Shown: positions 1-64,000 of the stretch, piece after piece
Layout of the letters: every line of letters begins with the position of its first letter
Numbering within the stretch: the first letter of the stretch is position 1
NCBI GenBank assembly: GCA_003210755.1
Contig: QCUL01000004.1
Span: 1 to 64,000 of the forward strand
Direction: 5' to 3'
DNA length: 64,000 nt
DNA from: Synechococcus sp. AG-679-C18
GTDB taxonomy: Bacteria; Cyanobacteriota; Cyanobacteriia; PCC-6307; Cyanobiaceae
Notes under the pieces: generated by a model
Database searches by the model: none
What the model was told of the DNA's origin: nothing
The model's input: only the letters and a program-made list of their open reading frames with translations
Translations under genes and position numbers: made by a program

Positions 1-332
1 AAAATGGATGTTTAATCTTGGAAAAGATATCAGCATGACCCTGAAATCTCACGGGGATGAACAAAATTTTGGAATCAAAATGAGAACTACCAAGGGATGC
101 GTTCAGAACCATACTTGTGCTCCCTCTAAATATTAGAGAGTGACAAATATCCAAAGGAATCTGAAGCGGGGTAGCCCCCGAATCAAATGAATCACGCGAT
201 AAAATGATGCCCAAGAAGGATTAGAAGTTTGAAGGAATGCTGTTCTTCAAGAAGCAAACGGTGACCTACTTGGTGCTGATAAAAAGTTTACTGCTTTAAT
301 CCATTCACGCTAAAAGCTAAAATCACTGCACC
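1..332. other. Left-edge non-coding stretch
   Basis: I find no convincing gene here. The only short reading frame of note (35-136, 33 codons) has no recognisable features. Two small inverted repeats are visible: CTCTAA-ATA-TTAGAG at 124-138 and CGGGG-TAGC-CCCCG near 167-180. Neither is followed by a T-run, so I do not call a terminator. The stretch may be the downstream flank of a gene beyond the window. Confidence 0.4.
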
Positions 333-512
333 ATGGCGGACAACAACAATCGTTCCATTTGTTTCAGAAACACCTACATCGAAAACCTGACAGATGGTAT
401 TTACCGAAGACTTGAAAGCAAAAGAGGCAAAGCCTCATACGGCTCTATTGACTTCTATAAATTTACGTTAAATCGACTCCGTAGTCATGAGACTTGCATC
501 GCTCCAAATTAA
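333..512 (+). CDS. Hypothetical 59-aa basic protein
   Basis: An ATG-initiated frame of 59 codons begins MADNNNRSICFRNTYIENL and ends ...HETCIAPN. It is rich in Arg, Lys and Asn, has no membrane segment, and has a composition typical of short cytosolic cyanobacterial proteins. Its last 45 bp overlap the 3' end of the convergent OsmC gene. I do not recognise the family. Support comes only from the intact frame, the ATG and the balanced amino-acid composition. It could be a chance frame in AT-rich DNA. Confidence 0.4.
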   Translation: MADNNNRSICFRNTYIENLTDGIYRRLESKRGKASYGSIDFYKFTLNRLRSHETCIAPN

Positions 513-899
513 ATCAATTCTGACTGATGAGTCGAGGTTTCTCTTGACAGGGCAATCATTCGCGACCCGCTTCAACAAAGCCTTTTGTTGCATGCTCAGC
601 TCAACAGGAAGGCTGATTCTGACTTGAAGGCTGTCAATGCGACGCGGCCCCTCTGTTGTCATTGTCTTTTCGACCCTTGCTTTAACTTCACCGAGGGCCC
701 AGCCGCGGCGGCGTGCAGTAATTCCCATGACGGTCAAAACGCACGTTCCAAGTGCTGTCGCCACCAGATCTGTTGGCGAAAAGCTTTCTCCAAAACCATC
801 ATGGTCTGTTGGTGCATCTGTCTCCAACACGGCACCAGAAGGTCCGTGCCGAGCCGTGCAGTGCAAATCTCCGTTGTATTCGCAATGAATCGCTGTCAT
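468..899 (-). CDS. OsmC/YhfA family thiol-dependent peroxidase-like protein
   Basis: A 143-aa protein of the OsmC/Ohr superfamily, small dimeric enzymes that reduce organic hydroperoxides with active-site cysteines. The signature SFSPTDLVATALGTCVLTVM carries the first conserved Cys around residue 53. A second Cys sits in the later NDCPVKRNLD segment, matching the two-cysteine arrangement of the YhfA-type branch. Length is normal for the family. The ATG start at 899 gives a full N-terminal strand region (HCEYNGDLHCTARHGPSG). The gene stands alone, convergent with a small uncertain frame. A cytosolic peroxide-defence role is inferred from the family; the substrate cannot be read from sequence. 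Confidence 0.9.
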   Translation of the reverse strand: MTAIHCEYNGDLHCTARHGPSGAVLETDAPTDHDGFGESFSPTDLVATALGTCVLTVMGITARRRGWALGEVKARVEKTMTTEGPRRIDSLQVRISLPVELSMQQKALLKRVANDCPVKRNLDSSVRIDLIWSDASLMTTESI

Positions 900-1148
900 C
901 AGTCATTGGTCATTCATCTCATCAAGTCTGCACCTCTTTTGAGACAAGCTTCGATGAGACTTTGCACAAAACACAAGCATCTATCAAGTCAGTCAAAAAT
1001 AAATCGCAATTCTAACTACAATTAATTTAGCAATCGCAAGACGCAAATAATACTAATTAGCAATCAATCATGATATAGCGAGTGGCCTAGAAATCAGTGC
1101 AAAATTTTTCTCTCTCTGCAAGATGCAAGGCCTAACTCAAAGTGGAGC

Positions 1149-1967
1149 TCACAAAAATGATGCGCCTCCACTAAGAACAGTCTGAAAAATCACCTCTGCC
1201 CAGCCATGTGCATGAGGCGCAGGGGCAAGCTCATAACGGCCTTCTGCCAAGGCCTGGGCAAACACAGGATGGGGGCCATCCGGCCCAGGGACCACTACTG
1301 AGATATCACCCGCCTCAAGGAGAGGCTGATCATTGGGTGAGTCACCAAGGGCCAACACTCGAACGGATGATCCACCTTCGCGAAGCTTTAAAGCCTCTAA
1401 AGCCCTGCCTTTGCTGGCCTTTGCTCCAAGCAGATGACTCATGCGGTTGCCCTGCACCACTGAGACTCCATGACGACTGGCAAGTTCCGGCAAACGCTGA
1501 CGAGCTGACGCAGAGGGCGGCACAAATGGCAGGCTCCAACTCCGACTACAAGCCATCTGCAGTTCCTGGCCCTGCAATCCAAGAAGTACAGAAGCTTGTT
1601 TTGCCGAGAGCGCATCAATCGCTTGCAGCGGCTCATCCAAGAGTTGTTCGAGCTCCATAAGGATGGGGCGAAGCTCGGTCACAGGACGTCCAAGCGAAAG
1701 CTCCCAGGGATCACCAGTGCTGGTTTCTCCATGAACTGCACCACCGTTTTCAACGATGAAAGGATCTCTCAAGCCAGCTGCAGCCCTGAAACTTCTCACC
1801 TCTTCAGCTGTTTTGCTCGTACAGGGGATCACTGGGATCCTTTGGGCTTGCAAGCAACGGATCGCCTCCAGTGCAGGCCGCCAGTTGTAGCAATGGTCCA
1901 TCAAAGTGCCATCAAGATCAGTAACGACCCACCAAGGTGCTGAGGACGCAGCATCTGTTTTATTCAT
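1149..1967 (-). CDS. gpgP: Glucosyl-3-phosphoglycerate phosphatase (mannosyl-3-phosphoglycerate phosphatase family, HAD)
   Basis: A 272-aa HAD-superfamily phosphatase of the MPGP/Cof-type IIB group. HAD motif I is VVTDLDGTLMD near residues 14-24, with both aspartates. Motif II is the PCTSKT segment, and motif IV is LALGDSPNDQPLLEAGD near residue 206. In cyanobacteria this family dephosphorylates glucosyl-3-phosphoglycerate to glucosylglycerate. Assignment to the glucosyl rather than mannosyl substrate rests on the adjacent gpgS. The ATG overlaps the stop of the upstream GH13 gene as ATGA, so the two are probably translationally coupled on one transcript. Confidence 0.88.
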   Translation of the reverse strand: MNKTDAASSAPWWVVTDLDGTLMDHCYNWRPALEAIRCLQAQRIPVIPCTSKTAEEVRSFRAAAGLRDPFIVENGGAVHGETSTGDPWELSLGRPVTELRPILMELEQLLDEPLQAIDALSAKQASVLLGLQGQELQMACSRSWSLPFVPPSASARQRLPELASRHGVSVVQGNRMSHLLGAKASKGRALEALKLREGGSSVRVLALGDSPNDQPLLEAGDISVVVPGPDGPHPVFAQALAEGRYELAPAPHAHGWAEVIFQTVLSGGASFL

Positions 1968-3730
1968 CGAACCAACCAGTGCACAGCGAAAGGCTCGAGA
2001 TCAAGAGCCTGCTGACCAGCAACGAGAGAACGCCCAGACAGAGCGTCATGCCAAAGGGCGCCAGAGGAATCAGCAAGAGTGCTCAAGGAAAGACTGAGAC
2101 GGACGTCGCTGAAATTGTGAATCGCAACGAGCATATTGTTTTCATCTCCTCTCTGCAGAATCACAAGATCAGAGCGATCTTTGCTTAGCAAGGTCATCGC
2201 TGCGAAAGGATCCAATGCCGATTGCCCGCGTCGAACTTCCATGGCTCGTCGCAGTGAACCCGTCACCTGGCTGGTCTCACTCTCAGGGTCAGCAAACAAT
2301 CTCTCCAAACGATCGAGCTGAAACTGTGGTCTATTGAGATCCCGCCGATGGCCGGTGCGGCGGAAGGAAGCATTGTCATTGGGGGTTGCCAATAGCGCCG
2401 GTAGGTAGAACGCAGGAACACCGGGCAGAGCTAGCAACAACAACTGGGTCAACAAAAACCGCGACCGCTGATGGTGTGATGGATCCCGCCCTGAATCCGC
2501 CATGGCGCTCCACCAGCTGATATTGATCTCATAGGGAACCTCGAGTCCATCGGCCAATCGCCGGTGACTCACCAAACCACCTCGCTGCTCGCATTGCTTC
2601 AAGAGATGGAGTAAGCGGTGGGACTCCATCAAACCTTCGAGTGGCCGTAATCCGATCCCGTCATGGCTGGCTGTGAAATTGAGCAGCCCGGTCTCAAGCG
2701 GTAACTGAGGCCAACGTGCCAACCAGCCGTTCAGCAGATCAGCACGACGACTGAGGCAAGCCTCAAGGACAAGCGGCGGTAATGGGAAGTTGTAGGCGAG
2801 ATGAGCTTCAGAGCCAGTGGCCAAATAAGACAAGTTTTCCTGCTCAGGAACATTCGTTTCCGTCACCACAACTCCCTCTGGGCAACGCGATTCCAAAAGA
2901 AGGCGCAACACTTCAACTAACCGGTGGGCTTGAGGCTGATGAATGCAGTTACTAAAGGGCTGCTTCCAGACGAACCCCACCGCATCAAGGCGCAACCATT
3001 GGACGCCATAACTGCAAAAAAGATCGAGGAGGCGTGTGAATCCAAGCAACACTTCAGGTTCGCGCCAGTTCACATCCACTTGGTCCGACCCGAAGGTAGT
3101 CCAGACCGTCTCCGGTCCCCGATCTGTAGACAGCGTGGTGAATAAAGCCGAACTACGAGGACGAACCACGTTGTCCCAACAAGGATTAGGAGACGCTGCC
3201 AACACACATCGCGCTCGAGGTTGATCTCCCTTCAAAAAAGCCCGCACCCAGGGATGAGACGCTGAAACGTGGTTAAGAACCAAATCGGCCATTAATTGGC
3301 GCCCCTCACCCAAAGCGGCTAGGTCATTCCAATCCCCGAAGCGTTGGTCAATCTCCTCATGGCTTGCAACTGCAAAACCTCCATCACTAGTTGCTCGCAG
3401 GAAGGGCAACACATGCACAACTGATGACAGACCATTGAAATGACTGTGCAGTAAAGCCTGCAGGCAACGCAGCCCAGGCTGATCCTCAGCGCTCACCGTA
3501 TCGGCGTAGGAAATCAACACACAGCTCGAGGAGTCCCAACGCTCCGCCTTTGCCGTGGAGTGCTCAATCCCAACATCGACCATCTCTGAAACGGCCATCT
3601 CTGATGCGGACCGCTCGGAATGCAGCAATTGCGACGACAACTGATTGAGATCCTCCGAACAATGGTGTTCAAAGAGCTCGGTCAGAAGCGATGGCAACCA
3701 CTCATGCGCCATTGACTGCTTCGACACCAT
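1964..3730 (-). CDS. GH13_18 sugar phosphorylase, probably glucosylglycerate phosphorylase (sucrose-phosphorylase-like)
   Basis: A 588-aa glycoside hydrolase family 13 protein of the sucrose-phosphorylase-like subgroup. Catalytic elements are in order: DLVLNHVSASHPW (conserved region I), WLRLDAVGFVWK with the nucleophile Asp, VVTETNVPEQ with the acid/base Glu, and FTASHDGIG with the transition-state His-Asp. Members of this group phosphorolyse sucrose, glucosylglycerol or glucosylglycerate to glucose-1-phosphate. Specificity is not readable here, but coupling to gpgP and divergence from gpgS favours glucosylglycerate turnover. It is first in a two-gene operon. Older annotation would be 'sucrose phosphorylase' or 'alpha-amylase'. 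Confidence 0.85.
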   Translation of the reverse strand: MVSKQSMAHEWLPSLLTELFEHHCSEDLNQLSSQLLHSERSASEMAVSEMVDVGIEHSTAKAERWDSSSCVLISYADTVSAEDQPGLRCLQALLHSHFNGLSSVVHVLPFLRATSDGGFAVASHEEIDQRFGDWNDLAALGEGRQLMADLVLNHVSASHPWVRAFLKGDQPRARCVLAASPNPCWDNVVRPRSSALFTTLSTDRGPETVWTTFGSDQVDVNWREPEVLLGFTRLLDLFCSYGVQWLRLDAVGFVWKQPFSNCIHQPQAHRLVEVLRLLLESRCPEGVVVTETNVPEQENLSYLATGSEAHLAYNFPLPPLVLEACLSRRADLLNGWLARWPQLPLETGLLNFTASHDGIGLRPLEGLMESHRLLHLLKQCEQRGGLVSHRRLADGLEVPYEINISWWSAMADSGRDPSHHQRSRFLLTQLLLLALPGVPAFYLPALLATPNDNASFRRTGHRRDLNRPQFQLDRLERLFADPESETSQVTGSLRRAMEVRRGQSALDPFAAMTLLSKDRSDLVILQRGDENNMLVAIHNFSDVRLSLSLSTLADSSGALWHDALSGRSLVAGQQALDLEPFAVHWLVR

Positions 3731-3794
3731 TCCTTAGCCAAGTGCAACAGGTATGGAACAGAGCCTCGCAAATTGTTGTCGCATTGATCACCGC

Positions 3795-5075
3795 ATGGAT
3801 TTTCAGCAGGGATTAATCGCCACGATTCATGACTATGGACTCGGGAAACTGGATCTCACGGACTTTCGTCGTCAGCTCAGACAACGCCCCACCGCCCTGC
3901 TGATCCCCTGCCTCATGGAGGAATTCAGCCGTCCTGCACTCGGACTGATCAAGGGTGTTCTGGCAGAACTCAGCGGCCTCCAAGAACTAGTGATTGCTCT
4001 AGCCGCTGATAACAGCGACGAGGTTGCCACAGCGGAAGCTTTCTTTTCTGGCATGCCTTTTCCTGTGAGGGTGCACTGGACGAATGGTCCCGCCGTAGCG
4101 GAACTACTGCAGTCAATGCAGACCCTTGGTCTAGATGTGACGGGGCCTCCTGGGAAAGGTTGGGCTGTTTGGCAAGGCCTTGGTGTGGCTTGCAGAAACG
4201 CTGAGATCGTCGGACTCTTCGATGCCGACATCCGCACCTTTTCATCGGCCTACCCGGAAAGAATGCTCAGACCGTTGCTGGATTCCTCACTCGGTTTGGC
4301 TTATGTGAAAGCGTTCTACAGCCGTCTTTCTCTCGAGACCCAATCTCTCCAGGGAAGAGCGACTCGCCTTTTCGTTGACCCTCTCTTAACCAGCCTGGAG
4401 CAGGTCTTGGGGCCGGTGCCTTATCTGCGCTATCTCCAATCCTTTCGCTACCCATTAGCCGGCGAGTTCGCCTTCACTAGGGATCTCGCCATGAATCTGC
4501 GAATCCCTTCTGACTGGGGACTTGAGATTGGATTGCTTTCCGAGGTTTACCGGCATGTAGCTCCGCGTCGAATCGCCCAAGTAGACCTTGGCGTGTTTGA
4601 TCACAAACACAAAACACTCGGCGATACCCCATCAGAGGGCTTACAACGCATGGCCGGTGAAATTTTTGCCACGGTGCTTCGTGGGCTTATGGAGCATGAA
4701 GGTCAAACAGTTTCTCCAGACCAAATCCCAACCCTTGAAGTTCTATTCCGACGGGTAGGGGAAGACCGAATTCAGCAGTTTGGATTGGATTCAGGAATTA
4801 ATCGTCTTCCTTACAACCGACATAGCGAAGAGCTCGCTGTTCAGAGCTTTGCAACCCTGTTGCGCCCCAAGGTTGAAGAATTAATGGCAGCACCCATAGC
4901 TCATCAGCTTCCAAGCTGGTCGAGGTTGCTGGGCTGCACCGAACGTTTGCAAACTGATCTCGCCGAAGCAGGTCAGAAACGAAGCATCGCTATTGCTCCA
5001 AGCCGAACTCCAAGAGTTCATCACCATCGCCCACTAATGGCCTGTCCACCGCGACGACCCAAGGCAGCTGCATGA
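3795..5075 (+). CDS. gpgS: Glucosyl-3-phosphoglycerate synthase (GT81)
   Basis: A retaining glycosyltransferase that joins an NDP-glucose to 3-phosphoglycerate, the first step of glucosylglycerate synthesis. The GT-A fold shows LIPCLMEEFSRPALGLIKGVL near the N-terminus, the PGKGWAVWQG segment, and the metal-binding DADI in VGLFDADIRTF. The C-terminal part (WGLEIGLLSEVYRHV) is typical of GT81. I chose the ATG at 3795 (MDFQQGLIATIHDYGLG) because family members begin this way; an in-frame ATG at 3753 would add 14 unrelated residues. It is divergent from the GH13-gpgP pair, so the operons share a very short intergenic region. The tail is short, basic and Pro-rich. Confidence 0.92.
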   Translation: MDFQQGLIATIHDYGLGKLDLTDFRRQLRQRPTALLIPCLMEEFSRPALGLIKGVLAELSGLQELVIALAADNSDEVATAEAFFSGMPFPVRVHWTNGPAVAELLQSMQTLGLDVTGPPGKGWAVWQGLGVACRNAEIVGLFDADIRTFSSAYPERMLRPLLDSSLGLAYVKAFYSRLSLETQSLQGRATRLFVDPLLTSLEQVLGPVPYLRYLQSFRYPLAGEFAFTRDLAMNLRIPSDWGLEIGLLSEVYRHVAPRRIAQVDLGVFDHKHKTLGDTPSEGLQRMAGEIFATVLRGLMEHEGQTVSPDQIPTLEVLFRRVGEDRIQQFGLDSGINRLPYNRHSEELAVQSFATLLRPKVEELMAAPIAHQLPSWSRLLGCTERLQTDLAEAGQKRSIAIAPSRTPRVHHHRPLMACPPRRPKAAA

Positions 5076-5090
5076 GAGAACTTCGGCGCT

Positions 5091-6068
5091 TCAGCCAATC
5101 ATCCCTGTTGTCCAGTAGCGAATGCGAGCGGGATGGTGATCAAAGTAATCCTCTACCGCCACCTCTGCCGTTTTCTCATTTGCCATGAGAAGCAAATCAG
5201 ACAGTTCAAGATCAGGGATTTGAAAGCGGGAAAGAAAAGCTGCCAGATTTGGGTACTCGAGATCAAAGCCCTGTCGGCCCAAGGCATGAATCCACTCCAA
5301 TCCTCCAAACGCGAGCTTGGGGTCTTCCAAAAAGCGCAGTTTGTAGCGAGCAAACATCCAGTGCGGAGTCCAACTGGTGACAATCACCCAGCGACGTTCT
5401 CGAACCGCTTTATCAAGAACCGCAGTCATGGCAGCGCTACTCGAGGCTACCAATCGCATGTCGGACAAGTTGTAATCCAATAATGCTCTCTCAGAGGCCT
5501 GATTAAGACCTGAACCTGGGTCAATGCCCTGGACCGTGTTAGAGAAACGTGCTGCCAGCTCAGGATTACGCAAATCAGAGATAGAACGAACCTCCGAGGC
5601 GTCGACGTAATCAGGCACGACCCATCCGAGACGACCCGAATAGATGGAACCGAAATCGAGCACCCGGTCACGCACGCGTTTCCAGTAGTCCTTATGCGTT
5701 AAGGGCAACCAGGCCATCACCATGAGATCAAGATCCCCCCTTGCCACAGAGGCATACTGAATGCCGATATCTGCCATCACCCGTTCCACCGGGATGTTGT
5801 AAGCCTGCTGAATGACCCGCTGAGCGATCAAGCTCATGACTTCAGCATCAGCCCATGGAGACCATCCCAAACGCAGTGGCCCGGCTGTCTGTTTTTCGGA
5901 GGCAGCGACGACTGAGTGGGGCTCCGAGTCACCTTGCGTGAACTGAGACGTTCCGGCCGAGCCATCCTGTCTCTGCCGGGTCAAACGCACTTGACTGGAT
6001 AGAGAAACCCCAGCCAGGGCGAGTCCTGACAGCAAAACGGCGCGGCGACGCCACAAAGGATCGGTCAT
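5091..6068 (-). CDS. proX: Glycine betaine ABC transporter, substrate-binding protein (OpuAC/ProX type)
   Basis: A 325-aa periplasmic binding protein of the OpuAC family. The N-terminus (MTDPLWRRRAVLLSGLALAGV) is a signal peptide with an arginine triplet resembling a Tat signal, and no lipobox Cys follows. The mature domain opens LRLGWSPWADAEVMSLIAQR, the usual start of betaine/choline binding proteins. Trp-rich stretches (VMAWLPLTHKDYW, VIVTSWTPHWMFARYKLRFL) fit an aromatic cage for quaternary amines. It is last in the operon proV-proW-proX, with its ATG overlapping the proW stop. Together the three import betaine or related solutes. Exact substrate is inferred. Confidence 0.9.
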   Translation of the reverse strand: MTDPLWRRRAVLLSGLALAGVSLSSQVRLTRQRQDGSAGTSQFTQGDSEPHSVVAASEKQTAGPLRLGWSPWADAEVMSLIAQRVIQQAYNIPVERVMADIGIQYASVARGDLDLMVMAWLPLTHKDYWKRVRDRVLDFGSIYSGRLGWVVPDYVDASEVRSISDLRNPELAARFSNTVQGIDPGSGLNQASERALLDYNLSDMRLVASSSAAMTAVLDKAVRERRWVIVTSWTPHWMFARYKLRFLEDPKLAFGGLEWIHALGRQGFDLEYPNLAAFLSRFQIPDLELSDLLLMANEKTAEVAVEDYFDHHPARIRYWTTGMIG

Positions 6069-6991
6069 GGAGTCCTCCAGAGCGACAGCCAGCGACGGGA
6101 GCGTGCTGCCACTGTCCTCTCACCATCAAGCATCAGGCTCTGACTAAGTCGATCGAGGATCACAGCGAGAATTACGACTGAAATCCCCCCCTCAAAGCCA
6201 AGGCCCACATCCAGCTGCTGAATGCCGCGCAGCACAACGTCACCCAGACCGCCTCCGCCAATCATCGAAGCAATCACCACCATCGACAACGCCAGCATGA
6301 TCGTCTGATTGACTCCACTCATCACCGTTGGCAAAGCGCTCGGCATCTGCACCTTCCAAAGCAATTGCAGCTCACTGCAACCAAATGCACGGCCTGCCTC
6401 AATGAGATCGGCCGGAACCTGACGAATCCCGAGCTGGGTGAGACGGACCACCGGCGGCATGGCAAACACCAGTGTGGCGATGATGGCCGGAACAGCTCCT
6501 GTGCTGAACAACATCACTGCAGGAATCAAATACACAAAAGCAGGCATGGTCTGCATGAGGTCAAGGCAAGGCCGTAGCAATCGCCACACCGGCTGAAGGC
6601 GAGCTGAGAGAACTCCCATGGGAAGGCCAATCAGCAAGGCCAAAAATGACGCTGTCAAGACCAATGAAAGGGTCGAAATCATTGGATCCCAAAGCCCCAT
6701 CGCAAGAACCAAATTCATTCCAAGGAGTGCAAATAAAGAGAATCCACCGCTCACTCTCCAGAGGCCAAGTCCAGACACGATCAGAGCAAAAGTCCAAGGC
6801 GAGGGAGCTCTTAGCAAGTGTTCTGTCCATACAACAAGAGCCATGACTCCTGTATTGACGACATCAAAAAGACTTTGCGCATAGGTAAGCAACCACACCA
6901 CCGCACCATCAACGGCAAGGCCAAGTGCTCCGGCTTGATGCACCGCAGCAAAATCGTGAATGAATCCAAAAGACAGTGCTTGAAGCGTCAA
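6065..6991 (-). CDS. proW: Glycine betaine ABC transporter, permease
   Basis: A multi-spanning inner-membrane permease of the BPD_transp_1 family. The EAA loop is visible as LIEAGRAFGCSELQLLWKVQMPSALP, preceded by membrane segments such as LIGLPMGVLSA and VYLIPAVMLF. No ATG lies upstream of the first helices. I place the start at TTG 6991, which forms a TTGA overlap with the proV stop and implies translational coupling; an alternative TTG lies at 7048. The 308-aa product matches other ProW/OpuAB permeases. It pairs with the ATPase upstream and the binding protein downstream. Confidence 0.9.
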   Translation of the reverse strand: MTLQALSFGFIHDFAAVHQAGALGLAVDGAVVWLLTYAQSLFDVVNTGVMALVVWTEHLLRAPSPWTFALIVSGLGLWRVSGGFSLFALLGMNLVLAMGLWDPMISTLSLVLTASFLALLIGLPMGVLSARLQPVWRLLRPCLDLMQTMPAFVYLIPAVMLFSTGAVPAIIATLVFAMPPVVRLTQLGIRQVPADLIEAGRAFGCSELQLLWKVQMPSALPTVMSGVNQTIMLALSMVVIASMIGGGGLGDVVLRGIQQLDVGLGFEGGISVVILAVILDRLSQSLMLDGERTVAARSRRWLSLWRTP

Positions 6992-8127
6992 AGGTCGACC
7001 TCCAGAGAACGCAACAGTTGAAGGGGTGTAACCACACCCAGGAAGCAACCATCGGTATTAAGAACTGGTGGTGGGTAGGCAAGAGATGCAACAAGCGGCA
7101 TCGCTTCACGCACACGCATACCAGAGCGCAATGTCGATACCTGACTTGCCTCAATCCAGCCATCTGAGCGAGTTCGTACCCCACGCAACTGCTTGCTCTC
7201 ATCGAGCACATAGACAGGGTCACCAACAACGGCATCTAATTCAGGCCGCGAACTCACACCATCCACGAGAAGCTGATCGGGCATTGATGCAATCGAAGCG
7301 ACGTCTAACACCGCTGCCACATCGATATCCCGAAAAAAATGACGAACAGCAGTGCTTGCGGGTTCGCAGAGAAGAGACTGAGCCTGTCCACATTGGAGGA
7401 CTTGACCGTCTTTCATAAGGGCGATTCGATCACCAAGCCGAATCGCTTCATCAAGGTCATGGGAGATGAAGACAATGGTGCGTTGTCGCTCAGCTTGTAA
7501 CTCCAAAAGCAGCTCCTGCATGTCGCTGCGAATCAAGGGGTCTAATGCTGAGAAGGCCTCATCCATCAGCAAGATCGGTGGATCAAGAGCCAGCGCCCGA
7601 GCCAAACCGACTCGCTGCTGCATCCCCCCAGAGAGCTGATCCGGCCGCTTTCGACACTCATCTGCGAGGCCAACCCGCTCTAGGGCTTTAAAAGCCAGAT
7701 CCCGACGCTGCCGCTTAGGCATACCGGCCACCTCAAGACCGAAAGCGGCGTTGTCGATCACAGTGCGATGGGGGAAGAGCGCGAAGGACTGAAACACCAT
7801 GCCCATCTGCTCCCGGCGAAGCTTATTGAGCTCTTCAGAACTGAGAGAAGAAAGCGAAAGCCCCTGAATTCTCACTTCGCCAGAGCAGGGTCGAACCAAG
7901 CCATTGACCAAGCGAAGGAGGGTGGATTTTCCCGACCCAGAGAGCCCCATTACTACAAATATTTCTCCGATTTCTACCTCTAACGAGACATCACGAACAG
8001 CAGCACGAATTCCTGTCCGCTGATAAAAATCAAGCGGATCTACATCAGAATCTAATTGCTTAATCGCCAGATCTGATGATCCTCCATATATCTTCCAGAG
8101 AGAATCAAGACAGATCTCCGAACTCAT
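6988..8127 (-). CDS. proV: Glycine betaine ABC transporter, ATP-binding subunit with CBS region
   Basis: A 379-aa ABC ATPase of the OpuAA/ProV class. Walker A is GLSGSGKST, the signature is LSGGMQQRVGLARALA, Walker B is ILLMDEAFSALDP, and the switch His follows in VFISHDLDEA. The long C-terminal part (about residues 260-379) corresponds to the tandem CBS region that senses ionic strength in OpuA-type importers, although the CBS repeats are weak here. The ATG at 8127 (MSSEICLDSLWKIYGG) is preferred over an upstream TTG at 8142. It is first gene of the importer operon and divergent from the betaine-synthesis genes across about 275 bp that must hold both promoters. Confidence 0.92.
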   Translation of the reverse strand: MSSEICLDSLWKIYGGSSDLAIKQLDSDVDPLDFYQRTGIRAAVRDVSLEVEIGEIFVVMGLSGSGKSTLLRLVNGLVRPCSGEVRIQGLSLSSLSSEELNKLRREQMGMVFQSFALFPHRTVIDNAAFGLEVAGMPKRQRRDLAFKALERVGLADECRKRPDQLSGGMQQRVGLARALALDPPILLMDEAFSALDPLIRSDMQELLLELQAERQRTIVFISHDLDEAIRLGDRIALMKDGQVLQCGQAQSLLCEPASTAVRHFFRDIDVAAVLDVASIASMPDQLLVDGVSSRPELDAVVGDPVYVLDESKQLRGVRTRSDGWIEASQVSTLRSGMRVREAMPLVASLAYPPPVLNTDGCFLGVVTPLQLLRSLEVDL

Positions 8128-8402
8128 CTCGGATCCGCCCAAGCATTAAACAATTTCAACTTAGCCAGCACAGAGGTGCCCCAAAGCATTCCTTCATGAA
8201 AACGACAGAAAGCTGTATTAAGCATCCAAAGACTCAACACAACGATGTCGATTTTGCTGACATTTGCGGCAACGAGGGTTAGTGTTAAGAACTATCGATC
8301 TCAACAGCCACCCAAAATTCGGAAGCTTTTGGTGTGAGCCTGCATCTGTCAATGCGCCGATACAAGTGCTTCAGATTCAAAGTTTATTAAAAGAAGACAT
8401 CT

Positions 8403-9245
8403 ATGTCATCGTTCTCAAATCCAACTGCAATCGAACAAAGTGACGCTCAGAGATTCGGAAACTCCCCTGAAAGAGTTCGAGAAACCGATCATTACGAACA
8501 AGAATATATTGAACAATTTGTTGATCGATGGGATCGACTAATTGACTGGGATGCAAGAGAAAAAGCGGAGGGTGATTTCTTCATTAAACTCTTACATCAG
8601 CACGGAGCCAAATCTGTTCTTGATGTAGCCACTGGAACAGGATTCCATTCCGTTCGTTTATTGCGAGAGGGTTTTGACGTTGTAAGTGTTGACGGAAGTC
8701 CTAATATGCTGGCTCGTGCATTTACAAATGCCAGAGAACGCAATTTATTAATGCGCACAGTTCATGCCGACTGGCGCTTCCTCAATCGTGACGTGCATGG
8801 CGAGTTTGATGCAGTGATCTGCTTAGGCAATTCCTTCACACACCTTTTCCGTGAACAAGACCGACGCAAGGCGCTAGCGGAGTACTACGCCGTGCTGAAG
8901 CACAACGGCGTGCTGATTTTGGATCATCGCAATTACGACCGCTTATTAGAAGGCACCTCCAGTAGCGGCAAAAGCAACGTCTACTGCGGCAAGGATGTGG
9001 AGGTTGGACCAGAGCATGTGGATGATGGTCTGGCTCGCTTTCGCTATGCCTTCAGCGACGGAAGCACATACCACCTAAATATGTTCCCGCTACGTCATGG
9101 CTACGTGAGACGCCTCATGCGCGAGGTTGGATTCCAGCGGATCAATACCTTCGGTGACTATCAACAAGGCCATGACGATCCCGACTTCTACGTGCACGTG
9201 GCGGAAAAGGAATATCGCTTTGACACCGACATGACAGCGATTTAA
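8403..9245 (+). CDS. gsmt: Glycine/sarcosine N-methyltransferase
   Basis: A 280-aa SAM-dependent methyltransferase that methylates glycine to sarcosine and dimethylglycine, the first steps of betaine synthesis from glycine. Motif I is LDVATGTGFHSVRLL near residues 72-86, followed by the acidic loop VVSVDGSPNML. The segment ICLGNSFTHLF and the downstream LDHRNYDRLLEG match glycine-sarcosine methyltransferases of halotolerant bacteria and cyanobacteria. It is followed after 3 bp by the dimethylglycine enzyme, so the two form the complete route. The upstream 275 bp is AT-rich and shared with divergent proV, so salt-responsive control from that gap is likely but not provable by eye. Confidence 0.93.
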   Translation: MSSFSNPTAIEQSDAQRFGNSPERVRETDHYEQEYIEQFVDRWDRLIDWDAREKAEGDFFIKLLHQHGAKSVLDVATGTGFHSVRLLREGFDVVSVDGSPNMLARAFTNARERNLLMRTVHADWRFLNRDVHGEFDAVICLGNSFTHLFREQDRRKALAEYYAVLKHNGVLILDHRNYDRLLEGTSSSGKSNVYCGKDVEVGPEHVDDGLARFRYAFSDGSTYHLNMFPLRHGYVRRLMREVGFQRINTFGDYQQGHDDPDFYVHVAEKEYRFDTDMTAI

Positions 9246-9248
9246 ATC

Positions 9249-10109
9249 ATGGCTGAAGCTGCCTTTTCAACTGCTGCCTCCACCGCAGCCGGTTACTACA
9301 ACAGTCACGATGCCGACCGCTTTTATGCAGAAATTTGGGGCGGAGAAGACATTCATATAGGTCTCTACAACTCGGAAACCGAGCCCATTGCGGCAGCGAG
9401 TCGTCGAACGGTTGAGGCGCTGGCCTCACTGATCCAAGCGCCACAAATGGGTGACGCAGACAAGGAGCGTTGCATTGTGGATCTCGGCTCGGGTTACGGC
9501 GGAGCCGCTCGCCAACTCTGCAAGAACTCCAAAGTGAAAGTAGAGGCCATCAATGTCTCTTCCGTTGAGAACGCCCGTCATCGCGATCTCAACCTTGCAG
9601 CCGGTTTGGATCAACAAATCCACGTCCATAACGCTTCTTTCGAAGCTGTGCCTCTCGGGGATGAATCCGCCGATGTGGTCTGGAGCCAAGACGCCATCCT
9701 CCACTCCGGAGATCGTCAACAAGTAATGAAGGAAGCGGCAAGACTTTTAAAGCCCGGTGGCGTGATGGTGATGACCGACCCAATGGCGTGCGATGGAGTC
9801 CCATCAGCATCACTCTCCGCCATTCTTGAGCGGATCCATCTCACCGATCTCGGCTCGCCGGCGAGGTACAAAAGTTGGGCCAACAACGTTGGATTACACC
9901 GTGAGATCTGGGATGACCGCACTCCGATGTTGATCCGTCACTACAGCCGGGTTCGAGACGAGCTCAAACAACGCCATGACGAATTGAAGCAAAGCATTAG
10001 TTCCGAATACCTCACAAAAATGAATGAAGGGCTCAAACATTGGATTGAAGGTGGCAATTCGGGAAGGCTCTGTTGGGGCCTCATGCGATATCGCAAGCTA
10101 GAAAAATGA
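9249..10109 (+). CDS. sdmt: Sarcosine/dimethylglycine N-methyltransferase
   Basis: A 286-aa SAM-dependent methyltransferase converting sarcosine and dimethylglycine to glycine betaine. The N-terminus (YYNSHDADRFYAEIWGGEDIH) is characteristic of SDMTs and of related tocopherol-type methyltransferases. Motif I is VDLGSGYGGAARQL near residues 77-90, and the post-motif segment VWSQDAILHSGDR fits substrate binding. It follows gsmt by 3 bp and its stop overlaps the cupin gene start as ATGA. Together with gsmt it gives de novo betaine synthesis next to a betaine importer. Confidence 0.93.
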   Translation: MAEAAFSTAASTAAGYYNSHDADRFYAEIWGGEDIHIGLYNSETEPIAAASRRTVEALASLIQAPQMGDADKERCIVDLGSGYGGAARQLCKNSKVKVEAINVSSVENARHRDLNLAAGLDQQIHVHNASFEAVPLGDESADVVWSQDAILHSGDRQQVMKEAARLLKPGGVMVMTDPMACDGVPSASLSAILERIHLTDLGSPARYKSWANNVGLHREIWDDRTPMLIRHYSRVRDELKQRHDELKQSISSEYLTKMNEGLKHWIEGGNSGRLCWGLMRYRKLEK

Positions 10110-10591
10110 ACGCCGTGAACGAACGCAACCCCACAGAAGTTGTTGAGAAACTGGTCCATGAGTGGAAGCTGCAGCCCCATCCAGAAGGTGGCTGGTATCG
10201 AGAGCTGCATCGGAGCCCTCTCGTTGTGGTCCGACCTGATCAGCAGCAACGCTCTGCGATCAGCACGATCCTGTATCTCCTAGATGCAGGATCCCTTAGC
10301 CGCTGGCACAGGGTGAGTCATGCCGATGAGGTCTGGACTCATTTACAGGGAGCACCACTAAGCCTGTGGTGCCTCAATCCAGAAGCTGATCACGCCACGC
10401 GTGAAGTCTTATCGATGCACAATCCAGTCCAAATAATCCCTTCGAATCACTGGCAAGCCGCACGAGCCGAAGGGCCCTTCAGCCTTGTGAGTTGCTGCGT
10501 AGGGCCTGGATTCACCTTTGAAGACTTCACCATGCTGAGGGATCTTCCGGAAATCGAACGACCTGCGGCCGCGCTTCATGAGTTGATCTGA
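10106..10591 (+). CDS. Cupin family protein (DUF985)
   Basis: A 161-aa single-domain cupin of the DUF985 group. Characteristic stretches are LQPHPEGGWYRELHRSP, ISTILYLLDAGSLSRWHRV and HADEVWTHLQGAPLSLW, with His and Glu residues that could hold a metal. The ATG overlaps the sdmt stop (ATGA), so it is probably translated as the third gene of the betaine operon. Family function is unknown. The coupling suggests a role linked to osmolyte metabolism, but similar proteins also occur alone. An earlier in-frame start at 10073 would lie inside sdmt and lacks family-like residues. Confidence 0.85.
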   Translation: MNAVNERNPTEVVEKLVHEWKLQPHPEGGWYRELHRSPLVVVRPDQQQRSAISTILYLLDAGSLSRWHRVSHADEVWTHLQGAPLSLWCLNPEADHATREVLSMHNPVQIIPSNHWQAARAEGPFSLVSCCVGPGFTFEDFTMLRDLPEIERPAAALHELI

Positions 10592-10645
10592 GCCGAACAC
10601 ATCATTGAGCCCGACTCATTACGCTCATCGCAACAGGGAGACCCC

Positions 10646-11734
10646 ATGGGCAGCAGCTTCGGAGAACTGTTTCGAATCAGCACGTTTGGTGAATCACATG
10701 GAGGCGGCGTCGGCGTCGTCGTTGATGGCTGCCCGCCAAGGCTGGAGATAGATCTTTCAGCAGTTCAGGCAGAACTAGACCGTAGGCGGCCTGGTCAAAG
10801 TCGAATCACCACACCAAGAAAAGAAGCAGACCAGGTGGAAATCCTTAGTGGCTTAATGGATGGGGTGACTTTGGGCACACCGATTGCGATGGTGATTCGC
10901 AACAAAGATCAGCGACCTCAGGACTACAAAGACATGGAAGTGGCCTTTCGACCCTCCCATGCTGATGCCACTTATCAGGCGAAATACGGAATCCAGGCCC
11001 GAAGTGGTGGCGGCAGGGCCTCTGCTCGGGAAACCATTGGACGGGTTGCCGCTGGAGCGATTGCTCGACAACTGCTAAAGAAAGCCAATGGAACCGAAGT
11101 CGTTGCTTGGGTGAAACGAATCCACGATCTCGAGGCGAACGTTGATCCCTACTCAGTGACTCCAGAACAAGTGGAAAGCAACATCGTCCGCTGTCCTGAT
11201 TCGGCGATGGCAGAACAGATGATTCAAAGAATTGAAGCGATCGGCCAAGAAGGAGATTCCTGCGGCGGAGTAATCGAGTGCGTGGTGAGGAAAGCAAGCA
11301 CTGGACTCGGCATGCCAGTTTTCGACAAGTTAGAAGCAGATTTAGCAAAAGCCGTTATGTCACTGCCCGCTACTAAGGGCTTTGAAATCGGTTCCGGTTT
11401 TGCAGGAACCCTTCTCAAGGGCAGCGACCATAACGATGCATTTTTGCCTACACAAGATGGCAGCTTGCATACAGCAACTAACAATTCAGGAGGCATACAA
11501 GGAGGTATCAGCAATGGCGAACCAATTGTGATCCGAGTGGCCTTCAAGCCAACTGCCACGATCCGCAAGGAGCAACAGACCATCAACGCAGCTGGAGAGG
11601 CCACCAAGCTTTCAGCGAAAGGACGCCATGACCCTTGTGTTTTGCCGAGGGCCGTTCCGATGGTGGAAGCGATGGTGTCCTTGGTGCTAGCCGATCACCT
11701 GCTGAGACAACAAGGTCAGTGCAGCTTTTGGTGA
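10646..11734 (+). CDS. aroC: Chorismate synthase
   Basis: Last enzyme of the shikimate pathway, converting EPSP to chorismate with reduced FMN. All signatures are present: [17 protein letters not shown] near the N-terminus, [20 protein letters not shown] in the middle, and [15 protein letters not shown] near residue 290. Length (362 aa) is standard. The ATG at 10646 follows a purine-rich GGGAG a few bases upstream. It stands between the betaine operon and a convergent K/A-rich protein gene, about 54 bp after the cupin gene, so readthrough from the betaine operon is possible. Confidence 0.97.
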
Positions 11735-11748
11735 GATTCAATCATCGG

Positions 11749-12324
11749 CTAGCTTCTGGCCGGTGATTGGATGCCATTGGCACTAGCCAATTGAGCCGCC
11801 GCTTTGGCCATGCGGCCAGCCGTGGAGTGAGCTGAAGTTGCCTCAGCGCTGGTCTTACGGGCTCGACGCGCCTTACGAGGTTTCCCGGCTGAGGCCAATG
11901 AGGTCGTTGTCGACTCTGTTGTCTTGGCAGCTCTTGATGTAGAGGCTGCTCGTTTGGACTTGACCGGAGTGGTGGTGTTAGTAGCTGCAGGCTTTGCGGT
12001 CTTGATAGCTTTGCTCGCCTTACGAGGTTTTGCGGCTTGACGGTTGCGATGGCTCAACACCATTACCCACTCCTCATCGGTAAGTGAAGCGGGCTTGTTG
12101 CCATGAGCATTGGCGAGCTTTGCGGCTTTTTCGATGTCTTCAATCAGGTTGACCCAAGAGGTGGCAAAGCGCTTGTCGGACTGAGACCGCGCACCACTCT
12201 CAACAAGGGTCTCAACGACACCGGCCGCCGTGACCTTTTTACGGCGACGATTAAAGATCTCTTTTTGCAATTGCGCGATCAGGGCATCTGCCTTGTCGCT
12301 CAGCTTGATAGATAACTGAGACAT
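11749..12324 (-). CDS. Hypothetical protein with histone-H1-like K/A/T/S-rich tail
   Basis: A 191-aa protein in two parts. Residues 1-110 look globular and helical (MSQLSIKLSDKADALIAQLQ, ASLTDEEWVMVLSHRNRQ). Residues 110-191 are low-complexity and strongly basic, built from Lys, Ala, Thr, Ser and Arg with motifs such as KPRKASKAIKTAK and KPRKARRARKTSAE. That layout resembles bacterial H1-like DNA-compacting proteins, but I know no assigned function. The N-terminus resembles short DNA-binding or antitoxin-like helical modules only loosely. It is convergent with aroC and just downstream of the KDPG aldolase gene on the opposite side. Confidence 0.8.
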   Translation of the reverse strand: MSQLSIKLSDKADALIAQLQKEIFNRRRKKVTAAGVVETLVESGARSQSDKRFATSWVNLIEDIEKAAKLANAHGNKPASLTDEEWVMVLSHRNRQAAKPRKASKAIKTAKPAATNTTTPVKSKRAASTSRAAKTTESTTTSLASAGKPRKARRARKTSAEATSAHSTAGRMAKAAAQLASANGIQSPARS

Positions 12325-12363
12325 TCGAAATAAATCAACTATCCCATCTGTAGCAGATAAGTC

Positions 12364-13014
12364 TCATGTCAACCAATTGCGAAGATCAGCGGTGGATTCC
12401 GTCGTACTTAGGACAGCACGGCCAAGAGCAATGGCGTCGTAACCAGCCGACAACCATGGATCCAAGTCACAAACGCTCAAGCCTCCAGCGGCAATCATGA
12501 AAGGCAGATCTCCCATCGGCGCTGAGATCTGGCGGTGGTAGTTAATGCCCAAGACAACCGCTGGAAACAATTTCACAACACGACAACCAAGAGCCACTGC
12601 CTGTCGAATCTCAGTTGGTGTCATCACACCAGGAACAAAACAACAGTTGCACTGATGAGCCGCCGAAACCAGCTCCTGATCAAACAAAGGAGACATCGCG
12701 TAGGCCAGATCGAGGTCGATCACGGCCTGGAGAGCCGTTTGAGTTGTGACAGAAGCCACGCCTAGCTGAAGGTTGGGATAACGAACGCGAATCGCCGTAA
12801 TCAAGTCACCCCAGCGAGTGTGGTTTAACCATGCGATCTCAATATGACGAACACCGAGATCAGCCAACAGATCGAGACGTTGACATATCAACGTTTGCAA
12901 AAAAGGCCCATGGAGATCACTCTCCTTGGGCCTCAAAACAACAATCAGTGGCTGAGAACGCAACGAGGCGATCAACCACTGCTGAGGATCAGACGTATTC
13001 TGCAATCCGTACAT
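12364..13014 (-). CDS. eda: 2-keto-3-deoxy-6-phosphogluconate (KDPG/KHG) aldolase
   Basis: A 216-aa class I aldolase that cleaves KDPG to pyruvate and glyceraldehyde-3-phosphate in the Entner-Doudoroff pathway. The catalytic Glu lies in [10 protein letters not shown] and the Schiff-base Lys in [12 protein letters not shown]. The motif [15 protein letters not shown] and the C-terminal phosphate-binding [15 protein letters not shown] complete the family pattern. Its ATG lies 26 bp inside the end of ftsH, so the two probably share a transcript. Activity as 4-hydroxy-2-oxoglutarate aldolase is also possible. Confidence 0.9.
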
Positions 13015-14842
13015 CTCGACGGATCAGAAGATCCTGAAGTTGCTCCGAATCAACTGTTTCACTTTCAACAAGCATCTCCGCTAGCTCATCAAGCACAGAG
13101 CGATTGTCTACCAAAACTTTAGTGGCGCGGTGATAGGCCACATCAACAAGGTTTGATACTTCGGAATCGATTGTTGCCGCGGTGTCTTCTGAGAAATCAC
13201 GCTCTGCTGCAATATCTCTCCCCAGGAACATTCCACCTTGAGCTCGACCGAGTGCGACTGGGCCAAGTTTGTCACTCATCCCAAAACGAGTCACCATCTG
13301 GCGAGCAACGGATGCCACTTGCTGGAGATCGTTCGATGCACCGGTAGTAACTTCATCTTCTCCGTAAACAATCTCTTCGGCTACACGTCCTCCCAGAGCT
13401 ACAGCCATTTGGTTTTGGAGATAAGTGCGTGAATAGAGGCCAGATTCCATGCGCTCTTCACTAGGGGTAAAGAAGGTAAGGCCACCTGCATTACCTCTAG
13501 GAATAATGGAAATCTTCTGGACGGCGTCGTAATCAGGCATTAATGCGCCAACTAGGGCATGACCTGCTTCGTGATAAGCAACCAATCGCTTCCGTCTTTC
13601 GCTCATCACCCGATCTTTCTTCTCGGGACCCACCATGATGCGCTCAATTGCATCGCTAATTTCGTCATTACTCACCTCAGTGAGTTGGCGACGGGCAGCA
13701 AGAATGGCAGCCTCGTTGAGAAGATTGGCAAGGTCAGCCCCGGTGTAACCAGGCGTGCGACGTGCCACCTTGTCAAGGTCAACGTCCTTGGACAACGTTT
13801 TACTGCGAGCGTGAACACCAAGAATTTGGAGACGACCCGCATAATCAGGGCGATCAACCGTGACTTGTCGATCAAAACGACCTGGGCGCATGAGAGCCGA
13901 ATCCAATACATCTGGGCGGTTGGTTGCCGCGATGATGATGATGCCAGTGTTTCCCTCAAAACCGTCCATCTCCGTAAGGAGCTGGTTCAAGGTTTGTTCG
14001 CGCTCGTCATTGCCACCACCGAGACCAGCGCCTCTCTGACGACCTACGGCATCAATTTCATCGATAAAGACGATACAAGGTGCATTCTTTTTCGCCTGTT
14101 CGAATAGGTCGCGAACACGGCTGGCTCCAACTCCCACAAACATTTCCACGAACTCGGAACCTGAGATCGAGAAAAATGGAACGCCGGCCTCACCTGCTAC
14201 TGCTTTAGCGAGAAGTGTCTTACCTGTACCCGGAGGGCCTACAAGCAGACAACCTTTGGGAATCTTTGCTCCAACAGCTGTAAAGCGATCGGGGTTTTTG
14301 AGGAAGTCAACAACCTCAGTGAGCTCGAGCTTTGCCCCTTCAATTCCGGCCACATCGCCGAAGGTCACTTGAGTGGTTGGTTCCATTTGAACCCTGGCTT
14401 TGCTCTTGCCAAAATTCATTGCTTGATTTCCACCGCCACCTCCACCGCCTTGCGCACGACGAAACAGGAAAAACAATCCTCCGAGCAGGAGCAAAGGAAA
14501 AATCAAACTTGTAGCTGCTTGCTGCCAAGCTCCTGGCTGTCGGGAAGGCTGGACTGCAATGTCGACGTTGTGATCCGTCAACATCTTCAGAAGGTCCTTA
14601 TCGGGAGCAAGATTCACCTCGGCACGACGACCGTCGGTCTCCACAATCTGAGCTGTTCCACGATCAGGGGAGAGCAACACGCGACTGACTTGATCCTCCT
14701 GAACAGACTCAACAAAATCGCTGTATCTCAGCGTACGAGCAGCCGTTGTCGGGTCAGGACGGTCAAGGAATGCCGTGCCAACAACGATTACTACCACTAC
14801 GAGGAGGACGTAAAGCCCTACATTTCGCCAACGCTTGTTCAA
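12989..14842 (-). CDS. ftsH: ATP-dependent zinc metalloprotease FtsH
   Basis: A 617-aa membrane AAA+ protease. Two N-terminal membrane segments (residues about 7-24 and 110-127) flank a lumenal domain. A Gly-rich linker leads to Walker A GPPGTGKT near 202-209, Walker [13 protein letters not shown], the second region of homology ([20 protein letters not shown]), and the zinc site HEAGH near 425. Sequence type is that of thylakoid FtsH2-like subunits involved in photosystem II D1 turnover; the isoform is inferred. The start is TTG at 14842, with GAGG about 10 bases upstream and no in-frame ATG before the first helix. Confidence 0.96.
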
Positions 14843-14887
14843 GGTTCTTCGCCTCTGATGAAGGAATGTTAATAGAAATTGAAAAAG

Positions 14888-16057
14888 TCAGGAGGCCCGA
14901 AGGACCTCAACCACGCTGCGGAACGCAAACCACTCAGGGATTTCCTCTCCACTGCGAAGCATTTTGCGAAATTGGGTTCCGCTGAGCTTTTTGACATGAA
15001 GACCGCGAGCCTCTGCATGTTCAGCAGTTACGTATCCCTCTTCGTCAGTAAAGACAAGATTTAAGGAAGGAACCGTCTCCATCGTCAGCTCAGGTGCACA
15101 CTCCTTGGCAAAATTCTGCGCATCGTAGGGGCCGTAAAAATCATCACCTGAAAGGGAGGATTTGCAACCAGCCATATCGCGTCCAATGATGAAGTGCGTA
15201 CAGCCGTAGTTCCGACGAATAATCATGTGCTGCAGGGCTTCGCGTGGTCCAGCCATATGCATGGCATAAGGAAGATAAGCCCAGCGAATGCGCGTGTTTG
15301 CAACCTCTGCAGCTAAACGTTCATAGGTTTGAAAGCGGACGGCTCCTGGAATGTCATCCTGCTGGGTGGGTCCACAGGTTGGGTGGACAAGCACCACAGC
15401 GTTTTCACTGACGTTCTGAGCATGAAGTGCTCGGGTGAAAAGCTCGTAATGGGCTCTGTGAATGGGATTTCGGCACTGGAACGCCACCACATCCTCCCCG
15501 TCAGGCAAGTCTGCACGCACCTCCGCAGGCGTTTTGCAAGGGAAGACACGATCAGGCAGCTGCAGGCCCTGAATGGGGCCACCGAGGTAATAACGGCGGC
15601 GCTCCGTAGCAATCATTCGCACTGCTGGATGCTCGAGCGAGGTGGTGCCGTAACAGCCCTTGGCTTCCACCACCTTGTCTGGTTCCCACTTGTCTTCGAC
15701 GCTGAGAACGGCGAGATCTTGACCTTTATATGTGAGCAGAACCCTGTCACCAACTGCCACATCCTCCCGATCAGTGTCCATCACGATCGGCAACCCAAAA
15801 AGATAACCAGACGTGGTGCGATGTCCTGCGACAACCGACTCATAATCAACCTGATGCATGAATCCCCGCTCTGGGGAGAAGCCACCCACCACAAGCAGCT
15901 CAACATCACAGGCATTGCGATCGGAACACTCGAGGCTTGTATTGGCTGAAGCCCTAACCGCAGAGTGCTCCGTTTCTGACACCATCAGATCCACCAGAGT
16001 TCCGCCATAAGGAGCAATCACCCCTGAGCGCTGCGAGGAAGAAGAAGTGGCAGTCAT
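14888..16057 (-). CDS. sat: Sulfate adenylyltransferase (ATP sulfurylase)
   Basis: A 389-aa enzyme forming APS from ATP and sulfate, the entry to assimilatory sulfate reduction. The nucleotide-binding motif QCRNPIHRAHYEL (QxRNPxHxxH) and the second site IIGRDMAGCKSS are intact. It is the single-chain type found in cyanobacteria and eukaryotes rather than CysDN. I use the ATG at 16057; a TTG two codons upstream is possible. The gene sits 45 bp upstream of ftsH on the same strand, so cotranscription is possible, and is separated from psbO by a strong hairpin. Confidence 0.96.
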   Translation of the reverse strand: MTATSSSSQRSGVIAPYGGTLVDLMVSETEHSAVRASANTSLECSDRNACDVELLVVGGFSPERGFMHQVDYESVVAGHRTTSGYLFGLPIVMDTDREDVAVGDRVLLTYKGQDLAVLSVEDKWEPDKVVEAKGCYGTTSLEHPAVRMIATERRRYYLGGPIQGLQLPDRVFPCKTPAEVRADLPDGEDVVAFQCRNPIHRAHYELFTRALHAQNVSENAVVLVHPTCGPTQQDDIPGAVRFQTYERLAAEVANTRIRWAYLPYAMHMAGPREALQHMIIRRNYGCTHFIIGRDMAGCKSSLSGDDFYGPYDAQNFAKECAPELTMETVPSLNLVFTDEEGYVTAEHAEARGLHVKKLSGTQFRKMLRSGEEIPEWFAFRSVVEVLRAS

Positions 16058-16108
16058 CGGCAATTCGCTTCTTTTTCATGAATTGCGAGATTCTCCCAGA
16101 TGACACAA

Positions 16109-16134
16109 AAAAGGAGGGCATTAGCCCTCCTTTT
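16109..16134 (-). terminator. Rho-independent terminator after psbO
   Basis: An 11-bp perfect stem (AAAAGGAGGGC paired with GCCCTCCTTTT) with a 4-nt loop lies 27 bp past the psbO stop. Read on the minus strand it ends in a run of six T (16107-16112), so it should stop psbO transcription before sat. It is the clearest terminator in this part of the window. Confidence 0.85.
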
Positions 16135-16160
16135 GAATCATTGCTTCTGAACAGGGTGCT

Positions 16161-16982
16161 TCAACCCTCCTCGAGTCGACCGAAGACCTCACCGCTGATC
16201 TTCACGTCAACGATCTCTCGACCACCCATATCGGAATCTGAAGGTTGAATCGCCGTGAACACCCCGGCGAATTCTCCTGTTTCTGGATCAACCTTGGTGA
16301 TTGAGAAGCTCATCAAACCCGTGCCATCGATGTAGCGCTTGACATTCTCACTCTCAAGTTCCTCGTAATCACCGCCTAGAGCCATTAAGCCTTGGGGATA
16401 ATCCACACCAGTTGTCAGCGCACGACCCTTTGGATCGATGAAGTTACTCGTGCGATAGCTAGGTGTGCGGTAGGTGCCGTTGAAGTCTGTACTTGTTGTG
16501 AGGGCTGAACCATCTGCCGTGGCTTGAAGGTTTTTGCTTGAAAAGGTGAAGGGAAATTCCTCACCACCAGGAACCAGCACTGTGATCGGCTGGAAATCGA
16601 TTCCACCTTTTTCGCTAAAGCTCAAGCCATCCTCTCCAACGGTGAGGTCACCAAAGACTTCATCCAGACTTGAGGTGTAACGAGTGAGAATTTTTCCCTC
16701 AACAAATTGAGCCTCTTGACGCTTGTTAGCGGGTTCACCCTTGACGAACACTTGAGAGGGATGCATGCAGATGCCACGGAGTTCGTAGGCTGAACCTGCG
16801 GTCAGGCTGATGGAGCCTCGAGCCGCTTCGGGCAAGGTCGGGCAGTCATTGGCCTTACCCGTATTGCGGATGTCGTCATAAGTGACATTGGATCGATCTA
16901 TGGCCTCAGCACCACCACTGCAAGCAGTCACGACGGTGAGACAGAGGGCTAGCACCATGGCCAGCAGAGGACGGATGCGCAT
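16161..16982 (-). CDS. psbO: Photosystem II manganese-stabilizing protein
   Basis: The 33-kDa extrinsic subunit that protects the Mn4CaO5 cluster on the lumenal face of PSII; 273 aa. The signature TYDDIRNTGKANDCPTL follows the signal peptide. GGDYEELESENVKRY and the C-terminal FTAIQPSDSDMGG also match the family. The signal peptide ends VVTACSGG, which fits a lipobox with Cys at +1, so the precursor may be lipidated or cut after the following AEA. It is monocistronic with its own terminator. Upstream, 242 bp before the coaBC stop are non-coding and should contain the promoter. Confidence 0.97.
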   Translation of the reverse strand: MRIRPLLAMVLALCLTVVTACSGGAEAIDRSNVTYDDIRNTGKANDCPTLPEAARGSISLTAGSAYELRGICMHPSQVFVKGEPANKRQEAQFVEGKILTRYTSSLDEVFGDLTVGEDGLSFSEKGGIDFQPITVLVPGGEEFPFTFSSKNLQATADGSALTTSTDFNGTYRTPSYRTSNFIDPKGRALTTGVDYPQGLMALGGDYEELESENVKRYIDGTGLMSFSITKVDPETGEFAGVFTAIQPSDSDMGGREIVDVKISGEVFGRLEEG

Positions 16983-17224
16983 AGAAGAAAGCTGATTAGC
17001 CGAACGAAGACGGTATCCACCGATTTTTCGATCTTACAAGGGGAAAACGTGAGTTCCGGCTGGCCTTTTGCACCTCTAAACAAGCCTTCGCGTTGGTGAT
17101 CATGAATCACTCTTCTGAAAACCTACTCATGGCGAATTTCAACAGTGATTGAGACCAGTCCTGACAAGTGAAATGTCGAGCCAAAAGGTTTTTCGACCTT
17201 GATCCATGGATCCTGCCGTTGAGA

Positions 17225-18523
17225 TCATTGCCACTCAGAACTGTCTTCAGGCATCGCAGGCAGGAGCATGGCGATTTCATCAAGCAACCGATTCGCGAGC
17301 TCGAGCTTGTCTTGAGGCATCCAATGCTCTAACGATCCATCCCGCTTCAGCAACAAGCCCCCATTGGGGTTTGATCCAAACCCCTGATTTGGTTGATCAA
17401 CGGGATTGGCAAACAACAGATCACATTGTTTGGCAAAGAGCTTTTGACGACCTCGTTCCAACATCAAATCAACCTGACCACTGAGTGCAGCAAATCCCAA
17501 CAACACCTGGCCAGGTGTTCGGCGCTCAGCCAAACCAGCCAGAAGATCTGGAACAGTCTCCATCTCTTCTGAAAGAACGCGGGCAAATGCTGTCTTGGTG
17601 GGTTTATCGCAAGGAGCGCCACCGCGACGGCGCAGATCTGCCACTGCAGCAGCCATCGCCACCGCATCCACATCCTGTTGCAAATGGATGAGCTCAGACT
17701 CCATGTCTCGAGCAGACTCCACAGGGTGACAACTCAACCCCTCAAGCCAAGCATCTGGAACCTGCAGTGGGCCGTGAATCAGATCAACCCGTGCACCTCG
17801 CCAACGGGCAGCTTGAGCCAACATCACACCCATCTGTCCGCTGCTGCGGTTGCTGATCAGACGAGCCGCGTCGAGGGCTTCAACGGTTGGGCCTGCGGTA
17901 ACAAGCAACGAACGATTACTCCAGTCACGAGACAAACGCCGAGCCTGGCTTGCTTGCCGCAACGCATGAATCACGGCTAAGTGGATCAAAGCAGGCTCTG
18001 CCATACGCCCTTCGCCGATGCGGTCACAAGCCAACACACCCGGTTCGGGTCCAAGACACAACACACGTTCGTCTCGTCGCAACAGCTCCCAGTTGCGACG
18101 GACAGCTGTATTGCTCCACATCGCAGTGTTCATGGCTGAAGCCGCCACAACTGGCCGCTCACAAGCCAATAAAACTGAAGCCAGAAGGCCATCTCCAAGC
18201 CCTTGCGTCCAACGAGCCAAGCTTGTTGCGCTGAGAGGCGCCACAACAACAAGGTCAGCCCATTCGGCCAGCTCAACATGCAACGGGCGAGGCTGCGATG
18301 GCGACCACTGATCTTCATCCTGCAAACAGGGATGTCGAGACAAACTCGCTAGCGCCACTGGACTAACGAGCCGAGCGGCACTTGGGGTAATCACACAACG
18401 AACTTGGGCACCAGCCTTCACAAGTGCACTGACCAATAACGGTGTCTTGACCGCGGCGATGCTTCCGCTTGCAGCAACCAGCAATCGACGCCCTTCTAAA
18501 GGCCTAGAGGCCTCAATCTTCAT
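17225..18523 (-). CDS. coaBC: Bifunctional phosphopantothenoylcysteine decarboxylase / phosphopantothenate-cysteine ligase
   Basis: A two-domain coenzyme A biosynthesis enzyme, 432 aa. The N-terminal CoaC flavoprotein domain has GSIAAVKTP, the catalytic-His segment PLHVELAEWADLVVVAP and the substrate clamp ASAMNTAMW. The C-terminal CoaB domain begins VTAGPTVEALDAARLISN, with the nucleotide-binding SGQMG following. The ATG at 18523 (MKIEASRPLEG) is preferred to a TTG at 18541. Its 5' end overlaps the DUF2555 gene by 11 bp, so the two are probably one operon. Confidence 0.95.
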   Translation of the reverse strand: MKIEASRPLEGRRLLVAASGSIAAVKTPLLVSALVKAGAQVRCVITPSAARLVSPVALASLSRHPCLQDEDQWSPSQPRPLHVELAEWADLVVVAPLSATSLARWTQGLGDGLLASVLLACERPVVAASAMNTAMWSNTAVRRNWELLRRDERVLCLGPEPGVLACDRIGEGRMAEPALIHLAVIHALRQASQARRLSRDWSNRSLLVTAGPTVEALDAARLISNRSSGQMGVMLAQAARWRGARVDLIHGPLQVPDAWLEGLSCHPVESARDMESELIHLQQDVDAVAMAAAVADLRRRGGAPCDKPTKTAFARVLSEEMETVPDLLAGLAERRTPGQVLLGFAALSGQVDLMLERGRQKLFAKQCDLLFANPVDQPNQGFGSNPNGGLLLKRDGSLEHWMPQDKLELANRLLDEIAMLLPAMPEDSSEWQ

Positions 18524-18743
18524 CGAATGGTTCCTGATCAATCAAATGAACGTATGGAATAGTGAGCTCAGGCCGATGGATGGCTAGAGCTCGTAAAAGA
18601 TGCCAATCGTTTAATCCATCGAACGGGGTGGGATAGTCGTCGTCTTCAAGACGCTGAGCAAGAGAAGCCACCTTGGCGTCATCAAAAGCATCCAGAGATT
18701 CCTGCTCTATCGGCATGCTGGCTTCCTGAAGCTGAAGGTTCAT
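18513..18743 (-). CDS. DUF2555 family small cyanobacterial protein
   Basis: A 76-aa acidic protein with the cyanobacterial DUF2555 core: LAQRLEDDDYPTPFDGLNDW, then LLRALAIHRPELTIPYVHLI. No membrane segment or catalytic motif is visible. The family is restricted largely to cyanobacteria and has no established function. It precedes coaBC with an 11-bp overlap, which argues for co-translation, and lies just upstream of the opposite-strand tRNA-Ala. Confidence 0.85.
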   Translation of the reverse strand: MNLQLQEASMPIEQESLDAFDDAKVASLAQRLEDDDYPTPFDGLNDWHLLRALAIHRPELTIPYVHLIDQEPFDED

Positions 18744-18788
18744 TCTGCCTGGGCAAGCCCTTAGGGACGACGCTAGGTTTTGAAAGAT

Positions 18789-18861
18789 GGGGATTTAGCT
18801 CAGCTGGTAGAGCGCTGCGATCGCACCGCAGAGGTCAGGGGTTCGAATCCCCTATTCTCCA
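18789..18861 (+). tRNA. tRNA-Ala (CGC)
   Basis: A 73-nt cloverleaf. The anticodon stem is CTGCG/CGCAG with loop ATCGCAC, giving anticodon CGC (codon GCG). The T arm is AGGGG-TTCGAAT-CCCCT and the discriminator is A. The G3-U70 wobble that identifies alanine tRNAs is present in the acceptor stem. Acceptor pair 6-67 is a U-U mismatch, so six of seven pairs form. CCA is not encoded. It sits at the left border of an AT-rich accessory stretch. Confidence 0.95.
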
Positions 18862-18877
18862 TTTACAGCCAAACAAG

Positions 18878-18904
18878 CCCCTTCTATTTATCAAATAGAT
18901 GGGG
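18878..18904. terminator. Possible bidirectional terminator hairpin between tRNA-Ala and the nucleosidase gene
   Basis: The sequence folds as CCCC-TT-CTATTT / AAATAG-AT-GGGG, with six inner and four outer pairs around a 3-nt loop and a two-base internal mismatch. It spans the stop codon of the minus-strand nucleosidase gene and starts 17 bp after the tRNA. The following T-runs are weak on both strands, so termination is only suggested. Confidence 0.4.
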
Positions 18905-19741
18905 CTGATTCTCTGGAATTTGCGCTTTCCTTTGATTCTCTAACCAAGCATAAGAATTATCTCTCTTCAATATTTCGTTAAGCATAATCATTAAAAATTT
19001 TGCGCTTGCGAATGCACAATAAGAATGCCAGTCATCTTTTTTCTTGTTGTCTGCATGATCTGCAACTCCTTTTGTAACCAACCACACAACATTGTCGAAT
19101 GCTGAACTGCAAATTTTTGCGGCTGATGCAACTCCATAAGATTCCATATCAATGCCATAAAGTTTTGATGTCTTATCAAGAAGACTCTCTATATACGACG
19201 AATCTTTGACAACGAAGCTTCCAGATGCCATTGGCCCGATGTGAATATTTGTTTTGCCAAGATCTTTTGACGGCCTGGGGTGACTCGAAGAAATTTCTTC
19301 TATCTCTTTCTCGTTATCCATTATTGACTGAATAAATTGCAACACCCATTGATCCTGGCCAATTGATTGCTGAAAGGGAGTAATAGAGCCATTTTTGTAT
19401 GTTCCTGCTGTATGATCAAAAACTTGACTTGCAACAATAATATCTCCCATTTTAGTCAATGATTTCATGCCTGCACATATTCCAGTCATCGCAATAATGA
19501 AAGGCTGCCACTCTATTATTGATCTCGTGGCAATTACAGCTGCTGGTATTGGCCCCATGTCTATCGGCTGAACCGTGGCGACATTGATAGCTCGATCTTT
19601 ATATTTTATTGTCCCAACATTATAGTGAATACCATGCTTTACTACTGTTTCGAAGTCAATACCAAAGCAGCTTTTGAGAGCTTGCTTTTCCTCCGAAAGG
19701 GCCGTAATAACGACAACATCGATATTTAACGGTTGATTCAT
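18884..19741 (-). CDS. PNP/UDP phosphorylase superfamily nucleosidase (MTAN-like, effector-type)
   Basis: A 285-aa stand-alone nucleoside phosphorylase-fold protein. The N-terminal strand VVVITALSEEKQAL carries the Glu typical of MTA/SAH nucleosidases. LYGIDMESYGVASAA holds the ribose-binding Met-Glu pair, and the segment VTKGVADHADNKKKDDW holds the catalytic-type Asp. That last block resembles the GISDYADSHK-type segment of PNP_UDP domains fused to NLR-like proteins more than housekeeping MTAN. It is AT-rich, has a different codon feel from its neighbours, and lies next to tRNA-Ala, which suggests transfer. Substrate (adenine nucleosides or nucleotides) is not determinable. Confidence 0.8.
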   Translation of the reverse strand: MNQPLNIDVVVITALSEEKQALKSCFGIDFETVVKHGIHYNVGTIKYKDRAINVATVQPIDMGPIPAAVIATRSIIEWQPFIIAMTGICAGMKSLTKMGDIIVASQVFDHTAGTYKNGSITPFQQSIGQDQWVLQFIQSIMDNEKEIEEISSSHPRPSKDLGKTNIHIGPMASGSFVVKDSSYIESLLDKTSKLYGIDMESYGVASAAKICSSAFDNVVWLVTKGVADHADNKKKDDWHSYCAFASAKFLMIMLNEILKRDNSYAWLENQRKAQIPENQPHLFDK

Positions 19742-19765
19742 TTTTATGGCTGAGTTTCACAATGT

Positions 19766-19788
19766 GTGATGCAACAATTATGCATCAC
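19766..19788. promoter_or_regulatory. Perfect inverted repeat upstream of the nucleosidase gene
   Basis: GTGATGCA and TGCATCAC form an 8-bp perfect inverted repeat with a 7-nt spacer, 25 bp upstream of the minus-strand ATG at 19741. Position and symmetry fit a repressor operator or a 5'-leader hairpin. There is no T-run, so it is not a terminator. No matching regulator gene is in the window. Confidence 0.35.
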
Positions 19789-20174
19789 CTTGCTCAAGCG
19801 CGCATCGCAGCCCCTCTCCTTCAAGGGTGCGATAACTAGCTTCCGATCCCTTAGGCATCGCACTGGTGGGCCATCAAGGATTTTCATTTGCTAAGTAGTG
19901 AACGGCTATAGCTAACTTAGCCTTTTCATTCTTAACCCAGCCAACTCGACATCAAACAGCCTTAGGGAATAACCATCAAGGTTTTGTAGTCCTTCCAAAC
20001 TCATACAAAGCCTTTATTGACGCATCAATACAGAAGAGCTCAATCCAGAAATGATATTAAAAATATCTGCATTTTGAATCAATCTGAATAAACATTGCCT
20101 TTCGCTATTTTCTTGTCTAACGATAACCAGAAGAACCCTAAATACTCTTTAAAATAATCCCCGAGCTCTCATGC
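19789..20174. other. Non-coding AT-rich gap
   Basis: I find no gene with plausible start, length and composition on either strand. The gap lies between the nucleosidase gene and the 3' end of the isocitrate-lyase-family gene. No clear terminator hairpin is visible. Confidence 0.4.
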
Positions 20175-21068
20175 TTATTGAGTCACAGAGTCGTAACCAT
20201 CAAAGTCAACCAGTGCTTTCAGTTCCGAAAAACTGAGCATCTTGTCTGGGGTTTTCCCTAACTGAAGATCCTCCACTGCTTGCCTCATCGCGAACGCAGA
20301 GGCAGAGAGAAGAGTGAGTGGATAGGCCACCAAATTGAATCCCATTTCGCCGAGTCGTTCCGGCGAGAGCAATGGCGTAAGCCCTCCCTCAAGCATATTC
20401 GCCATCCGCTTGCCTGGGACCTCCTGGCAGAAGCGAAACATCTCTTGTTCTGAGCGCGGCGCTTCTAGAAACAGCACATCAGCGCCGAGTTCGGCGAAGG
20501 CTTTCAATCTCCAGAGCGCTTCCTCCAAAGCGCCAATATCTCCATCACTTTCCGCCAGTGCCGATCGTGCATCAGTTCGCGCCACGATGACGAGATCAAT
20601 TCCCTTGCGACGCGCATCGACAGCAGCGCTGATTCTCTCAACAGCGATGTCGCGACTTACGACCTCCCTTACGCCGGTGTGGCCACAGCGCTTAGGAGAG
20701 ACCTGATCCTCCAGCATGATTCCAGCAAAACCTGCCTGAGCGAACTGATGCATGGTGCGCTGCACATTGACGGCATTGCCATGGCCAGTATCACCATCAC
20801 CAATCACCGGAATCGAGACCGCATCGCAGAGAGGGCGGCCTTGATCAAGCATCTCCGTCACCGTGAGCAAACCCATATCAGGTAAGCCCGCGCGCGCAGC
20901 GGCAACGGAGAAGCCACTCATGAAGGTGAGCGGACAGCCCGCTTGTTCCACAAGCCGCGCCGATAAGGCATCAAAACAGCAAGGCATCACGTGACAGATG
21001 TCCTGCGCTATCAGATTCCGTAAACGGGCTGCAGTTTCTGTCGTTCGGATCAAAGTTCTGAATGGCAA
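20175..21068 (-). CDS. Isocitrate lyase / PEP mutase superfamily protein
   Basis: A 297-aa TIM-barrel carboxy-lyase of the methylisocitrate-lyase/PEP-mutase group. Visible motifs are MPCCFDALSARLVEQAG, the metal-binding IPVIGDGDTGHGNA, and DQVSPKRCGHTG, the gating-loop variant of the KKCGH active site. The segment LVIVARTDARSA and the later LEGGLTPLLSPERLGEMGF match oxaloacetate-decarboxylase-like or carboxyphosphonoenolpyruvate-mutase-like members. The reaction is probably C-C cleavage of a 2-hydroxy-dicarboxylate, but substrate is unassigned. The start is TTG at 21068; the first in-frame ATG lies inside the conserved N-terminal motif. Confidence 0.88.
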   Translation of the reverse strand: MPFRTLIRTTETAARLRNLIAQDICHVMPCCFDALSARLVEQAGCPLTFMSGFSVAAARAGLPDMGLLTVTEMLDQGRPLCDAVSIPVIGDGDTGHGNAVNVQRTMHQFAQAGFAGIMLEDQVSPKRCGHTGVREVVSRDIAVERISAAVDARRKGIDLVIVARTDARSALAESDGDIGALEEALWRLKAFAELGADVLFLEAPRSEQEMFRFCQEVPGKRMANMLEGGLTPLLSPERLGEMGFNLVAYPLTLLSASAFAMRQAVEDLQLGKTPDKMLSFSELKALVDFDGYDSVTQ

Positions 21069-21567
21069 TGGTCATGGCTGGGCAGTGGGAGAAAAAAGAC
21101 AAGCCTGGAACAAGAAATGCGTCAAGGAGATGCAATATGCAAACGCTATAATTTTGATCCCGATCATATGTCTAATTTCAAAAAAGATATCTGAGACCTT
21201 GATGACCGAACAGTCGTCAGCATTGACAGGATTTTTATAGAAAGAAAATTCGGCCCTGCTTTTAAAAATTACAAATAATCAACTCAAATGCCTAACCAAG
21301 CCGAGGCAATCTTCTGCGAAGCATGAAGTCAGTTGAAGGCAACAGATGTTCTTGTTCATCACAAATGGTTCGGATGCTATTTAAGTCATGAATCAGCAGT
21401 CAAACCCCGGCTCTACCGTGCTGATCGCAGGCAAAAACCCATTCATGGCAATGGCACGATTTAATCTCAAAGCCTTTAATCAAACGTTCTTATTTTGATC
21501 TTAGATCTAATTGTAAGCCCATGCAATTAATAAATATTGCGGGAAAGTCATCACACAAGAAAGTCCG
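21069..21567. other. Non-coding AT-rich gap of about 500 bp
   Basis: Only very short frames (about 30 codons or less) are open, none with family resemblance. The stretch holds the upstream region of the isocitrate-lyase-family gene and the downstream region of the ZIP transporter gene. I see no tRNA, repeat or strong terminator. Confidence 0.4.
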
Positions 21568-22323
21568 TTACGTCCAAATAGCAACGACTGCCATCAAAGC
21601 AAAACCAGCAACAGCGCCAACAAATTCTCTCTGATTACAGCAACGAATGATCATTGGACTGGTGGCCAAACCATGCAGCGTCCCAAAAAACAAAAATGTT
21701 CCGGCGGCTACAGCGCTTATTGAAGCTTCAACTAATGGATGTGCCTCTGATGCACTGCTGACAGACTGGCCCAACAAGGCACCAAGTGGAAACATTGCGA
21801 CAAAAATCAGAAATAATCGCCATGCTGATGATGCAGAAAAGTTAGATCGACCCAGCTCAAGTCCCAAAGCGAAACTTGCAGAGCCTTTATGAGCAAGGAC
21901 TGCAATAAAAATCACAATAGTTAAGGCTACTGATGTTGAGATACCGAAAGCTGCCCCCATCAACAACGAGTGAATCGAAAGCATCAGTACAGCTGAAAAA
22001 GCTACAAGCTTCTTGTTTCCACCCTGGCTTTCACTCCCCTGATTTGCCAAATGTTCAATCCAAAGCAGTAGCAACATCACAGCCCCACAGGTCACCATCG
22101 CAAAGGGATAGTTGACATTTGCAGCGTCAAAAGCACTCTGAGAGTCTCCCAGCATATGGATGAGGCCAGCTCCAAGAAAAATCCCAGCCGCGAACGCTTC
22201 GCCAAAACCAAGAGCTGGTTTGTACGGATCAGAGGCTCGGGTTCGCAGAGCCCGTTTCCCTGTCGCCAGAGACACAATGACAACAATTACGACCAACCCC
22301 GCCTTTAAAGCAATACTCGACAT
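21568..22323 (-). CDS. ZIP family metal transporter
   Basis: A 251-aa membrane protein of the ZIP (zinc/iron permease) family, about eight hydrophobic segments. The metal-site helices are recognisable: SIHSLLMGAAFGIS (TM4-type, His) and VLAHKGSASFALGLEL (TM5-type, HK). The N-terminal AGIFLGAGLIHMLGD also fits. I choose the ATG at 22323 (MSSIALKAGLVV), because a start at 22359 would place the strong palindrome at 22333-22351 inside the coding region. Import of Zn2+, Fe2+ or Mn2+ is the family role; the upstream box points to Fur-family control. The gene is an isolated unit in accessory DNA. Confidence 0.88.
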   Translation of the reverse strand: MSSIALKAGLVVIVVIVSLATGKRALRTRASDPYKPALGFGEAFAAGIFLGAGLIHMLGDSQSAFDAANVNYPFAMVTCGAVMLLLLWIEHLANQGSESQGGNKKLVAFSAVLMLSIHSLLMGAAFGISTSVALTIVIFIAVLAHKGSASFALGLELGRSNFSASSAWRLFLIFVAMFPLGALLGQSVSSASEAHPLVEASISAVAAGTFLFFGTLHGLATSPMIIRCCNQREFVGAVAGFALMAVVAIWT

Positions 22324-22332
22324 CGGCTCAAA

Positions 22333-22351
22333 GAGAATGATTCTCATTCTC
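22333..22351. promoter_or_regulatory. Fur/Zur-type operator at the ZIP transporter gene
   Basis: The 19-bp sequence GAGAATGATTCTCATTCTC has perfect 8-bp arms (GAGAATGA/TCATTCTC) around 3 nt. It closely resembles the 19-bp Fur box GATAATGATAATCATTATC and related Zur boxes. It ends 9 bp before the ATG at 22323, so bound repressor would block transcription or initiation of the ZIP gene. A zinc-uptake gene favours Zur, but Fur cannot be excluded. Confidence 0.75.
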
Positions 22352-22613
22352 GCAAACAACTGATCGAGACCTTCCTGCTGGGCCCTCTTCTGTTTCTTAC
22401 GGCAGAGACATCTGTTTTTTGGTTATGAGGCAAAAGACGGCCAATAAAAGCCCTGACCTTCAATGGCTCCAATGACAAATAATCATTTTCAAAGATGGCA
22501 CTAATGGCTCAAGCATTAACATCTTTGAAAGATGAATCAAATAAACCATAAAAACGAATCAACTTTAAATCTAAAACTCATACTACCAATCTCCAACTTT
22601 CAGGAAGGAAATA

Positions 22614-22793
22614 TTAGCGAAACTCATCGAGTCCTTCAGGTTCTTCCTCTCTAAATATTAATTGTCTGTTATTTCTACATATACCAAAGGTCCAACCATC
22701 CTTGCGCTGCATGCTGGCGACCAATTCAATTTTGCAGTGGTGGGCTTTGCGGAATGAATGTTGAGCGCAATCAGACCAACGCTCTTCAGGCAT
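22614..22793 (-). CDS. Hypothetical 59-aa protein, Trp/His/Cys-containing
   Basis: A short ATG-initiated frame starting MPEERWSDCAQHSFRKAHHC and continuing KIELVASMQRKDGWTFGICR, ending ...EEEPEGLDEFR. It has a soluble, mixed-charge composition with conserved-looking Cys, His and Trp residues, and appears fully coding despite AT-rich surroundings. I recall similar small proteins in marine picocyanobacteria but cannot name a family. It lies alone between the ZIP gene and the small-gene cluster, in an area otherwise without genes. Confidence 0.65.
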   Translation of the reverse strand: MPEERWSDCAQHSFRKAHHCKIELVASMQRKDGWTFGICRNNRQLIFREEEPEGLDEFR

Positions 22794-22940
22794 GCCTTTA
22801 TAAGATTTTCAGAATCTCGAATCATGAAATAACGGCTTGATCGTTTTATTTAGGCGCTTTATTCATAATATCTTCACCGACAGCGCCGCCCCCCTCCTCA
22901 AGAGTTAGCGATCGAGATCCCATAACCGTATTTTCACTGA

Positions 22941-23135
22941 CGAGGGGCTCTCCTTTCGAGGACAGCAGCACCCGAGCGTTCAATTACTTCTTACGAAGAC
23001 GCTATCCGCAGAGCAGACAATCCTGAAGTATCTGGTTTATTCAGTTCAAGTCGTAGAGCCTGGTCACAACCACATGTATTAGATGGCACCATTTTTCGCA
23101 TTGGCGGTCAATGGTCGGGTTTTACGGCCACATGA
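22941..23135 (+). pseudogene. Start-less open frame, possible decayed small gene
   Basis: A 64-codon open frame bounded by a TGA at 22938 and ending ...DGTIFRIGGQWSGFTAT. It has protein-like composition (SYEDAIRRADNPEVSGLFSS, then RRAWSQPHVLDG) but no ATG, GTG or TTG in frame. It may be a gene that lost its start, one using an unusual start such as ATT, or chance. It precedes the 56-aa gene at 23186 on the same strand by 50 bp. Confidence 0.3.
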
Positions 23136-23185
23136 GCCGAGGCAAAGTGTTTAAGTTTTGTAAATCAATTTGAAATCTTGCTCTC

Positions 23186-23356
23186 ATGTCCACCGAAGTT
23201 CGTAACTGGGACGTTGTCGCCAAAGCGATGGAAGCTGCTGGAGCCACCTCAAGTGAGATGTATGTGCGCGCCAAGGCCCTGGCAGAAGGAAAGCTCGATC
23301 CAATGCCGACAAGTTTTCCTCAAGCTCCCTACAGCATCTCTGCAGTAGCTGGCTGA
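23186..23356 (+). CDS. Small cyanobacterial hypothetical protein, 56 aa
   Basis: Encodes MSTEVRNWDVVAKAMEAAGA... followed by ARAK/ALAEGKLDPMPTSFP-type residues and ending ...YSISAVAG. It is soluble, amphipathic-helical in its first half and Pro-rich at the end. I recall similar short proteins beside hli genes in picocyanobacteria, but no function. An hli gene follows after 52 bp on the same strand with a shared terminator, so cotranscription is likely and suggests light or stress responsiveness. The ATG is clear. Confidence 0.7.
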   Translation: MSTEVRNWDVVAKAMEAAGATSSEMYVRAKALAEGKLDPMPTSFPQAPYSISAVAG

Positions 23357-23408
23357 TCATTCTTCAAAATCAAGCCTCACCGCTCTGAGGCATCACTTAC
23401 AAAAACTC

Positions 23409-23552
23409 ATGTCTGACACTACACAATCTCGCTTCGGCTTTGTCCTTTTCGCCGAAACATGGAATGGACGTCTCGCCATGCTCGGCTTCGTGATTGGCCT
23501 AGGCACGGAACTTTTAACGGGCCAAGGAATCTTGAGCCAAATCGGCCTATGA
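23409..23552 (+). CDS. hli: High-light-inducible protein (Hlip, one-helix LHC-like)
   Basis: A 47-aa protein with the chlorophyll-binding helix motif ETWNGRLAMLGFVIGLGTEL, the ExxNGRxAMxGF signature of the LHC/ELIP superfamily, followed by the common ending TGQGILSQIGL. Hlips are single-span thylakoid proteins that bind chlorophyll and carotenoid and protect photosystems during light and nutrient stress. The gene is second of a probable two-gene unit and is followed by a very strong terminator. Accessory Hlips of this short type are common in islands of picocyanobacteria and their phages. Confidence 0.95.
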   Translation: MSDTTQSRFGFVLFAETWNGRLAMLGFVIGLGTELLTGQGILSQIGL

Positions 23553-23590
23553 ACTGACCAATTCAGTTATCAGGTTTTTAAGCTTCGCAA

Positions 23591-23630
23591 AATAGGTAAA
23601 ACCTCGGTCGAGGTTTTACCTATTTTTTTT
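23591..23630 (+). terminator. Strong Rho-independent terminator after hli
   Basis: A 16-nt arm (AATAGGTAAAACCTCG) is perfectly complementary to CGAGGTTTTACCTATT, separated by only GT, so the terminal loop is made by opening the last pair or two. Eight T follow. It lies 38 bp after the hli stop and is one of the strongest terminators in the window. Confidence 0.92.
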
Positions 23631-24506
23631 AAATAATGTTAATTCAATTCAATTTAATTCAATTGGAATTGTAGAATTTTTATTTAAATAGATTATTGCT
23701 GTTGATCATTACTTCAAATTTAACTTTTTGAAACATCTAATACATTTTAAGAAGACAATAAAAGCAGCTTCCAAAAGTTTAATTTTTTAATTTTTCACTT
23801 TTAATCTTAGTTATTTTTTTGGACAAGTCAATTCTTCTAGCTAAACTCTCCAAATTGTCATTTCTGCGCATGTTATTTTAATGATTTTATTCCTCCGCAC
23901 TTCGAGAATTGGTTAATTGGTTGATCCTAAACAATTTAATAATTACCTTTGGATATCACACTATCCTTAAAGGATTTTTCAATATTATTTTTGGCTCTAT
24001 TTCAATGAAAAAATATTGATCTTCAAACTTTTTATGATTTACCCCAACATAAGTCAGCTTTCCAATCGATTGCTTTAATGCTCGACAGCTGAACGCAACC
24101 TTTCAAATCTTTAAGATCGTCTGAAGAATATTTTTCAAACTTTAGTTTTAATGCTTAGGAGATAATTTTATTCGCTTTTGCAAAACAAGCTGGAATATTT
24201 ACTGCATGATTGAAGTCATTTTTCTGCCAGCAAATGCAAGATACATCTCTTTGCTCCACACCTCGGAAGGTTTTTTAATAAAAGGTCATTGTGGATGCAG
24301 ATTTGAACGATCCTTTTGTGCAATATAAATGGCTTGGCATAGGCACAAAATCAGTGGCACAGAGAACTTTCATCAATCCACAGAGCACATCTCGAAACAC
24401 CTCATTTATAAATCCTTCTATTTCATGCCTTCGCCGAACTACATTGCAGTTCTTTTAATATTGATATTGTTTATCAAAATTCTTTCAACTTATCATTCAT
24501 CTTTTT
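23631..24506. other. Very AT-rich region without a convincing gene
   Basis: About 875 bp with long A/T tracts and only short, poorly coding frames (for example a 40-codon frame starting near 24204 and a 63-codon frame 24329-24520 that runs into the next gene). Base composition is far more AT-rich than the core genes. It could hold a non-coding RNA or the remains of deleted genes, but I cannot point to one. Confidence 0.45.
23641..23670. repeat. Short imperfect AATTC pentanucleotide repeat
   Basis: AATTC AATTC AATTT AATTC AATTG reads as five pentamer units, two imperfect, followed by GAATT. It starts 10 bp after the hli terminator T-run. Likely slippage-derived simple sequence; no function assigned. 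Confidence 0.6.
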
Positions 24507-25202
24507 ATGGACGTCATTGATCTGTTTCCACGCTCTATCGTGCAAGGAAAACTTAATTTAAAACTACTCAATCAATGTCTTCTCCATTGCGAGAATGTTC
24601 TCCGCAACCCAGGAGCCAATCCTGATGCTTCACAGCGATTAGCAGGTCAGCTCTCACAACAGCGAGAGCTCAATCCAACTCAACCCGCGATTCTTGAGCT
24701 TTGTGAAAACGTCCTTCTCAATGGATGCGAGCAATGGATTCGACACGTGATTGACCGGCAACCTCCCCAAGGTCGAGGCCCCTGGGTTCCAGGTCGCTAT
24801 CAACTAAAGCTGATTGACATCTGGCTGAATTGCCAACGGGAAAGCGATTACAACCCTATGCACACCCATGGAGGAAGTTTTTCAGGAGTTGTCTTTTTAA
24901 AAGTGCCAAAGCAAATCGACGGCACAAGTTTCGATGGCCAGCTTTGTTTTCACGGACCAGAGGAATATCATCTTCAGTCCTTTCGCACAGGGATGTCGCA
25001 TTATGTTCTCCCTAAACCAGGAGATTTCTATATTTTTCCCGCATGGCAACCCCATTCCGTCATGCCTTTCCGCGGGAGCGGGGAACGCTGGTCTCTCGCG
25101 TTTAACGCTGTAGCTCAGCCAGGATCCACACGTCTAACCCCCCCGGGAAAGAACAAAAACCTCTCTCTCTCGAATCAGCGACCTAGAGCTTGGGGATTCT
25201 GA
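24507..25202 (+). CDS. 2OG-Fe(II) oxygenase-like protein (TIGR02466 type)
   Basis: A 231-aa protein of the putative 2-oxoglutarate/Fe(II) oxygenase group common in marine cyanobacteria and cyanophages. The double-stranded beta-helix core shows YNPMHTHGGSFSGVVFLKVP with the first iron-binding His, and DFYIFPAWQPHSVMPF with the distal His. The Arg near the end (GSGERWSLAFNA) fits 2OG binding. The usual HxD motif is replaced by HTH, as in this subfamily. Substrate is unknown. It is followed by several very small genes on the same strand. The surroundings are AT-rich and accessory-like. Confidence 0.8.
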   Translation: MDVIDLFPRSIVQGKLNLKLLNQCLLHCENVLRNPGANPDASQRLAGQLSQQRELNPTQPAILELCENVLLNGCEQWIRHVIDRQPPQGRGPWVPGRYQLKLIDIWLNCQRESDYNPMHTHGGSFSGVVFLKVPKQIDGTSFDGQLCFHGPEEYHLQSFRTGMSHYVLPKPGDFYIFPAWQPHSVMPFRGSGERWSLAFNAVAQPGSTRLTPPGKNKNLSLSNQRPRAWGF

Positions 25203-25255
25203 TCTTCAACACAGAAATTTTCACCTTAAAGTTGATTTCACATTTTCGGTTCATC

Positions 25256-25381
25256 ATGGCCTGGGGCTTTAAGCAGAAGCAGGTGCTTAGGGACCACCCC
25301 TTGGCATTAAAGCCCAATGTGCGACACCACATTGATGACAGCTTCAGTCAAGCTTTCGCCCAATTCGGCCAGGAGTCTTGA
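25256..25381 (+). CDS. Small hypothetical protein, 41 aa
   Basis: An ATG-initiated frame giving MAWGFKQKQVLRDHPLALKP and ending ...SQAFAQFGQES. It is soluble with an amphipathic C-terminal helix. It is followed after 2 bp by another small gene, so the pair looks cotranscribed. The family is unknown to me. A longer in-frame start at 25190 would overlap the oxygenase gene and adds unlikely residues. Confidence 0.55.
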   Translation: MAWGFKQKQVLRDHPLALKPNVRHHIDDSFSQAFAQFGQES

Positions 25382-25383
25382 AG

Positions 25384-25530
25384 ATGTTCACACCGAGTTA
25401 TCGGTTGCTGAAGCGGCTTCCGCTACTAGCAGGATTAACGGCTCTTGTTTTGGTTTCAACTCTTGCTCGACCAACTGCATTAATTACCTATGGCCTCATC
25501 GCCTTAGCCGGGGGGATTGGCCGTCGTTAA
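25384..25530 (+). CDS. Small membrane protein, 48 aa
   Basis: Encodes MFTPSYRLLKRLPLLAGLTA, then a hydrophobic stretch to ...LIALAGGIGRR. Two short hydrophobic segments separated by ARPT, with basic residues at both ends, suggest a single- or double-pass membrane microprotein. It starts 2 bp after the preceding 41-aa gene, and a 66-aa gene follows after 52 bp. No family was recognised. Confidence 0.55.
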   Translation: MFTPSYRLLKRLPLLAGLTALVLVSTLARPTALITYGLIALAGGIGRR

Positions 25531-25582
25531 TGCAAGCAGGCACGGCCATGAGGTAAAAGGGAGGTCACTCAGACGGCAGACA

Positions 25583-25783
25583 ATGTCCCAGTCCAAACGA
25601 GAACAGGTTGTCAGCCACCTGCGCTATATCCGCCAAGAGTTACGAGAAATGCATCAAGGAGTGATGGAAGATGGTCTACTTCCTGAAGCCGGTGAGGTTC
25701 GGGGTGTCATGGCCCAAATGGAGGCCCTTCTAGAGCTTCTTGAAGGAAAATCATCTCGAAAAGCAAAAGCAGATTCCGACTGA
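25583..25783 (+). CDS. Hypothetical 66-aa helical protein
   Basis: The ATG at 25583 gives MSQSKREQVVSHLRYIRQEL and continues through a Glu/Leu-rich region (AQMEALLELLEGKSSRKAKA). It is predicted to be almost entirely helical and could form a short coiled coil. It is charged, soluble and without a known motif. Similar short helical proteins occur in marine Synechococcus; function is unknown. Earlier in-frame starts (25517) lie within the upstream membrane-protein gene. Confidence 0.65.
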   Translation: MSQSKREQVVSHLRYIRQELREMHQGVMEDGLLPEAGEVRGVMAQMEALLELLEGKSSRKAKADSD

Positions 25784-25967
25784 ATCCATCCCAACTTGAA
25801 ATGATGGGAGTTGGAGAGAATGTTGGTTCAACAGGAAATGCACAAAAACCGTCCATTAGATACAAGGTAATCTCATATTTGAGGTATTAATTAATCAGGT
25901 GGCCGGCCGGGCGATGGGGATCGATTGGTGGTCAACTTAATTTAAGATGCATATGAGGATGTCATCT

Positions 25968-26309
25968 ATGACTACTCGATTGCAAAAAACCAGACTTCAG
26001 AGAAGTTTTGGGGAAGCTACTTCAAGATTGGATCAGTGGGCTATCAACCCATGGAGGAAAGCTTCCTTGATGTTAATTGCACTTGGGGCGAGTTTCGCTT
26101 TTGGCAACAGCATCGGAGCCGTGGCAGGCGCTTTGGACTTAATGGATCCAGTAGCAGCCTTGATCACAGTGAGCATCTGGGAACTCATGGTCAGGACCAG
26201 GCGACATTGGGCTGAAGACAAGCACCCGCACCTTGGTCGTGACTTGCTTGATATGGCACGCATTGGCTTGCTGTACGGGCTCTTGCTGGAAGGATTTAAG
26301 TTGCTTTAA
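25968..26309 (+). CDS. ycf20: Ycf20 / DUF565 family membrane protein
   Basis: A 113-aa protein with the DUF565 pattern: NPWRKASLMLIALGASFAFG (first membrane segment), a second segment LMDPVAALITVSIWELMV, and the conserved C-terminal ARIGLLYGLLLEGFKLL. Ycf20 proteins are found in cyanobacteria and chloroplasts and have been connected with non-photochemical quenching in algae; a bacterial role is unproven. Several ATG codons occur at the 5' end (25947 to 25968). I take the last because the upstream residues (MHMRMSS) look non-conserved. Confidence 0.82.
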   Translation: MTTRLQKTRLQRSFGEATSRLDQWAINPWRKASLMLIALGASFAFGNSIGAVAGALDLMDPVAALITVSIWELMVRTRRHWAEDKHPHLGRDLLDMARIGLLYGLLLEGFKLL

Positions 26310-26379
26310 AGAACTCACAAACAAAGCCAATTTCGAATGGAATCCATAACCTGAATGCAGATCTGCTGATTGTTAAGAC

Positions 26380-27894
26380 ATGGCTGCTGAGCATTTCTTT
26401 CTTGAGCTTGAACCGCCCGAGGAACGTCTTCGCGACGCCCCACATGTTGTGATCGTTGGTGGCGGCTTCGCCGGGGTGAAGGCGTGCAAAGCGCTTGCAC
26501 AGTCCGACGTGCGCGTCACCTTGATCGACAAGCGCAACTTCAACCTGTTCCAACCACTCCTCTATCAGGTAGCCACAGGCCTGGTGTCCAGTGGCGATGT
26601 CGCCACACCACTCCGGCAGCTCGTTGGTAAGCAGCGCAATGTTCAGGTTCTGTTAGGCGAAGTCACCGAATTGGATGCCAATAAAAAACAAATTATTTTT
26701 AATGGCAAGGCTTTCACCTACGACTATCTAGTTCTGGCGACTGGCTCTGGCAGCACCTATTTCGGCCATGAAGAGTGGCGCACCTTTGCGCCACCGATGA
26801 AAATTCTTGAGCACGCCGAAGAAATTCGCCGCCGCTTGCTGATGGCCATGGAACAAGCGGAACAAACACCAGATCCGTCCGCGCGCAAATTTCTTCAAAC
26901 CGTCGTCATTGTTGGAGGTGGACCTACGGGCTGCGAAATGGCAGGCGCTACATCTGAATTGATGCGCAACGCAATGCGCCGCGAATTCAAACAACTCAAT
27001 CCTGACGACACACGAATCATCGTCATTGACCCTGGCGATCGGTTGTTGCGTGCGATGCCCGAGTCATTGTCAGCATCTGCCCAAAAAACACTTGAGGCTC
27101 TTGGTGTGGAGCCCCTTTTCAAAGGACGCGTACAGAGCATGCAACCTGGAGAAGTCACTGTTGGCACTCCAGATGGTGACCAGACAATCCAAGCTGCAAC
27201 AGTGATCTGGACCGCGGGAGTTCGCCCTTCTCACCTAGGCAAAACGCTTGCAGATTCAATCGAATGTGAACTGGATCGTGGTGGGCGGGTGATCGTCGAA
27301 CCCGACTTCAGCATCAAAGACCATCCCGAAATTCGGGTCGTCGGAGATCTATGCAGCTATAAGCACACTTCGACTGGCAATCCCCTACCGGGTATGGCTG
27401 GACCTGCAAGCCAAGCAGGTGGCTTCGTCGGCAAGGATATTGCCGCGATCATGAGTTCAAGCCAGCGGCCGAATTTCAAATGGTTCGACTTTGGCAGCAT
27501 GGCGGTCCTTGATCGTGTTGCAGCTGTCGCTGATCTACGCGGCTTCAAATTCACTGGGAGCCCAGGCTGGGTGCTTTGGGCAGCCGCTCACTTAGCGTTC
27601 ATGCCCGAACGTGAAAATCGTTGGTCTCTGATCATCAAGTGGATGTTTGCTGTGGTGTCGCAGAAAAGAGGCTCAATGCTGCTCACGGGAATGCCGAGTC
27701 AGCACATCGGCCTTGATGCACCAGATGCTCCTTTCCCAATGAATAGCGGGAGCGGCCCATCGATTGCATCACCGGACGCTGCTTTAAAAGCAGCGATGGA
27801 TTACTACTCCAATGCTGTATCTGGCCTCTCAACTCAGGATGAAGCCGAGATCCTCGACGACTCTGCCACTGGCTCTGAAGCCGCCATTAAATAA
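26380..27894 (+). CDS. Type II NAD(P)H dehydrogenase (NDH-2 family)
   Basis: A 504-aa FAD-dependent single-chain quinone reductase. The FAD-binding fold is at the N-terminus ([18 protein letters not shown]), followed by [16 protein letters not shown], which is diagnostic of NDH-2. The second Rossmann fold is [17 protein letters not shown]. The C-terminal FAD motif is [13 protein letters not shown]. It oxidises NADH or NADPH without proton pumping; in cyanobacteria it may also sense redox state. The C-terminal 60 residues beyond the core are Ser/Asp-rich. Its last 61 bp overlap the convergent pyrB gene. Confidence 0.92.
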
Positions 27895-28883
27895 AGCAAG
27901 GCCATGCGGATTGGAATCCCATTCCGTACCTGATCCTCTACTAAGCAGATTGAGCGGTCGTCCAGGAGAGCACCGCTCATCTCAACCCCACGATTGACAG
28001 GGCCTGGATGCAATACAGGGCCTGAAAAAGAGCAGCGGAGCAACCGCTCATGCGTGAGCCCATAATCACGGTGGTAACGGTCGAGATCGGTGAGTAGGTG
28101 ATTCGTCATGCGCTCTTTTTGGAGACGCAATGTCATAACTGCATCAGCAGATGACAGACATTCATCGAGGCTTCTGCTGATCTGAACCTTTCCACGTTGA
28201 TGCACTGGATCGAGATCTTGTCCAGGCGGAGGAGCCTCCAAAAAAGTAGAGAATGCTTCGGGCACAAGACTTGGTGGCCCGCAAAGCACCACATCGGCTC
28301 CACAGGCGCTGAGGGCCCAGAGATTGGAGCGCGCCACTCGGGAATGAAGCACATCACCAACAATCACAATGCGCTTGCCCTGCAGTGCATTTGGCTGGGG
28401 ATGATTGCGATGAAAATAATTTGCAATTGTATAAAGATCGAGTAATCCTTGACTGGGGTGACTGTGTTGACCATCGCCACCATTCAGCACAACGGTGCGT
28501 TCTCCAGCCTCATCTAACTCAGCAGCCAACTGGGCTGGTACGTCTGTACAGCGATGACGGATGACCAGGACATCAGCACCCATTGCCACATAGGTTCGCG
28601 CTGTATCCAGCAGAGATTCACCTTTGTTCAGGGAGCTACTGGAAGGAGAAAAACTCTGAACATCAGCGGACAACCTTTTTGCGGCGAGTTCAAAACTGCT
28701 GCGTGTTCGCGTGCTGGGCTCAAAAAAAAGAGTGGCAACCAATCGCCCCTGCAACGCCGGCAACTTGCGAGCACCCGTAACCGGCATCGAGCGAAAGCGA
28801 TGGGCAAGCTCCATCACAATGGCAAAATCAGCACGTGAAAACGCGGCTAAATCAAGCACATGCCGATGTGACCAGACACTCAT
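27834..28883 (-). CDS. pyrB: Aspartate carbamoyltransferase catalytic subunit
   Basis: Second step of pyrimidine synthesis, carbamoyl phosphate plus aspartate to carbamoyl-aspartate. The carbamoyl-phosphate site [18 protein letters not shown] and the [12 protein letters not shown] segment are intact, as is the C-terminal [11 protein letters not shown]. The product is 349 aa with a C-terminal tail (about 14 residues) that lies within the overlap with the NDH-2 gene. Start is the ATG at 28883, forming an ATGA overlap with the glycosylase stop; 28892 is an in-frame alternative. Confidence 0.96.
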
Positions 28884-29575
28884 CGCAACCACTCCTGCGC
28901 TGGGATGAGTGCCTGTTCCAATGAAGGCTGGCGATCACCCCGAGCACGCCGACTGACACTGCGGGAGGCCTTTAGATACCAACGCCAGGGCAAATTCTGT
29001 GCCTGAGAAATTCCGATCCGCGTGGTTGTCACAAACTCAGGGCTATTGAGAACTGAAGGCCTAGAGGCCAACCACAGCTCATTCTCACCACAAGCCGAGA
29101 TGTTGTCATGAGAACGGCTTATTTCGAAGCGCCGTGAGAGCAAACCAGGCCCAGCTCCCGCTCGTTCAGGCTCTCCAGGCAAGGCAACTGCACGAAGCAA
29201 CACCCCATTGGCCCAATCGCAACGATCGGTGACCACATTCACGCAGTGGTGAATGCCATAGCTCAGATACACATAGAAACGCCCTGGCTCACCAAACAGA
29301 GTTTCGTTTTGGGGCGAACGGTGGCGATAACCGTGACAGGCCGGCTCCTCCTGGGAATAGGCCTCTGTTTCCACAATCACGCCCCAGAGCAGACTTCCAT
29401 CGCCCTGGCGTTTCACCAATTTGCAGCCCACTAAGTCAGGCCCCACCACCTCCGCTGGACGGCAAAAAAAGGTCTTGGGGAAAGCTGGGAAATTCTTGGC
29501 GATGGATTGGATGGCTAGAGGAGTAACTGAGGAGATAGATCCATGGTTACAGCAACCCGCTTTGCCAATTGTCAT
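28880..29575 (-). CDS. mpg: DNA-3-methyladenine glycosylase (AAG/MPG family)
   Basis: A monofunctional base-excision enzyme of the alkyladenine glycosylase family. Motifs are [20 protein letters not shown], the catalytic-Glu segment [17 protein letters not shown], and [17 protein letters not shown] with the intercalating-Tyr region. The C-terminal region [16 protein letters not shown] also fits. I use the ATG at 29575; 29614 is possible but adds residues without family similarity. It is first in a two-gene unit with pyrB (ATGA) and divergent from the transporter gene at 29656. Confidence 0.92.
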
Positions 29576-29655
29576 CAAGCGTCTACAACCCAACCACGCC
29601 ACTCCAGATGGCATGCCAACACAACCCAGATGACCAGACTGTCAAAACGCAAACG

Positions 29656-30402
29656 ATGAACGACGAATCCATGTCGGCATCACCCACAGCCACCACAAGC
29701 CACATCCAAGCAAGGCGAGACCTGGTATTTCTTGTGCTAGCCGGACTCTTCCTCGGCACGCTGGGGATGCTGAACATCCTTGGCCTGACGCGATTCCTGG
29801 CCCTCGGAAAGATTGGATCTTGGCCGATCGTGGTTGCCGTGGGTGCGCTTCCCTATCCCGTCACATTTCTGTGCACCGATCTCATCAGTGAGTTGTGGGG
29901 AGAAGAGAGGGCCACTCAGGTCGTGTGGGTAGGTCTCTTGCTCAATGGATGGGTGGTTTTGATTCTGTGGCTCGGAGGTCTCATGCCAGGCCTTATCGGC
30001 GCTCCTGAATCCACATTTTTTGAGATTCAGCGACTGGCTTTCGGGTCCGTTGGGGCGTCGATGGTGGCTTACCTCACAGCCCAATTCGTGGACGTTCGTT
30101 TGTTCCACTTTTGGAAGGAACGCACCAATGGCAAGGCCCTCTGGATCCGCAACAACGGTTCTACCTTGGTGAGCCAATTGGTGGACACTAGTGCCGTGGT
30201 GTTGATCAGCCACTACGCCGCGCATGTGTTGCCCATCCGCGCTGGCGAAGCGGTGCTTCCTCAGCTGGGAGCTTTTATCGCCAGCGGATACCTTTTCAAA
30301 GCTCTTGCTGCGCTTGCTGACACCCTTCCCTTTATCTGGCTCACCGCATGGTTACGCGATTGGTTGGATATTCAGGGTGATGGCAATGAAATCATGCCCT
30401 GA
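29656..30402 (+). CDS. Queuosine precursor transporter family protein (YhhQ/DUF165)
   Basis: A 248-aa multi-pass membrane protein of the DUF165/VUT family. Signatures include the early helix LVFLVLAGLFLGTLGMLNIL, FLCTDLISELWGEERATQVVW, and the TNGKALWIRNNGSTLVSQLVDTS block that defines YhhQ-like queuosine-precursor importers. E. coli YhhQ takes up preQ0/preQ1; here the substrate is inferred from the family. The ATG at 29656 precedes a Ser/Thr-rich 15-residue leader. It is followed by a small photosynthesis-type membrane gene after 87 bp. Confidence 0.88.
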   Translation: MNDESMSASPTATTSHIQARRDLVFLVLAGLFLGTLGMLNILGLTRFLALGKIGSWPIVVAVGALPYPVTFLCTDLISELWGEERATQVVWVGLLLNGWVVLILWLGGLMPGLIGAPESTFFEIQRLAFGSVGASMVAYLTAQFVDVRLFHFWKERTNGKALWIRNNGSTLVSQLVDTSAVVLISHYAAHVLPIRAGEAVLPQLGAFIASGYLFKALAALADTLPFIWLTAWLRDWLDIQGDGNEIMP

Positions 30403-30489
30403 GCTGAGCGCCACTGCGGTGACGATTAGCTCACCAAGGCCGTTCAGGTTGCAAGACCTCGGCATGATGAAATAAGAGATCTTTGAACC

Positions 30490-30633
30490 ATGAACGCCGC
30501 CCTCTCAGGCTTCAATCTCGGGACTGTATTGGTCTTTGGCAGCGGATTATTTGTGATCACCACTTTTTACTTCGGAACAAAAGGTGGCTATTACAACACA
30601 GATAAATACGACGGCAACGGCACAGCGCACTGA
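30490..30633 (+). CDS. Small single-span membrane protein, possibly NDH-1 subunit NdhP-like
   Basis: A 47-aa protein: MNAALSGFNLGTVLVFGSGL, then a hydrophobic span, then a soluble tail GGYYNTDKYDGNGTAH. One membrane helix with an aromatic/acidic C-terminus is the layout of small thylakoid complex subunits. I think NdhP of the cyanobacterial NDH-1 complex is the best candidate because of the GGYY...DxYDGNGxAH-type tail, but I recall that sequence only loosely. Otherwise it is a conserved small cyanobacterial membrane protein. The gene is monocistronic-looking. Confidence 0.7.
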   Translation: MNAALSGFNLGTVLVFGSGLFVITTFYFGTKGGYYNTDKYDGNGTAH

Positions 30634-30674
30634 GCCCCTGGCTGAGCGATCATCAAGTTATTGATCGAGTTGGC

Positions 30675-31463
30675 ATGAACGCCACCCTGCCTGGACCCGC
30701 TGTCAACACAGAATCCATTCGCCTAGCTTTACAAAGTTGGCCGGACGTTGAGACCTATCTGAAACGCTGCAAGGGTGTCATTATTCCTTTGGGCTCAACC
30801 GAGCAGCACGGCCCTACTGGCGCTATCGGCACTGATGCCTTAACGGCAGAAGCCGTAGCCCTCGAACTAGGGCGCTGCAGTGGGGTTTTGGTCACTCCCA
30901 CACAGGCCTATGGCATGGCCGAACACCATCTCGGTTTCGCGGGCACGATGAGCCTTCAGCCAGCCACCTTGATGGCGCTGATGCATGACCTGGTCCTTTC
31001 ACTGGCCACTCACGGATTCGAACGAATCCTTGTGGTCAATGGTCACGGAGGGAACATGGCCACCACAAAGGCCGCATTTGCCCAGGCTTATGGAACCGCT
31101 GCTAGTCGAGGGCTTCCAGTCGCCCCCAAGCTGCGTTGCAAGCTCTCAAACTGGTTCATGGCCGGGCCTGTGATGCGGCAAGCGAGGGATCTCTACGGAA
31201 ATCGCGAAGGACAACACGCCACACCAAGCGAAATCGCCGTGACTCTTCACCTTCACGACAGCCTGATCGAAAAGCAAAGGCCCTTACCTGAGCCAGCTCC
31301 GTGTGGTTCAATTCATGGCCCCGCCGATTTTAGGCAGCGCTATCCCGATGGCCGCATGGGATCTGACCCTTTTCTCGCCAAGCCCGAGCATGGCAAGCAA
31401 TTGCTGGATACAGCAGTAACGGCACTGCGCGATGATCTTGAAAGATTTCTCTCCGCAGCATGA
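30675..31463 (+). CDS. Creatininase family amidohydrolase
   Basis: A 262-aa metal-dependent hydrolase of the creatininase fold. Metal-binding features are [20 protein letters not shown], with Glu, His and Asp, and [13 protein letters not shown] near residue 120. The later segment [17 protein letters not shown] supplies another conserved Glu. Family members hydrolyse cyclic or formamide bonds (creatinine, mycofactocin precursors, FAPy in riboflavin/F420 routes), so substrate cannot be assigned. Its stop overlaps the gatC start as ATGA, so the two are coupled, although no functional link is known. Confidence 0.9.
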
Positions 31464-31747
31464 GCAAGATTTCGGAAGATGACGTTCGCAAGGTGGCCAA
31501 GCTCGCCAGGCTCGATTTGCCCGAGGACACAATCGCGACTTATACGGGCCAGCTTGAGAAAATTCTTGATTATGTGGATCAACTCCAGGCGGTGGACACC
31601 GGTGGAGTTTTACCGACCACACGCGCTGTTGAAGTAGTGAATGCAACTCGGGAGGACAATGTGGTCTCCACAGATGTCCGCGAAGAATTACTGGACCAAG
31701 CTCCACAGCGCGAAGGAGATTTCTTTCGAGTACCGAAAATACTTTGA
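31460..31747 (+). CDS. gatC: Glutamyl-tRNA(Gln)/aspartyl-tRNA(Asn) amidotransferase subunit C
   Basis: The small 95-aa subunit that stabilises the GatCAB complex, which makes Gln-tRNA(Gln) by transamidation. Typical features are [20 protein letters not shown], the middle [20 protein letters not shown], and the end [15 protein letters not shown]. Length is normal. It is translated from an ATGA overlap with the creatininase gene. gatA and gatB are not in this window, which is usual for cyanobacteria where the subunits are scattered. Confidence 0.95.
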
Positions 31748-31789
31748 ATTCTTATCTAATTTAATCGATTACCGGTTTTAATGTGAATA

Positions 31790-32809
31790 TTATTGATGTT
31801 GGCGCGCAGGTGTCACAGCCGTACGACGGAGTAATAATAACCAACCTCTACGCATGCGTCTGCTAGGAAGAAATTTTGCAATTGGTCTCATTTTACTCCC
31901 CCTCGGCTTATGGCTTCTCACTCCAATGAGAATGTCATATAGAAAATTAAATACATCAGACCGAGATTCAAATATCCCTAATCTTTGAGGAGACTCTCTA
32001 GCGTCTAAAAGATGCTTGGTTGCTTCATAGGCAGGCTTGTATTCAAACCAAGGAATAGAAGGCCAAAGATGATGAACAAGATGATAATTTTGTCCCATAA
32101 TCAACCAATTCATTGTTCGACCTGGATAGACACGAGCATTTTGCCAACGATTCCTGGACAGAAAGGGGCGGTGGGGCAAGTAGTCAAAAAATAATCCGAG
32201 AGTGACTCCCACCATTAGGGCAGGAGCAAACCAACAATTAAAAATGAAGGGTAAAAAATTAAATCGAATAGCAGCTGCGATGATCGTCAAGAACACCGCA
32301 CGCTCAAAGCCCCATTGCATCAATTCCCATGGCCTCCAAAGCTTGCGCTGGAAGAAGAAAAATTCGTGATAAAAAAATCTTGGAGCGATCAACCACAAGG
32401 GTCCGAAGGTACTAACAATGTGATCTGGGTCATTTTTAGGATCATTGACATTGGAATGATGCTGCAGATGCACCCTAGTAAAAACAGGAAAGCTGAATCC
32501 CAATAACAACGCAGATCCATGCCCCATTGTCTGGTTAATCCAGGGAATCGGATGAGCAGCGTTATGACAGGCATCATGAACAACAGTGCCCTCTAAATGA
32601 AGAGCCAGGAACCCACATATCAACAGCAAGGGAAGTGGCCATCCTCCGAAAAACCAGCCCCATATCGACAATCCTGCAAGGGCATAACCACCTAAGAAGA
32701 GAGCAACGGTGGGATTCCATGAGGACGGCGGATCCACAAACTCCTTTGGCACTGACCGAGGCCTGGACGCTGGTCCCACAATCTCCTGTTGTGCGAGTGC
32801 CTGAGTCAT
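31790..32809 (-). CDS. crtR: Beta-carotene hydroxylase
   Basis: A 339-aa membrane di-iron oxygenase of the fatty-acid-desaturase superfamily that hydroxylates beta-carotene to zeaxanthin. Histidine boxes are in order: HDACHNAAH, HLQHHSNVND and NYHLVHHLWPSIPW. Hydrophobic spans lie before the first box and between boxes two and three. The C-terminal 35 residues are basic (SKMRPIAKFLPSRRMRRGW) and extend past most homologues. ATG at 32809; an upstream GTG at 32812 adds only one residue. It is convergent with gatC. Zeaxanthin is the major photoprotective carotenoid of marine Synechococcus. Confidence 0.93.
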   Translation of the reverse strand: MTQALAQQEIVGPASRPRSVPKEFVDPPSSWNPTVALFLGGYALAGLSIWGWFFGGWPLPLLLICGFLALHLEGTVVHDACHNAAHPIPWINQTMGHGSALLLGFSFPVFTRVHLQHHSNVNDPKNDPDHIVSTFGPLWLIAPRFFYHEFFFFQRKLWRPWELMQWGFERAVFLTIIAAAIRFNFLPFIFNCWFAPALMVGVTLGLFFDYLPHRPFLSRNRWQNARVYPGRTMNWLIMGQNYHLVHHLWPSIPWFEYKPAYEATKHLLDARESPQRLGIFESRSDVFNFLYDILIGVRSHKPRGSKMRPIAKFLPSRRMRRGWLLLLRRTAVTPARQHQ

Positions 32810-33338
32810 CACAAAATTCTGGTGTCGCCTGCTACTAGAACCAATCTAGGAAAAGGAATGCCCATCGTGAGGCCTTGAGTTGCCTAAGCAAGACCTAAAG
32901 GCCTATGCCGGGAAAAAGATCAACATAACCTGCTTATTGCGAATAGTCCTCAACAGAAAGTTGCTATTCGCCGAATTTTGAATAAGAGTTTCAGATTTCT
33001 AGCTTCTAGCAGACGTGCTGTTTCCAGCTGTTACCTCAACTCATTCCGTCACTCAAAACCAACTTTGCGCCTGCTAACGATCTAAGCACTATTGAGGGTA
33101 GAAGAACAAAATCGCTCACATCAACTTACAGATAAATGCAATTATTGTTAACTCCGCCACATCATGCGCTTACCGATAGGCCTCACAAAGTGAAATCTTG
33201 GCCCTTTAAGCCGTGACCCTAAGCATGACCAAACTAGACAATTAAAGTGCAAGCCATTTAAGACAAGAAAGGATATCCATATCCTCATCAAGCATTGAGG
33301 CTTTTAAGACAACATCTGTTCATCATTTCTGGAAGGTT
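32810..33338. other. Non-coding stretch upstream of crtR
   Basis: About 530 bp with no convincing gene on either strand. It contains the crtR promoter region. The base composition is AT-richer than the flanks. No terminator or tRNA is recognised before the tRNA-Leu relic at 33339. Confidence 0.4.
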
Positions 33339-33404
33339 GATTGGAATTTGCTAGAAGCGCCCCGTGAGACCGGGACTCTCAAAACCGAAGTCATTGGTGC
33401 CTAA
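33339..33404 (-). pseudogene. Degenerate tRNA-Leu 3'-half copy (direct repeat of 33972-34037)
   Basis: These 66 bp align without gaps to 33972-34037, which covers the 3' half of the intact tRNA-Leu(UAG) and 17 bp past its 3' end; 51 of 66 positions match (offset exactly 633). Shared blocks include GATTGGAATT in the flank and AACCGAAGTCA in the variable arm. The T arm retains four of five pairs (GAGAG/CTCAC), but the TTC loop reads TCC and the 5' half is absent. It has the same orientation as, and lies downstream of the 3' end of, the intact gene: the layout left by integration at a tRNA 3' end. Tandem duplication with decay is the alternative. Confidence 0.8.
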
Positions 33405-33605
33405 TTCAAATCAAAACGAGGCGGCACACCTTTCATTAGATGATGCGGACAGAAATACACATTTAATACCTGAACAGCTAGTTATATCGTCTCAGCACTA
33501 CGTTGTAATAATTATTCTCAAGGGAAGATGAATGTTATTTATTTTTTCTGGTAACTAACTAACTCTGCTTCACTCTTGACCAACTCCGATACCCCCTGAC
33601 TCAAG

Positions 33606-33749
33606 ATATGGGCTTTTGTTCTACTTGGCTGCATTGGACTACTGGCTGTAGGCGTTCAGATTGTGAACACTCAACTGAGTGAAGACACTGGAGGAGTCGT
33701 TGAACGTCCTGAATCCTCCAACGCCAAGAGGTCGGAGGAGAAGAAATAA
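33606..33749 (+). CDS. Putative small membrane protein with ATA as first codon
   Basis: An open frame of 47 codons directly after a TGA and CTC-AAG reads WAFVLLGCIGLLAVGVQIVN after an initial ATA, then a polar, Lys/Glu-rich tail ending RSEEKK. It has a clear membrane-helix-plus-charged-tail design. No ATG, GTG or TTG is in frame before the helix, so it either starts at ATA (one base from ATG) or is a gene inactivated at its start. The overlapping ATG at 33608 is in another frame and soon stops. It lies between the tRNA-Leu relic and the intact tRNA-Leu. Confidence 0.45.
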   Translation: MWAFVLLGCIGLLAVGVQIVNTQLSEDTGGVVERPESSNAKRSEEKK

Positions 33750-33988
33750 TTCTATTTAGGCACCAGTGGTAACAGGAATAATCTGACTAATGGCTCTTAA
33801 CTGTCACTTTTGACGTTAAAGAGATATGCTCACTAAATTGACCAGTTCAATATCCAATGACAGTCAGTAGAGCGATTGAAGCTTGAAACGATGCCCTGCA
33901 TTGTCACCCGCTAGTCACCACAGCGAACTTGAGAGAAATCAATCAGCTCGGCTTATCAATAGCTCCTGAATGATTGGAATTAGTTCAA

Positions 33989-34070
33989 TGCCCACCGCGA
34001 GACTTGAACTCGCACAACCGAAGTCACTGGTACCTAAAACCAGCGCGTCTACCAATTCCGCCAGGTGGGC
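33989..34070 (-). tRNA. tRNA-Leu (UAG)
   Basis: An 82-nt class II tRNA. The acceptor stem GCCCACC/GGTGGGC has seven perfect pairs. The anticodon stem is CTGGT/ACCAG with loop TTTAGGT, giving anticodon UAG (codons CUN). A long variable arm (TGACTTCGGTTG) and the T arm GCGAG-TTCAAGT-CTCGC complete a leucine tRNA, with discriminator A and no encoded CCA. A decayed partial copy lies 633 bp downstream of its 3' end. Confidence 0.97.
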
Positions 34071-34128
34071 AGAAGCGAATCCTAAACATCGATCCAGAAT
34101 GGCGACAACCTCGTGACCTCATAGATCA

Positions 34129-34911
34129 ATGCTGGCCACTCTTGCTGGAGATCTGTGCTTGTTAGTGGGTCTTGCAGTTCTACTGCTGCCACTGCTAGCT
34201 ACTGAACTCAGTCGCCCCCGTGATGGTGCCTGGGGAGCCGTCGTCTTACTGCTTGGTCTTGTCCTTGTCACCAGCAGTGATCGACTTCGTGGTGCTCCCA
34301 TGCTGGGGGTGGTCTGTGCGGGTTTGCTGATCAGCCGCCTAGGAGCGGAAGCCGGCCAGGCCCGCTGGCAACAGCTCAGCGATGAGGAGCGCCAACGACT
34401 TACCTCCCGTGAACGCTGGGCCACAAGCATCCAGCAATTGACCGCGGTATTGGCCAGCCTTACAGGAGCTTCGGCGAAAGCACTCAAGAGCCTTAAACCA
34501 CCAGCCAAAACGGGAACCCACAAACTCTGGATACGACCTGAACCCCCCTCCCCGAACGCCGATGGGGATGGATCACCAGTCGAGAATTCAAATAAAGACA
34601 CCGCCACACCGGAAACACTGGACACAAACAAGGGGGCTCCGTCAACCGAAGAGACATCCAACGATGAAACGAGCAGCCCAGCCAATACGAATCAAAGTCC
34701 TAAACGGTGGGTCCGTCCGGACAAAATAGAACCACCTCTGCAAACAAGCGAATCCAGTTCAACCTCCCGCGACGGCGAGGAGATCAAGACAGAGAGCAAC
34801 AAGAGCGATGTCAGTGAGATCGAAACGACAATAGCCACCAGTAGATCGATCAGCTCAGACAGCCGTTCAGACCCTGCAACGGACTCAACTCTCAAGGGCT
34901 CGGAGCCATGA
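34129..34911 (+). CDS. ycf66: Ycf66 family membrane protein
   Basis: A 260-aa protein. Residues 1-75 hold two to three membrane segments (CLLVGLAVLLLPLLATELS, GAVVLLLGLVLVTSSD, APMLGVVCAGLLISRLG). Then comes the conserved amphipathic RWQQLSDEERQRLTSRERWA region of Ycf66. The C-terminal half is a long, acidic, Ser/Thr/Asn-rich disordered tail. Ycf66 occurs in cyanobacteria and some plastids and has no firm function. It is followed 42 bp later by ileS on the same strand. Confidence 0.8.
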   Translation: MLATLAGDLCLLVGLAVLLLPLLATELSRPRDGAWGAVVLLLGLVLVTSSDRLRGAPMLGVVCAGLLISRLGAEAGQARWQQLSDEERQRLTSRERWATSIQQLTAVLASLTGASAKALKSLKPPAKTGTHKLWIRPEPPSPNADGDGSPVENSNKDTATPETLDTNKGAPSTEETSNDETSSPANTNQSPKRWVRPDKIEPPLQTSESSSTSRDGEEIKTESNKSDVSEIETTIATSRSISSDSRSDPATDSTLKGSEP

Positions 34912-34953
34912 GCATCGGCGAAGATTGATAATTTCCTTTGCTACAGCGCCAAC

Positions 34954-37860
34954 GTGACCCAGCAGACAGGCCAGGACGCCGATAAGCGCCCGTCATACAA
35001 AGACACCCTCAACCTGCTGGAGACGGGGTTTGGCATGCGTGCCAATGCCATCCAACGTGAACCGGAACTCCAAGCTTTTTGGAGAGACAAGGGCATCGAT
35101 CTGGATCTGGGACGCAACAATCCCGGGCCCACGTTCACCCTGCATGACGGCCCCCCGTATGCCAACGGCGCATTGCACATGGGCCACGCCCTGAACAAGG
35201 TTCTTAAGGACATCATCAACAAGCACCGGCTGATGCAAGGCCGGAAGGTGCGTTTCGTACCTGGCTGGGACTGTCACGGCCTACCAATCGAGCTCAAAGT
35301 GCTCCAGGCCATGAACCAGGAGCAGCGCTTAGCGCTCACCCCGATCAAGTTGCGCAAAAAGGCTGCGGCCTACGCCCATAAGCAAGTTGCCGGCCAGATG
35401 GCCGGCTTTAAGCGCTGGGGCATCTGGGCTGACTGGGATCACCCCTATCTCACACTTCAAAAGGATTACGAAGCCGCTCAGATCGACGCCTTTGGAACGA
35501 TGGCGCTGAAAGGGCACATTTACCGAGGGCTGAAACCAGTGCACTGGAGCCCCAGTTCACGCACTGCCCTGGCCGAAGCCGAGCTGGAATATCCCGACGG
35601 ACACACCAGTCCCAGTGTCTACGTGGGATTTCCAGTTGTTGATCTACCCGAGAGCCTGCGCAGCAAGCTCAACGAGCAGGGCCTGAACGTTCCCGCAGAG
35701 AGCAACGCCCTCAGTCAGTGCTTGCAGGTTGCGATTTGGACCACGACACCTTGGACTCTCCCAGCCAACCTGGCTGTGTCGGTGAATGATCGCCTCGACT
35801 ATTGCCTTGCCGATGACGGCAACGGGAAAATTTTTATCGTGGCAGCCGATCTTTGCGATTCCATCGCCACCAAGCTTGATCGCGCCCTGCAATCCAAAGC
35901 CACCGTAAAAGGGGCAGATCTCGCTGGAATCACTTACAGCCACCCTCTGATCGAGCGCCGCAGCGCCATCGTTGTTGGTGGGGATTACATCACCACGGAA
36001 TCGGGTACAGGTTTGGTGCACACGGCGCCAGGCCATGGCGTGGATGACTTCAACACCGGGCGAAAGCATGGCTTACCCGTTCTCTGCCCAGTGGATGAAG
36101 CTGGAACCCTCACCGCGGAAGCCGGTCCATTCGAGGGCTTGAACGTGCTCAAGGATGCCAATTCCGTAATCATCGCGGCTCTCGAGAACTCCGGTTCCCT
36201 GCTTCTTCAGGAGAACTACTGCCATCGCTATCCCTACGACTGGCGCACGAAAAAGCCCACGATTTTCAGAGCGACCGAACAGTGGTTTGCCTCTGTTGAA
36301 GGCTTCCGCACTGAGGCGCTAACGGCGATTGACGGCGTGCGATGGCTCCCCGCATCTGGCCGCAATCGGATTGAATCCATGGTGTCTGAAAGAGGCGATT
36401 GGTGTATCTCCCGTCAGCGGAACTGGGGTGTCCCTATTCCGGTGTTTTATCAACGTGAAACGGGCGAGGTGCTTCTCAATGCCGAGTCCATTGCCCATGT
36501 CAAGGCGCTAATCGCTGAATACGGAGCAGATATCTGGTGGGAAAAAGACGAGGTTGATCTCCTCCCTTCCAGCCACATCGCAGAAGCACATCTCTGGCGT
36601 AAGGGCACCGACACTATGGATGTTTGGTTCGATTCCGGCTCCAGCTGGGCCGCTGTATCAAGCCAGCGCGAAGGTCTCAGCTACCCCGCAGATCTTTATC
36701 TCGAGGGGTCGGATCAGCATCGCGGCTGGTTCCAGTCCTCGTTGCTGACGTCAGTAGCAGTCAATGGCACAGCGCCCTACAAAACCGTGCTCACCCACGG
36801 TTTTGCGCTGGATGAAAAAGGCCGAAAGATGAGCAAATCACTCGGCAATGTTGTTGACCCCATGGTGATTATCGAAGGCGGCAAGAACCAAAAGCAAGAA
36901 CCTGCCTACGGAGCCGATGTGCTGCGGCTCTGGGTGAGTTCTGTGGACTACTCGGCTGACGTCCCGATCGGTGCTGGCATCCTCCGACAGCTTTCAGACG
37001 TTTATCGCAAGGTGCGCAACACCTCGCGCTATTTGCTTGGCAATCTGCATGATTTCAATCCAAGCAGTGATGCCATCGCCATTAGCGATTTGCCATTGCT
37101 CGATCGCTGGATGTTGCAGCGCACAGCAACCGTGCTCGACCAGATCAGCGAAGCATTTGAACACTATGAATTTTTCAGATTCTTCCAGTTGTTACAGAAC
37201 TTCTGCGTCGCTGATCTCTCGAACTTTTACCTCGACATTGCCAAGGACAGGCTGTATGTGAGTGCAGCATCCGATCAAAGGCGACGCAGTTGCCAAACCG
37301 TGATGGCCTTGATTATCGAACGACTCGCCGCAGCCATCGCTCCCGTGCTCTGCCACATGGCCGAGGACATCTGGCAGAACATCCCTTACCCCACAAGAAC
37401 CGACTCGGTGTTCCAAAGCGGCTGGCCCAGCGTGCCCGATAACTGGCGAGACAACAGTCTCAACGAACCCATGCAAGAGCTGCGTGAATTGCGCGCAGCA
37501 GTGAATAAAGTTCTAGAAGAGTGCCGTAGCAAGCGGCAGCTAGGCGCATCGCTTGAGGCGGCCGTCCGAATCGATGCGCGCACCCCCAAGCTCCAAGCGG
37601 CGCTTAACTGGCTCCAGGACAAAGGCGATCACGACGTGGATGGCCTCCGGGACTGGCTTTTGGTATCCCAATTGCAGCTCGGGGGAGAACCCTGGGCCGA
37701 ATTGCTTGCCAGTGATGACAGCGAGATCGCTGTCATCGAGGTTGCCCTTTCGCGAGGTGAGAAGTGTGAACGCTGCTGGCACTACGAACGCGACATCGGT
37801 CAGTACAGCGACCACCCGAACTTGTGCGGCAGGTGCGTCTCAGTACTGGCTCGACGCTGA
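34954..37860 (+). CDS. ileS: Isoleucyl-tRNA synthetase
   Basis: A 968-aa class I synthetase. The HIGH-type motif is [18 protein letters not shown] near residue 60. The CP1 editing domain contains [15 protein letters not shown] and [22 protein letters not shown] appears as [10 protein letters not shown] near residue 628. The C-terminal zinc finger is [12 protein letters not shown] with a second pair in [10 protein letters not shown]. Eubacterial type. The start is GTG at 34954; no suitable ATG is nearby. Confidence 0.98.
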
Positions 37861-37873
37861 ACCACAGCTCTCA

Positions 37874-38185
37874 TCAGAGCCAAACGGCGACTTCCATCAA
37901 CGCTTGCGCTGGAAGCGGCCCGATCAGACGTTCCTCCTTCTGGGGATTCAGGGGACCGCGAAGCAATTCAGCTGTTTCGATAGTGGCCCCATCAGGCAGC
38001 ACAGTTCGGTCAGGGTCAAAGTCAGTGGAGTGGGTCGTGCAGCTGCTAAAACCTCTAAAAATCAGCAATTCAAGCGCTTCGTCTACGTGATTAGATGACA
38101 GAACTGTTCCACGCAGACGCACCACACGATCGGGATGATCGCGACTGATGGCCTCAAGGGCCGACAACAACGAATCAGAATTCAC
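37874..38185 (-). CDS. Small conserved cyanobacterial protein (DUF7734-like)
   Basis: A 103-aa soluble protein with the pattern VRLRGTVLSSNHVDEALELL, IFRGFSSCTTHSTDFDPDRT and VLPDGATIETAELLRGPLNP. This matches a short domain I know from cyanobacteria and plastids as DUF7734, with unknown function; the family number is from memory. GTG start at 38185, which lies 11 bp inside the preceding membrane-protein gene, so the two are probably coupled. It is convergent with ileS. Confidence 0.65.
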   Translation of the reverse strand: MNSDSLLSALEAISRDHPDRVVRLRGTVLSSNHVDEALELLIFRGFSSCTTHSTDFDPDRTVLPDGATIETAELLRGPLNPQKEERLIGPLPAQALMEVAVWL

Positions 38186-38822
38186 CTGCCACCCGACCCT
38201 GACGTGGCAGACGAACCAAAAGCCATTGAAGGAATCCCACCACGTAAGCCACTAAAGCCACGTAGCCAATGAACGCTGCAACCGCAACGCTCCATTGACC
38301 TCCAAACACGAAGTCGAACAAACGCTCTGCCACTCGGTGCAGTCCTTGGGGTCCTTCCAGCCATGCCAAACACTCCGGACCGCTCAGTTGCTTAACGCAG
38401 CGCAAAGCTGTCGCAGACATCCCAGCCGCAAGCAAGGCGAATCCGCTGAGCGCCCAGCGCCAAATCCGAACAGTCATTGGGAGAGCACTGCCAGGGGCAC
38501 TATCAGCAAGTTCTTCATTGAGATCCACCCAGAACCAAACCGAAACTGCCATCAGCACAGGAGCAACGAAAGCCGTGATGTACCCGATCGGACGCCGATC
38601 GGTGAGCAGCAAAACACTGATTGGTAAAAGGCTGGCCACTTTCCAATAAAGACTCAACAACCTGACCAGCGCAGGCTCACGCCGGATCCCAGCCCAGATC
38701 AGCAACACCAGTGGAACCCCAAGAGCAAACGTTGCTCCCAATCGATATGTAAGCCAAACCAAACTTCGGTAGGGGAGATCAGGCACCAGGCAGGTTCGAG
38801 ATAGGGCCATTATCGATGCCAT
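38175..38822 (-). CDS. DUF3177-like cyanobacterial membrane protein
   Basis: A 215-aa membrane protein, four to five spans. Conserved-looking pieces are PYRSLVWLTYRLGATFALG, LLSLYWKVASLLPISVLLLT, DRRPIGYITAFVAPVLMAVS and VWFWVDLNEELADS. I assign it to the DUF3177 group on overall pattern; function is unknown. I chose the ATG at 38822 (MASIMALSRTC) because longer starts run into the divergent FIST gene; 38810 is equally possible. It is followed by the overlapping DUF7734-like gene. Confidence 0.7.
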   Translation of the reverse strand: MASIMALSRTCLVPDLPYRSLVWLTYRLGATFALGVPLVLLIWAGIRREPALVRLLSLYWKVASLLPISVLLLTDRRPIGYITAFVAPVLMAVSVWFWVDLNEELADSAPGSALPMTVRIWRWALSGFALLAAGMSATALRCVKQLSGPECLAWLEGPQGLHRVAERLFDFVFGGQWSVAVAAFIGYVALVAYVVGFLQWLLVRLPRQGRVAGEF

Positions 38823-38856
38823 CGACCTAGCCCTCAAGATTGGTAAGGTCCACAAC

Positions 38857-40116
38857 ATGGTTCCGTTCAACCCCCTCGATTGGTTCCGAGGTTCCGGAAC
38901 CCAGTCCAAGTGCCGAACAGCACTGAGCTGCTGCACCTCTCTGGAAGAGGCGACGAAAGATGTCAGCAATCAACTCGGGTCGGAGAAAGCCGACTTGGCA
39001 CTTGTTTTTGTCTCTAACCATTTCGCGAGTGACCTCCCGCGCCTATTGCCGCTTTTAAGCCAAAGGCTCCAGTCAGAGCAATGGATCGGCTTCGTTGCAG
39101 GCGGTGTTATCGGAACGGATGGTTCTGGGCAATCTCAGGAGCTGGAACAGACCACGGCCCTCAGCATCACCCTTCTCAACCTCCCTGGCGTTCGGCTCAA
39201 ACCCTTTCAACTGGACACCGAAAATCTGCCAGATCTCGATGGACCTGTACAAAATTGGCAAGACTGGGTGGGCATTGACCCCGCTCTCAGCAGATCCCTG
39301 CTGTTGTTCATCGACCCCAGTTGTGGGGCGATCAATGATTTGATCAGCGGGCTGGATTACGCCTATCCCAACGCAGAGATCATCGGAGGAATTGCTGCAC
39401 CTCACAACGCCACACACGGCTCCCTGCTCATTGATGGAGACGTCATCAAGGGGGCTGCTGGTGTGAGCATTGGAGGTGACTGGTATCTGGATCCTGTCAT
39501 TGCTCAGGGCTGCAGACCGATTGGACCTGTATTTGCAATCGAACAAGCGCAAAGAAATATTTTGCTGGAACTCAGCGACGGTGATCGTCGCGATACACCC
39601 GTGGCCTGTTTACAGCGGGTGCTTGCCGACCTCAATGCTGAAGACAGAGAGCTTGTTCAACACTCCCTTTTTCTAGGCGTGGAGCGTCGCAATCTCATGC
39701 AGGAATGTCCCAGCGACTTTCTGGTGCGCAATCTCATCGGCGTCGACCCACGCAACGGTGCGGTCGCAGTCGCTGAACGGGTGCGTCCTGGCCAACATGT
39801 GCAGTTCCAGCTCAGAGAAGCGCAGTCATCAAGAGTGGAGGCACGTCAGCTGTTAGAAGCCAGTAGGGAGCGATCTCCGTCACCCCCGCCGCTCTGCGGC
39901 CTGTTATTCGCCTGTCTTGGTCGTGGCAGCGGGCTGTTCGGAGAGGCGAACGGTGACATTTCGATCGCTCGAGAAGTCTTGCCCAATCTTCCAATCTCTG
40001 GAGCGTTCTGCAACGGCGAAATTGGTCCTTTGAGCAACAACACCTATCTGCATGGATACACCGCCTGCTGGGGGCTACTCCGCCATGCACCGGTTCTGAA
40101 ATCAACTGAGGGATGA
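38857..40116 (+). CDS. FIST domain signal-transduction protein
   Basis: A 419-aa protein with FIST_N followed by FIST_C, a bacterial small-ligand sensory fold. FIST_N has [34 protein letters not shown], and [25 protein letters not shown] has [20 protein letters not shown] and [21 protein letters not shown], with the Cys/Glu that are conserved across the family. No output domain is fused, so signalling partners are unknown. Its stop overlaps the trmB start as ATGA. Confidence 0.9.
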
Positions 40117-40829
40117 TGCGCCAGCACGTCAATCCTCTCAGCCGCTTTTTTCAGTTGCCGCTCGCCCTGCCGGAGCCGTATGAACTGTTCGATCATCCCA
40201 ATTTGCCGATTCATCTCGACATTGGCTGTGCTCGAGGCTTCTTCCTGTTGGAGCTCGCAGCGTTACAGCCAGGGCGAAACCATCTCGGAGTGGAGATCCG
40301 CCGGTCCCTCGTTCAAGCCGCCCAACGTGATCGCAATCGATACCAACAAAACAACCTTCATTTTTTATTTTGCAATGCCAACATCAGCCTTGAAGACTGG
40401 ATGGCAGCTCTACCCCCAGACCAATTGCACCTGGTGACCATTCAGTTTCCTGACCCCTGGTTCAAACAAAGACACCGCAAACGCAGAGTCCTTCAACCCG
40501 ATCTTTTACTCGCCATCGCATCAGCCCTCAATCCAGGGCGCCAACTTTTTCTGCAAAGTGATGTCCTGGCCGTCATCGAGCCCATGGTCAGCCTGGTAGA
40601 ACTTTCAAGCTGCTTTGTGCGCCCTCAACAAGATCACCGGCCTTGGAGAGCCGATAATCCATTGCCCGTCGCCACAGAACGAGAGCGCTACGTGCAAGAG
40701 CAGGGACAACCGACCTATCGCGTGCTCTTCGAGCGGAACCACAACGTCCTACCTCCGTTAAAGGATCTGGAGATGGCATGGCATCCGGTTGATAATTCCA
40801 AAGACGCTGCACTCACATCTCATGGATGA
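40113..40829 (+). CDS. trmB: tRNA (guanine-N7-)-methyltransferase
   Basis: A 238-aa SAM-dependent enzyme that makes m7G46 in tRNA. Motif I is [14 protein letters not shown] near residues 36-49, followed by [15 protein letters not shown]. The TrmB signature is [21 protein letters not shown] near residue 115. Length is normal. Translated from an ATGA overlap with the FIST gene; its 3' end overlaps the ictB start by 8 bp. The four genes from 38857 to 43064 form one tightly coupled operon. Confidence 0.95.
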
Positions 40830-42123
40830 GGCTCCGGCCCCGCCACCCCTGCTACTGCGCTGGCAAGGACTCATCACTGCCAGTGATCCTGACCTGAAGC
40901 GCCTTAGCTGGTGGGCAAGCATCATCCTCATGATTCTTTTAGCGGGGCTCCCCCTCTTCACTCGAACTGGGTTGGGGCTTGTGGTTCTGGCCTGCGGAGC
41001 GTTGTGGATCCTCTGGTCCAGCGTGAGCCAACCGCAGAGAATCAGCTCTATCAGCGCATGGGTGCTGTTGTTTCTGGGTATCGCTGTTCTCGCTACGGGG
41101 TTTTCTCCAGTGCCAGCTGCAGCAGCCAAAGGCCTGATCAAGCTGCTTAGTTATCTCGGTGTTTACGCACTGATGCGTCAGCTTCTGTCTGCAAGGCCGG
41201 AATGGTGGGACCGACTGGTCGCCGCCTTACTCGGCGGCTCATTGATCACCAGTGTGATGGCGTTGCGCCAGCTTTACGGGCCCACAGAGGAGCTTGCACG
41301 ATGGGCCGACCCCAACTCCTTAAGCGCTGGCACGGTCAGGATTTACGGGCCACTCGGCAACCCAAATCTGCTGGCCGGTTACTTGGTACCAATCCTGCCC
41401 TTGGCTCTCATCGCCTTCATTCGCTGGCGTCGCTGGGGATCGCGCTGCTTCGCAGCAGTGACGCTTGTTTTAGGCGCTGTGGCCACATTGTTTAGTTACA
41501 GCCGCGGTGGCTGGCTGGGCATGCTCGCCGCCCTTGGAGTGCTGGTATTGCTGCTCGTCTTACGGGCCATTCGCAGCTGGCCAGCGATCTGGAGACGACT
41601 CGTTCCACTTGTGTTGTTAGTACTGGCTGGTGTGACGTTGGCCATAGCTGTGACGCAGGTGGATCCAATCCGCACGCGCGTTGCAAGCCTGCTGGCTGGA
41701 CGAGGCGATAGCTCCAACAACTTCCGCATCAATGTTTGGTTAGCAGCAATCGAAATGATTCAAGACCGGCCATGGCTGGGTATTGGACCAGGTAATGCCG
41801 CCTTCAATGCCATCTATCCCTTATACCAACAGCCTAAATTCAACGCACTGAGTGCTTATTCAGTGCCCCTTGAACTTCTGGTCGAGACAGGCATTCCAGG
41901 GTTGATTGCAGCACTGGGATTGGCCCTAGCCAGTCTTCGCAGCGGGCTGCAAGCTCTGCGTTCAACGGCTCCACTAGCTCTTCCCTGGCTTGGCTGCCTA
42001 GCTGCGATAGCAGGTCTGTTGATGCAAGGCGTGACAGACACCATTTTCTTCAGGCCAGAAGTACAGATCACCGGTTGGTTTTGCCTGGCGACCTTGACGC
42101 AAACCAACCAGACCAATTCATGA
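40822..42123 (+). CDS. ictB: IctB-family / O-antigen-ligase-like membrane protein
   Basis: A 433-aa polytopic membrane protein with about ten spans. The Wzy_C/O-antigen ligase-type segment is [20 protein letters not shown], followed by [20 protein letters not shown] and a conserved C-terminal [16 protein letters not shown]. Cyanobacterial members are named IctB (inorganic carbon transport B), but a direct bicarbonate-transport role is disputed and a glycan-ligase role is equally consistent. ATG at 40822 ([14 protein letters not shown]) preferred over 40789. The stop forms ATGA with the next gene. Confidence 0.85.
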
Positions 42124-43064
42124 ATGACATGCCAATTCTGGCTGGCTTTGATGCTGGCCAGACCCATTGCCGCTGCAAGCTGAGCCAGTGGAGTAGAGGG
42201 GAATGGCACCTACTGGGCGAAGGCCAGGGCAGTGGCGTCAGCCATCTCCAGGCGACAGGGGGTGAATCACGTTTCATCAAGGCCATCCACAGCAGCCTGC
42301 GGGCAGCCAATGTCAACAACCTTGAGATCGACGCAGCCGCCGTTGGCGCCAGCGGGGTGGAACAGGGAACCCCTCATCAGACCCTTGCCAGAGATCTGTT
42401 GGCAACCAGCCTGAATCTGCCAAAGCAGCGATGTATTGCCACTGGCGACGAACGCACCGCTCTCCGTGCAGCCTTCCCTAATGATGCAGGGGTTGTGCTG
42501 ATCAGCGGCACCGGAATGATCGTGGTGGGTCGCAACGACAAGGGGCTTGAACAGCGCTGTGGAGGATGGGGTTGGCAACTCGATGGGGCAGGGGCTGCTT
42601 TCGATATCGGCCATCAGGGATTGCAGCTCAGCCTGCGCATGGCCGATGGACGACTCCCGGATGGGCCACTTCGCAAACAGTTATGGCATGTCCTTGGTTG
42701 CAGCACAGCCGCAGAGATAAAGGCGGTAGTCGTGCAGCCCGATTTCCAGCCAGCCAAGCTGGCACAACTGGCGCCACTCGTTTCGGCCGCGGCCGATGGC
42801 GGCGACTTGCTGGCATCGGCGATTATTGACCGCTCAGGTGATGCCCTTGCCGAGGCAGCCCAGGCCGTGGCTTCATCCCTTGGGCTTCTCAAGCCTGTTT
42901 TCTGCGCAAGGGGAGGTGCCCTGCTGAATTTGGCACCCCTTCAAAAAGCAGTCCACACAGCATTGAGTCGTCGCAGAGTCGAAGCTCGATGGGATAACCG
43001 CAATGGTGACGCCTGCGATGGAGCACTCCTGCTAGCCCTCGAGCTTTTGATCAAGACACGTTGA
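42120..43064 (+). CDS. BadF/BcrA-type ATPase family protein (N-acetylglucosamine kinase-like)
   Basis: A 314-aa ASKHA-fold protein. The phosphate-1 loop is LAGFDAGQTHCRCKL, phosphate-2 is GVVLISGTGMIVVG near residue 122, and the adenosine motif is PVFCARGGALLNL near residue 275. Such proteins phosphorylate amino sugars (NAGK-like) or act as activator ATPases; no iron-sulfur Cys pattern of BadF activators is visible, so a sugar kinase is favoured. It is last in the coupled operon and overlaps convergent glmM by 14 bp. Proximity to glmM fits amino-sugar metabolism but is only suggestive. Confidence 0.85.
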   Translation: MNDMPILAGFDAGQTHCRCKLSQWSRGEWHLLGEGQGSGVSHLQATGGESRFIKAIHSSLRAANVNNLEIDAAAVGASGVEQGTPHQTLARDLLATSLNLPKQRCIATGDERTALRAAFPNDAGVVLISGTGMIVVGRNDKGLEQRCGGWGWQLDGAGAAFDIGHQGLQLSLRMADGRLPDGPLRKQLWHVLGCSTAAEIKAVVVQPDFQPAKLAQLAPLVSAAADGGDLLASAIIDRSGDALAEAAQAVASSLGLLKPVFCARGGALLNLAPLQKAVHTALSRRRVEARWDNRNGDACDGALLLALELLIKTR

Positions 43065-44442
43065 GATACTCCTCTGCTGCTCCCGCCAAGCGGGAGGTCC
43101 AGTGATCGACAATGGCTTGATCGGCAGCCTCAACCATCACGCGTAGCAAGGGTTCCGTACCACTTGCTCGGACTAATACGCGGCCGTCCTCAGCCATCGA
43201 GGCCTCTGCCTCTTGAACCAAGGCATGGAAAGGAGCACAGTCCGCCCAATCCTTTCTCCGGGAGCGATTTTCAACATGCACATTCACTAATTTCTGGGGA
43301 TATGCCTGGAAACTCTGATCCACCCACTCAGCCAAGGAGAGCTGCTTTGCATGGCAAAGGCTTGCTAGCTGAAGAGCGGTCAACACACCATCACCAGACA
43401 AACCATGGGCGGAGGACAAGATGTGTCCAGACTGCTCACCTCCAAGAGCTGCGCCTGTAGTCACCATTGCGGCATGCACGTGCTGGTCACCAACCGCTGT
43501 CCGATCAAGCAGTCCACCGCGAGCCTGCCAAGCACGTTCGAAACCCAGGTTCGACATCACCGTGGCGACCAAGCGCTGGTCTGGCAGATGTCCTTTCTCC
43601 TGCAAGGCCGACCCCCAGAGGTAGAGAACGTGATCACCATCGACAACACGACCTTGTCCATCGACCGCAAGCATGCGGTCGGCATCCCCATCGAATGCGA
43701 AGCCCATGACAGCGCCGCTCTCGATCACCGCACGGCGCAAAGGCTCAAGGTGGGTGGACCCACATTTGACATTAATCCTGGTTCCATCTGGATCGCCATG
43801 CAGCACCGTGAGCTCGGCCCCAAGTGCAGAAAAAACCTCAGCACCACATGCTGTTGCAGACCCCCAGCAGAGATCAAGCACGATTGGCACACCATCAAGC
43901 CGATGCTGTTCAACGCTGGACAACAAACTGGCGCGGTAGTGATCCAGCAGCTCAGGTCGATGATGAGTGCATCCGGACGCCGCCAACTCAATCCCAGAAC
44001 CATCCCCCATACAAAGACCGGCCTCAATTGCCAGCTGCCGCTCGGGCGACAACTTGCTGCCATCGGCCCCAAACACCTTGATCCCGTTGTCCTCAGGAGG
44101 GTTGTGGCTCGCCGAAACCATTAGCCCACCAGCCGCTGAGTAACGGCGAATCAGCACTGGCACGGCCGGTGTAGGACATAGTCCCAAGGTCCACACCTCA
44201 CGTCCCGCTGCAGTAAGACCAGCGGTCAGTGCTGCGACCACCATGCTGCCGCTGCTGCGTGAATCCATACCAATCAGCACTGGTCCATCTGCCTGCAGCA
44301 CGCGTCCAGTCCAATACCCCACCTGAAGAGCCAAAGAGGGGGTCAGCATGGTTTGCACCCGGCCACGCAATCCATCCGTCCCAAAGCTGATCTGTGATGG
44401 CTTCGGGAAAGGCCCCAACGGATGGATGGCAGATTCAGCCAT
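43051..44442 (-). CDS. glmM: Phosphoglucosamine mutase
   Basis: A 463-aa alpha-D-phosphohexomutase converting glucosamine-6-P to glucosamine-1-P for UDP-GlcNAc and peptidoglycan synthesis. The active-site phosphoserine is in MVSASHNPPEDNGIKVF near residue 107, Mg2+ is held by FAFDGDADRMLAVD, and the sugar-binding loop is GGEQSGHIL. The C-terminal phosphate-binding RASGTEPLLRVMVEA is intact. ATG start. It is convergent with the BadF-like gene. Confidence 0.95.
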   Translation of the reverse strand: MAESAIHPLGPFPKPSQISFGTDGLRGRVQTMLTPSLALQVGYWTGRVLQADGPVLIGMDSRSSGSMVVAALTAGLTAAGREVWTLGLCPTPAVPVLIRRYSAAGGLMVSASHNPPEDNGIKVFGADGSKLSPERQLAIEAGLCMGDGSGIELAASGCTHHRPELLDHYRASLLSSVEQHRLDGVPIVLDLCWGSATACGAEVFSALGAELTVLHGDPDGTRINVKCGSTHLEPLRRAVIESGAVMGFAFDGDADRMLAVDGQGRVVDGDHVLYLWGSALQEKGHLPDQRLVATVMSNLGFERAWQARGGLLDRTAVGDQHVHAAMVTTGAALGGEQSGHILSSAHGLSGDGVLTALQLASLCHAKQLSLAEWVDQSFQAYPQKLVNVHVENRSRRKDWADCAPFHALVQEAEASMAEDGRVLVRASGTEPLLRVMVEAADQAIVDHWTSRLAGAAEEYLNVS

Positions 44443-44544
44443 AGCGTCTCAATTGGGACTTCAACTTTAAGCCGAACTGCTATCTCACTTAAGACGCTAA
44501 TGCTTGGCTTGCTGAATGAATTGCACATCCTCAGCTACTAGTTC

Positions 44545-44748
44545 CTAACTCCAACGACGGGGAGCCAGCAACAGGGTTGCAAGTTCGATCAAGGCCCAAG
44601 CCAACATTGCTGTAACCAGCCAACCAGGGATGAGCTGAAAGGGCCAAAGCCAACGAAGGCCCCAAGTCAACAGAGCAAGACAAGCAGCAATTCCACAGCG
44701 ACGGCGTTGCTGGTCCCCTGGGCTGCTCCGCTCTTGCTTCTTGGCCAT
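44545..44748 (-). CDS. Small membrane protein, 67 aa
   Basis: The ATG gives MAKKQERSSPGDQQRRRCGI, then two hydrophobic stretches (ACLALLTWGLRWLWPFQLIP and WLVTAMLAWALIELATLLLA). The basic N-terminus should face the cytoplasm. No family recognised; similar 60-70 aa proteins beside glmM occur in picocyanobacteria as far as I recall. Its start codon is only 4 bp from that of the divergent transglycosylase gene, so each promoter must lie inside the other gene. Confidence 0.65.
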   Translation of the reverse strand: MAKKQERSSPGDQQRRRCGIAACLALLTWGLRWLWPFQLIPGWLVTAMLAWALIELATLLLAPRRWS

Positions 44749-44752
44749 CCAA

Positions 44753-46834
44753 ATGCCTTCCGCTGGGAACAGAATGCCATCAGTCTCCGGCCGTGGTTTG
44801 ACCGTTCAACACTCTCGAGGCCTTCTTCTCCTGGCTGGAACTCCAATCCTCACCTCTGTGCTGATCATCGGAGGACAGGCACTAATGCGCCGCCTGCACG
44901 CTCCAGTCACACCAGCACTCTCCAATTCATCTCTCTGGAGTCATTACCGCTGGTCAATCAATCCCAGTGAACGTCGAGAAGCAGCCCTCTTGCTCGCAGC
45001 ACGCAGTCAAGCTTCAGCGAAACGATCCCGCCGTCTACTTGCGAATCAGGGATGGGGAAACGATCCATTAGCCGCGGTCACTCTTAAGTACCAAGCCTTA
45101 ACGGCCGCAAAACTGGGCCAATCGTCAGAGGAACAGCAACTGTGGCAATCCTTACTGACACGTTTCCCCAACAGCGCGGCCAGCGCTGATGCCCTGTACC
45201 AACTTGGGCAAGCACACCCAGCTCTACACGCCGAGCTTCTTCAACAACAACCAGGTCATCCAGCCGCCTTAGCAGCAGCAGCAGAAACTGAAACGAAGTC
45301 CCCAAAACAAGCAATCGCTGCCTTGCACCTAGCCCGCTGGGGAGCGCGTTGGCCAGGCGCTGCAGCTCAACTGAAAGAGGCCTGCAACAGGATCAGCGGT
45401 GATGGTCCGAATCAAGACGGTCGCCTCAAGCTCGCCCAAGCACTGGCCAAAATCGGCGATAGCAGCGCGGCAGAAGCTTGCCTACAGGGCACACCCACCA
45501 CTCCAGCCATTGCCTTGTCGATTGGACGAGCCTTGTTACAAGGAAACGGCGATCAGCATCAGCGTGGAAAGCAGAGACTGCTTCAGCTGGCTATCAACAA
45601 CCCTGACGATCCTGCAGCACTCAAGGCAGCGGCCTTACTGAGTGAACCACTGAACCCTGATCCCAGCCTCCTAGACGCTCTTCCGCAATCACTGCAACAA
45701 CGCTCTGCTGATGTAGCAGCAGCCCGCGTTCGCCTGGGTGAAGCGCCTAGACCACTCTCTATTTTCAAGCGCTGGCCAAACAACCCGGCGGCATGGCAGC
45801 TGCAATGGGATCTAGCCCGCGAGGCCCTCTTAAGCGGCCAATGGAAGACAGCCGAAACGCTGTTACAGGCCATTCCAAGCTCAAGTCTTCCGGAACCATT
45901 GTCAGCAAGACAGCAATTTTGGCTAGGTCTGGTTCTTTCAAAACAAGGCCAACAAACGCAAGCCAAGAATGTTTGGAAGCAATTGATTAATGCTCACCCC
46001 AGAAGTTATTACACCTGGCGCGCCGAAGTAAGGCTTGGAGGAGGTGATCTTCCAGCGCTCAATCAAGCGTCAACCTCTCAGTCCTCAGATCTCAGTGACT
46101 CATCTCAATCCCAATGGGAGCCATTAAACAGTGGAGATCCATTCGTGAATCGACTCTGGCGACTGGGGCAAACCCAGGAAGCATGGGAGACCTGGAGAAG
46201 CCAACAACCCCAGTCAGGTCATTCATTGAAGCCGCAGCAGCAACTGGTGGAAGGTCGTCTTCGCGTTGCCGTTGGGGATTCATGGACAGGCCTTAGTCGT
46301 CTTTGGCGCGCGAGTTTGAGGCTCATCAACGACGACTGCAACATTCGGCAACTCCTTCATCGCAGCCAGCATCCTCGTCTGCTCATTCCTGTGTTCCAAA
46401 AGGCATCACAGCAAGAAGCTGTCCGGAAGGAGCTTCTCTTGGCTATCGCCAAGCAGGAATCACGCTTCTCTCCAGGCGTGAGCTCACCAGTGGGAGCGAT
46501 CGGGCTGCTTCAGCTGATGCCACCCACGGCTGAAGAATTAGCTGGCGGGTCACTCACTAAGGATCAACTTCAAAATCCAACGCGCAATGCGACGCTCGGA
46601 GCTCGCTATCTCTCCCGATTACTAGAGCAATGGCAAGGGAACATTTGGCTGGCAGTCGCTAGTTACAACGCTGGTCCAGGAGCTGCCAGCCAATGGATTA
46701 CACCCTTGCTGGGAAGTGATCCCGAATTGTGGGTGGAGAGGATCCCTTATCCGGAAACGAGGCTTTACACCAAAAAGGTCCTAGGGAATCTCTGGGCCTA
46801 TCTCGGATCAGGTGATGACCAATGCGACAGCTGA
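44753..46834 (+). CDS. Lytic murein transglycosylase, Slt70-like
   Basis: A 693-aa protein with an N-terminal membrane anchor (GLLLLAGTPILTSVLIIGGQ), a long alpha-helical superhelix of TPR-like repeats (about residues 80-500), and a C-terminal SLT catalytic domain. The catalytic Glu is in LAIAKQESRFSPGVSSPVGA, followed by GLLQLMPPTAEELAG and VASYNAGPGAASQW. It cleaves the MurNAc-GlcNAc bond of peptidoglycan with anhydro product formation. I prefer the ATG at 44753; a TTG at 44741 would overlap the divergent small gene. Confidence 0.93.
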   Translation: MPSAGNRMPSVSGRGLTVQHSRGLLLLAGTPILTSVLIIGGQALMRRLHAPVTPALSNSSLWSHYRWSINPSERREAALLLAARSQASAKRSRRLLANQGWGNDPLAAVTLKYQALTAAKLGQSSEEQQLWQSLLTRFPNSAASADALYQLGQAHPALHAELLQQQPGHPAALAAAAETETKSPKQAIAALHLARWGARWPGAAAQLKEACNRISGDGPNQDGRLKLAQALAKIGDSSAAEACLQGTPTTPAIALSIGRALLQGNGDQHQRGKQRLLQLAINNPDDPAALKAAALLSEPLNPDPSLLDALPQSLQQRSADVAAARVRLGEAPRPLSIFKRWPNNPAAWQLQWDLAREALLSGQWKTAETLLQAIPSSSLPEPLSARQQFWLGLVLSKQGQQTQAKNVWKQLINAHPRSYYTWRAEVRLGGGDLPALNQASTSQSSDLSDSSQSQWEPLNSGDPFVNRLWRLGQTQEAWETWRSQQPQSGHSLKPQQQLVEGRLRVAVGDSWTGLSRLWRASLRLINDDCNIRQLLHRSQHPRLLIPVFQKASQQEAVRKELLLAIAKQESRFSPGVSSPVGAIGLLQLMPPTAEELAGGSLTKDQLQNPTRNATLGARYLSRLLEQWQGNIWLAVASYNAGPGAASQWITPLLGSDPELWVERIPYPETRLYTKKVLGNLWAYLGSGDDQCDS

Positions 46835-47305
46835 AGCAAGGGGGTTCGGCAGATCCTTACCAAGCCATACACCCGAAAGCACCAGCGCGGCTAACCAAAA
46901 AGCCGTGACCTGAGGAGGGGGAACTACTTTGATACGAGTGAGGTCTAGTCGTGCCAACAAGATGGCTGAAGCCAAAATCAAAACATCAGAAAGCAAGCTC
47001 AAACTGAGCACATAAAGACCCACCGTGATCACAAGCAAAAGGGTTGCCACCAGGCTGAGCACCCGGCTGGAGGCCATCAGCAAGGACATTTGGCGGAGAA
47101 GGACATCAGGCATGGTGCAAATCAGCACAATCGCAAGTGATTGCAGCACCTCTACTGTCCAGAAAAGTGAGGAAGGCACACGGCGGAACGCAATCAGATG
47201 TGCACTTTCGATCGACCAATGGTGACCGAGAAAGACAGCAACTCCAAACAGCACCAGAAGTAGGGGTGCTCGGAACGGCAGCAACAGGAAGCGAAGAAAA
47301 GGCAT
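46808..47305 (-). CDS. Hypothetical membrane protein, 165 aa
   Basis: A hydrophobic protein with about five membrane spans, for example LLPFRAPLLLVLFGVAVFLG, LQSLAIVLICTMPDVLL and VTAFWLAALVLSGVWLGKDL. I know it only as a cyanobacterial conserved membrane protein without function. ATG at 47305 (MPFLRFLLLPF) preferred to a TTG two codons upstream. Its 3' end overlaps the transglycosylase gene by 27 bp in convergent orientation. Confidence 0.75.
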   Translation of the reverse strand: MPFLRFLLLPFRAPLLLVLFGVAVFLGHHWSIESAHLIAFRRVPSSLFWTVEVLQSLAIVLICTMPDVLLRQMSLLMASSRVLSLVATLLLVITVGLYVLSLSLLSDVLILASAILLARLDLTRIKVVPPPQVTAFWLAALVLSGVWLGKDLPNPLASAVALVIT

Positions 47306-47435
47306 CAGCAAGCAGCCGACGGTCGATCGATGAAATCAGCGAGAAAGCAGATCACAACAACAGAATTTGCTTTCAAACGCTAGCAACAACAATTGCTGAA
47401 GCCTGCCAGAGTGAAGCTCGAAGTTGCTTTCCGGC

Positions 47436-47981
47436 ATGACCGGCAGTTCTGCCACCGCCACTCTGACCCCATTCCAAAAGGGGTTGCTCCTGATCACGGC
47501 ACTCGTCCTCGCTGCAGGATTGTTTTTGCTTCGCAATGGTCTGCACCAGGAAGCTCCTCTCGACCAGCTGGCCAGGCAATCCCTGGATCCAGATGTCGCA
47601 CTAAGCAATTCCAGGCCCACCGTTCTGGAGTTTTACGCAGACTGGTGTGAGGCATGCCAAGCCATGGCCCCTGCAATGCTCCAAACCGAAACAGCTCATG
47701 TTGATCAATTGGACATTGTTCTTGTGAATATTGATAACCCACGTTGGCTGGATCTGATCGATCGTTATGACGTCACAGGTATTCCCCAGCTCAATTTGTT
47801 TGCTGCAGATGGCTCCATGCGCGGACGTTCTGTTGGGGCGAGAACAGCAGACCAATTGGAATCGTTAGCGGTCGCACTGATTGAGGATGGGCCTTTGCCT
47901 CAGCTTGCAGGAGTTGGTTCCACCAGCACAGTCCCTGCTATCGAGCCAGTTTCAAGCCCAGGACCTCGCAGCCACAGCTGA
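47436..47981 (+). CDS. Membrane-anchored thioredoxin-like protein (HCF164/TxlA type)
   Basis: A 181-aa protein with one N-terminal membrane helix (GLLLITALVLAAGLFLLRNG) and a thioredoxin domain with active site EFYADWCEACQAMAP, that is WCEAC. The cis-Pro lies in GIPQLNLFAADG. The domain should be lumenal or periplasmic, as for chloroplast HCF164 and cyanobacterial TxlA, which feed reductant to cytochrome b6f and c assembly. ATG at 47436 is the first giving a compact signal anchor. A thyX gene follows closely on the same strand. Confidence 0.9.
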   Translation: MTGSSATATLTPFQKGLLLITALVLAAGLFLLRNGLHQEAPLDQLARQSLDPDVALSNSRPTVLEFYADWCEACQAMAPAMLQTETAHVDQLDIVLVNIDNPRWLDLIDRYDVTGIPQLNLFAADGSMRGRSVGARTADQLESLAVALIEDGPLPQLAGVGSTSTVPAIEPVSSPGPRSHS

Positions 47982-48015
47982 ACAAAACATGATTCGTTCA
48001 TCGCAAACGACAACT

Positions 48016-48741
48016 ATGGACTCTCGTTTTCGAGTTGACCTGATCGCAGCAACCCCGAATCCACAACAGTGCGTTTACGTCGGAATGCATCAGGACTACA
48101 GCGAAGGCTTCGTTGCCGCAGATCGAGCCCAATGGCCGGATGAAGCCAAAGCGGGTGAGATCTGCGTCAAACGCCTGCTCGCGGGAGAGCGAGGTCATTT
48201 CGGTCCGATGGAGCATGCCCAGATCGTATTGAACGTGGGCTGGTTTCCTCACTCCGTGATGCAACAGGCACGGACACACCGGGTTGGCGTCAGCTTTGAT
48301 GTGCAGTCCATGAGGTATACAGGCGATCGCATCTGCAGAGCGTCGGCCGGTGACTTAGACCTGGAGGAAGTGTTTTATTTGCGCCCTGTTGGTGAGTACA
48401 GAGACCGTCAGGGAAAGAAATACTTTTACAGCGAGGTTGAGAGACAAAAAGATTTAAATCACTGCCGGATCGGCGCCGATCGATATCAGGAATTACTCCA
48501 GGCCGGCTTTTCGGAAGAACACGCTCGAGGCATTCTCCCCTTCGATTACAGGCAGCACTTTGTGGTGAGCTTCACGCTGCGCGCCTTTCTTCACTTCATG
48601 GATCTACGAGCCAAGCTTGATGCACAGCAAGAAATCCGCGAGCTCTGCGATCTGATGTGGCCCCATCTCCAAACATGGACACCAGAATTTGCCGCTTGGT
48701 ACGAAAAAACTAGGCTACATAAAGCGAGGCTTGCGCCATAA
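48016..48741 (+). CDS. thyX: Flavin-dependent thymidylate synthase
   Basis: A 241-aa FAD-dependent enzyme methylating dUMP with methylene-THF. The ThyX signature is present in the variant ARTHRVGVSFDVQSMRY, with the usual first RHR replaced by RTHR. HFGPMEHAQIVLNVGW, and the C-terminal region with RAFLHFMDLRAKLDAQ, also match. ATG at 48016 (MDSRFRVDLI); 47989 is an alternative. It functions with dcd (49.0 kb) in dTTP supply. No thyA is in the window, as expected for picocyanobacteria. Confidence 0.93.
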   Translation: MDSRFRVDLIAATPNPQQCVYVGMHQDYSEGFVAADRAQWPDEAKAGEICVKRLLAGERGHFGPMEHAQIVLNVGWFPHSVMQQARTHRVGVSFDVQSMRYTGDRICRASAGDLDLEEVFYLRPVGEYRDRQGKKYFYSEVERQKDLNHCRIGADRYQELLQAGFSEEHARGILPFDYRQHFVVSFTLRAFLHFMDLRAKLDAQQEIRELCDLMWPHLQTWTPEFAAWYEKTRLHKARLAP

Positions 48742-49007
48742 TCAAATTTCTAAAAAACTCTAACAGAACCTATGACGGGAATTTATAAAGCATATTAAAG
48801 TTACGATAATTTTCGATCAACCATTGATCGCTTGACTTAAATTCAATATTTTAATTTCCCAGACCAAGCGCTTACAAGAATATTAAATTAAGCCGATAGA
48901 AATAAAGTCGGTGCCATACATAGAATCACTTAGCCAAAACCTCTCAGTCAACGAAATGCGAGCAAGTTATCAGATAAAAACATCATCACAGACGTTTAAG
49001 ATGCCAA

Positions 49008-49601
49008 TCAGACCTTAGCCAAAGTTACCCTTTCAGGTTGATGTTGGTACTTTCCCCTACGATCGCTATAAGTAGTTTCACACGGATCGCCTTCAAAAAA
49101 TAACAACTGGCAAATGCCTTCATTGGCATAAATACGGCAATCAGCGCCAGAACTATTACTGAATTCCAAAGTCAGATGCCCTTCCCAACCAGCTTCTGCG
49201 GGAGTTGTATTCACGATAATCCCCAAGCGTGCATAAGTACTCTTACCGAGGCAAATCACCGTGATATTGGGCGGCACACGCATTTTTTCAAGAGCGACAC
49301 CGAGGCCATAAGAATGAGACGGAAGAATGAAATAGTCCCCATCATTGTCATGATGAATGGGTGTTGATTCAAGATTGTTTGGATTAAAACGCTTGGGATT
49401 CATGATCGTGCCTGGTACGTGGCGAAAAATCAAAAACTCCTTGGCCGAAAGTCTCAAGTCATAGCCATAAGACGAGCATCCAAAGCTAAGAACTGGACTT
49501 TCCCTTTGATCTGGATCCAAATGGCGCACCAACCCTGATTGAAAAGGCTCGAGCATCCCTGCATCAGCCTGATCCGTAATCCAACGATCGTTTTTCAGCA
49601 T
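49008..49601 (-). CDS. dcd: dCTP deaminase
   Basis: A 197-aa trimeric enzyme converting dCTP to dUTP. Typical segments are SFGCSSYGYDLRLSAKEFL, LPSHSYGLGVALEKMRVPPN, and GKSTYARLGIIVNTTPAEAG with the catalytic Glu, then EGHLTLEFSNSSG. Length is standard. The ATG shares a TAATG with the stop of the upstream CobO-like gene, so the two are coupled. With thyX it supplies dTMP precursors. Confidence 0.95.
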   Translation of the reverse strand: MLKNDRWITDQADAGMLEPFQSGLVRHLDPDQRESPVLSFGCSSYGYDLRLSAKEFLIFRHVPGTIMNPKRFNPNNLESTPIHHDNDGDYFILPSHSYGLGVALEKMRVPPNITVICLGKSTYARLGIIVNTTPAEAGWEGHLTLEFSNSSGADCRIYANEGICQLLFFEGDPCETTYSDRRGKYQHQPERVTLAKV

Positions 49602-50209
49602 TAAAAACCTCGACGCAATTCAGTGACTTGGTCAGCCATCTCCATCATCTCCGCGGGGATCTCGGGCCCAGTCACGATCACGTCCATCGCAGATGGTCTT
49701 TGCTCCAATACCGACAACACATCCTCATGACTGAGATAACCGAGCTTCATCGCTAAGCCGACCTCATCTAAAACAAGTTGATCTAAGGATCCCTCTAAAA
49801 GATGGGTTTTACAGATCTGCCACACCTCCTGAACCGCGTGTTTGACCTCGTCATCGGTTGTCGCCGCTGGGTCGGATAAGCACTCCGTTACGGACGGTCG
49901 CAACCAACGAAGGCGATCGCAAAGGGTGAGACTGCTCAAGGGGCCTTGATCCACCCCACCCTTGAGAAACTGAGCGATCAAGACATTGCTTCCTAGACCT
50001 GCTGTCCGTAACGCCTGACTTAACACTCCGGAGAAACTCCCTCGAAACGGGGCGGTATGCACCTGAAGCTGACCTTCAGGTGCAGCTAAATGCAGAGATG
50101 GGCGGGCCTCTACAGACGACAGATGCCGAAGCCCTGCTCTCTCGAGAGCCCCGTTTTCATTAGTCCGCGACTCACGCGAATGATGGTTAGGGCTGAGGCT
50201 GACTGTCAT
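49601..50209 (-). CDS. CobO/CobA-like P-loop family protein with degenerate Walker A
   Basis: A 202-aa relative of ATP:corrinoid adenosyltransferase (CobA/CobO). RTAGLGSNVLIAQFLKGG, VKHAVQEVWQICKTHLLEG and LVLDEVGLAMKLGYLSHEDV (with the DE pair) match the family. The expected P-loop GxGKGKT is replaced by APFRGSFSGVLSQ, lacking the Lys, and the C-terminal HPxxxG-type tail is missing after ADQVTELRRGF. So it is probably not an active adenosyltransferase. ATG at 50209. Coupling to dcd (TAATG) hints at a nucleotide-related or regulatory role, which is inference. Confidence 0.8.
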   Translation of the reverse strand: MTVSLSPNHHSRESRTNENGALERAGLRHLSSVEARPSLHLAAPEGQLQVHTAPFRGSFSGVLSQALRTAGLGSNVLIAQFLKGGVDQGPLSSLTLCDRLRWLRPSVTECLSDPAATTDDEVKHAVQEVWQICKTHLLEGSLDQLVLDEVGLAMKLGYLSHEDVLSVLEQRPSAMDVIVTGPEIPAEMMEMADQVTELRRGF

Positions 50210-50343
50210 CTCGTTTGCCGATGTCCGGCAAATCCGGATGTAAGTGAATCTAGCGCTGCGAGTCCAATCCACAAGTCTTTTGACACCATCCATGGTGTGC
50301 CGAGTCAACTGGCAGGCTCAAAGCACCCCCTCACCATGGACTT

Positions 50344-51069
50344 ATGACCAACAGCTCTCGCCGTGACGGACGCCAGCCGGGCGACCTTCGCCCCTTCTCT
50401 ATTAACTGGGATCCGATGGGATTTGCCCTGAGTTCTGTGATCATCCACAGTGGCCGAACAGCTGTTCTTTGCAGTGTTTGCCATCAGGAAGGTGTGCCTC
50501 GCTGGCGTAAAGATCAAGGCCAGGGATGGCTCAGCGCTGAGTACCGACTGCTTCCTGGATCCACGCCGGAACGTCAAAATCGAGAACTCCTTAAGTTGAG
50601 CGGCCGAACTCAAGAGATTCAGCGACTGATTGGTCGCAGCCTGCGCGCAGCAATCGACATGCAAGTTCTTGGCGAGAACACATTGAAAATTGATTGTGAT
50701 GTGATTCAGGCAGATGCAGGCACCCGAACCGCTGCCATCAGCGGTTCATGGATTGCCCTTCAAAGAGCCTGTGAGCGGCTAGTTCAGCAAGGTGTCCTTA
50801 ATTCCAACCCAGTCCAATCTCAAGTGGCAGCAATATCTGTTGGCGTGATCAACAACCTCGCGCTTCTCGATCTCGACTACAGCGAAGACAGCCAGGCCGA
50901 CGTGGATCTGAATGTAGTGATGAATGGAGATGGGAAATTACTTGAAGTGCAGGGGACAGCAGAGGGCGCCCCTTTCAGCCGTAACCAGCTCAATGAACTG
51001 CTGGACCTAGCCGAACCTGGCCTCAAACACCTAATGAAGGATCAGAGAACGGCACTTTCGGCTAAGTAA
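50344..51069 (+). CDS. rph: Ribonuclease PH
   Basis: A 241-aa phosphorolytic 3'-exoribonuclease that trims tRNA precursors. Family segments are [47 protein letters not shown], and the phosphate/metal region [19 protein letters not shown]. The motif [20 protein letters not shown] is intact. ATG at 50344. It is divergent from the CobO-like gene and 78 bp upstream of ntcA, with the NtcA promoter starting only 15 bp after its stop. Confidence 0.95.
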
Positions 51070-51084
51070 ACAAGCCGGAATTTC

Positions 51085-51126
51085 GTGTGCATTGCTACAC
51101 GGGCTGGAAGGGCTGATCCATAACAT
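51085..51126 (+). promoter_or_regulatory. NtcA-activated promoter upstream of ntcA
   Basis: GTG-N8-TAC (51085-51098), inside the longer inverted repeat GTGT-N8-ACAC (51085-51100), matches the NtcA box GTA-N8-TAC in its GT-N10-AC core. It is followed after 22 bp by TAACAT at 51121-51126, a TAN3T-type -10 element. That spacing is the canonical class II NtcA-activated promoter. Expected transcription start is near 51133, about 15 nt before the ntcA ATG. It indicates autoregulation. Confidence 0.8.
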
Positions 51127-51147
51127 CTCGACATACGCGCTGGATAC

Positions 51148-51882
51148 ATGGCCGAGGTCAGCCGCGGCTTCAGCCGCTACGCACCACCAACAATTCGCCC
51201 CATGGGTTCAAGCTTGGGAGCCTCCTCGGTTCCTACTAGCCGAACCCTTCAGGACGTTATTCGTGGACTCGATGGTGCCAACTCAGAGATGGTGGAGCGT
51301 GGGAAAACAATCTTTTTCCCTGGAGATCCTGCTGAGAAGGTCTATCTCATTCGTCGTGGAGCCGTTCGCCTCTCAAGGGTGTACGAATCTGGCGAAGAGA
51401 TCACGGTTGCCCTGTTGAGAGAAAACAGCCTGTTTGGCGTTCTGTCTCTGCTGACAGGCCACCGCTCAGATCGTTTTTATCATTCGATCGCCTTCACGCG
51501 AGTGGAAATGTTGACAGCTCCAGCCACCTCTGTTCGACAGGCCATTGAGGGTGATACCAGCGTTGGGCTTTTGTTGTTACAGGGTCTTTCAAGCAGAATT
51601 CTTCAGACGGAAACGATGATTGAAACCCTCACTCATCGGGATATGTCGTCCCGACTGGTGAGTTTTCTACTGGTCCTTTGCAGAGATTTCGGAGTACCTG
51701 GAGAACGTGGTATCACGATCGATTTACGCCTCTCCCATCAAGCCATTGCAGAGGCCATTGGTTCCACCCGAGTAACCATCACCCGTCTTCTGGGCGATCT
51801 CAAGTCATCGGGACTTGTTGACATCGATCGCAAAAAAATCACCGTTCTCGATCCAATCACTCTCGCCAAGCGTTTCAGCTGA
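51148..51882 (+). CDS. ntcA: Global nitrogen regulator NtcA (CRP/FNR family)
   Basis: A 244-aa transcription factor of the CRP family that binds 2-oxoglutarate and controls nitrogen assimilation in cyanobacteria. The cyclic-nucleotide-type beta roll contains [20 protein letters not shown], and the helix-turn-helix is [20 protein letters not shown] near residues 194-213, with identity typical of NtcA rather than other CRP proteins. The N-terminus is about 20 residues longer than the core family; the ATG at 51148 fits the promoter just upstream, while an in-frame ATG follows about 18 codons later. Confidence 0.96.
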
Positions 51883-51933
51883 CCACGCAGGTGAAGATGG
51901 ACTTCCCATCCGAACTCTGATCTTTAACTCTCC

Positions 51934-53064
51934 GTGACCGGCTGGTTCCTACTTCTCGCTCTGCTCGTCCTTGGCGGTGTGCTCTCAACGCTGGGAGATC
52001 GCCTTGGTTCACGTGTGGGGAAAGCTCGCCTCAGCTTGCTTGGACTAAGGCCCAAGCGCACGGCTGTAGTGATTACGGTGCTGACAGGCAGCCTGATCAG
52101 TGCTCTTTCACTTGGATTGTTGTTGCTCGTCAGTCGACAGCTAAGGGTTGGCTTGTTTGAACTCAATGATTTGCAAAACAGATTGCGAAGCAGTCGCTCC
52201 GATCTGAAGACGAGTAAACGCGCGCAGAAGCAAGCCAGCAAAGAGCTAACTGCGGCACAACAGCGAGCCGCAGAACTTCGTCGCACACTTCTGCCTCTAC
52301 AGGAGCAAACCCGCTCCCTAGAAGCTGAGCGGCAGCAACTGAGCCAAGACGTTGATGCGAAAGACATAGAAATCCAACGCACCGAAGAAGAACTTTCGAC
52401 CGTGCGCGCACAAATTCGCAGTGGCGAAGAGGAACTCAAACAACTCGAGGACACTCTTCTGGCGTTGCGACGCGGGAACGTTGCCATCAGCAGCGGCGAG
52501 CCTCTCGCCACAGCAACCTTGAGGCTCGAACGCCCCGATCAGGCGAAGGATGTCATCGATCAATTACTTCGAGAAGCCAATCTTCAGGCTTATCAAAAAG
52601 TGTTGCCTGGCCAACCCGCAAAGAACCAGATTTTGCTTGTTCCGCGTTCAGATATCAAACGGCTAGAACAAGTGATCCAAAACACTGGCACTTGGGTTGT
52701 AAATATTCGTTCAGCGGCCAATGTCCTACTTGGTGAGACGGTGGTGTATGCCTTCCCTGAAGTTCGTTCGAATGTCACGGTGGCCAGAGAGGGTGAGGTT
52801 CTTGCCCGCACAACCCTGGCCAGCAACGAGCGCGATCCTGACGCCGTAAGGAACCGTCTCAACCTGCTCCTCGCATCCACCTTGGCGGAAGTTCAAAGAC
52901 GCGGTTCTCTCAGCAAAGGTCTGCAATTTGATGGAAATGCGATCAATTCTCTTGGGCAAGAGCTGATCGAACGCAGCGATGGACGGGCTGAGCTGGAGGC
53001 AGTGGCTCTTCGACGAAGCGAAACTGCAGACCCTGTTGCAATCGAACTGCGCCTCAGCCAATGA
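51934..53064 (+). CDS. DUF3084 family membrane-anchored coiled-coil protein
   Basis: A 376-aa protein with two N-terminal hydrophobic segments (FLLLALLVLGGVLST and VVITVLTGSLISALSLGLLL) and a basic loop GDRLGSRVGKARLSLLGLRP. A long coiled coil follows (about residues 75-180, Glu/Gln/Leu-rich), then a mixed C-terminal domain. This is the cyanobacterial DUF3084 layout; function unknown. The start is GTG at 51934. Its stop overlaps the next gene as ATGA, so the YqgF-like protein is cotranslated. Confidence 0.85.
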   Translation: MTGWFLLLALLVLGGVLSTLGDRLGSRVGKARLSLLGLRPKRTAVVITVLTGSLISALSLGLLLLVSRQLRVGLFELNDLQNRLRSSRSDLKTSKRAQKQASKELTAAQQRAAELRRTLLPLQEQTRSLEAERQQLSQDVDAKDIEIQRTEEELSTVRAQIRSGEEELKQLEDTLLALRRGNVAISSGEPLATATLRLERPDQAKDVIDQLLREANLQAYQKVLPGQPAKNQILLVPRSDIKRLEQVIQNTGTWVVNIRSAANVLLGETVVYAFPEVRSNVTVAREGEVLARTTLASNERDPDAVRNRLNLLLASTLAEVQRRGSLSKGLQFDGNAINSLGQELIERSDGRAELEAVALRRSETADPVAIELRLSQ

Positions 53065-53498
53065 CACGTGTAGTGGCCATAGATCCAGGCAGGAGCAAAT
53101 GTGGCTTGCTGTTGGCAGACATCTCAACCAACACCGTGCTCTCTGGCTTGGTGTTGCCCGCTTCAGAAGTGCTTGATCAGCTAGTCATCTGGATGGATGC
53201 ACCCAAGTTTGATGAACTGGTCATCGGAGGTGGAACCAGTAGCCAGCTTTGGCAACAAAAACTTCCGCCTAACCTGCCGATCCATGTGGTGGACGAAACG
53301 GGGACCACGCTGCGGGCAAGAGAGCGCTACTGGAAGTTGTGGCCCCCACGGGGTTGGCAACGCTTACTACCCATTGGCCTATGCATCCCTTCAGGCGAAC
53401 TAGACGCCATTGCAGCTCTTGTCATCCTTGAGGATCATCTTGGTCGATCTTTGCAGTGGCCTGGCCCTGATCCGCTCAGAAGCGGGCTCTCACGGTGA
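53061..53498 (+). CDS. YqgF/RuvC-like RNase H-fold protein
   Basis: A 145-aa protein with the first strand VVAIDPGRSKCGLLLADIS carrying the catalytic Asp, the middle strand segment FDELVIGGGTSSQLW, and a Glu in VVDETGTTLRARERY, plus a final GELDAIAALVILEDHL with Asp. This is the RNase H-fold of YqgF (pre-16S rRNA processing) and RuvC-like nucleases. Cyanobacteria also have a canonical YqgF elsewhere, so this may be a paralogue. It is coupled to the DUF3084 gene and overlaps the convergent DUF3146 gene by 23 bp. Confidence 0.8.
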   Translation: MTRVVAIDPGRSKCGLLLADISTNTVLSGLVLPASEVLDQLVIWMDAPKFDELVIGGGTSSQLWQQKLPPNLPIHVVDETGTTLRARERYWKLWPPRGWQRLLPIGLCIPSGELDAIAALVILEDHLGRSLQWPGPDPLRSGLSR

Positions 53499-53733
53499 AG
53501 GTGTAATCACCTCCGGGTTCCAGGTTGTAGTCAGACTTCACTAAGAAGCGTAGTAATGCGTCCTGAATCAAGGCTCGCCCTAGGGAAGGCTCCACACTGA
53601 GTTCACCACGATCGAAAAACCAACTGAATTGCCAGTTAAATCCACCTGCCTGAACTTCACCTTCAACACACTGATCCACGAAACTCTGACGTTGAACTCG
53701 AAGATGGGCTGTTGTAACTGGTAACGCAGCCAT
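53476..53733 (-). CDS. DUF3146 family protein
   Basis: An 85-aa cyanobacterial protein with the conserved pattern QSFVDQCVEGEVQAGGFNWQ, FSWFFDRGELSVEPSLGRAL and LIQDALLRFLVKSDYNLEPG. It ends with YTFTVRARF. No known function. ATG shares its first base with the pth stop (TAATG), so it is translated with pth from the psbH-side transcript. Confidence 0.85.
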   Translation of the reverse strand: MAALPVTTAHLRVQRQSFVDQCVEGEVQAGGFNWQFSWFFDRGELSVEPSLGRALIQDALLRFLVKSDYNLEPGGDYTFTVRARF

Positions 53734-54356
53734 TAAGCCTCAACATCAGGCTGCGCAAGCTGAAGCCCATTGATGTGATTTCCTGCAAGGTCAAGGCCTT
53801 GCGTCTGTATTCGTTCCAGGCCATCCACGACTTCGGACAGAACCTTGGTTAGCAGTGGCTCTTCCTCATTACTGAACCGTCCAAGAACGTGAGATACCGT
53901 TCTTGCCCTGCGCTCGCTTGGATTTTGCCCTGGTGCACCGATACCAATCCGCAGACGGGCAAAGTCTTGATTACCGAGATGCTGAATGGTGCTTTTTAGA
54001 CCGTTGTGTCCACCCGCAGATCCCTTTGATCGCAACCGCAAACGACCAAGCGGCAGATCCATATCATCGACAAGGACCAACATCTGGCTCGCCTCAAAAC
54101 CAAACCAATCGAGAGCCGCGCGAATGGAACGACCGCTCTCATTCATATAAGTCTGCGGCATCAGAAGACGTAGACGAGACTCTCCTAAGCCCTTTTCAGC
54201 AAGTTGCCCTTGAAGCTTGGGCATCGAACGGAAGTTGCCTCCATCACGAGCAACCAATCGCTCTAAAACCATGAAGCCAACATTGTGACGTGTGTTGGCG
54301 TAGCGATTGCCAGGATTGCCCAAACCAACGACAAGGCGGAGGTCGCCGCGATTCAT
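53733..54356 (-). CDS. pth: Peptidyl-tRNA hydrolase
   Basis: A 207-aa essential enzyme that releases peptides from peptidyl-tRNA. LVVGLGNPGNRYANTRHNVG contains the catalytic His, and Asn-Gly positions follow in LMPQTYMNESGRSI, LVLVDDMDLPLG and SAGGHNGLKSTIQHLG. ATG at 54356. The gene lies 4 bp after tatA on the same strand, so psbH, tatA, pth and the DUF3146 gene look like one operon. Confidence 0.95.
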   Translation of the reverse strand: MNRGDLRLVVGLGNPGNRYANTRHNVGFMVLERLVARDGGNFRSMPKLQGQLAEKGLGESRLRLLMPQTYMNESGRSIRAALDWFGFEASQMLVLVDDMDLPLGRLRLRSKGSAGGHNGLKSTIQHLGNQDFARLRIGIGAPGQNPSERRARTVSHVLGRFSNEEEPLLTKVLSEVVDGLERIQTQGLDLAGNHINGLQLAQPDVEA

Positions 54357-54360
54357 CGTT

Positions 54361-54627
54361 TTAATCAGCTGGGGGCGATGGCGAAACAGGAGGAAGAGAC
54401 TCGTCGTCGGGAATAACTTCCAGAACTTTTGTTTTTTCGCCTACCGGCTCTGGATCAGCCATCGCCTTATTGATTTCACGCTCAAATTCTTTTGATGCCG
54501 ACTGAAATCCCTTAAGAGTTTTTCCGAGGGTGCGTCCAAACTCTGGAAGCCTTTTGGGGCCAAACACCAGAAGGGCTACCGCCGCAATGACGGCCATTTC
54601 TGGTAGGCCAATGCCGAAAACATTCAT
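54361..54627 (-). CDS. tatA: Twin-arginine translocase TatA/E family subunit
   Basis: An 88-aa protein with one N-terminal membrane helix (PEMAVIAAVALLVFGPKRLP), the invariant FGPK hinge, an amphipathic helix (EFGRTLGKTLKGFQSASKEF) and an acidic Pro-rich tail. TatA forms the pore-like element of the Tat pathway for folded proteins, including, possibly, the RRR-signal binding protein at 5.1 kb. It lies between psbH and pth on the same strand. Confidence 0.93.
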   Translation of the reverse strand: MNVFGIGLPEMAVIAAVALLVFGPKRLPEFGRTLGKTLKGFQSASKEFEREINKAMADPEPVGEKTKVLEVIPDDESLPPVSPSPPAD

Positions 54628-54636
54628 TGGCTGTTC

Positions 54637-54843
54637 TCAGCCCAAGCCCAAGCCATTCCAATTCACATTGATGCCTTCAAGAATTAGCGACTTGTTGTAA
54701 AGCTGAAGGATGATCAAAAGGAACACCAGAAATAGGGCCATAAAAATGCCCATGACAGGTGTTGTTCCCCAACCAGGAACGACCTTGCCGTATTCCGAAT
54801 TCAGGGGGCGGAGCAAATCTCCCAGACGGGTGCGTTGAGCCAT
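54637..54843 (-). CDS. psbH: Photosystem II reaction center protein H
   Basis: A 68-aa single-span PSII subunit. It starts [20 protein letters not shown] and continues [20 protein letters not shown], followed by a hydrophobic helix and the C-terminal [14 protein letters not shown]. The N-terminal Thr/Ser residues are phosphorylation sites in plants, not necessarily here. It is divergent from psbN, the usual arrangement in cyanobacteria. Confidence 0.97.
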
Positions 54844-54929
54844 GGCAGCGCTGAAGTCTCGGGTTGAATTAAGTCCAGATACTGTAGGCGCACAGATCCT
54901 TAAAGGGGTCGATCCTGTGGAGAGTTGTG

Positions 54930-55070
54930 ATGGAAAGTTCGTCCCCAGCCATGTCAGTGGCCCTTGCCGTGTTGGCAGCGGTAATTGGGCTAACGGGATT
55001 TGGGGTGTACACAGCCTTTGGCCCCCCTTCTAAAAATCTCGACGATCCATTCGATGATCATGACGATTGA
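54930..55070 (+). CDS. psbN: PsbN, photosystem II assembly factor
   Basis: A 46-aa protein: [20 protein letters not shown], then a membrane helix to [21 protein letters not shown] and an acidic end. PsbN is not a stable PSII subunit but aids reaction-centre assembly and repair. It is on the strand opposite psbH, as in other cyanobacteria and plastids. Its last 13 bp overlap the end of the convergent GH38 gene. Confidence 0.97.
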
Positions 55071-58066
55071 TTTTTATCCAACACCAGCGTGATCAGTTCG
55101 CCTGGGCTCACATCCCAGGCATTCATTAGGACATTTGTGTTCTTGCAGCACGCCCTCCAGTCTTGACCTAACAACCAACGCTGTCTCTCCGGTCCGGGAT
55201 TCAGCAATTCAATCTGAATGGCTTCATCGCTCAGACCATCAGTGCACGCCTTTTTCACCGCAATCGGGACGAGGCTCTTAGGTAATGGAGGAAGACCTTG
55301 CCAGCGTTGATCGAGAGCAACTGCTCCTGTCCAGCCAGGCTCCCTGAATCGAATCGCCGCCTGAGGCACTGCATCGCGGTTCCAACCGTTTAAGGCAGGC
55401 ATTAATGCAAGTCTTTGTTTGTGAAACCCACTATCAGCAGAAGGATCCGGCCAGGTAGGACCTCTGAGCAGTGACACCCCTAGATGATCAGCACTCGCAT
55501 CGGCACCCTGTGGACCATCCAGCAAAACAGCAAGCCCCCCCCCTGGAGCTTCCGATACAGCTGATAGCCAGGAAATGACAGGGATCTCCCAACGTTGTTG
55601 CTCGTAGGGGGTTATGGCCTGCGCTGGCCGCTCGATCACTCCCCCACTTGTGTCTGCTGCGCAACGAACTGAAGCAATGTTCAATGGCAGCTCAAACCTC
55701 AGCAGCTCATGGGTCTGTTTCCAGTCGATGCTGATCTGGATCTCAAGCCAAGGCGTGTCCGCCTTCAGCAAAAGATCCAGTCGAACCTTGCTAAGGCCTA
55801 GAGCTGCGCGCAGCACAATCCTTGCAACCAATGGTCCTGACTCCACGAGTTCTGCGGTCCAGCTTTCAGCCATCGGAAGCGGATGTTGGCGGTAATCGGC
55901 TGCAATATCCCAGGCATCCCAGAATTCACCGCGATCCGAAAAGCGCAGCAGTTGAGCCGGCTCACGGAGCTGCTGCACACCGTTCCCGTCACGAAGCTGC
56001 AACAGTCCAAGGGTGCTCACATCAGCAGACAGCAGTCCGTTGCTCAACGTCCACGCTTCCAAGGAAACGACCTCGACCTTCACAGGATGTCGGATCATCG
56101 GGGCAGGCTCAACAGTCTCACTGACACGTTGGAGAGGGAGAGCACAAATGCCCTCACAAGAGGGCAGTTGAACCCAGACACCACCTGAATGGGCAGCCTG
56201 CGAAGCAAGGTGTTGGTTACCAGAGGACCAATGTCCTTTGGGCATCCGCAATAACGGCGACCAATGTGCAAGCGGCTGCAAACTGCACCAGGTCCATCGA
56301 GACCGATGCAGGTTGGAACCAAACCCATCATCAGGGGCACCACCTAAGAGGTGGCCCAACAATTGGTCCCTACAGAGAGCGGCTCGCCGTCGCGAATCAC
56401 GCCAGATCGGTTCGGCCTGCTCAAACACCTCGGGAATCGAGGTGCCAGGAAGGATGTCATGGAATTGCTGGAACAGAAGGGGGCGCCAATCGCTAGCCAC
56501 TCCATGTCCAGGCACCAGTTCATCGGCTTGAGCCCCGAGCAACGCAGCCGCAAGCTCAGCCTCACGAAGGAGCCTTTCCAGGGTTCGATTATGACGTTTT
56601 TGATCCGGCTTACTTGTCGCGCAACCTCGATGCAGCTCGAGGTAAAGCTCATCGCGCCAGACCGGAAGAGACGAACGAAAAGGCTCCAAGTGATCGAGAT
56701 AGGCCCGCAACGTACCGGGCTGTTGAGGCAATGCCTGAGGGTGTTCTCGCCAAAGCCTCAGCTGTTCCAACATCTCGGCAGTTGGGCCACCACCATGGTC
56801 ACCAACCCCTGGCAGCCAAATTGCCTGCTCCAATCCAGTGGCCTCATGAAAATTGCGATGCTCTTCCGCCATCGCGACAGGATCACCGTCGGTACCTATT
56901 CCTGGCAGCATCAAGGCCATCACTTCAGCTTGTCCTCGACTACGCCAGCGGAACAAACGGTGCGGGAACCGATTGGTTGCATTCCAGGCCAGTTTGTGAG
57001 TGCAGAACCAGCGAATACCACTGGCATTCGCGACTGAAGGGAATCCCGCCGCGAACCCAAAACTGTCGGGCAGCCAAGCCAAGTCATGGCGCCATTCCGG
57101 GAAGCGCCTGAGACTGTCTTCCTGTCCAAGAGTGAACTGACGCGACAACGACGCCGTGCTGACCAGGACACAATCGGGCTCAACCCAAGGGCCATTGATC
57201 GGCTCCCAGCGGCCTTGACGACTGGCCTGTTGAATTCGGTCATACAAAGCAGGGCGATGGCGTTCCATCCAGGCATAAAGAGCCGGGGTTGAGTGCGCAA
57301 AATGCAGTTCTGGAAAACGATCCATCAAATCAAGCGCTGAGCGAAACGTCCTTTCCGCCGCCTGCCAGGTATCGGCTACCGGCCAAAGCCAGGCAAGGTC
57401 TAAGTGGGCGTGCCCCAACCAATGCACCGTTCCTCTTGGCCTGGATCGACTCGCCAGATATTGATCCACCAACGAAACAGCCTGTGTTCCTTTTGGATTA
57501 CAAGACAGCACAGCATTTGGAATGGGCTCACCTTTTGCGCAAGCCAAGACCAGGGCTTCTGGAAGTAAGACACGATCCGAGTCGCACTCGGCGATTAAAG
57601 GTTCCTGTACCAGAGCGCTCTGAATGAGAGCGCCATCGTCATGACATGGACTCCGCAATTCCAGCTGAATCCGCAGCCCGGAATGTTTCTTCCAATCCGT
57701 TGGGAGGACCCAGCGGCAGCGGGTATCGAACAAGTCGCCCTCATGCACAAGCACCCCATCAACCCAAAGACGCACTCGATCTGCCCACCAGCTGAGGATC
57801 AATCGCTCAAGAGATGCGCTGGATTGTTTCCAATCCTCGGAGCAGACCAGGATCTGCTCAAGTCGTAGCCAATTGCCACCTCGTGGCCAAATCAAAAGTC
57901 CACGCGCAGCCCAATCGGGACGATGTTGATGGCCCCATGGATCTGCAAGTACTGATCGGCGTTCCGGGTCGGTACTTCGCCACCACCCAGAAAGCAGATC
58001 AATGCGACTCCGACGTCGAAACGTTTCAATCCACTCCGATCCCCGGGCTTGCAGGTGCTTCTCCAT
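55058..58066 (-). CDS. Glycoside hydrolase family 38 alpha-mannosidase
   Basis: A 1002-aa retaining alpha-mannosidase. The N-terminal beta domain (to about 210) precedes the catalytic (beta/alpha)7 domain. It starts TVHWLGHAHLDLAWLWPVAD with the metal-binding His-x-Asp at 221-223, then GPWVEPDCVLVS with the nucleophile Asp at about 298, and WLPDSFGFAAGFP. The long C-terminal beta region is standard. No signal peptide, so it is cytosolic, as for the class II-like bacterial enzymes; substrate may be mannose-containing glycans or storage oligosaccharides. It sits between psbN and psbI with 13 bp antisense overlap to psbN. Confidence 0.93.
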   Translation of the reverse strand: MEKHLQARGSEWIETFRRRSRIDLLSGWWRSTDPERRSVLADPWGHQHRPDWAARGLLIWPRGGNWLRLEQILVCSEDWKQSSASLERLILSWWADRVRLWVDGVLVHEGDLFDTRCRWVLPTDWKKHSGLRIQLELRSPCHDDGALIQSALVQEPLIAECDSDRVLLPEALVLACAKGEPIPNAVLSCNPKGTQAVSLVDQYLASRSRPRGTVHWLGHAHLDLAWLWPVADTWQAAERTFRSALDLMDRFPELHFAHSTPALYAWMERHRPALYDRIQQASRQGRWEPINGPWVEPDCVLVSTASLSRQFTLGQEDSLRRFPEWRHDLAWLPDSFGFAAGFPSVANASGIRWFCTHKLAWNATNRFPHRLFRWRSRGQAEVMALMLPGIGTDGDPVAMAEEHRNFHEATGLEQAIWLPGVGDHGGGPTAEMLEQLRLWREHPQALPQQPGTLRAYLDHLEPFRSSLPVWRDELYLELHRGCATSKPDQKRHNRTLERLLREAELAAALLGAQADELVPGHGVASDWRPLLFQQFHDILPGTSIPEVFEQAEPIWRDSRRRAALCRDQLLGHLLGGAPDDGFGSNLHRSRWTWCSLQPLAHWSPLLRMPKGHWSSGNQHLASQAAHSGGVWVQLPSCEGICALPLQRVSETVEPAPMIRHPVKVEVVSLEAWTLSNGLLSADVSTLGLLQLRDGNGVQQLREPAQLLRFSDRGEFWDAWDIAADYRQHPLPMAESWTAELVESGPLVARIVLRAALGLSKVRLDLLLKADTPWLEIQISIDWKQTHELLRFELPLNIASVRCAADTSGGVIERPAQAITPYEQQRWEIPVISWLSAVSEAPGGGLAVLLDGPQGADASADHLGVSLLRGPTWPDPSADSGFHKQRLALMPALNGWNRDAVPQAAIRFREPGWTGAVALDQRWQGLPPLPKSLVPIAVKKACTDGLSDEAIQIELLNPGPERQRWLLGQDWRACCKNTNVLMNAWDVSPGELITLVLDKNQSS

Positions 58067-58127
58067 CGTGTTATTCCATCATTCCGCCATAGGATGGCGT
58101 TCAAATTTCTGACGCCGGTCGGTTGCC

Positions 58128-58247
58128 ATGCTTGCCCTCAAGATTTCGGTTTATTCCGTCGTCTTTTTCTTCCTCGGCATCTTTGTCTTTGGCTTTCTTG
58201 CCAGCGACCCAAGCCGCACCCCCAGCCGCAAAGATCTTGAAGATTGA
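58128..58247 (+). CDS. psbI: Photosystem II reaction center protein I
   Basis: A 39-aa one-helix PSII subunit: [20 protein letters not shown] then [12 protein letters not shown] and the end SRKDLED. It is attached to D1 and stabilises the reaction centre. The gene is too short for common length cut-offs but is unmistakable. It is divergent from the GH38 gene and 93 bp upstream of the DUF3769 gene. Confidence 0.97.
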
Positions 58248-58340
58248 CCGTTAGGAATCGGGGTCACGCCAAGCACTGGTTAGACCTCGCGTCGTAGAGC
58301 ACTCGCACGTGGCAGGATCACCGGCCACTGCTGATTTCTT

Positions 58341-61300
58341 TTGTCGGCGTTTAGCCCCATCACCAGGATCGCAGGGTTACTGGCTGTTGCAGCTGCGCTG
58401 ACGGGACTTCCGGCCCGGTCTCAATCTGCCTTCAGCTATCAAGACGATTCCGATGCGGTAGAAGCGGAATCGAAAGAACGTGTGACTTCTCCCTCATCGG
58501 ATGAACGTTCACTCAAGATCGATGTCGAACCATTTTCGAGCCCCACACCCAATCCAGCTGCCACATCAGACACCAGCCAGCCTCCCAAACCGCCAGAAGA
58601 GATCGATCTCAAGGCTGACCGGCAATCATTTGATGCACGCCGTGGGGTCTTTGTCGCCGAAGGCAACGTTCGAGCACAACTCCGTGGTGGTGTGCTTCAA
58701 GCCGATCGAATCGAATTTGACAACAATTTCAACACCTTGTTCGCTCGTGGAAGTGTTCGATTAAGGCGCGGATCGCAATATTTTCAGGCCAGCACCTTCC
58801 GTTACAGCCTGATCCAGAACAGTGGAGAGCTGGAAGACGTCTACGGCGTTATCGAACTTGATGAGCTTTCGGAAGGTTTTGGTCCTTCATCAACCGTTGA
58901 TCCCTCGTCCTCCACAACCAACTCCGAACGGCAACTCCCTGTAGTCGAGAGCACTGGACTTGGGTTCCCCACAGCCCTTGACCTGGAAATTCGCAGCACG
59001 ACAGCAGAGCGAGTCAGTCTTGGAGACGATGGAATCAATTTCTGGAATGCGGAAACCGTTCCTCTCAACACCTGGACGGTTCCAGTTCCATCTCAGGGAA
59101 GCAATCAAGCTCAAAAGCCAGTTGAGGGCATGGCCTGCCCAGTAGCACTTCCACCAATCCCGGATTGGCATCCCCATCCCTGGGCCGTCACAGCTTGGGG
59201 CGGCCAAATGATAGATGCCCCCTTTGGAGACACCTTTCTATTCAACGGGCGATTAAGAGAGGAGTATTTACTAGGTGTCAGCATGCAAAAGAGGATCTGG
59301 CGTGCTGGACCCTTCTCATTGGAATTAGAGGCAGATCTTTTCGCCCATCAGGCCTTCAGGCAACAAGGAGGAGAGTTCAACCAAAATGTGCCGAACGCTG
59401 ATACCCCCGAACAATTTTTCGGTGAGGCTGTTATCGGCCTAGGCGCAAGACTCTGGGTGCAGCCATGGCTGAGCTTCGGTTTTGTAGAAGGCCTCAGTTA
59501 CAACACCTCGGTCAGCAATTACGAACGAACTTATCGAGAAAATTTTTCTCAACTTCTCAATTATCTGGCCTTTGAGTTAGAGGCCTCGGTCTCAGATCAA
59601 CTCTCTATGGTCGGAAGAATTCATCATCGCTCCGGCGCATTTGGCACTTACAACGGCGTCAAAGAAGGAAGTAATGCTTACCTCCTCGGGTTGCGTTATC
59701 GCTGGGGTAAAGACCCAATTGCAGCACAACTTGCCGAAGTTCCGCCCCCTCTTGGTTGCCCTGATCCTGATCGAGCCTCCCGCCAACCACTGCTGACCCT
59801 GAACGAAAAGCTTGAAGAGATCACGCTTGGTACAGGAGGAAATCAAGCAGTTCCACCCCCTGAACCCTTAGCCCAGTCTCGCTTCTCAGGAATGACTCCT
59901 ACCGAGCAGGAAGCTCTGCGTGCAGAAGCGATTGCCGGGATTGACCAAAGGGTCAGCAGCATTCAGTTTCAGCAACGACTCACCGTCGAAAGACGTATTG
60001 GAGTTCCTCGTGCCATCAATAACAACGAAGTTCAAAAGCAAAATGACTTTGGTGGAGTAAGGGCTTCTCAGCTCGATACCCTTGGCTCGACACCACTCAT
60101 CACCGGCCAAATCAGTCGCTGGCGCATCCAAGCTTCAAGGATTTCAATCACACCCGAAGGATGGAAAGCCGAACGAATGGGTTTCACCAATGATCCCTTC
60201 ACTCCAGCTCAAACAAGAATTGATGCCGAGGACGTCATCGCTCAGCAACAGCCCAACGGCGACATCTTGATAAAAAGTGCTCGCAATCGCCTGATCGTGG
60301 AAGAACGGCTTCCTATTCCAGTGAGCCGAACCCAACGCATCACCAAAGAAGAGGAGGTCGAAAACCGCTGGGTTTTCGGGTTCGACAACGATGATCGCGA
60401 CGGTTTTTTCGTGGGACGCGAACTTAGACCCATTGAACTCAACAAAGATACTTTACTGAGTCTTCAACCTCAGCTCCTTCTTGAAAGAGCCATTAACGGT
60501 GAAACAACCAGTTACGTAAAACCAGGGAGTTCAATTGATAGCAGCAAAGTCAATCAACCAACAACAGCTGGCGATCTGTTTGGACTTGAAGCGGAATTAG
60601 TGAGCAGATTATGGGGATGGGAAGTAGAGGCAAATGCAGATATCAGTACTTTTAATCCTGAGAACTTTATGAACGGAAGCCGTTTTTGGGGTGAATTAAG
60701 AAATAGGGTCACTCTTCCATGGCTTGGCGAAGTCAAGGTAAGAGCATTTTCTGCCTATCGTTTCCGCGCCTTCAACGGATCTTTGGGGGAAACAGATGTT
60801 TATTCTGCGTTCGGTAGTTTCCTCGAAAAAAGAGGAGATTTCAATGTAGGGAAACTTTCTAATAATTACATTTGGCGAGTTGGTGCTGGCAACTACCAAG
60901 CCGAAGAATTCGAAAGCGAAAACCTTACTGATTTATGGAGAGCCAACTTCTATGGATCAATCAACAGTAGTTATCCGATCTGGCGTGGGAATCCTGCACC
61001 ACTTACTCCTGAAGCGGCTTACCGCTACTCCCCTGTTGCGATTGTTCCAGGACTGGATTTTAGAACCAATGTCAGGACTGAATTAATTGCCTTCGGAAAC
61101 GGCACAAGGCAAAACTCAATTAGTCTTTCAGGAGGCCCAACACTTACTTTAGGGACTTTCAGTAAACCACTCCTTGATTACACCCAACTCTCAATTACTG
61201 GAGGCGGGACGCTCAAACAGGGTTCAAGTCCCTTTGATTTCGATCAGGCCATCGACCTTGGCACATTAGGCCTTGGTCTTACACAACAAATTGCAGGGCC

Positions 61301-61544
61301 TTTGATTTTAAACGCCGGAGTTGGATTGAATGTTGATCCTTCTTCTGAGTTTTACGGCGACGTTATTGACTCAAATATTGAACTGCGTTGGCAGAGACGT
61401 TCTTATGACGTTGGTTTCTATTACAACCCTTATCAAGGAATCGGAGGATTTCGATTCCGCCTTAACGACTTTAATTTCACAGGAACAGGCGTTCCTTTTA
61501 TTCCCTACAACCCATCGAACCAGTTAGATAACCGCCCTTTTTAA
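58341..61544 (+). CDS. DUF3769 protein, OstA/LptA-like domain plus outer-membrane barrel (LptD analogue)
   Basis: A 1067-aa exported protein. Signal peptide LLAVAAALTGLPARSQSA is followed by a Ser/Pro-rich linker. The OstA-like domain (about residues 90-175) has DLKADRQSFDARRGVFVAEG and GGVLQADRIEFDNNFNTLFA. The rest is rich in beta strands and aromatic residues, for example GFYYNPYQGIGGFRFRLNDF near the end, consistent with a large outer-membrane barrel. DUF3769 proteins are viewed as the cyanobacterial counterpart of LptD. TTG start at 58341. Expected role: inserting lipopolysaccharide into the outer membrane (inference). Confidence 0.85.
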   Translation: MSAFSPITRIAGLLAVAAALTGLPARSQSAFSYQDDSDAVEAESKERVTSPSSDERSLKIDVEPFSSPTPNPAATSDTSQPPKPPEEIDLKADRQSFDARRGVFVAEGNVRAQLRGGVLQADRIEFDNNFNTLFARGSVRLRRGSQYFQASTFRYSLIQNSGELEDVYGVIELDELSEGFGPSSTVDPSSSTTNSERQLPVVESTGLGFPTALDLEIRSTTAERVSLGDDGINFWNAETVPLNTWTVPVPSQGSNQAQKPVEGMACPVALPPIPDWHPHPWAVTAWGGQMIDAPFGDTFLFNGRLREEYLLGVSMQKRIWRAGPFSLELEADLFAHQAFRQQGGEFNQNVPNADTPEQFFGEAVIGLGARLWVQPWLSFGFVEGLSYNTSVSNYERTYRENFSQLLNYLAFELEASVSDQLSMVGRIHHRSGAFGTYNGVKEGSNAYLLGLRYRWGKDPIAAQLAEVPPPLGCPDPDRASRQPLLTLNEKLEEITLGTGGNQAVPPPEPLAQSRFSGMTPTEQEALRAEAIAGIDQRVSSIQFQQRLTVERRIGVPRAINNNEVQKQNDFGGVRASQLDTLGSTPLITGQISRWRIQASRISITPEGWKAERMGFTNDPFTPAQTRIDAEDVIAQQQPNGDILIKSARNRLIVEERLPIPVSRTQRITKEEEVENRWVFGFDNDDRDGFFVGRELRPIELNKDTLLSLQPQLLLERAINGETTSYVKPGSSIDSSKVNQPTTAGDLFGLEAELVSRLWGWEVEANADISTFNPENFMNGSRFWGELRNRVTLPWLGEVKVRAFSAYRFRAFNGSLGETDVYSAFGSFLEKRGDFNVGKLSNNYIWRVGAGNYQAEEFESENLTDLWRANFYGSINSSYPIWRGNPAPLTPEAAYRYSPVAIVPGLDFRTNVRTELIAFGNGTRQNSISLSGGPTLTLGTFSKPLLDYTQLSITGGGTLKQGSSPFDFDQAIDLGTLGLGLTQQIAGPLILNAGVGLNVDPSSEFYGDVIDSNIELRWQRRSYDVGFYYNPYQGIGGFRFRLNDFNFTGTGVPFIPYNPSNQLDNRPF

Positions 61545-61557
61545 GCACAAAAGTCTT

Positions 61558-62031
61558 CTAATCAGGGCCACCGCCATAGATCAAATGACTGCCGGTGAGA
61601 TCTGATCCTGCAAAGTGCATCCCATCGGTTTGAACCCCAGGAGCAAACGCGTTAATCACAATGGAGTCGCGCAAATCAGCGTGGCGAAGATTGGTGCCTG
61701 AAAGATCGGCATTACTGAGTGTTGCTCCCTGCAACCGAGCACCCTCAAGCCGAGCATCACTCAGATCTGCCCCTTCAAGATTCGCCCCGCTGAGCTCCGC
61801 TCCGCGCAAATCAGCTCCGCGTAAGTCCGCCCCTATCAGATGACGACCGCGCAGATTGGCTTCTCGCAAATCACAATCCTTACAAGCGCCACTCTGAAGC
61901 AGTCGCTCCAAAGGAGTGCCGAAAGGCTCCACATCAATTGGAGTGACAGGTCTAGCCTGCACAAGCGATGGGCAAAGCAACAAGCTCATCGAGCTAAAAG
62001 CACACCAAATGTTCTTAAGGAAGGAAGTCAA
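61558..62031 (-). CDS. Secreted pentapeptide-repeat protein
   Basis: A 157-aa protein with a signal peptide (SMSLLLCPSLVQARPVTP), a CKDC motif just before the repeats, and about 12 tandem pentapeptides of A(D/N)LxG type (ANLRG, ADLRG, AELSG, ANLEG, ADLSD and so on). These build a right-handed quadrilateral beta helix. Cyanobacterial members in the lumen or periplasm have no settled function; the CKDC pair could be redox-active. TTG start at 62031; an in-frame ATG at 61989 would shorten the signal. It is convergent with the DUF3769 gene. Confidence 0.88.
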   Translation of the reverse strand: MTSFLKNIWCAFSSMSLLLCPSLVQARPVTPIDVEPFGTPLERLLQSGACKDCDLREANLRGRHLIGADLRGADLRGAELSGANLEGADLSDARLEGARLQGATLSNADLSGTNLRHADLRDSIVINAFAPGVQTDGMHFAGSDLTGSHLIYGGGPD

Positions 62032-62083
62032 ACCATCGATGCCGCTACTTCCTTCATAGACACTAAAGCAAGTGTCTGCCGCG

Positions 62084-62698
62084 TTAAAAGCCGTTGATGT
62101 ATGGCAGACGATTCATCGTGCTTCTAAGTTCGGCATCGCGAGCCAAAAGTTGGCCAGTGGCATCCCAACGACCGGAACGGAACATCTCGAGGGGGCCTGG
62201 ATCTAGATATACAGGCCAGCTCTCTTCACCATTGCTGCAATTCAAGGTCTCCAAGTTCAGAGTCCAGGCAGCTGCAGGATCCTTGCCCACAGCCATTTGA
62301 AGAGCCCGCACCTCATCTTTGGCTGCCTTTGCACAGGGAATTCCTAGTGCCAAACAATTGCCATAAAAAATTTCCGCAAAACTAACCCCAACGAGGGCGC
62401 GGATCCCCCACCGCATCAGGGCTTGAGGAGCATGCTCACGACTAGAGCCACAACCAAAGTTGTCATTAACCACCAAGATTTTGGCTTCTTGATGAGCTGG
62501 AAGGTCAAATGGATGACGTCCTTCAAGCTCCTGACGGTCATCTGCGAAGGCCTGTGCCCCAAGCGCCTCAAAACTCACACATTTCAGAAACCGAGCAGGA
62601 ATAATCCGATCTGTGTCGATGTCATCACCCTCTAATGCAAAGGCAGGGCCGTGAATTGAAGTGATCAGGCCTTGAGGGAAATCGAGGGTCTGAGTCAT
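62084..62698 (-). CDS. leuD: 3-isopropylmalate dehydratase small subunit
   Basis: A 204-aa swivelling domain of isopropylmalate isomerase, the leucine-pathway enzyme. LEGDDIDTDRIIPARFLKC, LVVNDNFGCGSSREHAPQAL and FAEIFYGNCLALGIP are the hallmark segments. ATG at 62698 (MTQTLDFPQG) is preferred over the longer start. It is directly downstream of leuC on the same strand, so the two are one operon and the products form a heterodimer. Confidence 0.95.
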   Translation of the reverse strand: MTQTLDFPQGLITSIHGPAFALEGDDIDTDRIIPARFLKCVSFEALGAQAFADDRQELEGRHPFDLPAHQEAKILVVNDNFGCGSSREHAPQALMRWGIRALVGVSFAEIFYGNCLALGIPCAKAAKDEVRALQMAVGKDPAAAWTLNLETLNCSNGEESWPVYLDPGPLEMFRSGRWDATGQLLARDAELRSTMNRLPYINGF

Positions 62699-62773
62699 GA
62701 AGGATGAAAGGAAATAAGTAGAGCGAGCAGCTCGATCAAAAGGTGTCAAGCGTTAACCAGCTCGAGTCAGTGT

Positions 62774-64000
62774 TCAGCAGTCAAGCAAGCGCACATCGCT
62801 GACATGCCCCGTCACCGCTGCCGCCGCAACCATGGCAGGACTCATAAGAAGGGTTCGGCCACTGGCTGATCCCTGGCGCCCCTTGAAATTTCGGTTACTT
62901 GAGCTTGCGCTGATCTGACGTCCCTCGAGCCTGTCGGGGTTCATGGCAAGACACATCGAACAGCCAGGTTCACGCCACTCGAACCCCGCATCTCGAAACA
63001 CTTGATCGAGGCCTTCAGCCTCAGCAGCACGAGCGACCTGCTCGGATCCAGGAACGACAAAGGCCTTGATCCCTGAAGCCACCTGTCGACCGCGAGCCAC
63101 ATCAGCTGCAGCCTTCAGATCACTGAGGCGACCGTTGGTGCAGCTGCCAATAAAACAGACATCCACAGGCACGCCAGCAATGGCTTGACCAGGCGCTAAA
63201 TCCATATAACGGTAAGCCTCTTCAGCGATCGGGCGATCTGCTGGATCTAGTTGCTCCGGAGTTGGAACCTGCTCATCGACGCCAATTCCCTGGCCAGGCG
63301 TGATACCCCAGGTCACCGTGGGAGCAATCACAGCCGCATCAAAGCGCAGCTCATCGTCAAAACAAGCATCCCAATCCGATGAGAGCGATTGCCACCAGCG
63401 AATCGCCCGTTGCCAAGCTTCACCATGAGGGACGCAGGGACGACCTTCTAAGTAGTCAAATGTCGTCTGATCAGGATTGACGTAGCCGCATCGTGCTCCT
63501 CCCTCGATTGCCATGTTGCAGAGGGTCATCCGTTCCTCCATGGAGAGGGCCTCGATAGCAGGTCCAGCGAATTCATAGGCATGACCCACTCCAGCCTTAA
63601 CCCCAAGAGAGCGAATGACGTGCAGGATCAAATCCTTCGCAAAAACCCCTGGGCTCAGTCGATTCTCAACCCAAATACGTCGCACCTTTAGCTTGTTCAT
63701 CGCCAGGCTTTGACTTGCAAGTACATCACGAACCTGGGATGTGCCTATACCAAAGGCGATCGCTCCGAATGCACCGTGCGTTGAGGTGTGCGAGTCCCCA
63801 CAAGCCACAGTCATACCGGGCTGGGTCAACCCCAACTCCGGAGCAATCACATGCACGATCCCTTGACGGCCACTGCCGATTGCATTCAACAAAATCCCGT
63901 ATTGATTGCAGTTTCGCTCCAGAGTGCTGAGCATCTCTTCAGCCAACGGATCCGTAAAAGGCCTGGACTGATTAGTTGTAGGAACAATGTGATCGACCGT
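62774..64000 (-). CDS. leuC: 3-isopropylmalate dehydratase large subunit, 5'-truncated by the window
   Basis: The catalytic [4Fe-4S] subunit. The frame remains open to the window edge: residues upstream of MLSTLERN read [15 protein letters not shown], the expected N-terminal region, so the start lies beyond 64000. Iron-sulfur cysteines are in [10 protein letters not shown] and [36 protein letters not shown] is intact. It pairs with leuD downstream. Confidence 0.97.

Follow-up and report, generated by a model that had tools for sequence, protein, structure and literature searches.

Tyrosine integrases are established to cross over in the anticodon loop of tRNA genes, the interrupted tRNA being restored by a 3' half that the element itself carries, and the 7-bp anticodon loop and its stem have been described as resembling a lambda-type core (PMC8371274). 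The Islander collection, as reported, classified 2083 of 3919 islands as anticodon-centred, recorded 3760 with 3' fragments and contained 125 tandems of two or more islands (PMC4383910). Tycheposons are described as elements of 4-200 kb whose tRNA border holds a tyrosine recombinase (PMC10872708), and for the T7-like cyanophages P-SSP7 and S-TIP37 the first half of a tRNA-Leu gene is given as the integration site (PMC8776855). Intact prophages are reported in the same source to be absent from isolates of marine Synechococcus and Prochlorococcus despite remnants of integration (PMC8776855); ordered scars are therefore an important record of what has integrated. No description of a tRNA-Leu(UAG) site adjacent to crtR was recognised in the open-licence literature.

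Here, we describe a scar at such a site. We consider it probable that the scar arose by two successive element insertions at the anticodon loop of the crtR-adjacent tRNA-Leu(UAG), which then decayed to 1.13 kb, and on this reading the locus gives an ordered history of two events at one tRNA.

The interval between tRNA-Leu(UAG) and crtR

The window, that is, the whole stretch of 64,000 nucleotides analysed, lies on contig 4 of the 2.63-Mb draft genome of Synechococcus sp. AG-679-C18. On its minus strand, the tRNA-Leu(UAG) gene (34070 to 33989) is followed by a gene for a crtR-like carotenoid hydroxylase (32812-31790). Beyond the tRNA gene in the opposite direction, ileS is encoded on the plus strand from 34954; both gene names were read from the translations. 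The other tRNA gene of the window is a tRNA-Ala with anticodon CGC (18788-18862, plus strand). From the intact tRNA gene towards crtR, the locus contained the following features:

33989-34070, minus strand: intact tRNA-Leu(UAG), the attachment gene (Rfam, 54.4 bits; ARAGORN bounds 33988-34071), whose 3' half would have arrived with the second element
33971-33987, minus strand: 3' flank of the intact gene, with AATTCCAATCA at 33971-33981 (11-bp identity)
33405-33970, no strand assigned: inner insert unit, the second element by the model
33755-33768, plus strand: inverted match to the tRNA anticodon loop and stem (13/14), weak and possibly due to chance
33606-33749, plus strand: remnant of a 47-codon accessory gene, with ATA where homologues have ATG
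33355-33404, minus strand: relic 1, the relic of the sequence-only reading, a tRNA-Leu(UAG) 3' half that begins in the anticodon loop and runs to the 3' end of the gene (positions 35-84)
33338-33354, minus strand: 3' flank of relic 1, with AATTCCAATCA at 33338-33348 (11-bp identity)
32878-33337, no strand assigned: outer insert unit, the first element on the model, without a recognisable gene
32859-32877, minus strand: relic 2, the displaced host tRNA 3' end and true outer boundary (alignment of relatives, repeat, anchored resampling)
to 32899, minus strand: possible extension of relic 2 across a gap of about 8-9 nt, with the exact anticodon loop TTTAGGT
32841-32858, minus strand: conserved host flank TTCCTTTTCCTAGATTGG, directly 3' of the tRNA in close relatives

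The sequence-only reading had drawn attention to a repeat of the tRNA 3' half, and this repeat was found to be real. Ungapped alignment of 33339-33404 with 33972-34037 gave 51 identities over 66 positions, which was the best non-self match of the 66-mer on both strands of the window (runner-up, 33/66), and BLAST returned the repeat over 67 bp with an identity of 77.6% and an E-value of 6e-10. Formal alignment placed the identity clear of background, as the observed local score was 59 and resampling the insert 2000 times under a first-order Markov model gave scores of 27 at most. Relic 1 corresponded to positions 35-84 of the tRNA gene, its first base being the one before the anticodon. The similarity ended abruptly at this point, the 34 bases upstream matching the tRNA at 6 of 34 positions. 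Upon comparison with four tRNA-Leu isoacceptors (UAG, CAG, GAG and CAA), the best match of relic 1 was to UAG (35/43 aligned), and CAG (20/28), GAG (21/28) and CAA (6/6, in an alignment of six bases) were rejected as sources as they scored below UAG.

tRNA duplication is common, and relic 1 might on that account be a decayed, full second tRNA-Leu gene left by a tandem duplication. This origin is highly improbable, however, as no trace of a 5' half was present (6/34) and no second tRNA-Leu was found at the locus among 21 same-genus loci; a full, separate tRNA in relatives, which would have spoken against the proposal of a relic, was thus not encountered there. We also considered that relic 1 might be functional, for example as a tRNA-derived small RNA or as a usable attachment site. 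The 10-11 bp motif in its flank is identical to that of the intact gene even though the neighbouring six bases match at 2/6, which could reflect constraint. Against this, the RNA fold of relic 1 was no more stable than that of shuffled sequences (z -0.55), bases of the T-loop were altered, and scans for promoters and terminators revealed no excess, such that we find a function hardly credible. The expectation that a covariance model would score the relic as a partial tRNA-Leu failed: Rfam at E<=10 called the intact gene as the only tRNA in 32000-35500. With its threshold lowered, ARAGORN proposed at least one structure in the relic region, with poor pairing.

These comparisons supported relic 1 as a displaced 3' half of tRNA-Leu(UAG), correctly oriented and on the expected side of the gene, that is, as an integration footprint. 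Its identity, orientation and side were accordingly as first proposed, and the DNA surrounding it was absent from all of the same-genus loci recovered (21/21). The old age that had been read from the 77% identity does not follow from it, as the two copies probably stem from two different elements and their identity probably gives no clean age.

The empty site and the outer boundary of the insert

In all 21 same-genus loci recovered, tRNA-Leu(UAG) ended 49-55 bp from crtR. These loci came from a search of 24 genomes, three of which (G005, G015 and G023, all incomplete) gave none, and the count leaves out six further same-genus genomes that were met in later searches. The relatives therefore had the single uninterrupted tRNA-Leu flank that had been predicted for genomes without the insertion (21/21), and, given this empty site, the 1.13 kb in the window is a derived insertion. 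Among 80 crtR loci, the tRNA lay within 160 bp in 52, lay at 1.1-2.2 kb in 16 and gave no match at E<=1e-8 in 12. The 16 wide gaps contained no tRNA fragment at E<=0.5, and one of them (L076) held an open frame of 537 residues. The 12 loci without a match included a cut-off tRNA end (L052) and a split tRNA (L087, described below); the other ten gave no match at E<=0.5, several of them having little upstream DNA.

The close relatives also located the junction with the host. In six of them (L002-L007), the sequence abutting crtR aligned to window position 32871 and below, and the tRNA aligned to 33987 and above. The two alignments overlapped by about 15 bp in the relatives, where the overlap is the tRNA 3' end, and this stretch occurred twice in the window (33987-34001 and 32857-32871; spacing 1130, 87% identical). 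The order in the relatives was tRNA, TTCCTTTTCCTAGATTGG (or the same with one T fewer) and crtR, and in the window the same host flank followed a damaged tRNA 3' end, TCAAGGCCTCACGATGGGCA. This second copy of the tRNA 3' end, at 32859-32877, had been overlooked in the sequence-only reading and marks the outer boundary. The boundary stretch aligned to three relatives with scores of 155-157. Taken alone, the 20-nt tRNA piece of relic 2 was not significant, its score being reached in 168 of 2000 resamplings; anchored at the tRNA end, the score was reached in 0 of 400. The exact anticodon loop TTTAGGT was present at the position expected if about 8-9 nt had been deleted, and 33 of 20000 resamplings had the loop in this zone. 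The distance from relic 2 to the start of crtR was about 46 bp, which compares with the 49-55 bp between the intact tRNA and crtR in relatives.

Because the host flank adjoins relic 2, a single element of about 570 bp bounded by relic 1 was rejected. The 570 bp between the two copies had been taken as the remnant of an element; the insert instead measured about 1.13 kb (32859-33988), with relic 1 internal and the host junction at relic 2. The proposal of a past integration therefore stood, and the placement of the outer edge of the insert at relic 1 did not.

Two probable successive insertions and the content of the insert

Overall, the tRNA 3' end was present at the locus three times, always in the same orientation, with the host flank outermost and a shared non-tRNA flank at the inner two. 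The insert was absent in relatives, and relic 1 started in the anticodon loop. The shared flank, AATTCCAATCA, was located 3' of relic 1 and of the intact gene at an equal distance and was identical over 11 bp, a score reached in 16 of 5000 resamplings; the six bases between AATTCCAATCA and the tRNA end matched at 2/6 between the two copies. Relic 2 had no AATTCCAATCA and carried the host flank instead. The 17-bp 3' flank noted earlier as shared was thus a true match (11 bp identical), but it is not the host flank and seems to be an end sequence of the inserted elements, which implies that the two insertions were related.

On the reading of two insertions, each element would have carried its own tRNA 3' half, and its insertion would have rebuilt a working tRNA and pushed the earlier 3' half downstream. 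The first insertion would have displaced the 3' end of the host tRNA, still joined to the host flank, as relic 2, leaving the order tRNA, AATTCCAATC, outer body and then TGGGCATTCCTTTTCC. The second would have displaced the 3' half of the first element together with the end of that element, as relic 1, and nearly everything, the integrase included, would have been lost afterwards. A lone integration would leave one displaced 3' half, with the host flank; a second copy, with an element flank, is the expected product of another integration once the tRNA has been rebuilt. Relic 2 was the more decayed of the two, being short and probably part-deleted, and relic 1 was colinear over 50 nt, which fits an order in which the oldest displaced end is outermost and most decayed. 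As no integrase remains, we infer its action at the locus from geometry alone; that it was a tyrosine integrase, that two separate events took place and the order of these events are likewise part of what we infer.

The outer and inner units had no detectable body sequence in common (local score 20), and kinship of the two elements would therefore have to be read from the 11 bp alone. The lack of shared body sequence also favours a single integration of one element, bounded by relic 2 and the intact gene and with relic 1 as internal cargo such as a duplicated attP. Just one insertion would be required in that case, and the inverted, tRNA-core-like 14-mer at 33755 suggests a rearranged att sequence inside. 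However, a single element would have to contain another 3' half whose outside flank is the same and equally spaced, features that a tandem junction yields automatically, and arrays of tandem islands at a single tRNA are on record (125 in Islander; PMC4383910). We therefore regard a single element as unlikely. A copy of the tRNA 3' region made by replication slippage or illegitimate recombination, with unrelated DNA between and no integrase involved, would agree with the fact that no integrase is left. Three same-orientation copies downstream of the gene, a relic 1 that begins within the anticodon loop, a host boundary that in relatives falls cleanly at the tRNA end and the independent use of the same loop in Prochlorococcus all argue against it, and we consider such copying very unlikely. 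Two insertions thus remain our preferred reading.

The G+C content of the insert was 42.3%, compared with 52.2% for the window, which placed it at the 3rd percentile of 1110-bp stretches, and the rest of the genome matched it in one 21-bp and one 24-bp stretch only. With stops masked, the six frames of the insert gave no Pfam family and one PHROG at an E-value of 0.36, which is no significant match; no integrase or other mobility gene was found in the insert by these Pfam and PHROG searches of six frames. PF00589 had three matches in the genome, two of them above the cut-off and all on other contigs. The only recognisable gene in the insert was the 47-codon frame at 33606-33749, which is membrane-protein-like. 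It was present in 3 of 31 genomes of the genus, including that of the window, and was intact only in G014 and G021, where the homologues start with ATG; the window has ATA. In the window, 11 of 16 changes relative to one homologue (L031) and 12 of 19 relative to the other (L032) fell in residue-altered codons, compared with 2 of 14 between the two homologues, which suggests that the gene is decaying in the window. No tRNA was found within about 19 kb of the islands that hold the gene in G014 and G021, so there the gene is not tied to a tRNA. The variable regions with this gene in the two genomes (L173, L174 and L175) also contained Cyano-1 small RNAs (RF01701). Just beyond the block of small-gene homology, the 14-mer TTTAGGCACCAGTG at 33755-33768 is an inverted counterpart of the tRNA's anticodon loop and stem.

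Searching 300 family genomes with the insert gave matches at E<=0.01 in 16, that of the window among them: G014 and G021 matched over the small-gene block of about 190 bp (and the tRNA half), eight genomes matched in the tRNA half only, and five had weak matches of 21-38 bp. The pattern of tRNA plus flank was found in no genome among 400 of the family other than that of the window, and AATTCCAATCA adjoining GTGGGCA was absent from the 399 others. The insert had no match at E<=0.1 in 50,697 phage records, on which ground a phage origin was rejected. The relic itself matched three Marinomonas-phage records at an E-value of about 3, and the 3' half of the intact tRNA matched 44 phage records, many of them annotated tRNA genes (best E-value, 0.002). 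An att-like pattern occurred in 24 stretches of viral contigs, and in none of them did the upstream sequence convincingly resemble a tRNA-Leu 3' half (local scores 20-33). The searches of family genomes, phage records and viral contigs yielded no intact relative for either element. Pelagibacter phage HTVC041P (OR420753.1) contained at 3846-3887 an unannotated 78.6% match (E-value of about 1) to the 3' half of the window's tRNA-Leu, and this match may be an attP built on the same half of the gene.

The same loop in Prochlorococcus and comparison with known systems

In Prochlorococcus AG-409-P01 (L087; QCKM01000001.1, 3464-3949), we found that the crtR-adjacent tRNA-Leu(UAG) was split in the anticodon loop. 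The 3' half lay beside crtR at 3900-3949 (positions 35-84, 76%), the 5' half was located upstream and was weak (positions 4-28, 84%, E 0.15), and a complete, different tRNA-Leu(UAG) was present between the halves. The same split was observed in two more genomes, G215 (L185), with a 5' half covering positions 2-38 (91.9%, E 7e-12) and a 3' half covering 36-83 (87.5%, E 6e-14), and G122 (L186), with halves of 82.9% (5') and 78% (3'). Among the eight genomes in the genus of G122 and G215, a count that includes two uninformative incomplete genomes (G164 and G179), the gene was unsplit in G090, G145 and G204, where the flanks of the G215 query overlapped by 11 bp at the anticodon loop. In G193, the central tRNA was present, the 5' piece was weak and the contig ended about where the 3' half would lie.

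The replacement tRNA of AG-409-P01 (G065) matched tRNA-Leu CAG at 68/86, AAG at 67/87, GAG at 66/87 and the unsplit UAG at 62/85, and that of G215 matched tRNA-Leu(CAG) at 65/86; the best full-length match to a phage tRNA was 80%. It seems that an essential tRNA was broken by insertion and replaced by another tRNA. The same anticodon loop was hit independently in this Prochlorococcus clade, which supports the site as an integrase target. More speculatively, the loop may be a recurrent attachment site in marine picocyanobacteria for small, short-lived elements that have gone unrecognised, separate from the T7-like cyanophages with their 5' half of another tRNA-Leu and surviving only as kilobase or sub-kilobase scars; one insertion in a Prochlorococcus lineage would then have destroyed the tRNA, and its decoding role would have passed to the different tRNA-Leu(UAG) within the insert, which the element may have delivered or which may be a remoulded tRNA-Leu(CAG). 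We hold this broader proposal tentatively and think it more doubtful than not.

Like the site described for P-SSP7 and S-TIP37, which reaches about to the anticodon (PMC8776855), the site in the window is in a tRNA-Leu of marine picocyanobacteria. In P-SSP7 (NC_006882.2, L230 5760-6060), the tRNA-Leu half beside int ends in CCGGACTTAAAA, and from its loop this site reads as the 5' half of the UAA isoacceptor, whereas the window has 3' halves of UAG; S-TIP37 was compared by its description only. Integration of the P-SSP7 type was rejected because the relics expected from an attP of the first half are 5' ones and those in the window are 3' halves. Together with the Prochlorococcus case, the scar marks a tRNA-Leu distinct from that of P-SSP7 as an attachment site that deserves attention in metagenome reads.

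The scar resembles tycheposons in having a tRNA at one border, low-G+C accessory DNA and related hosts. Unlike them, it measures 1.13 kb, as against 4-200 kb, and has neither a tyrosine recombinase at the tRNA border nor a recognisable module. The link to tycheposons drawn in the sequence-only reading found no footing, as nothing in the insert identified one in six-frame Pfam and PHROG searches, and membership of the scar in this group cannot be shown.

The closest resemblance in layout is to tandem islands as defined in Islander, where a full tRNA is followed downstream by 3' fragments in the same orientation, with more than one fragment at one tRNA, and the anticodon-centred breakpoint is like that of the anticodon-loop class (PMC4383910). 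The window has the tDNA with a displaced same-orientation 3' fragment downstream of it, and relatives have the empty site (21/21). Islander asks for an integrase and a minimum of 2 kb per island (PMC4383910), and the scar has neither: no integrase gene is present in the island, and its length of about 1.13 kb falls short of 2-200 kb, so the scar is a remnant and not an intact island. As a tandem array, it has one tDNA fragment per member (relics 1 and 2) without one integrase per member. The description that fits the scar best is that of a tandem tRNA-targeted island in a decayed state, an ordinary event of a known type whose fossil form is unusually well resolved.
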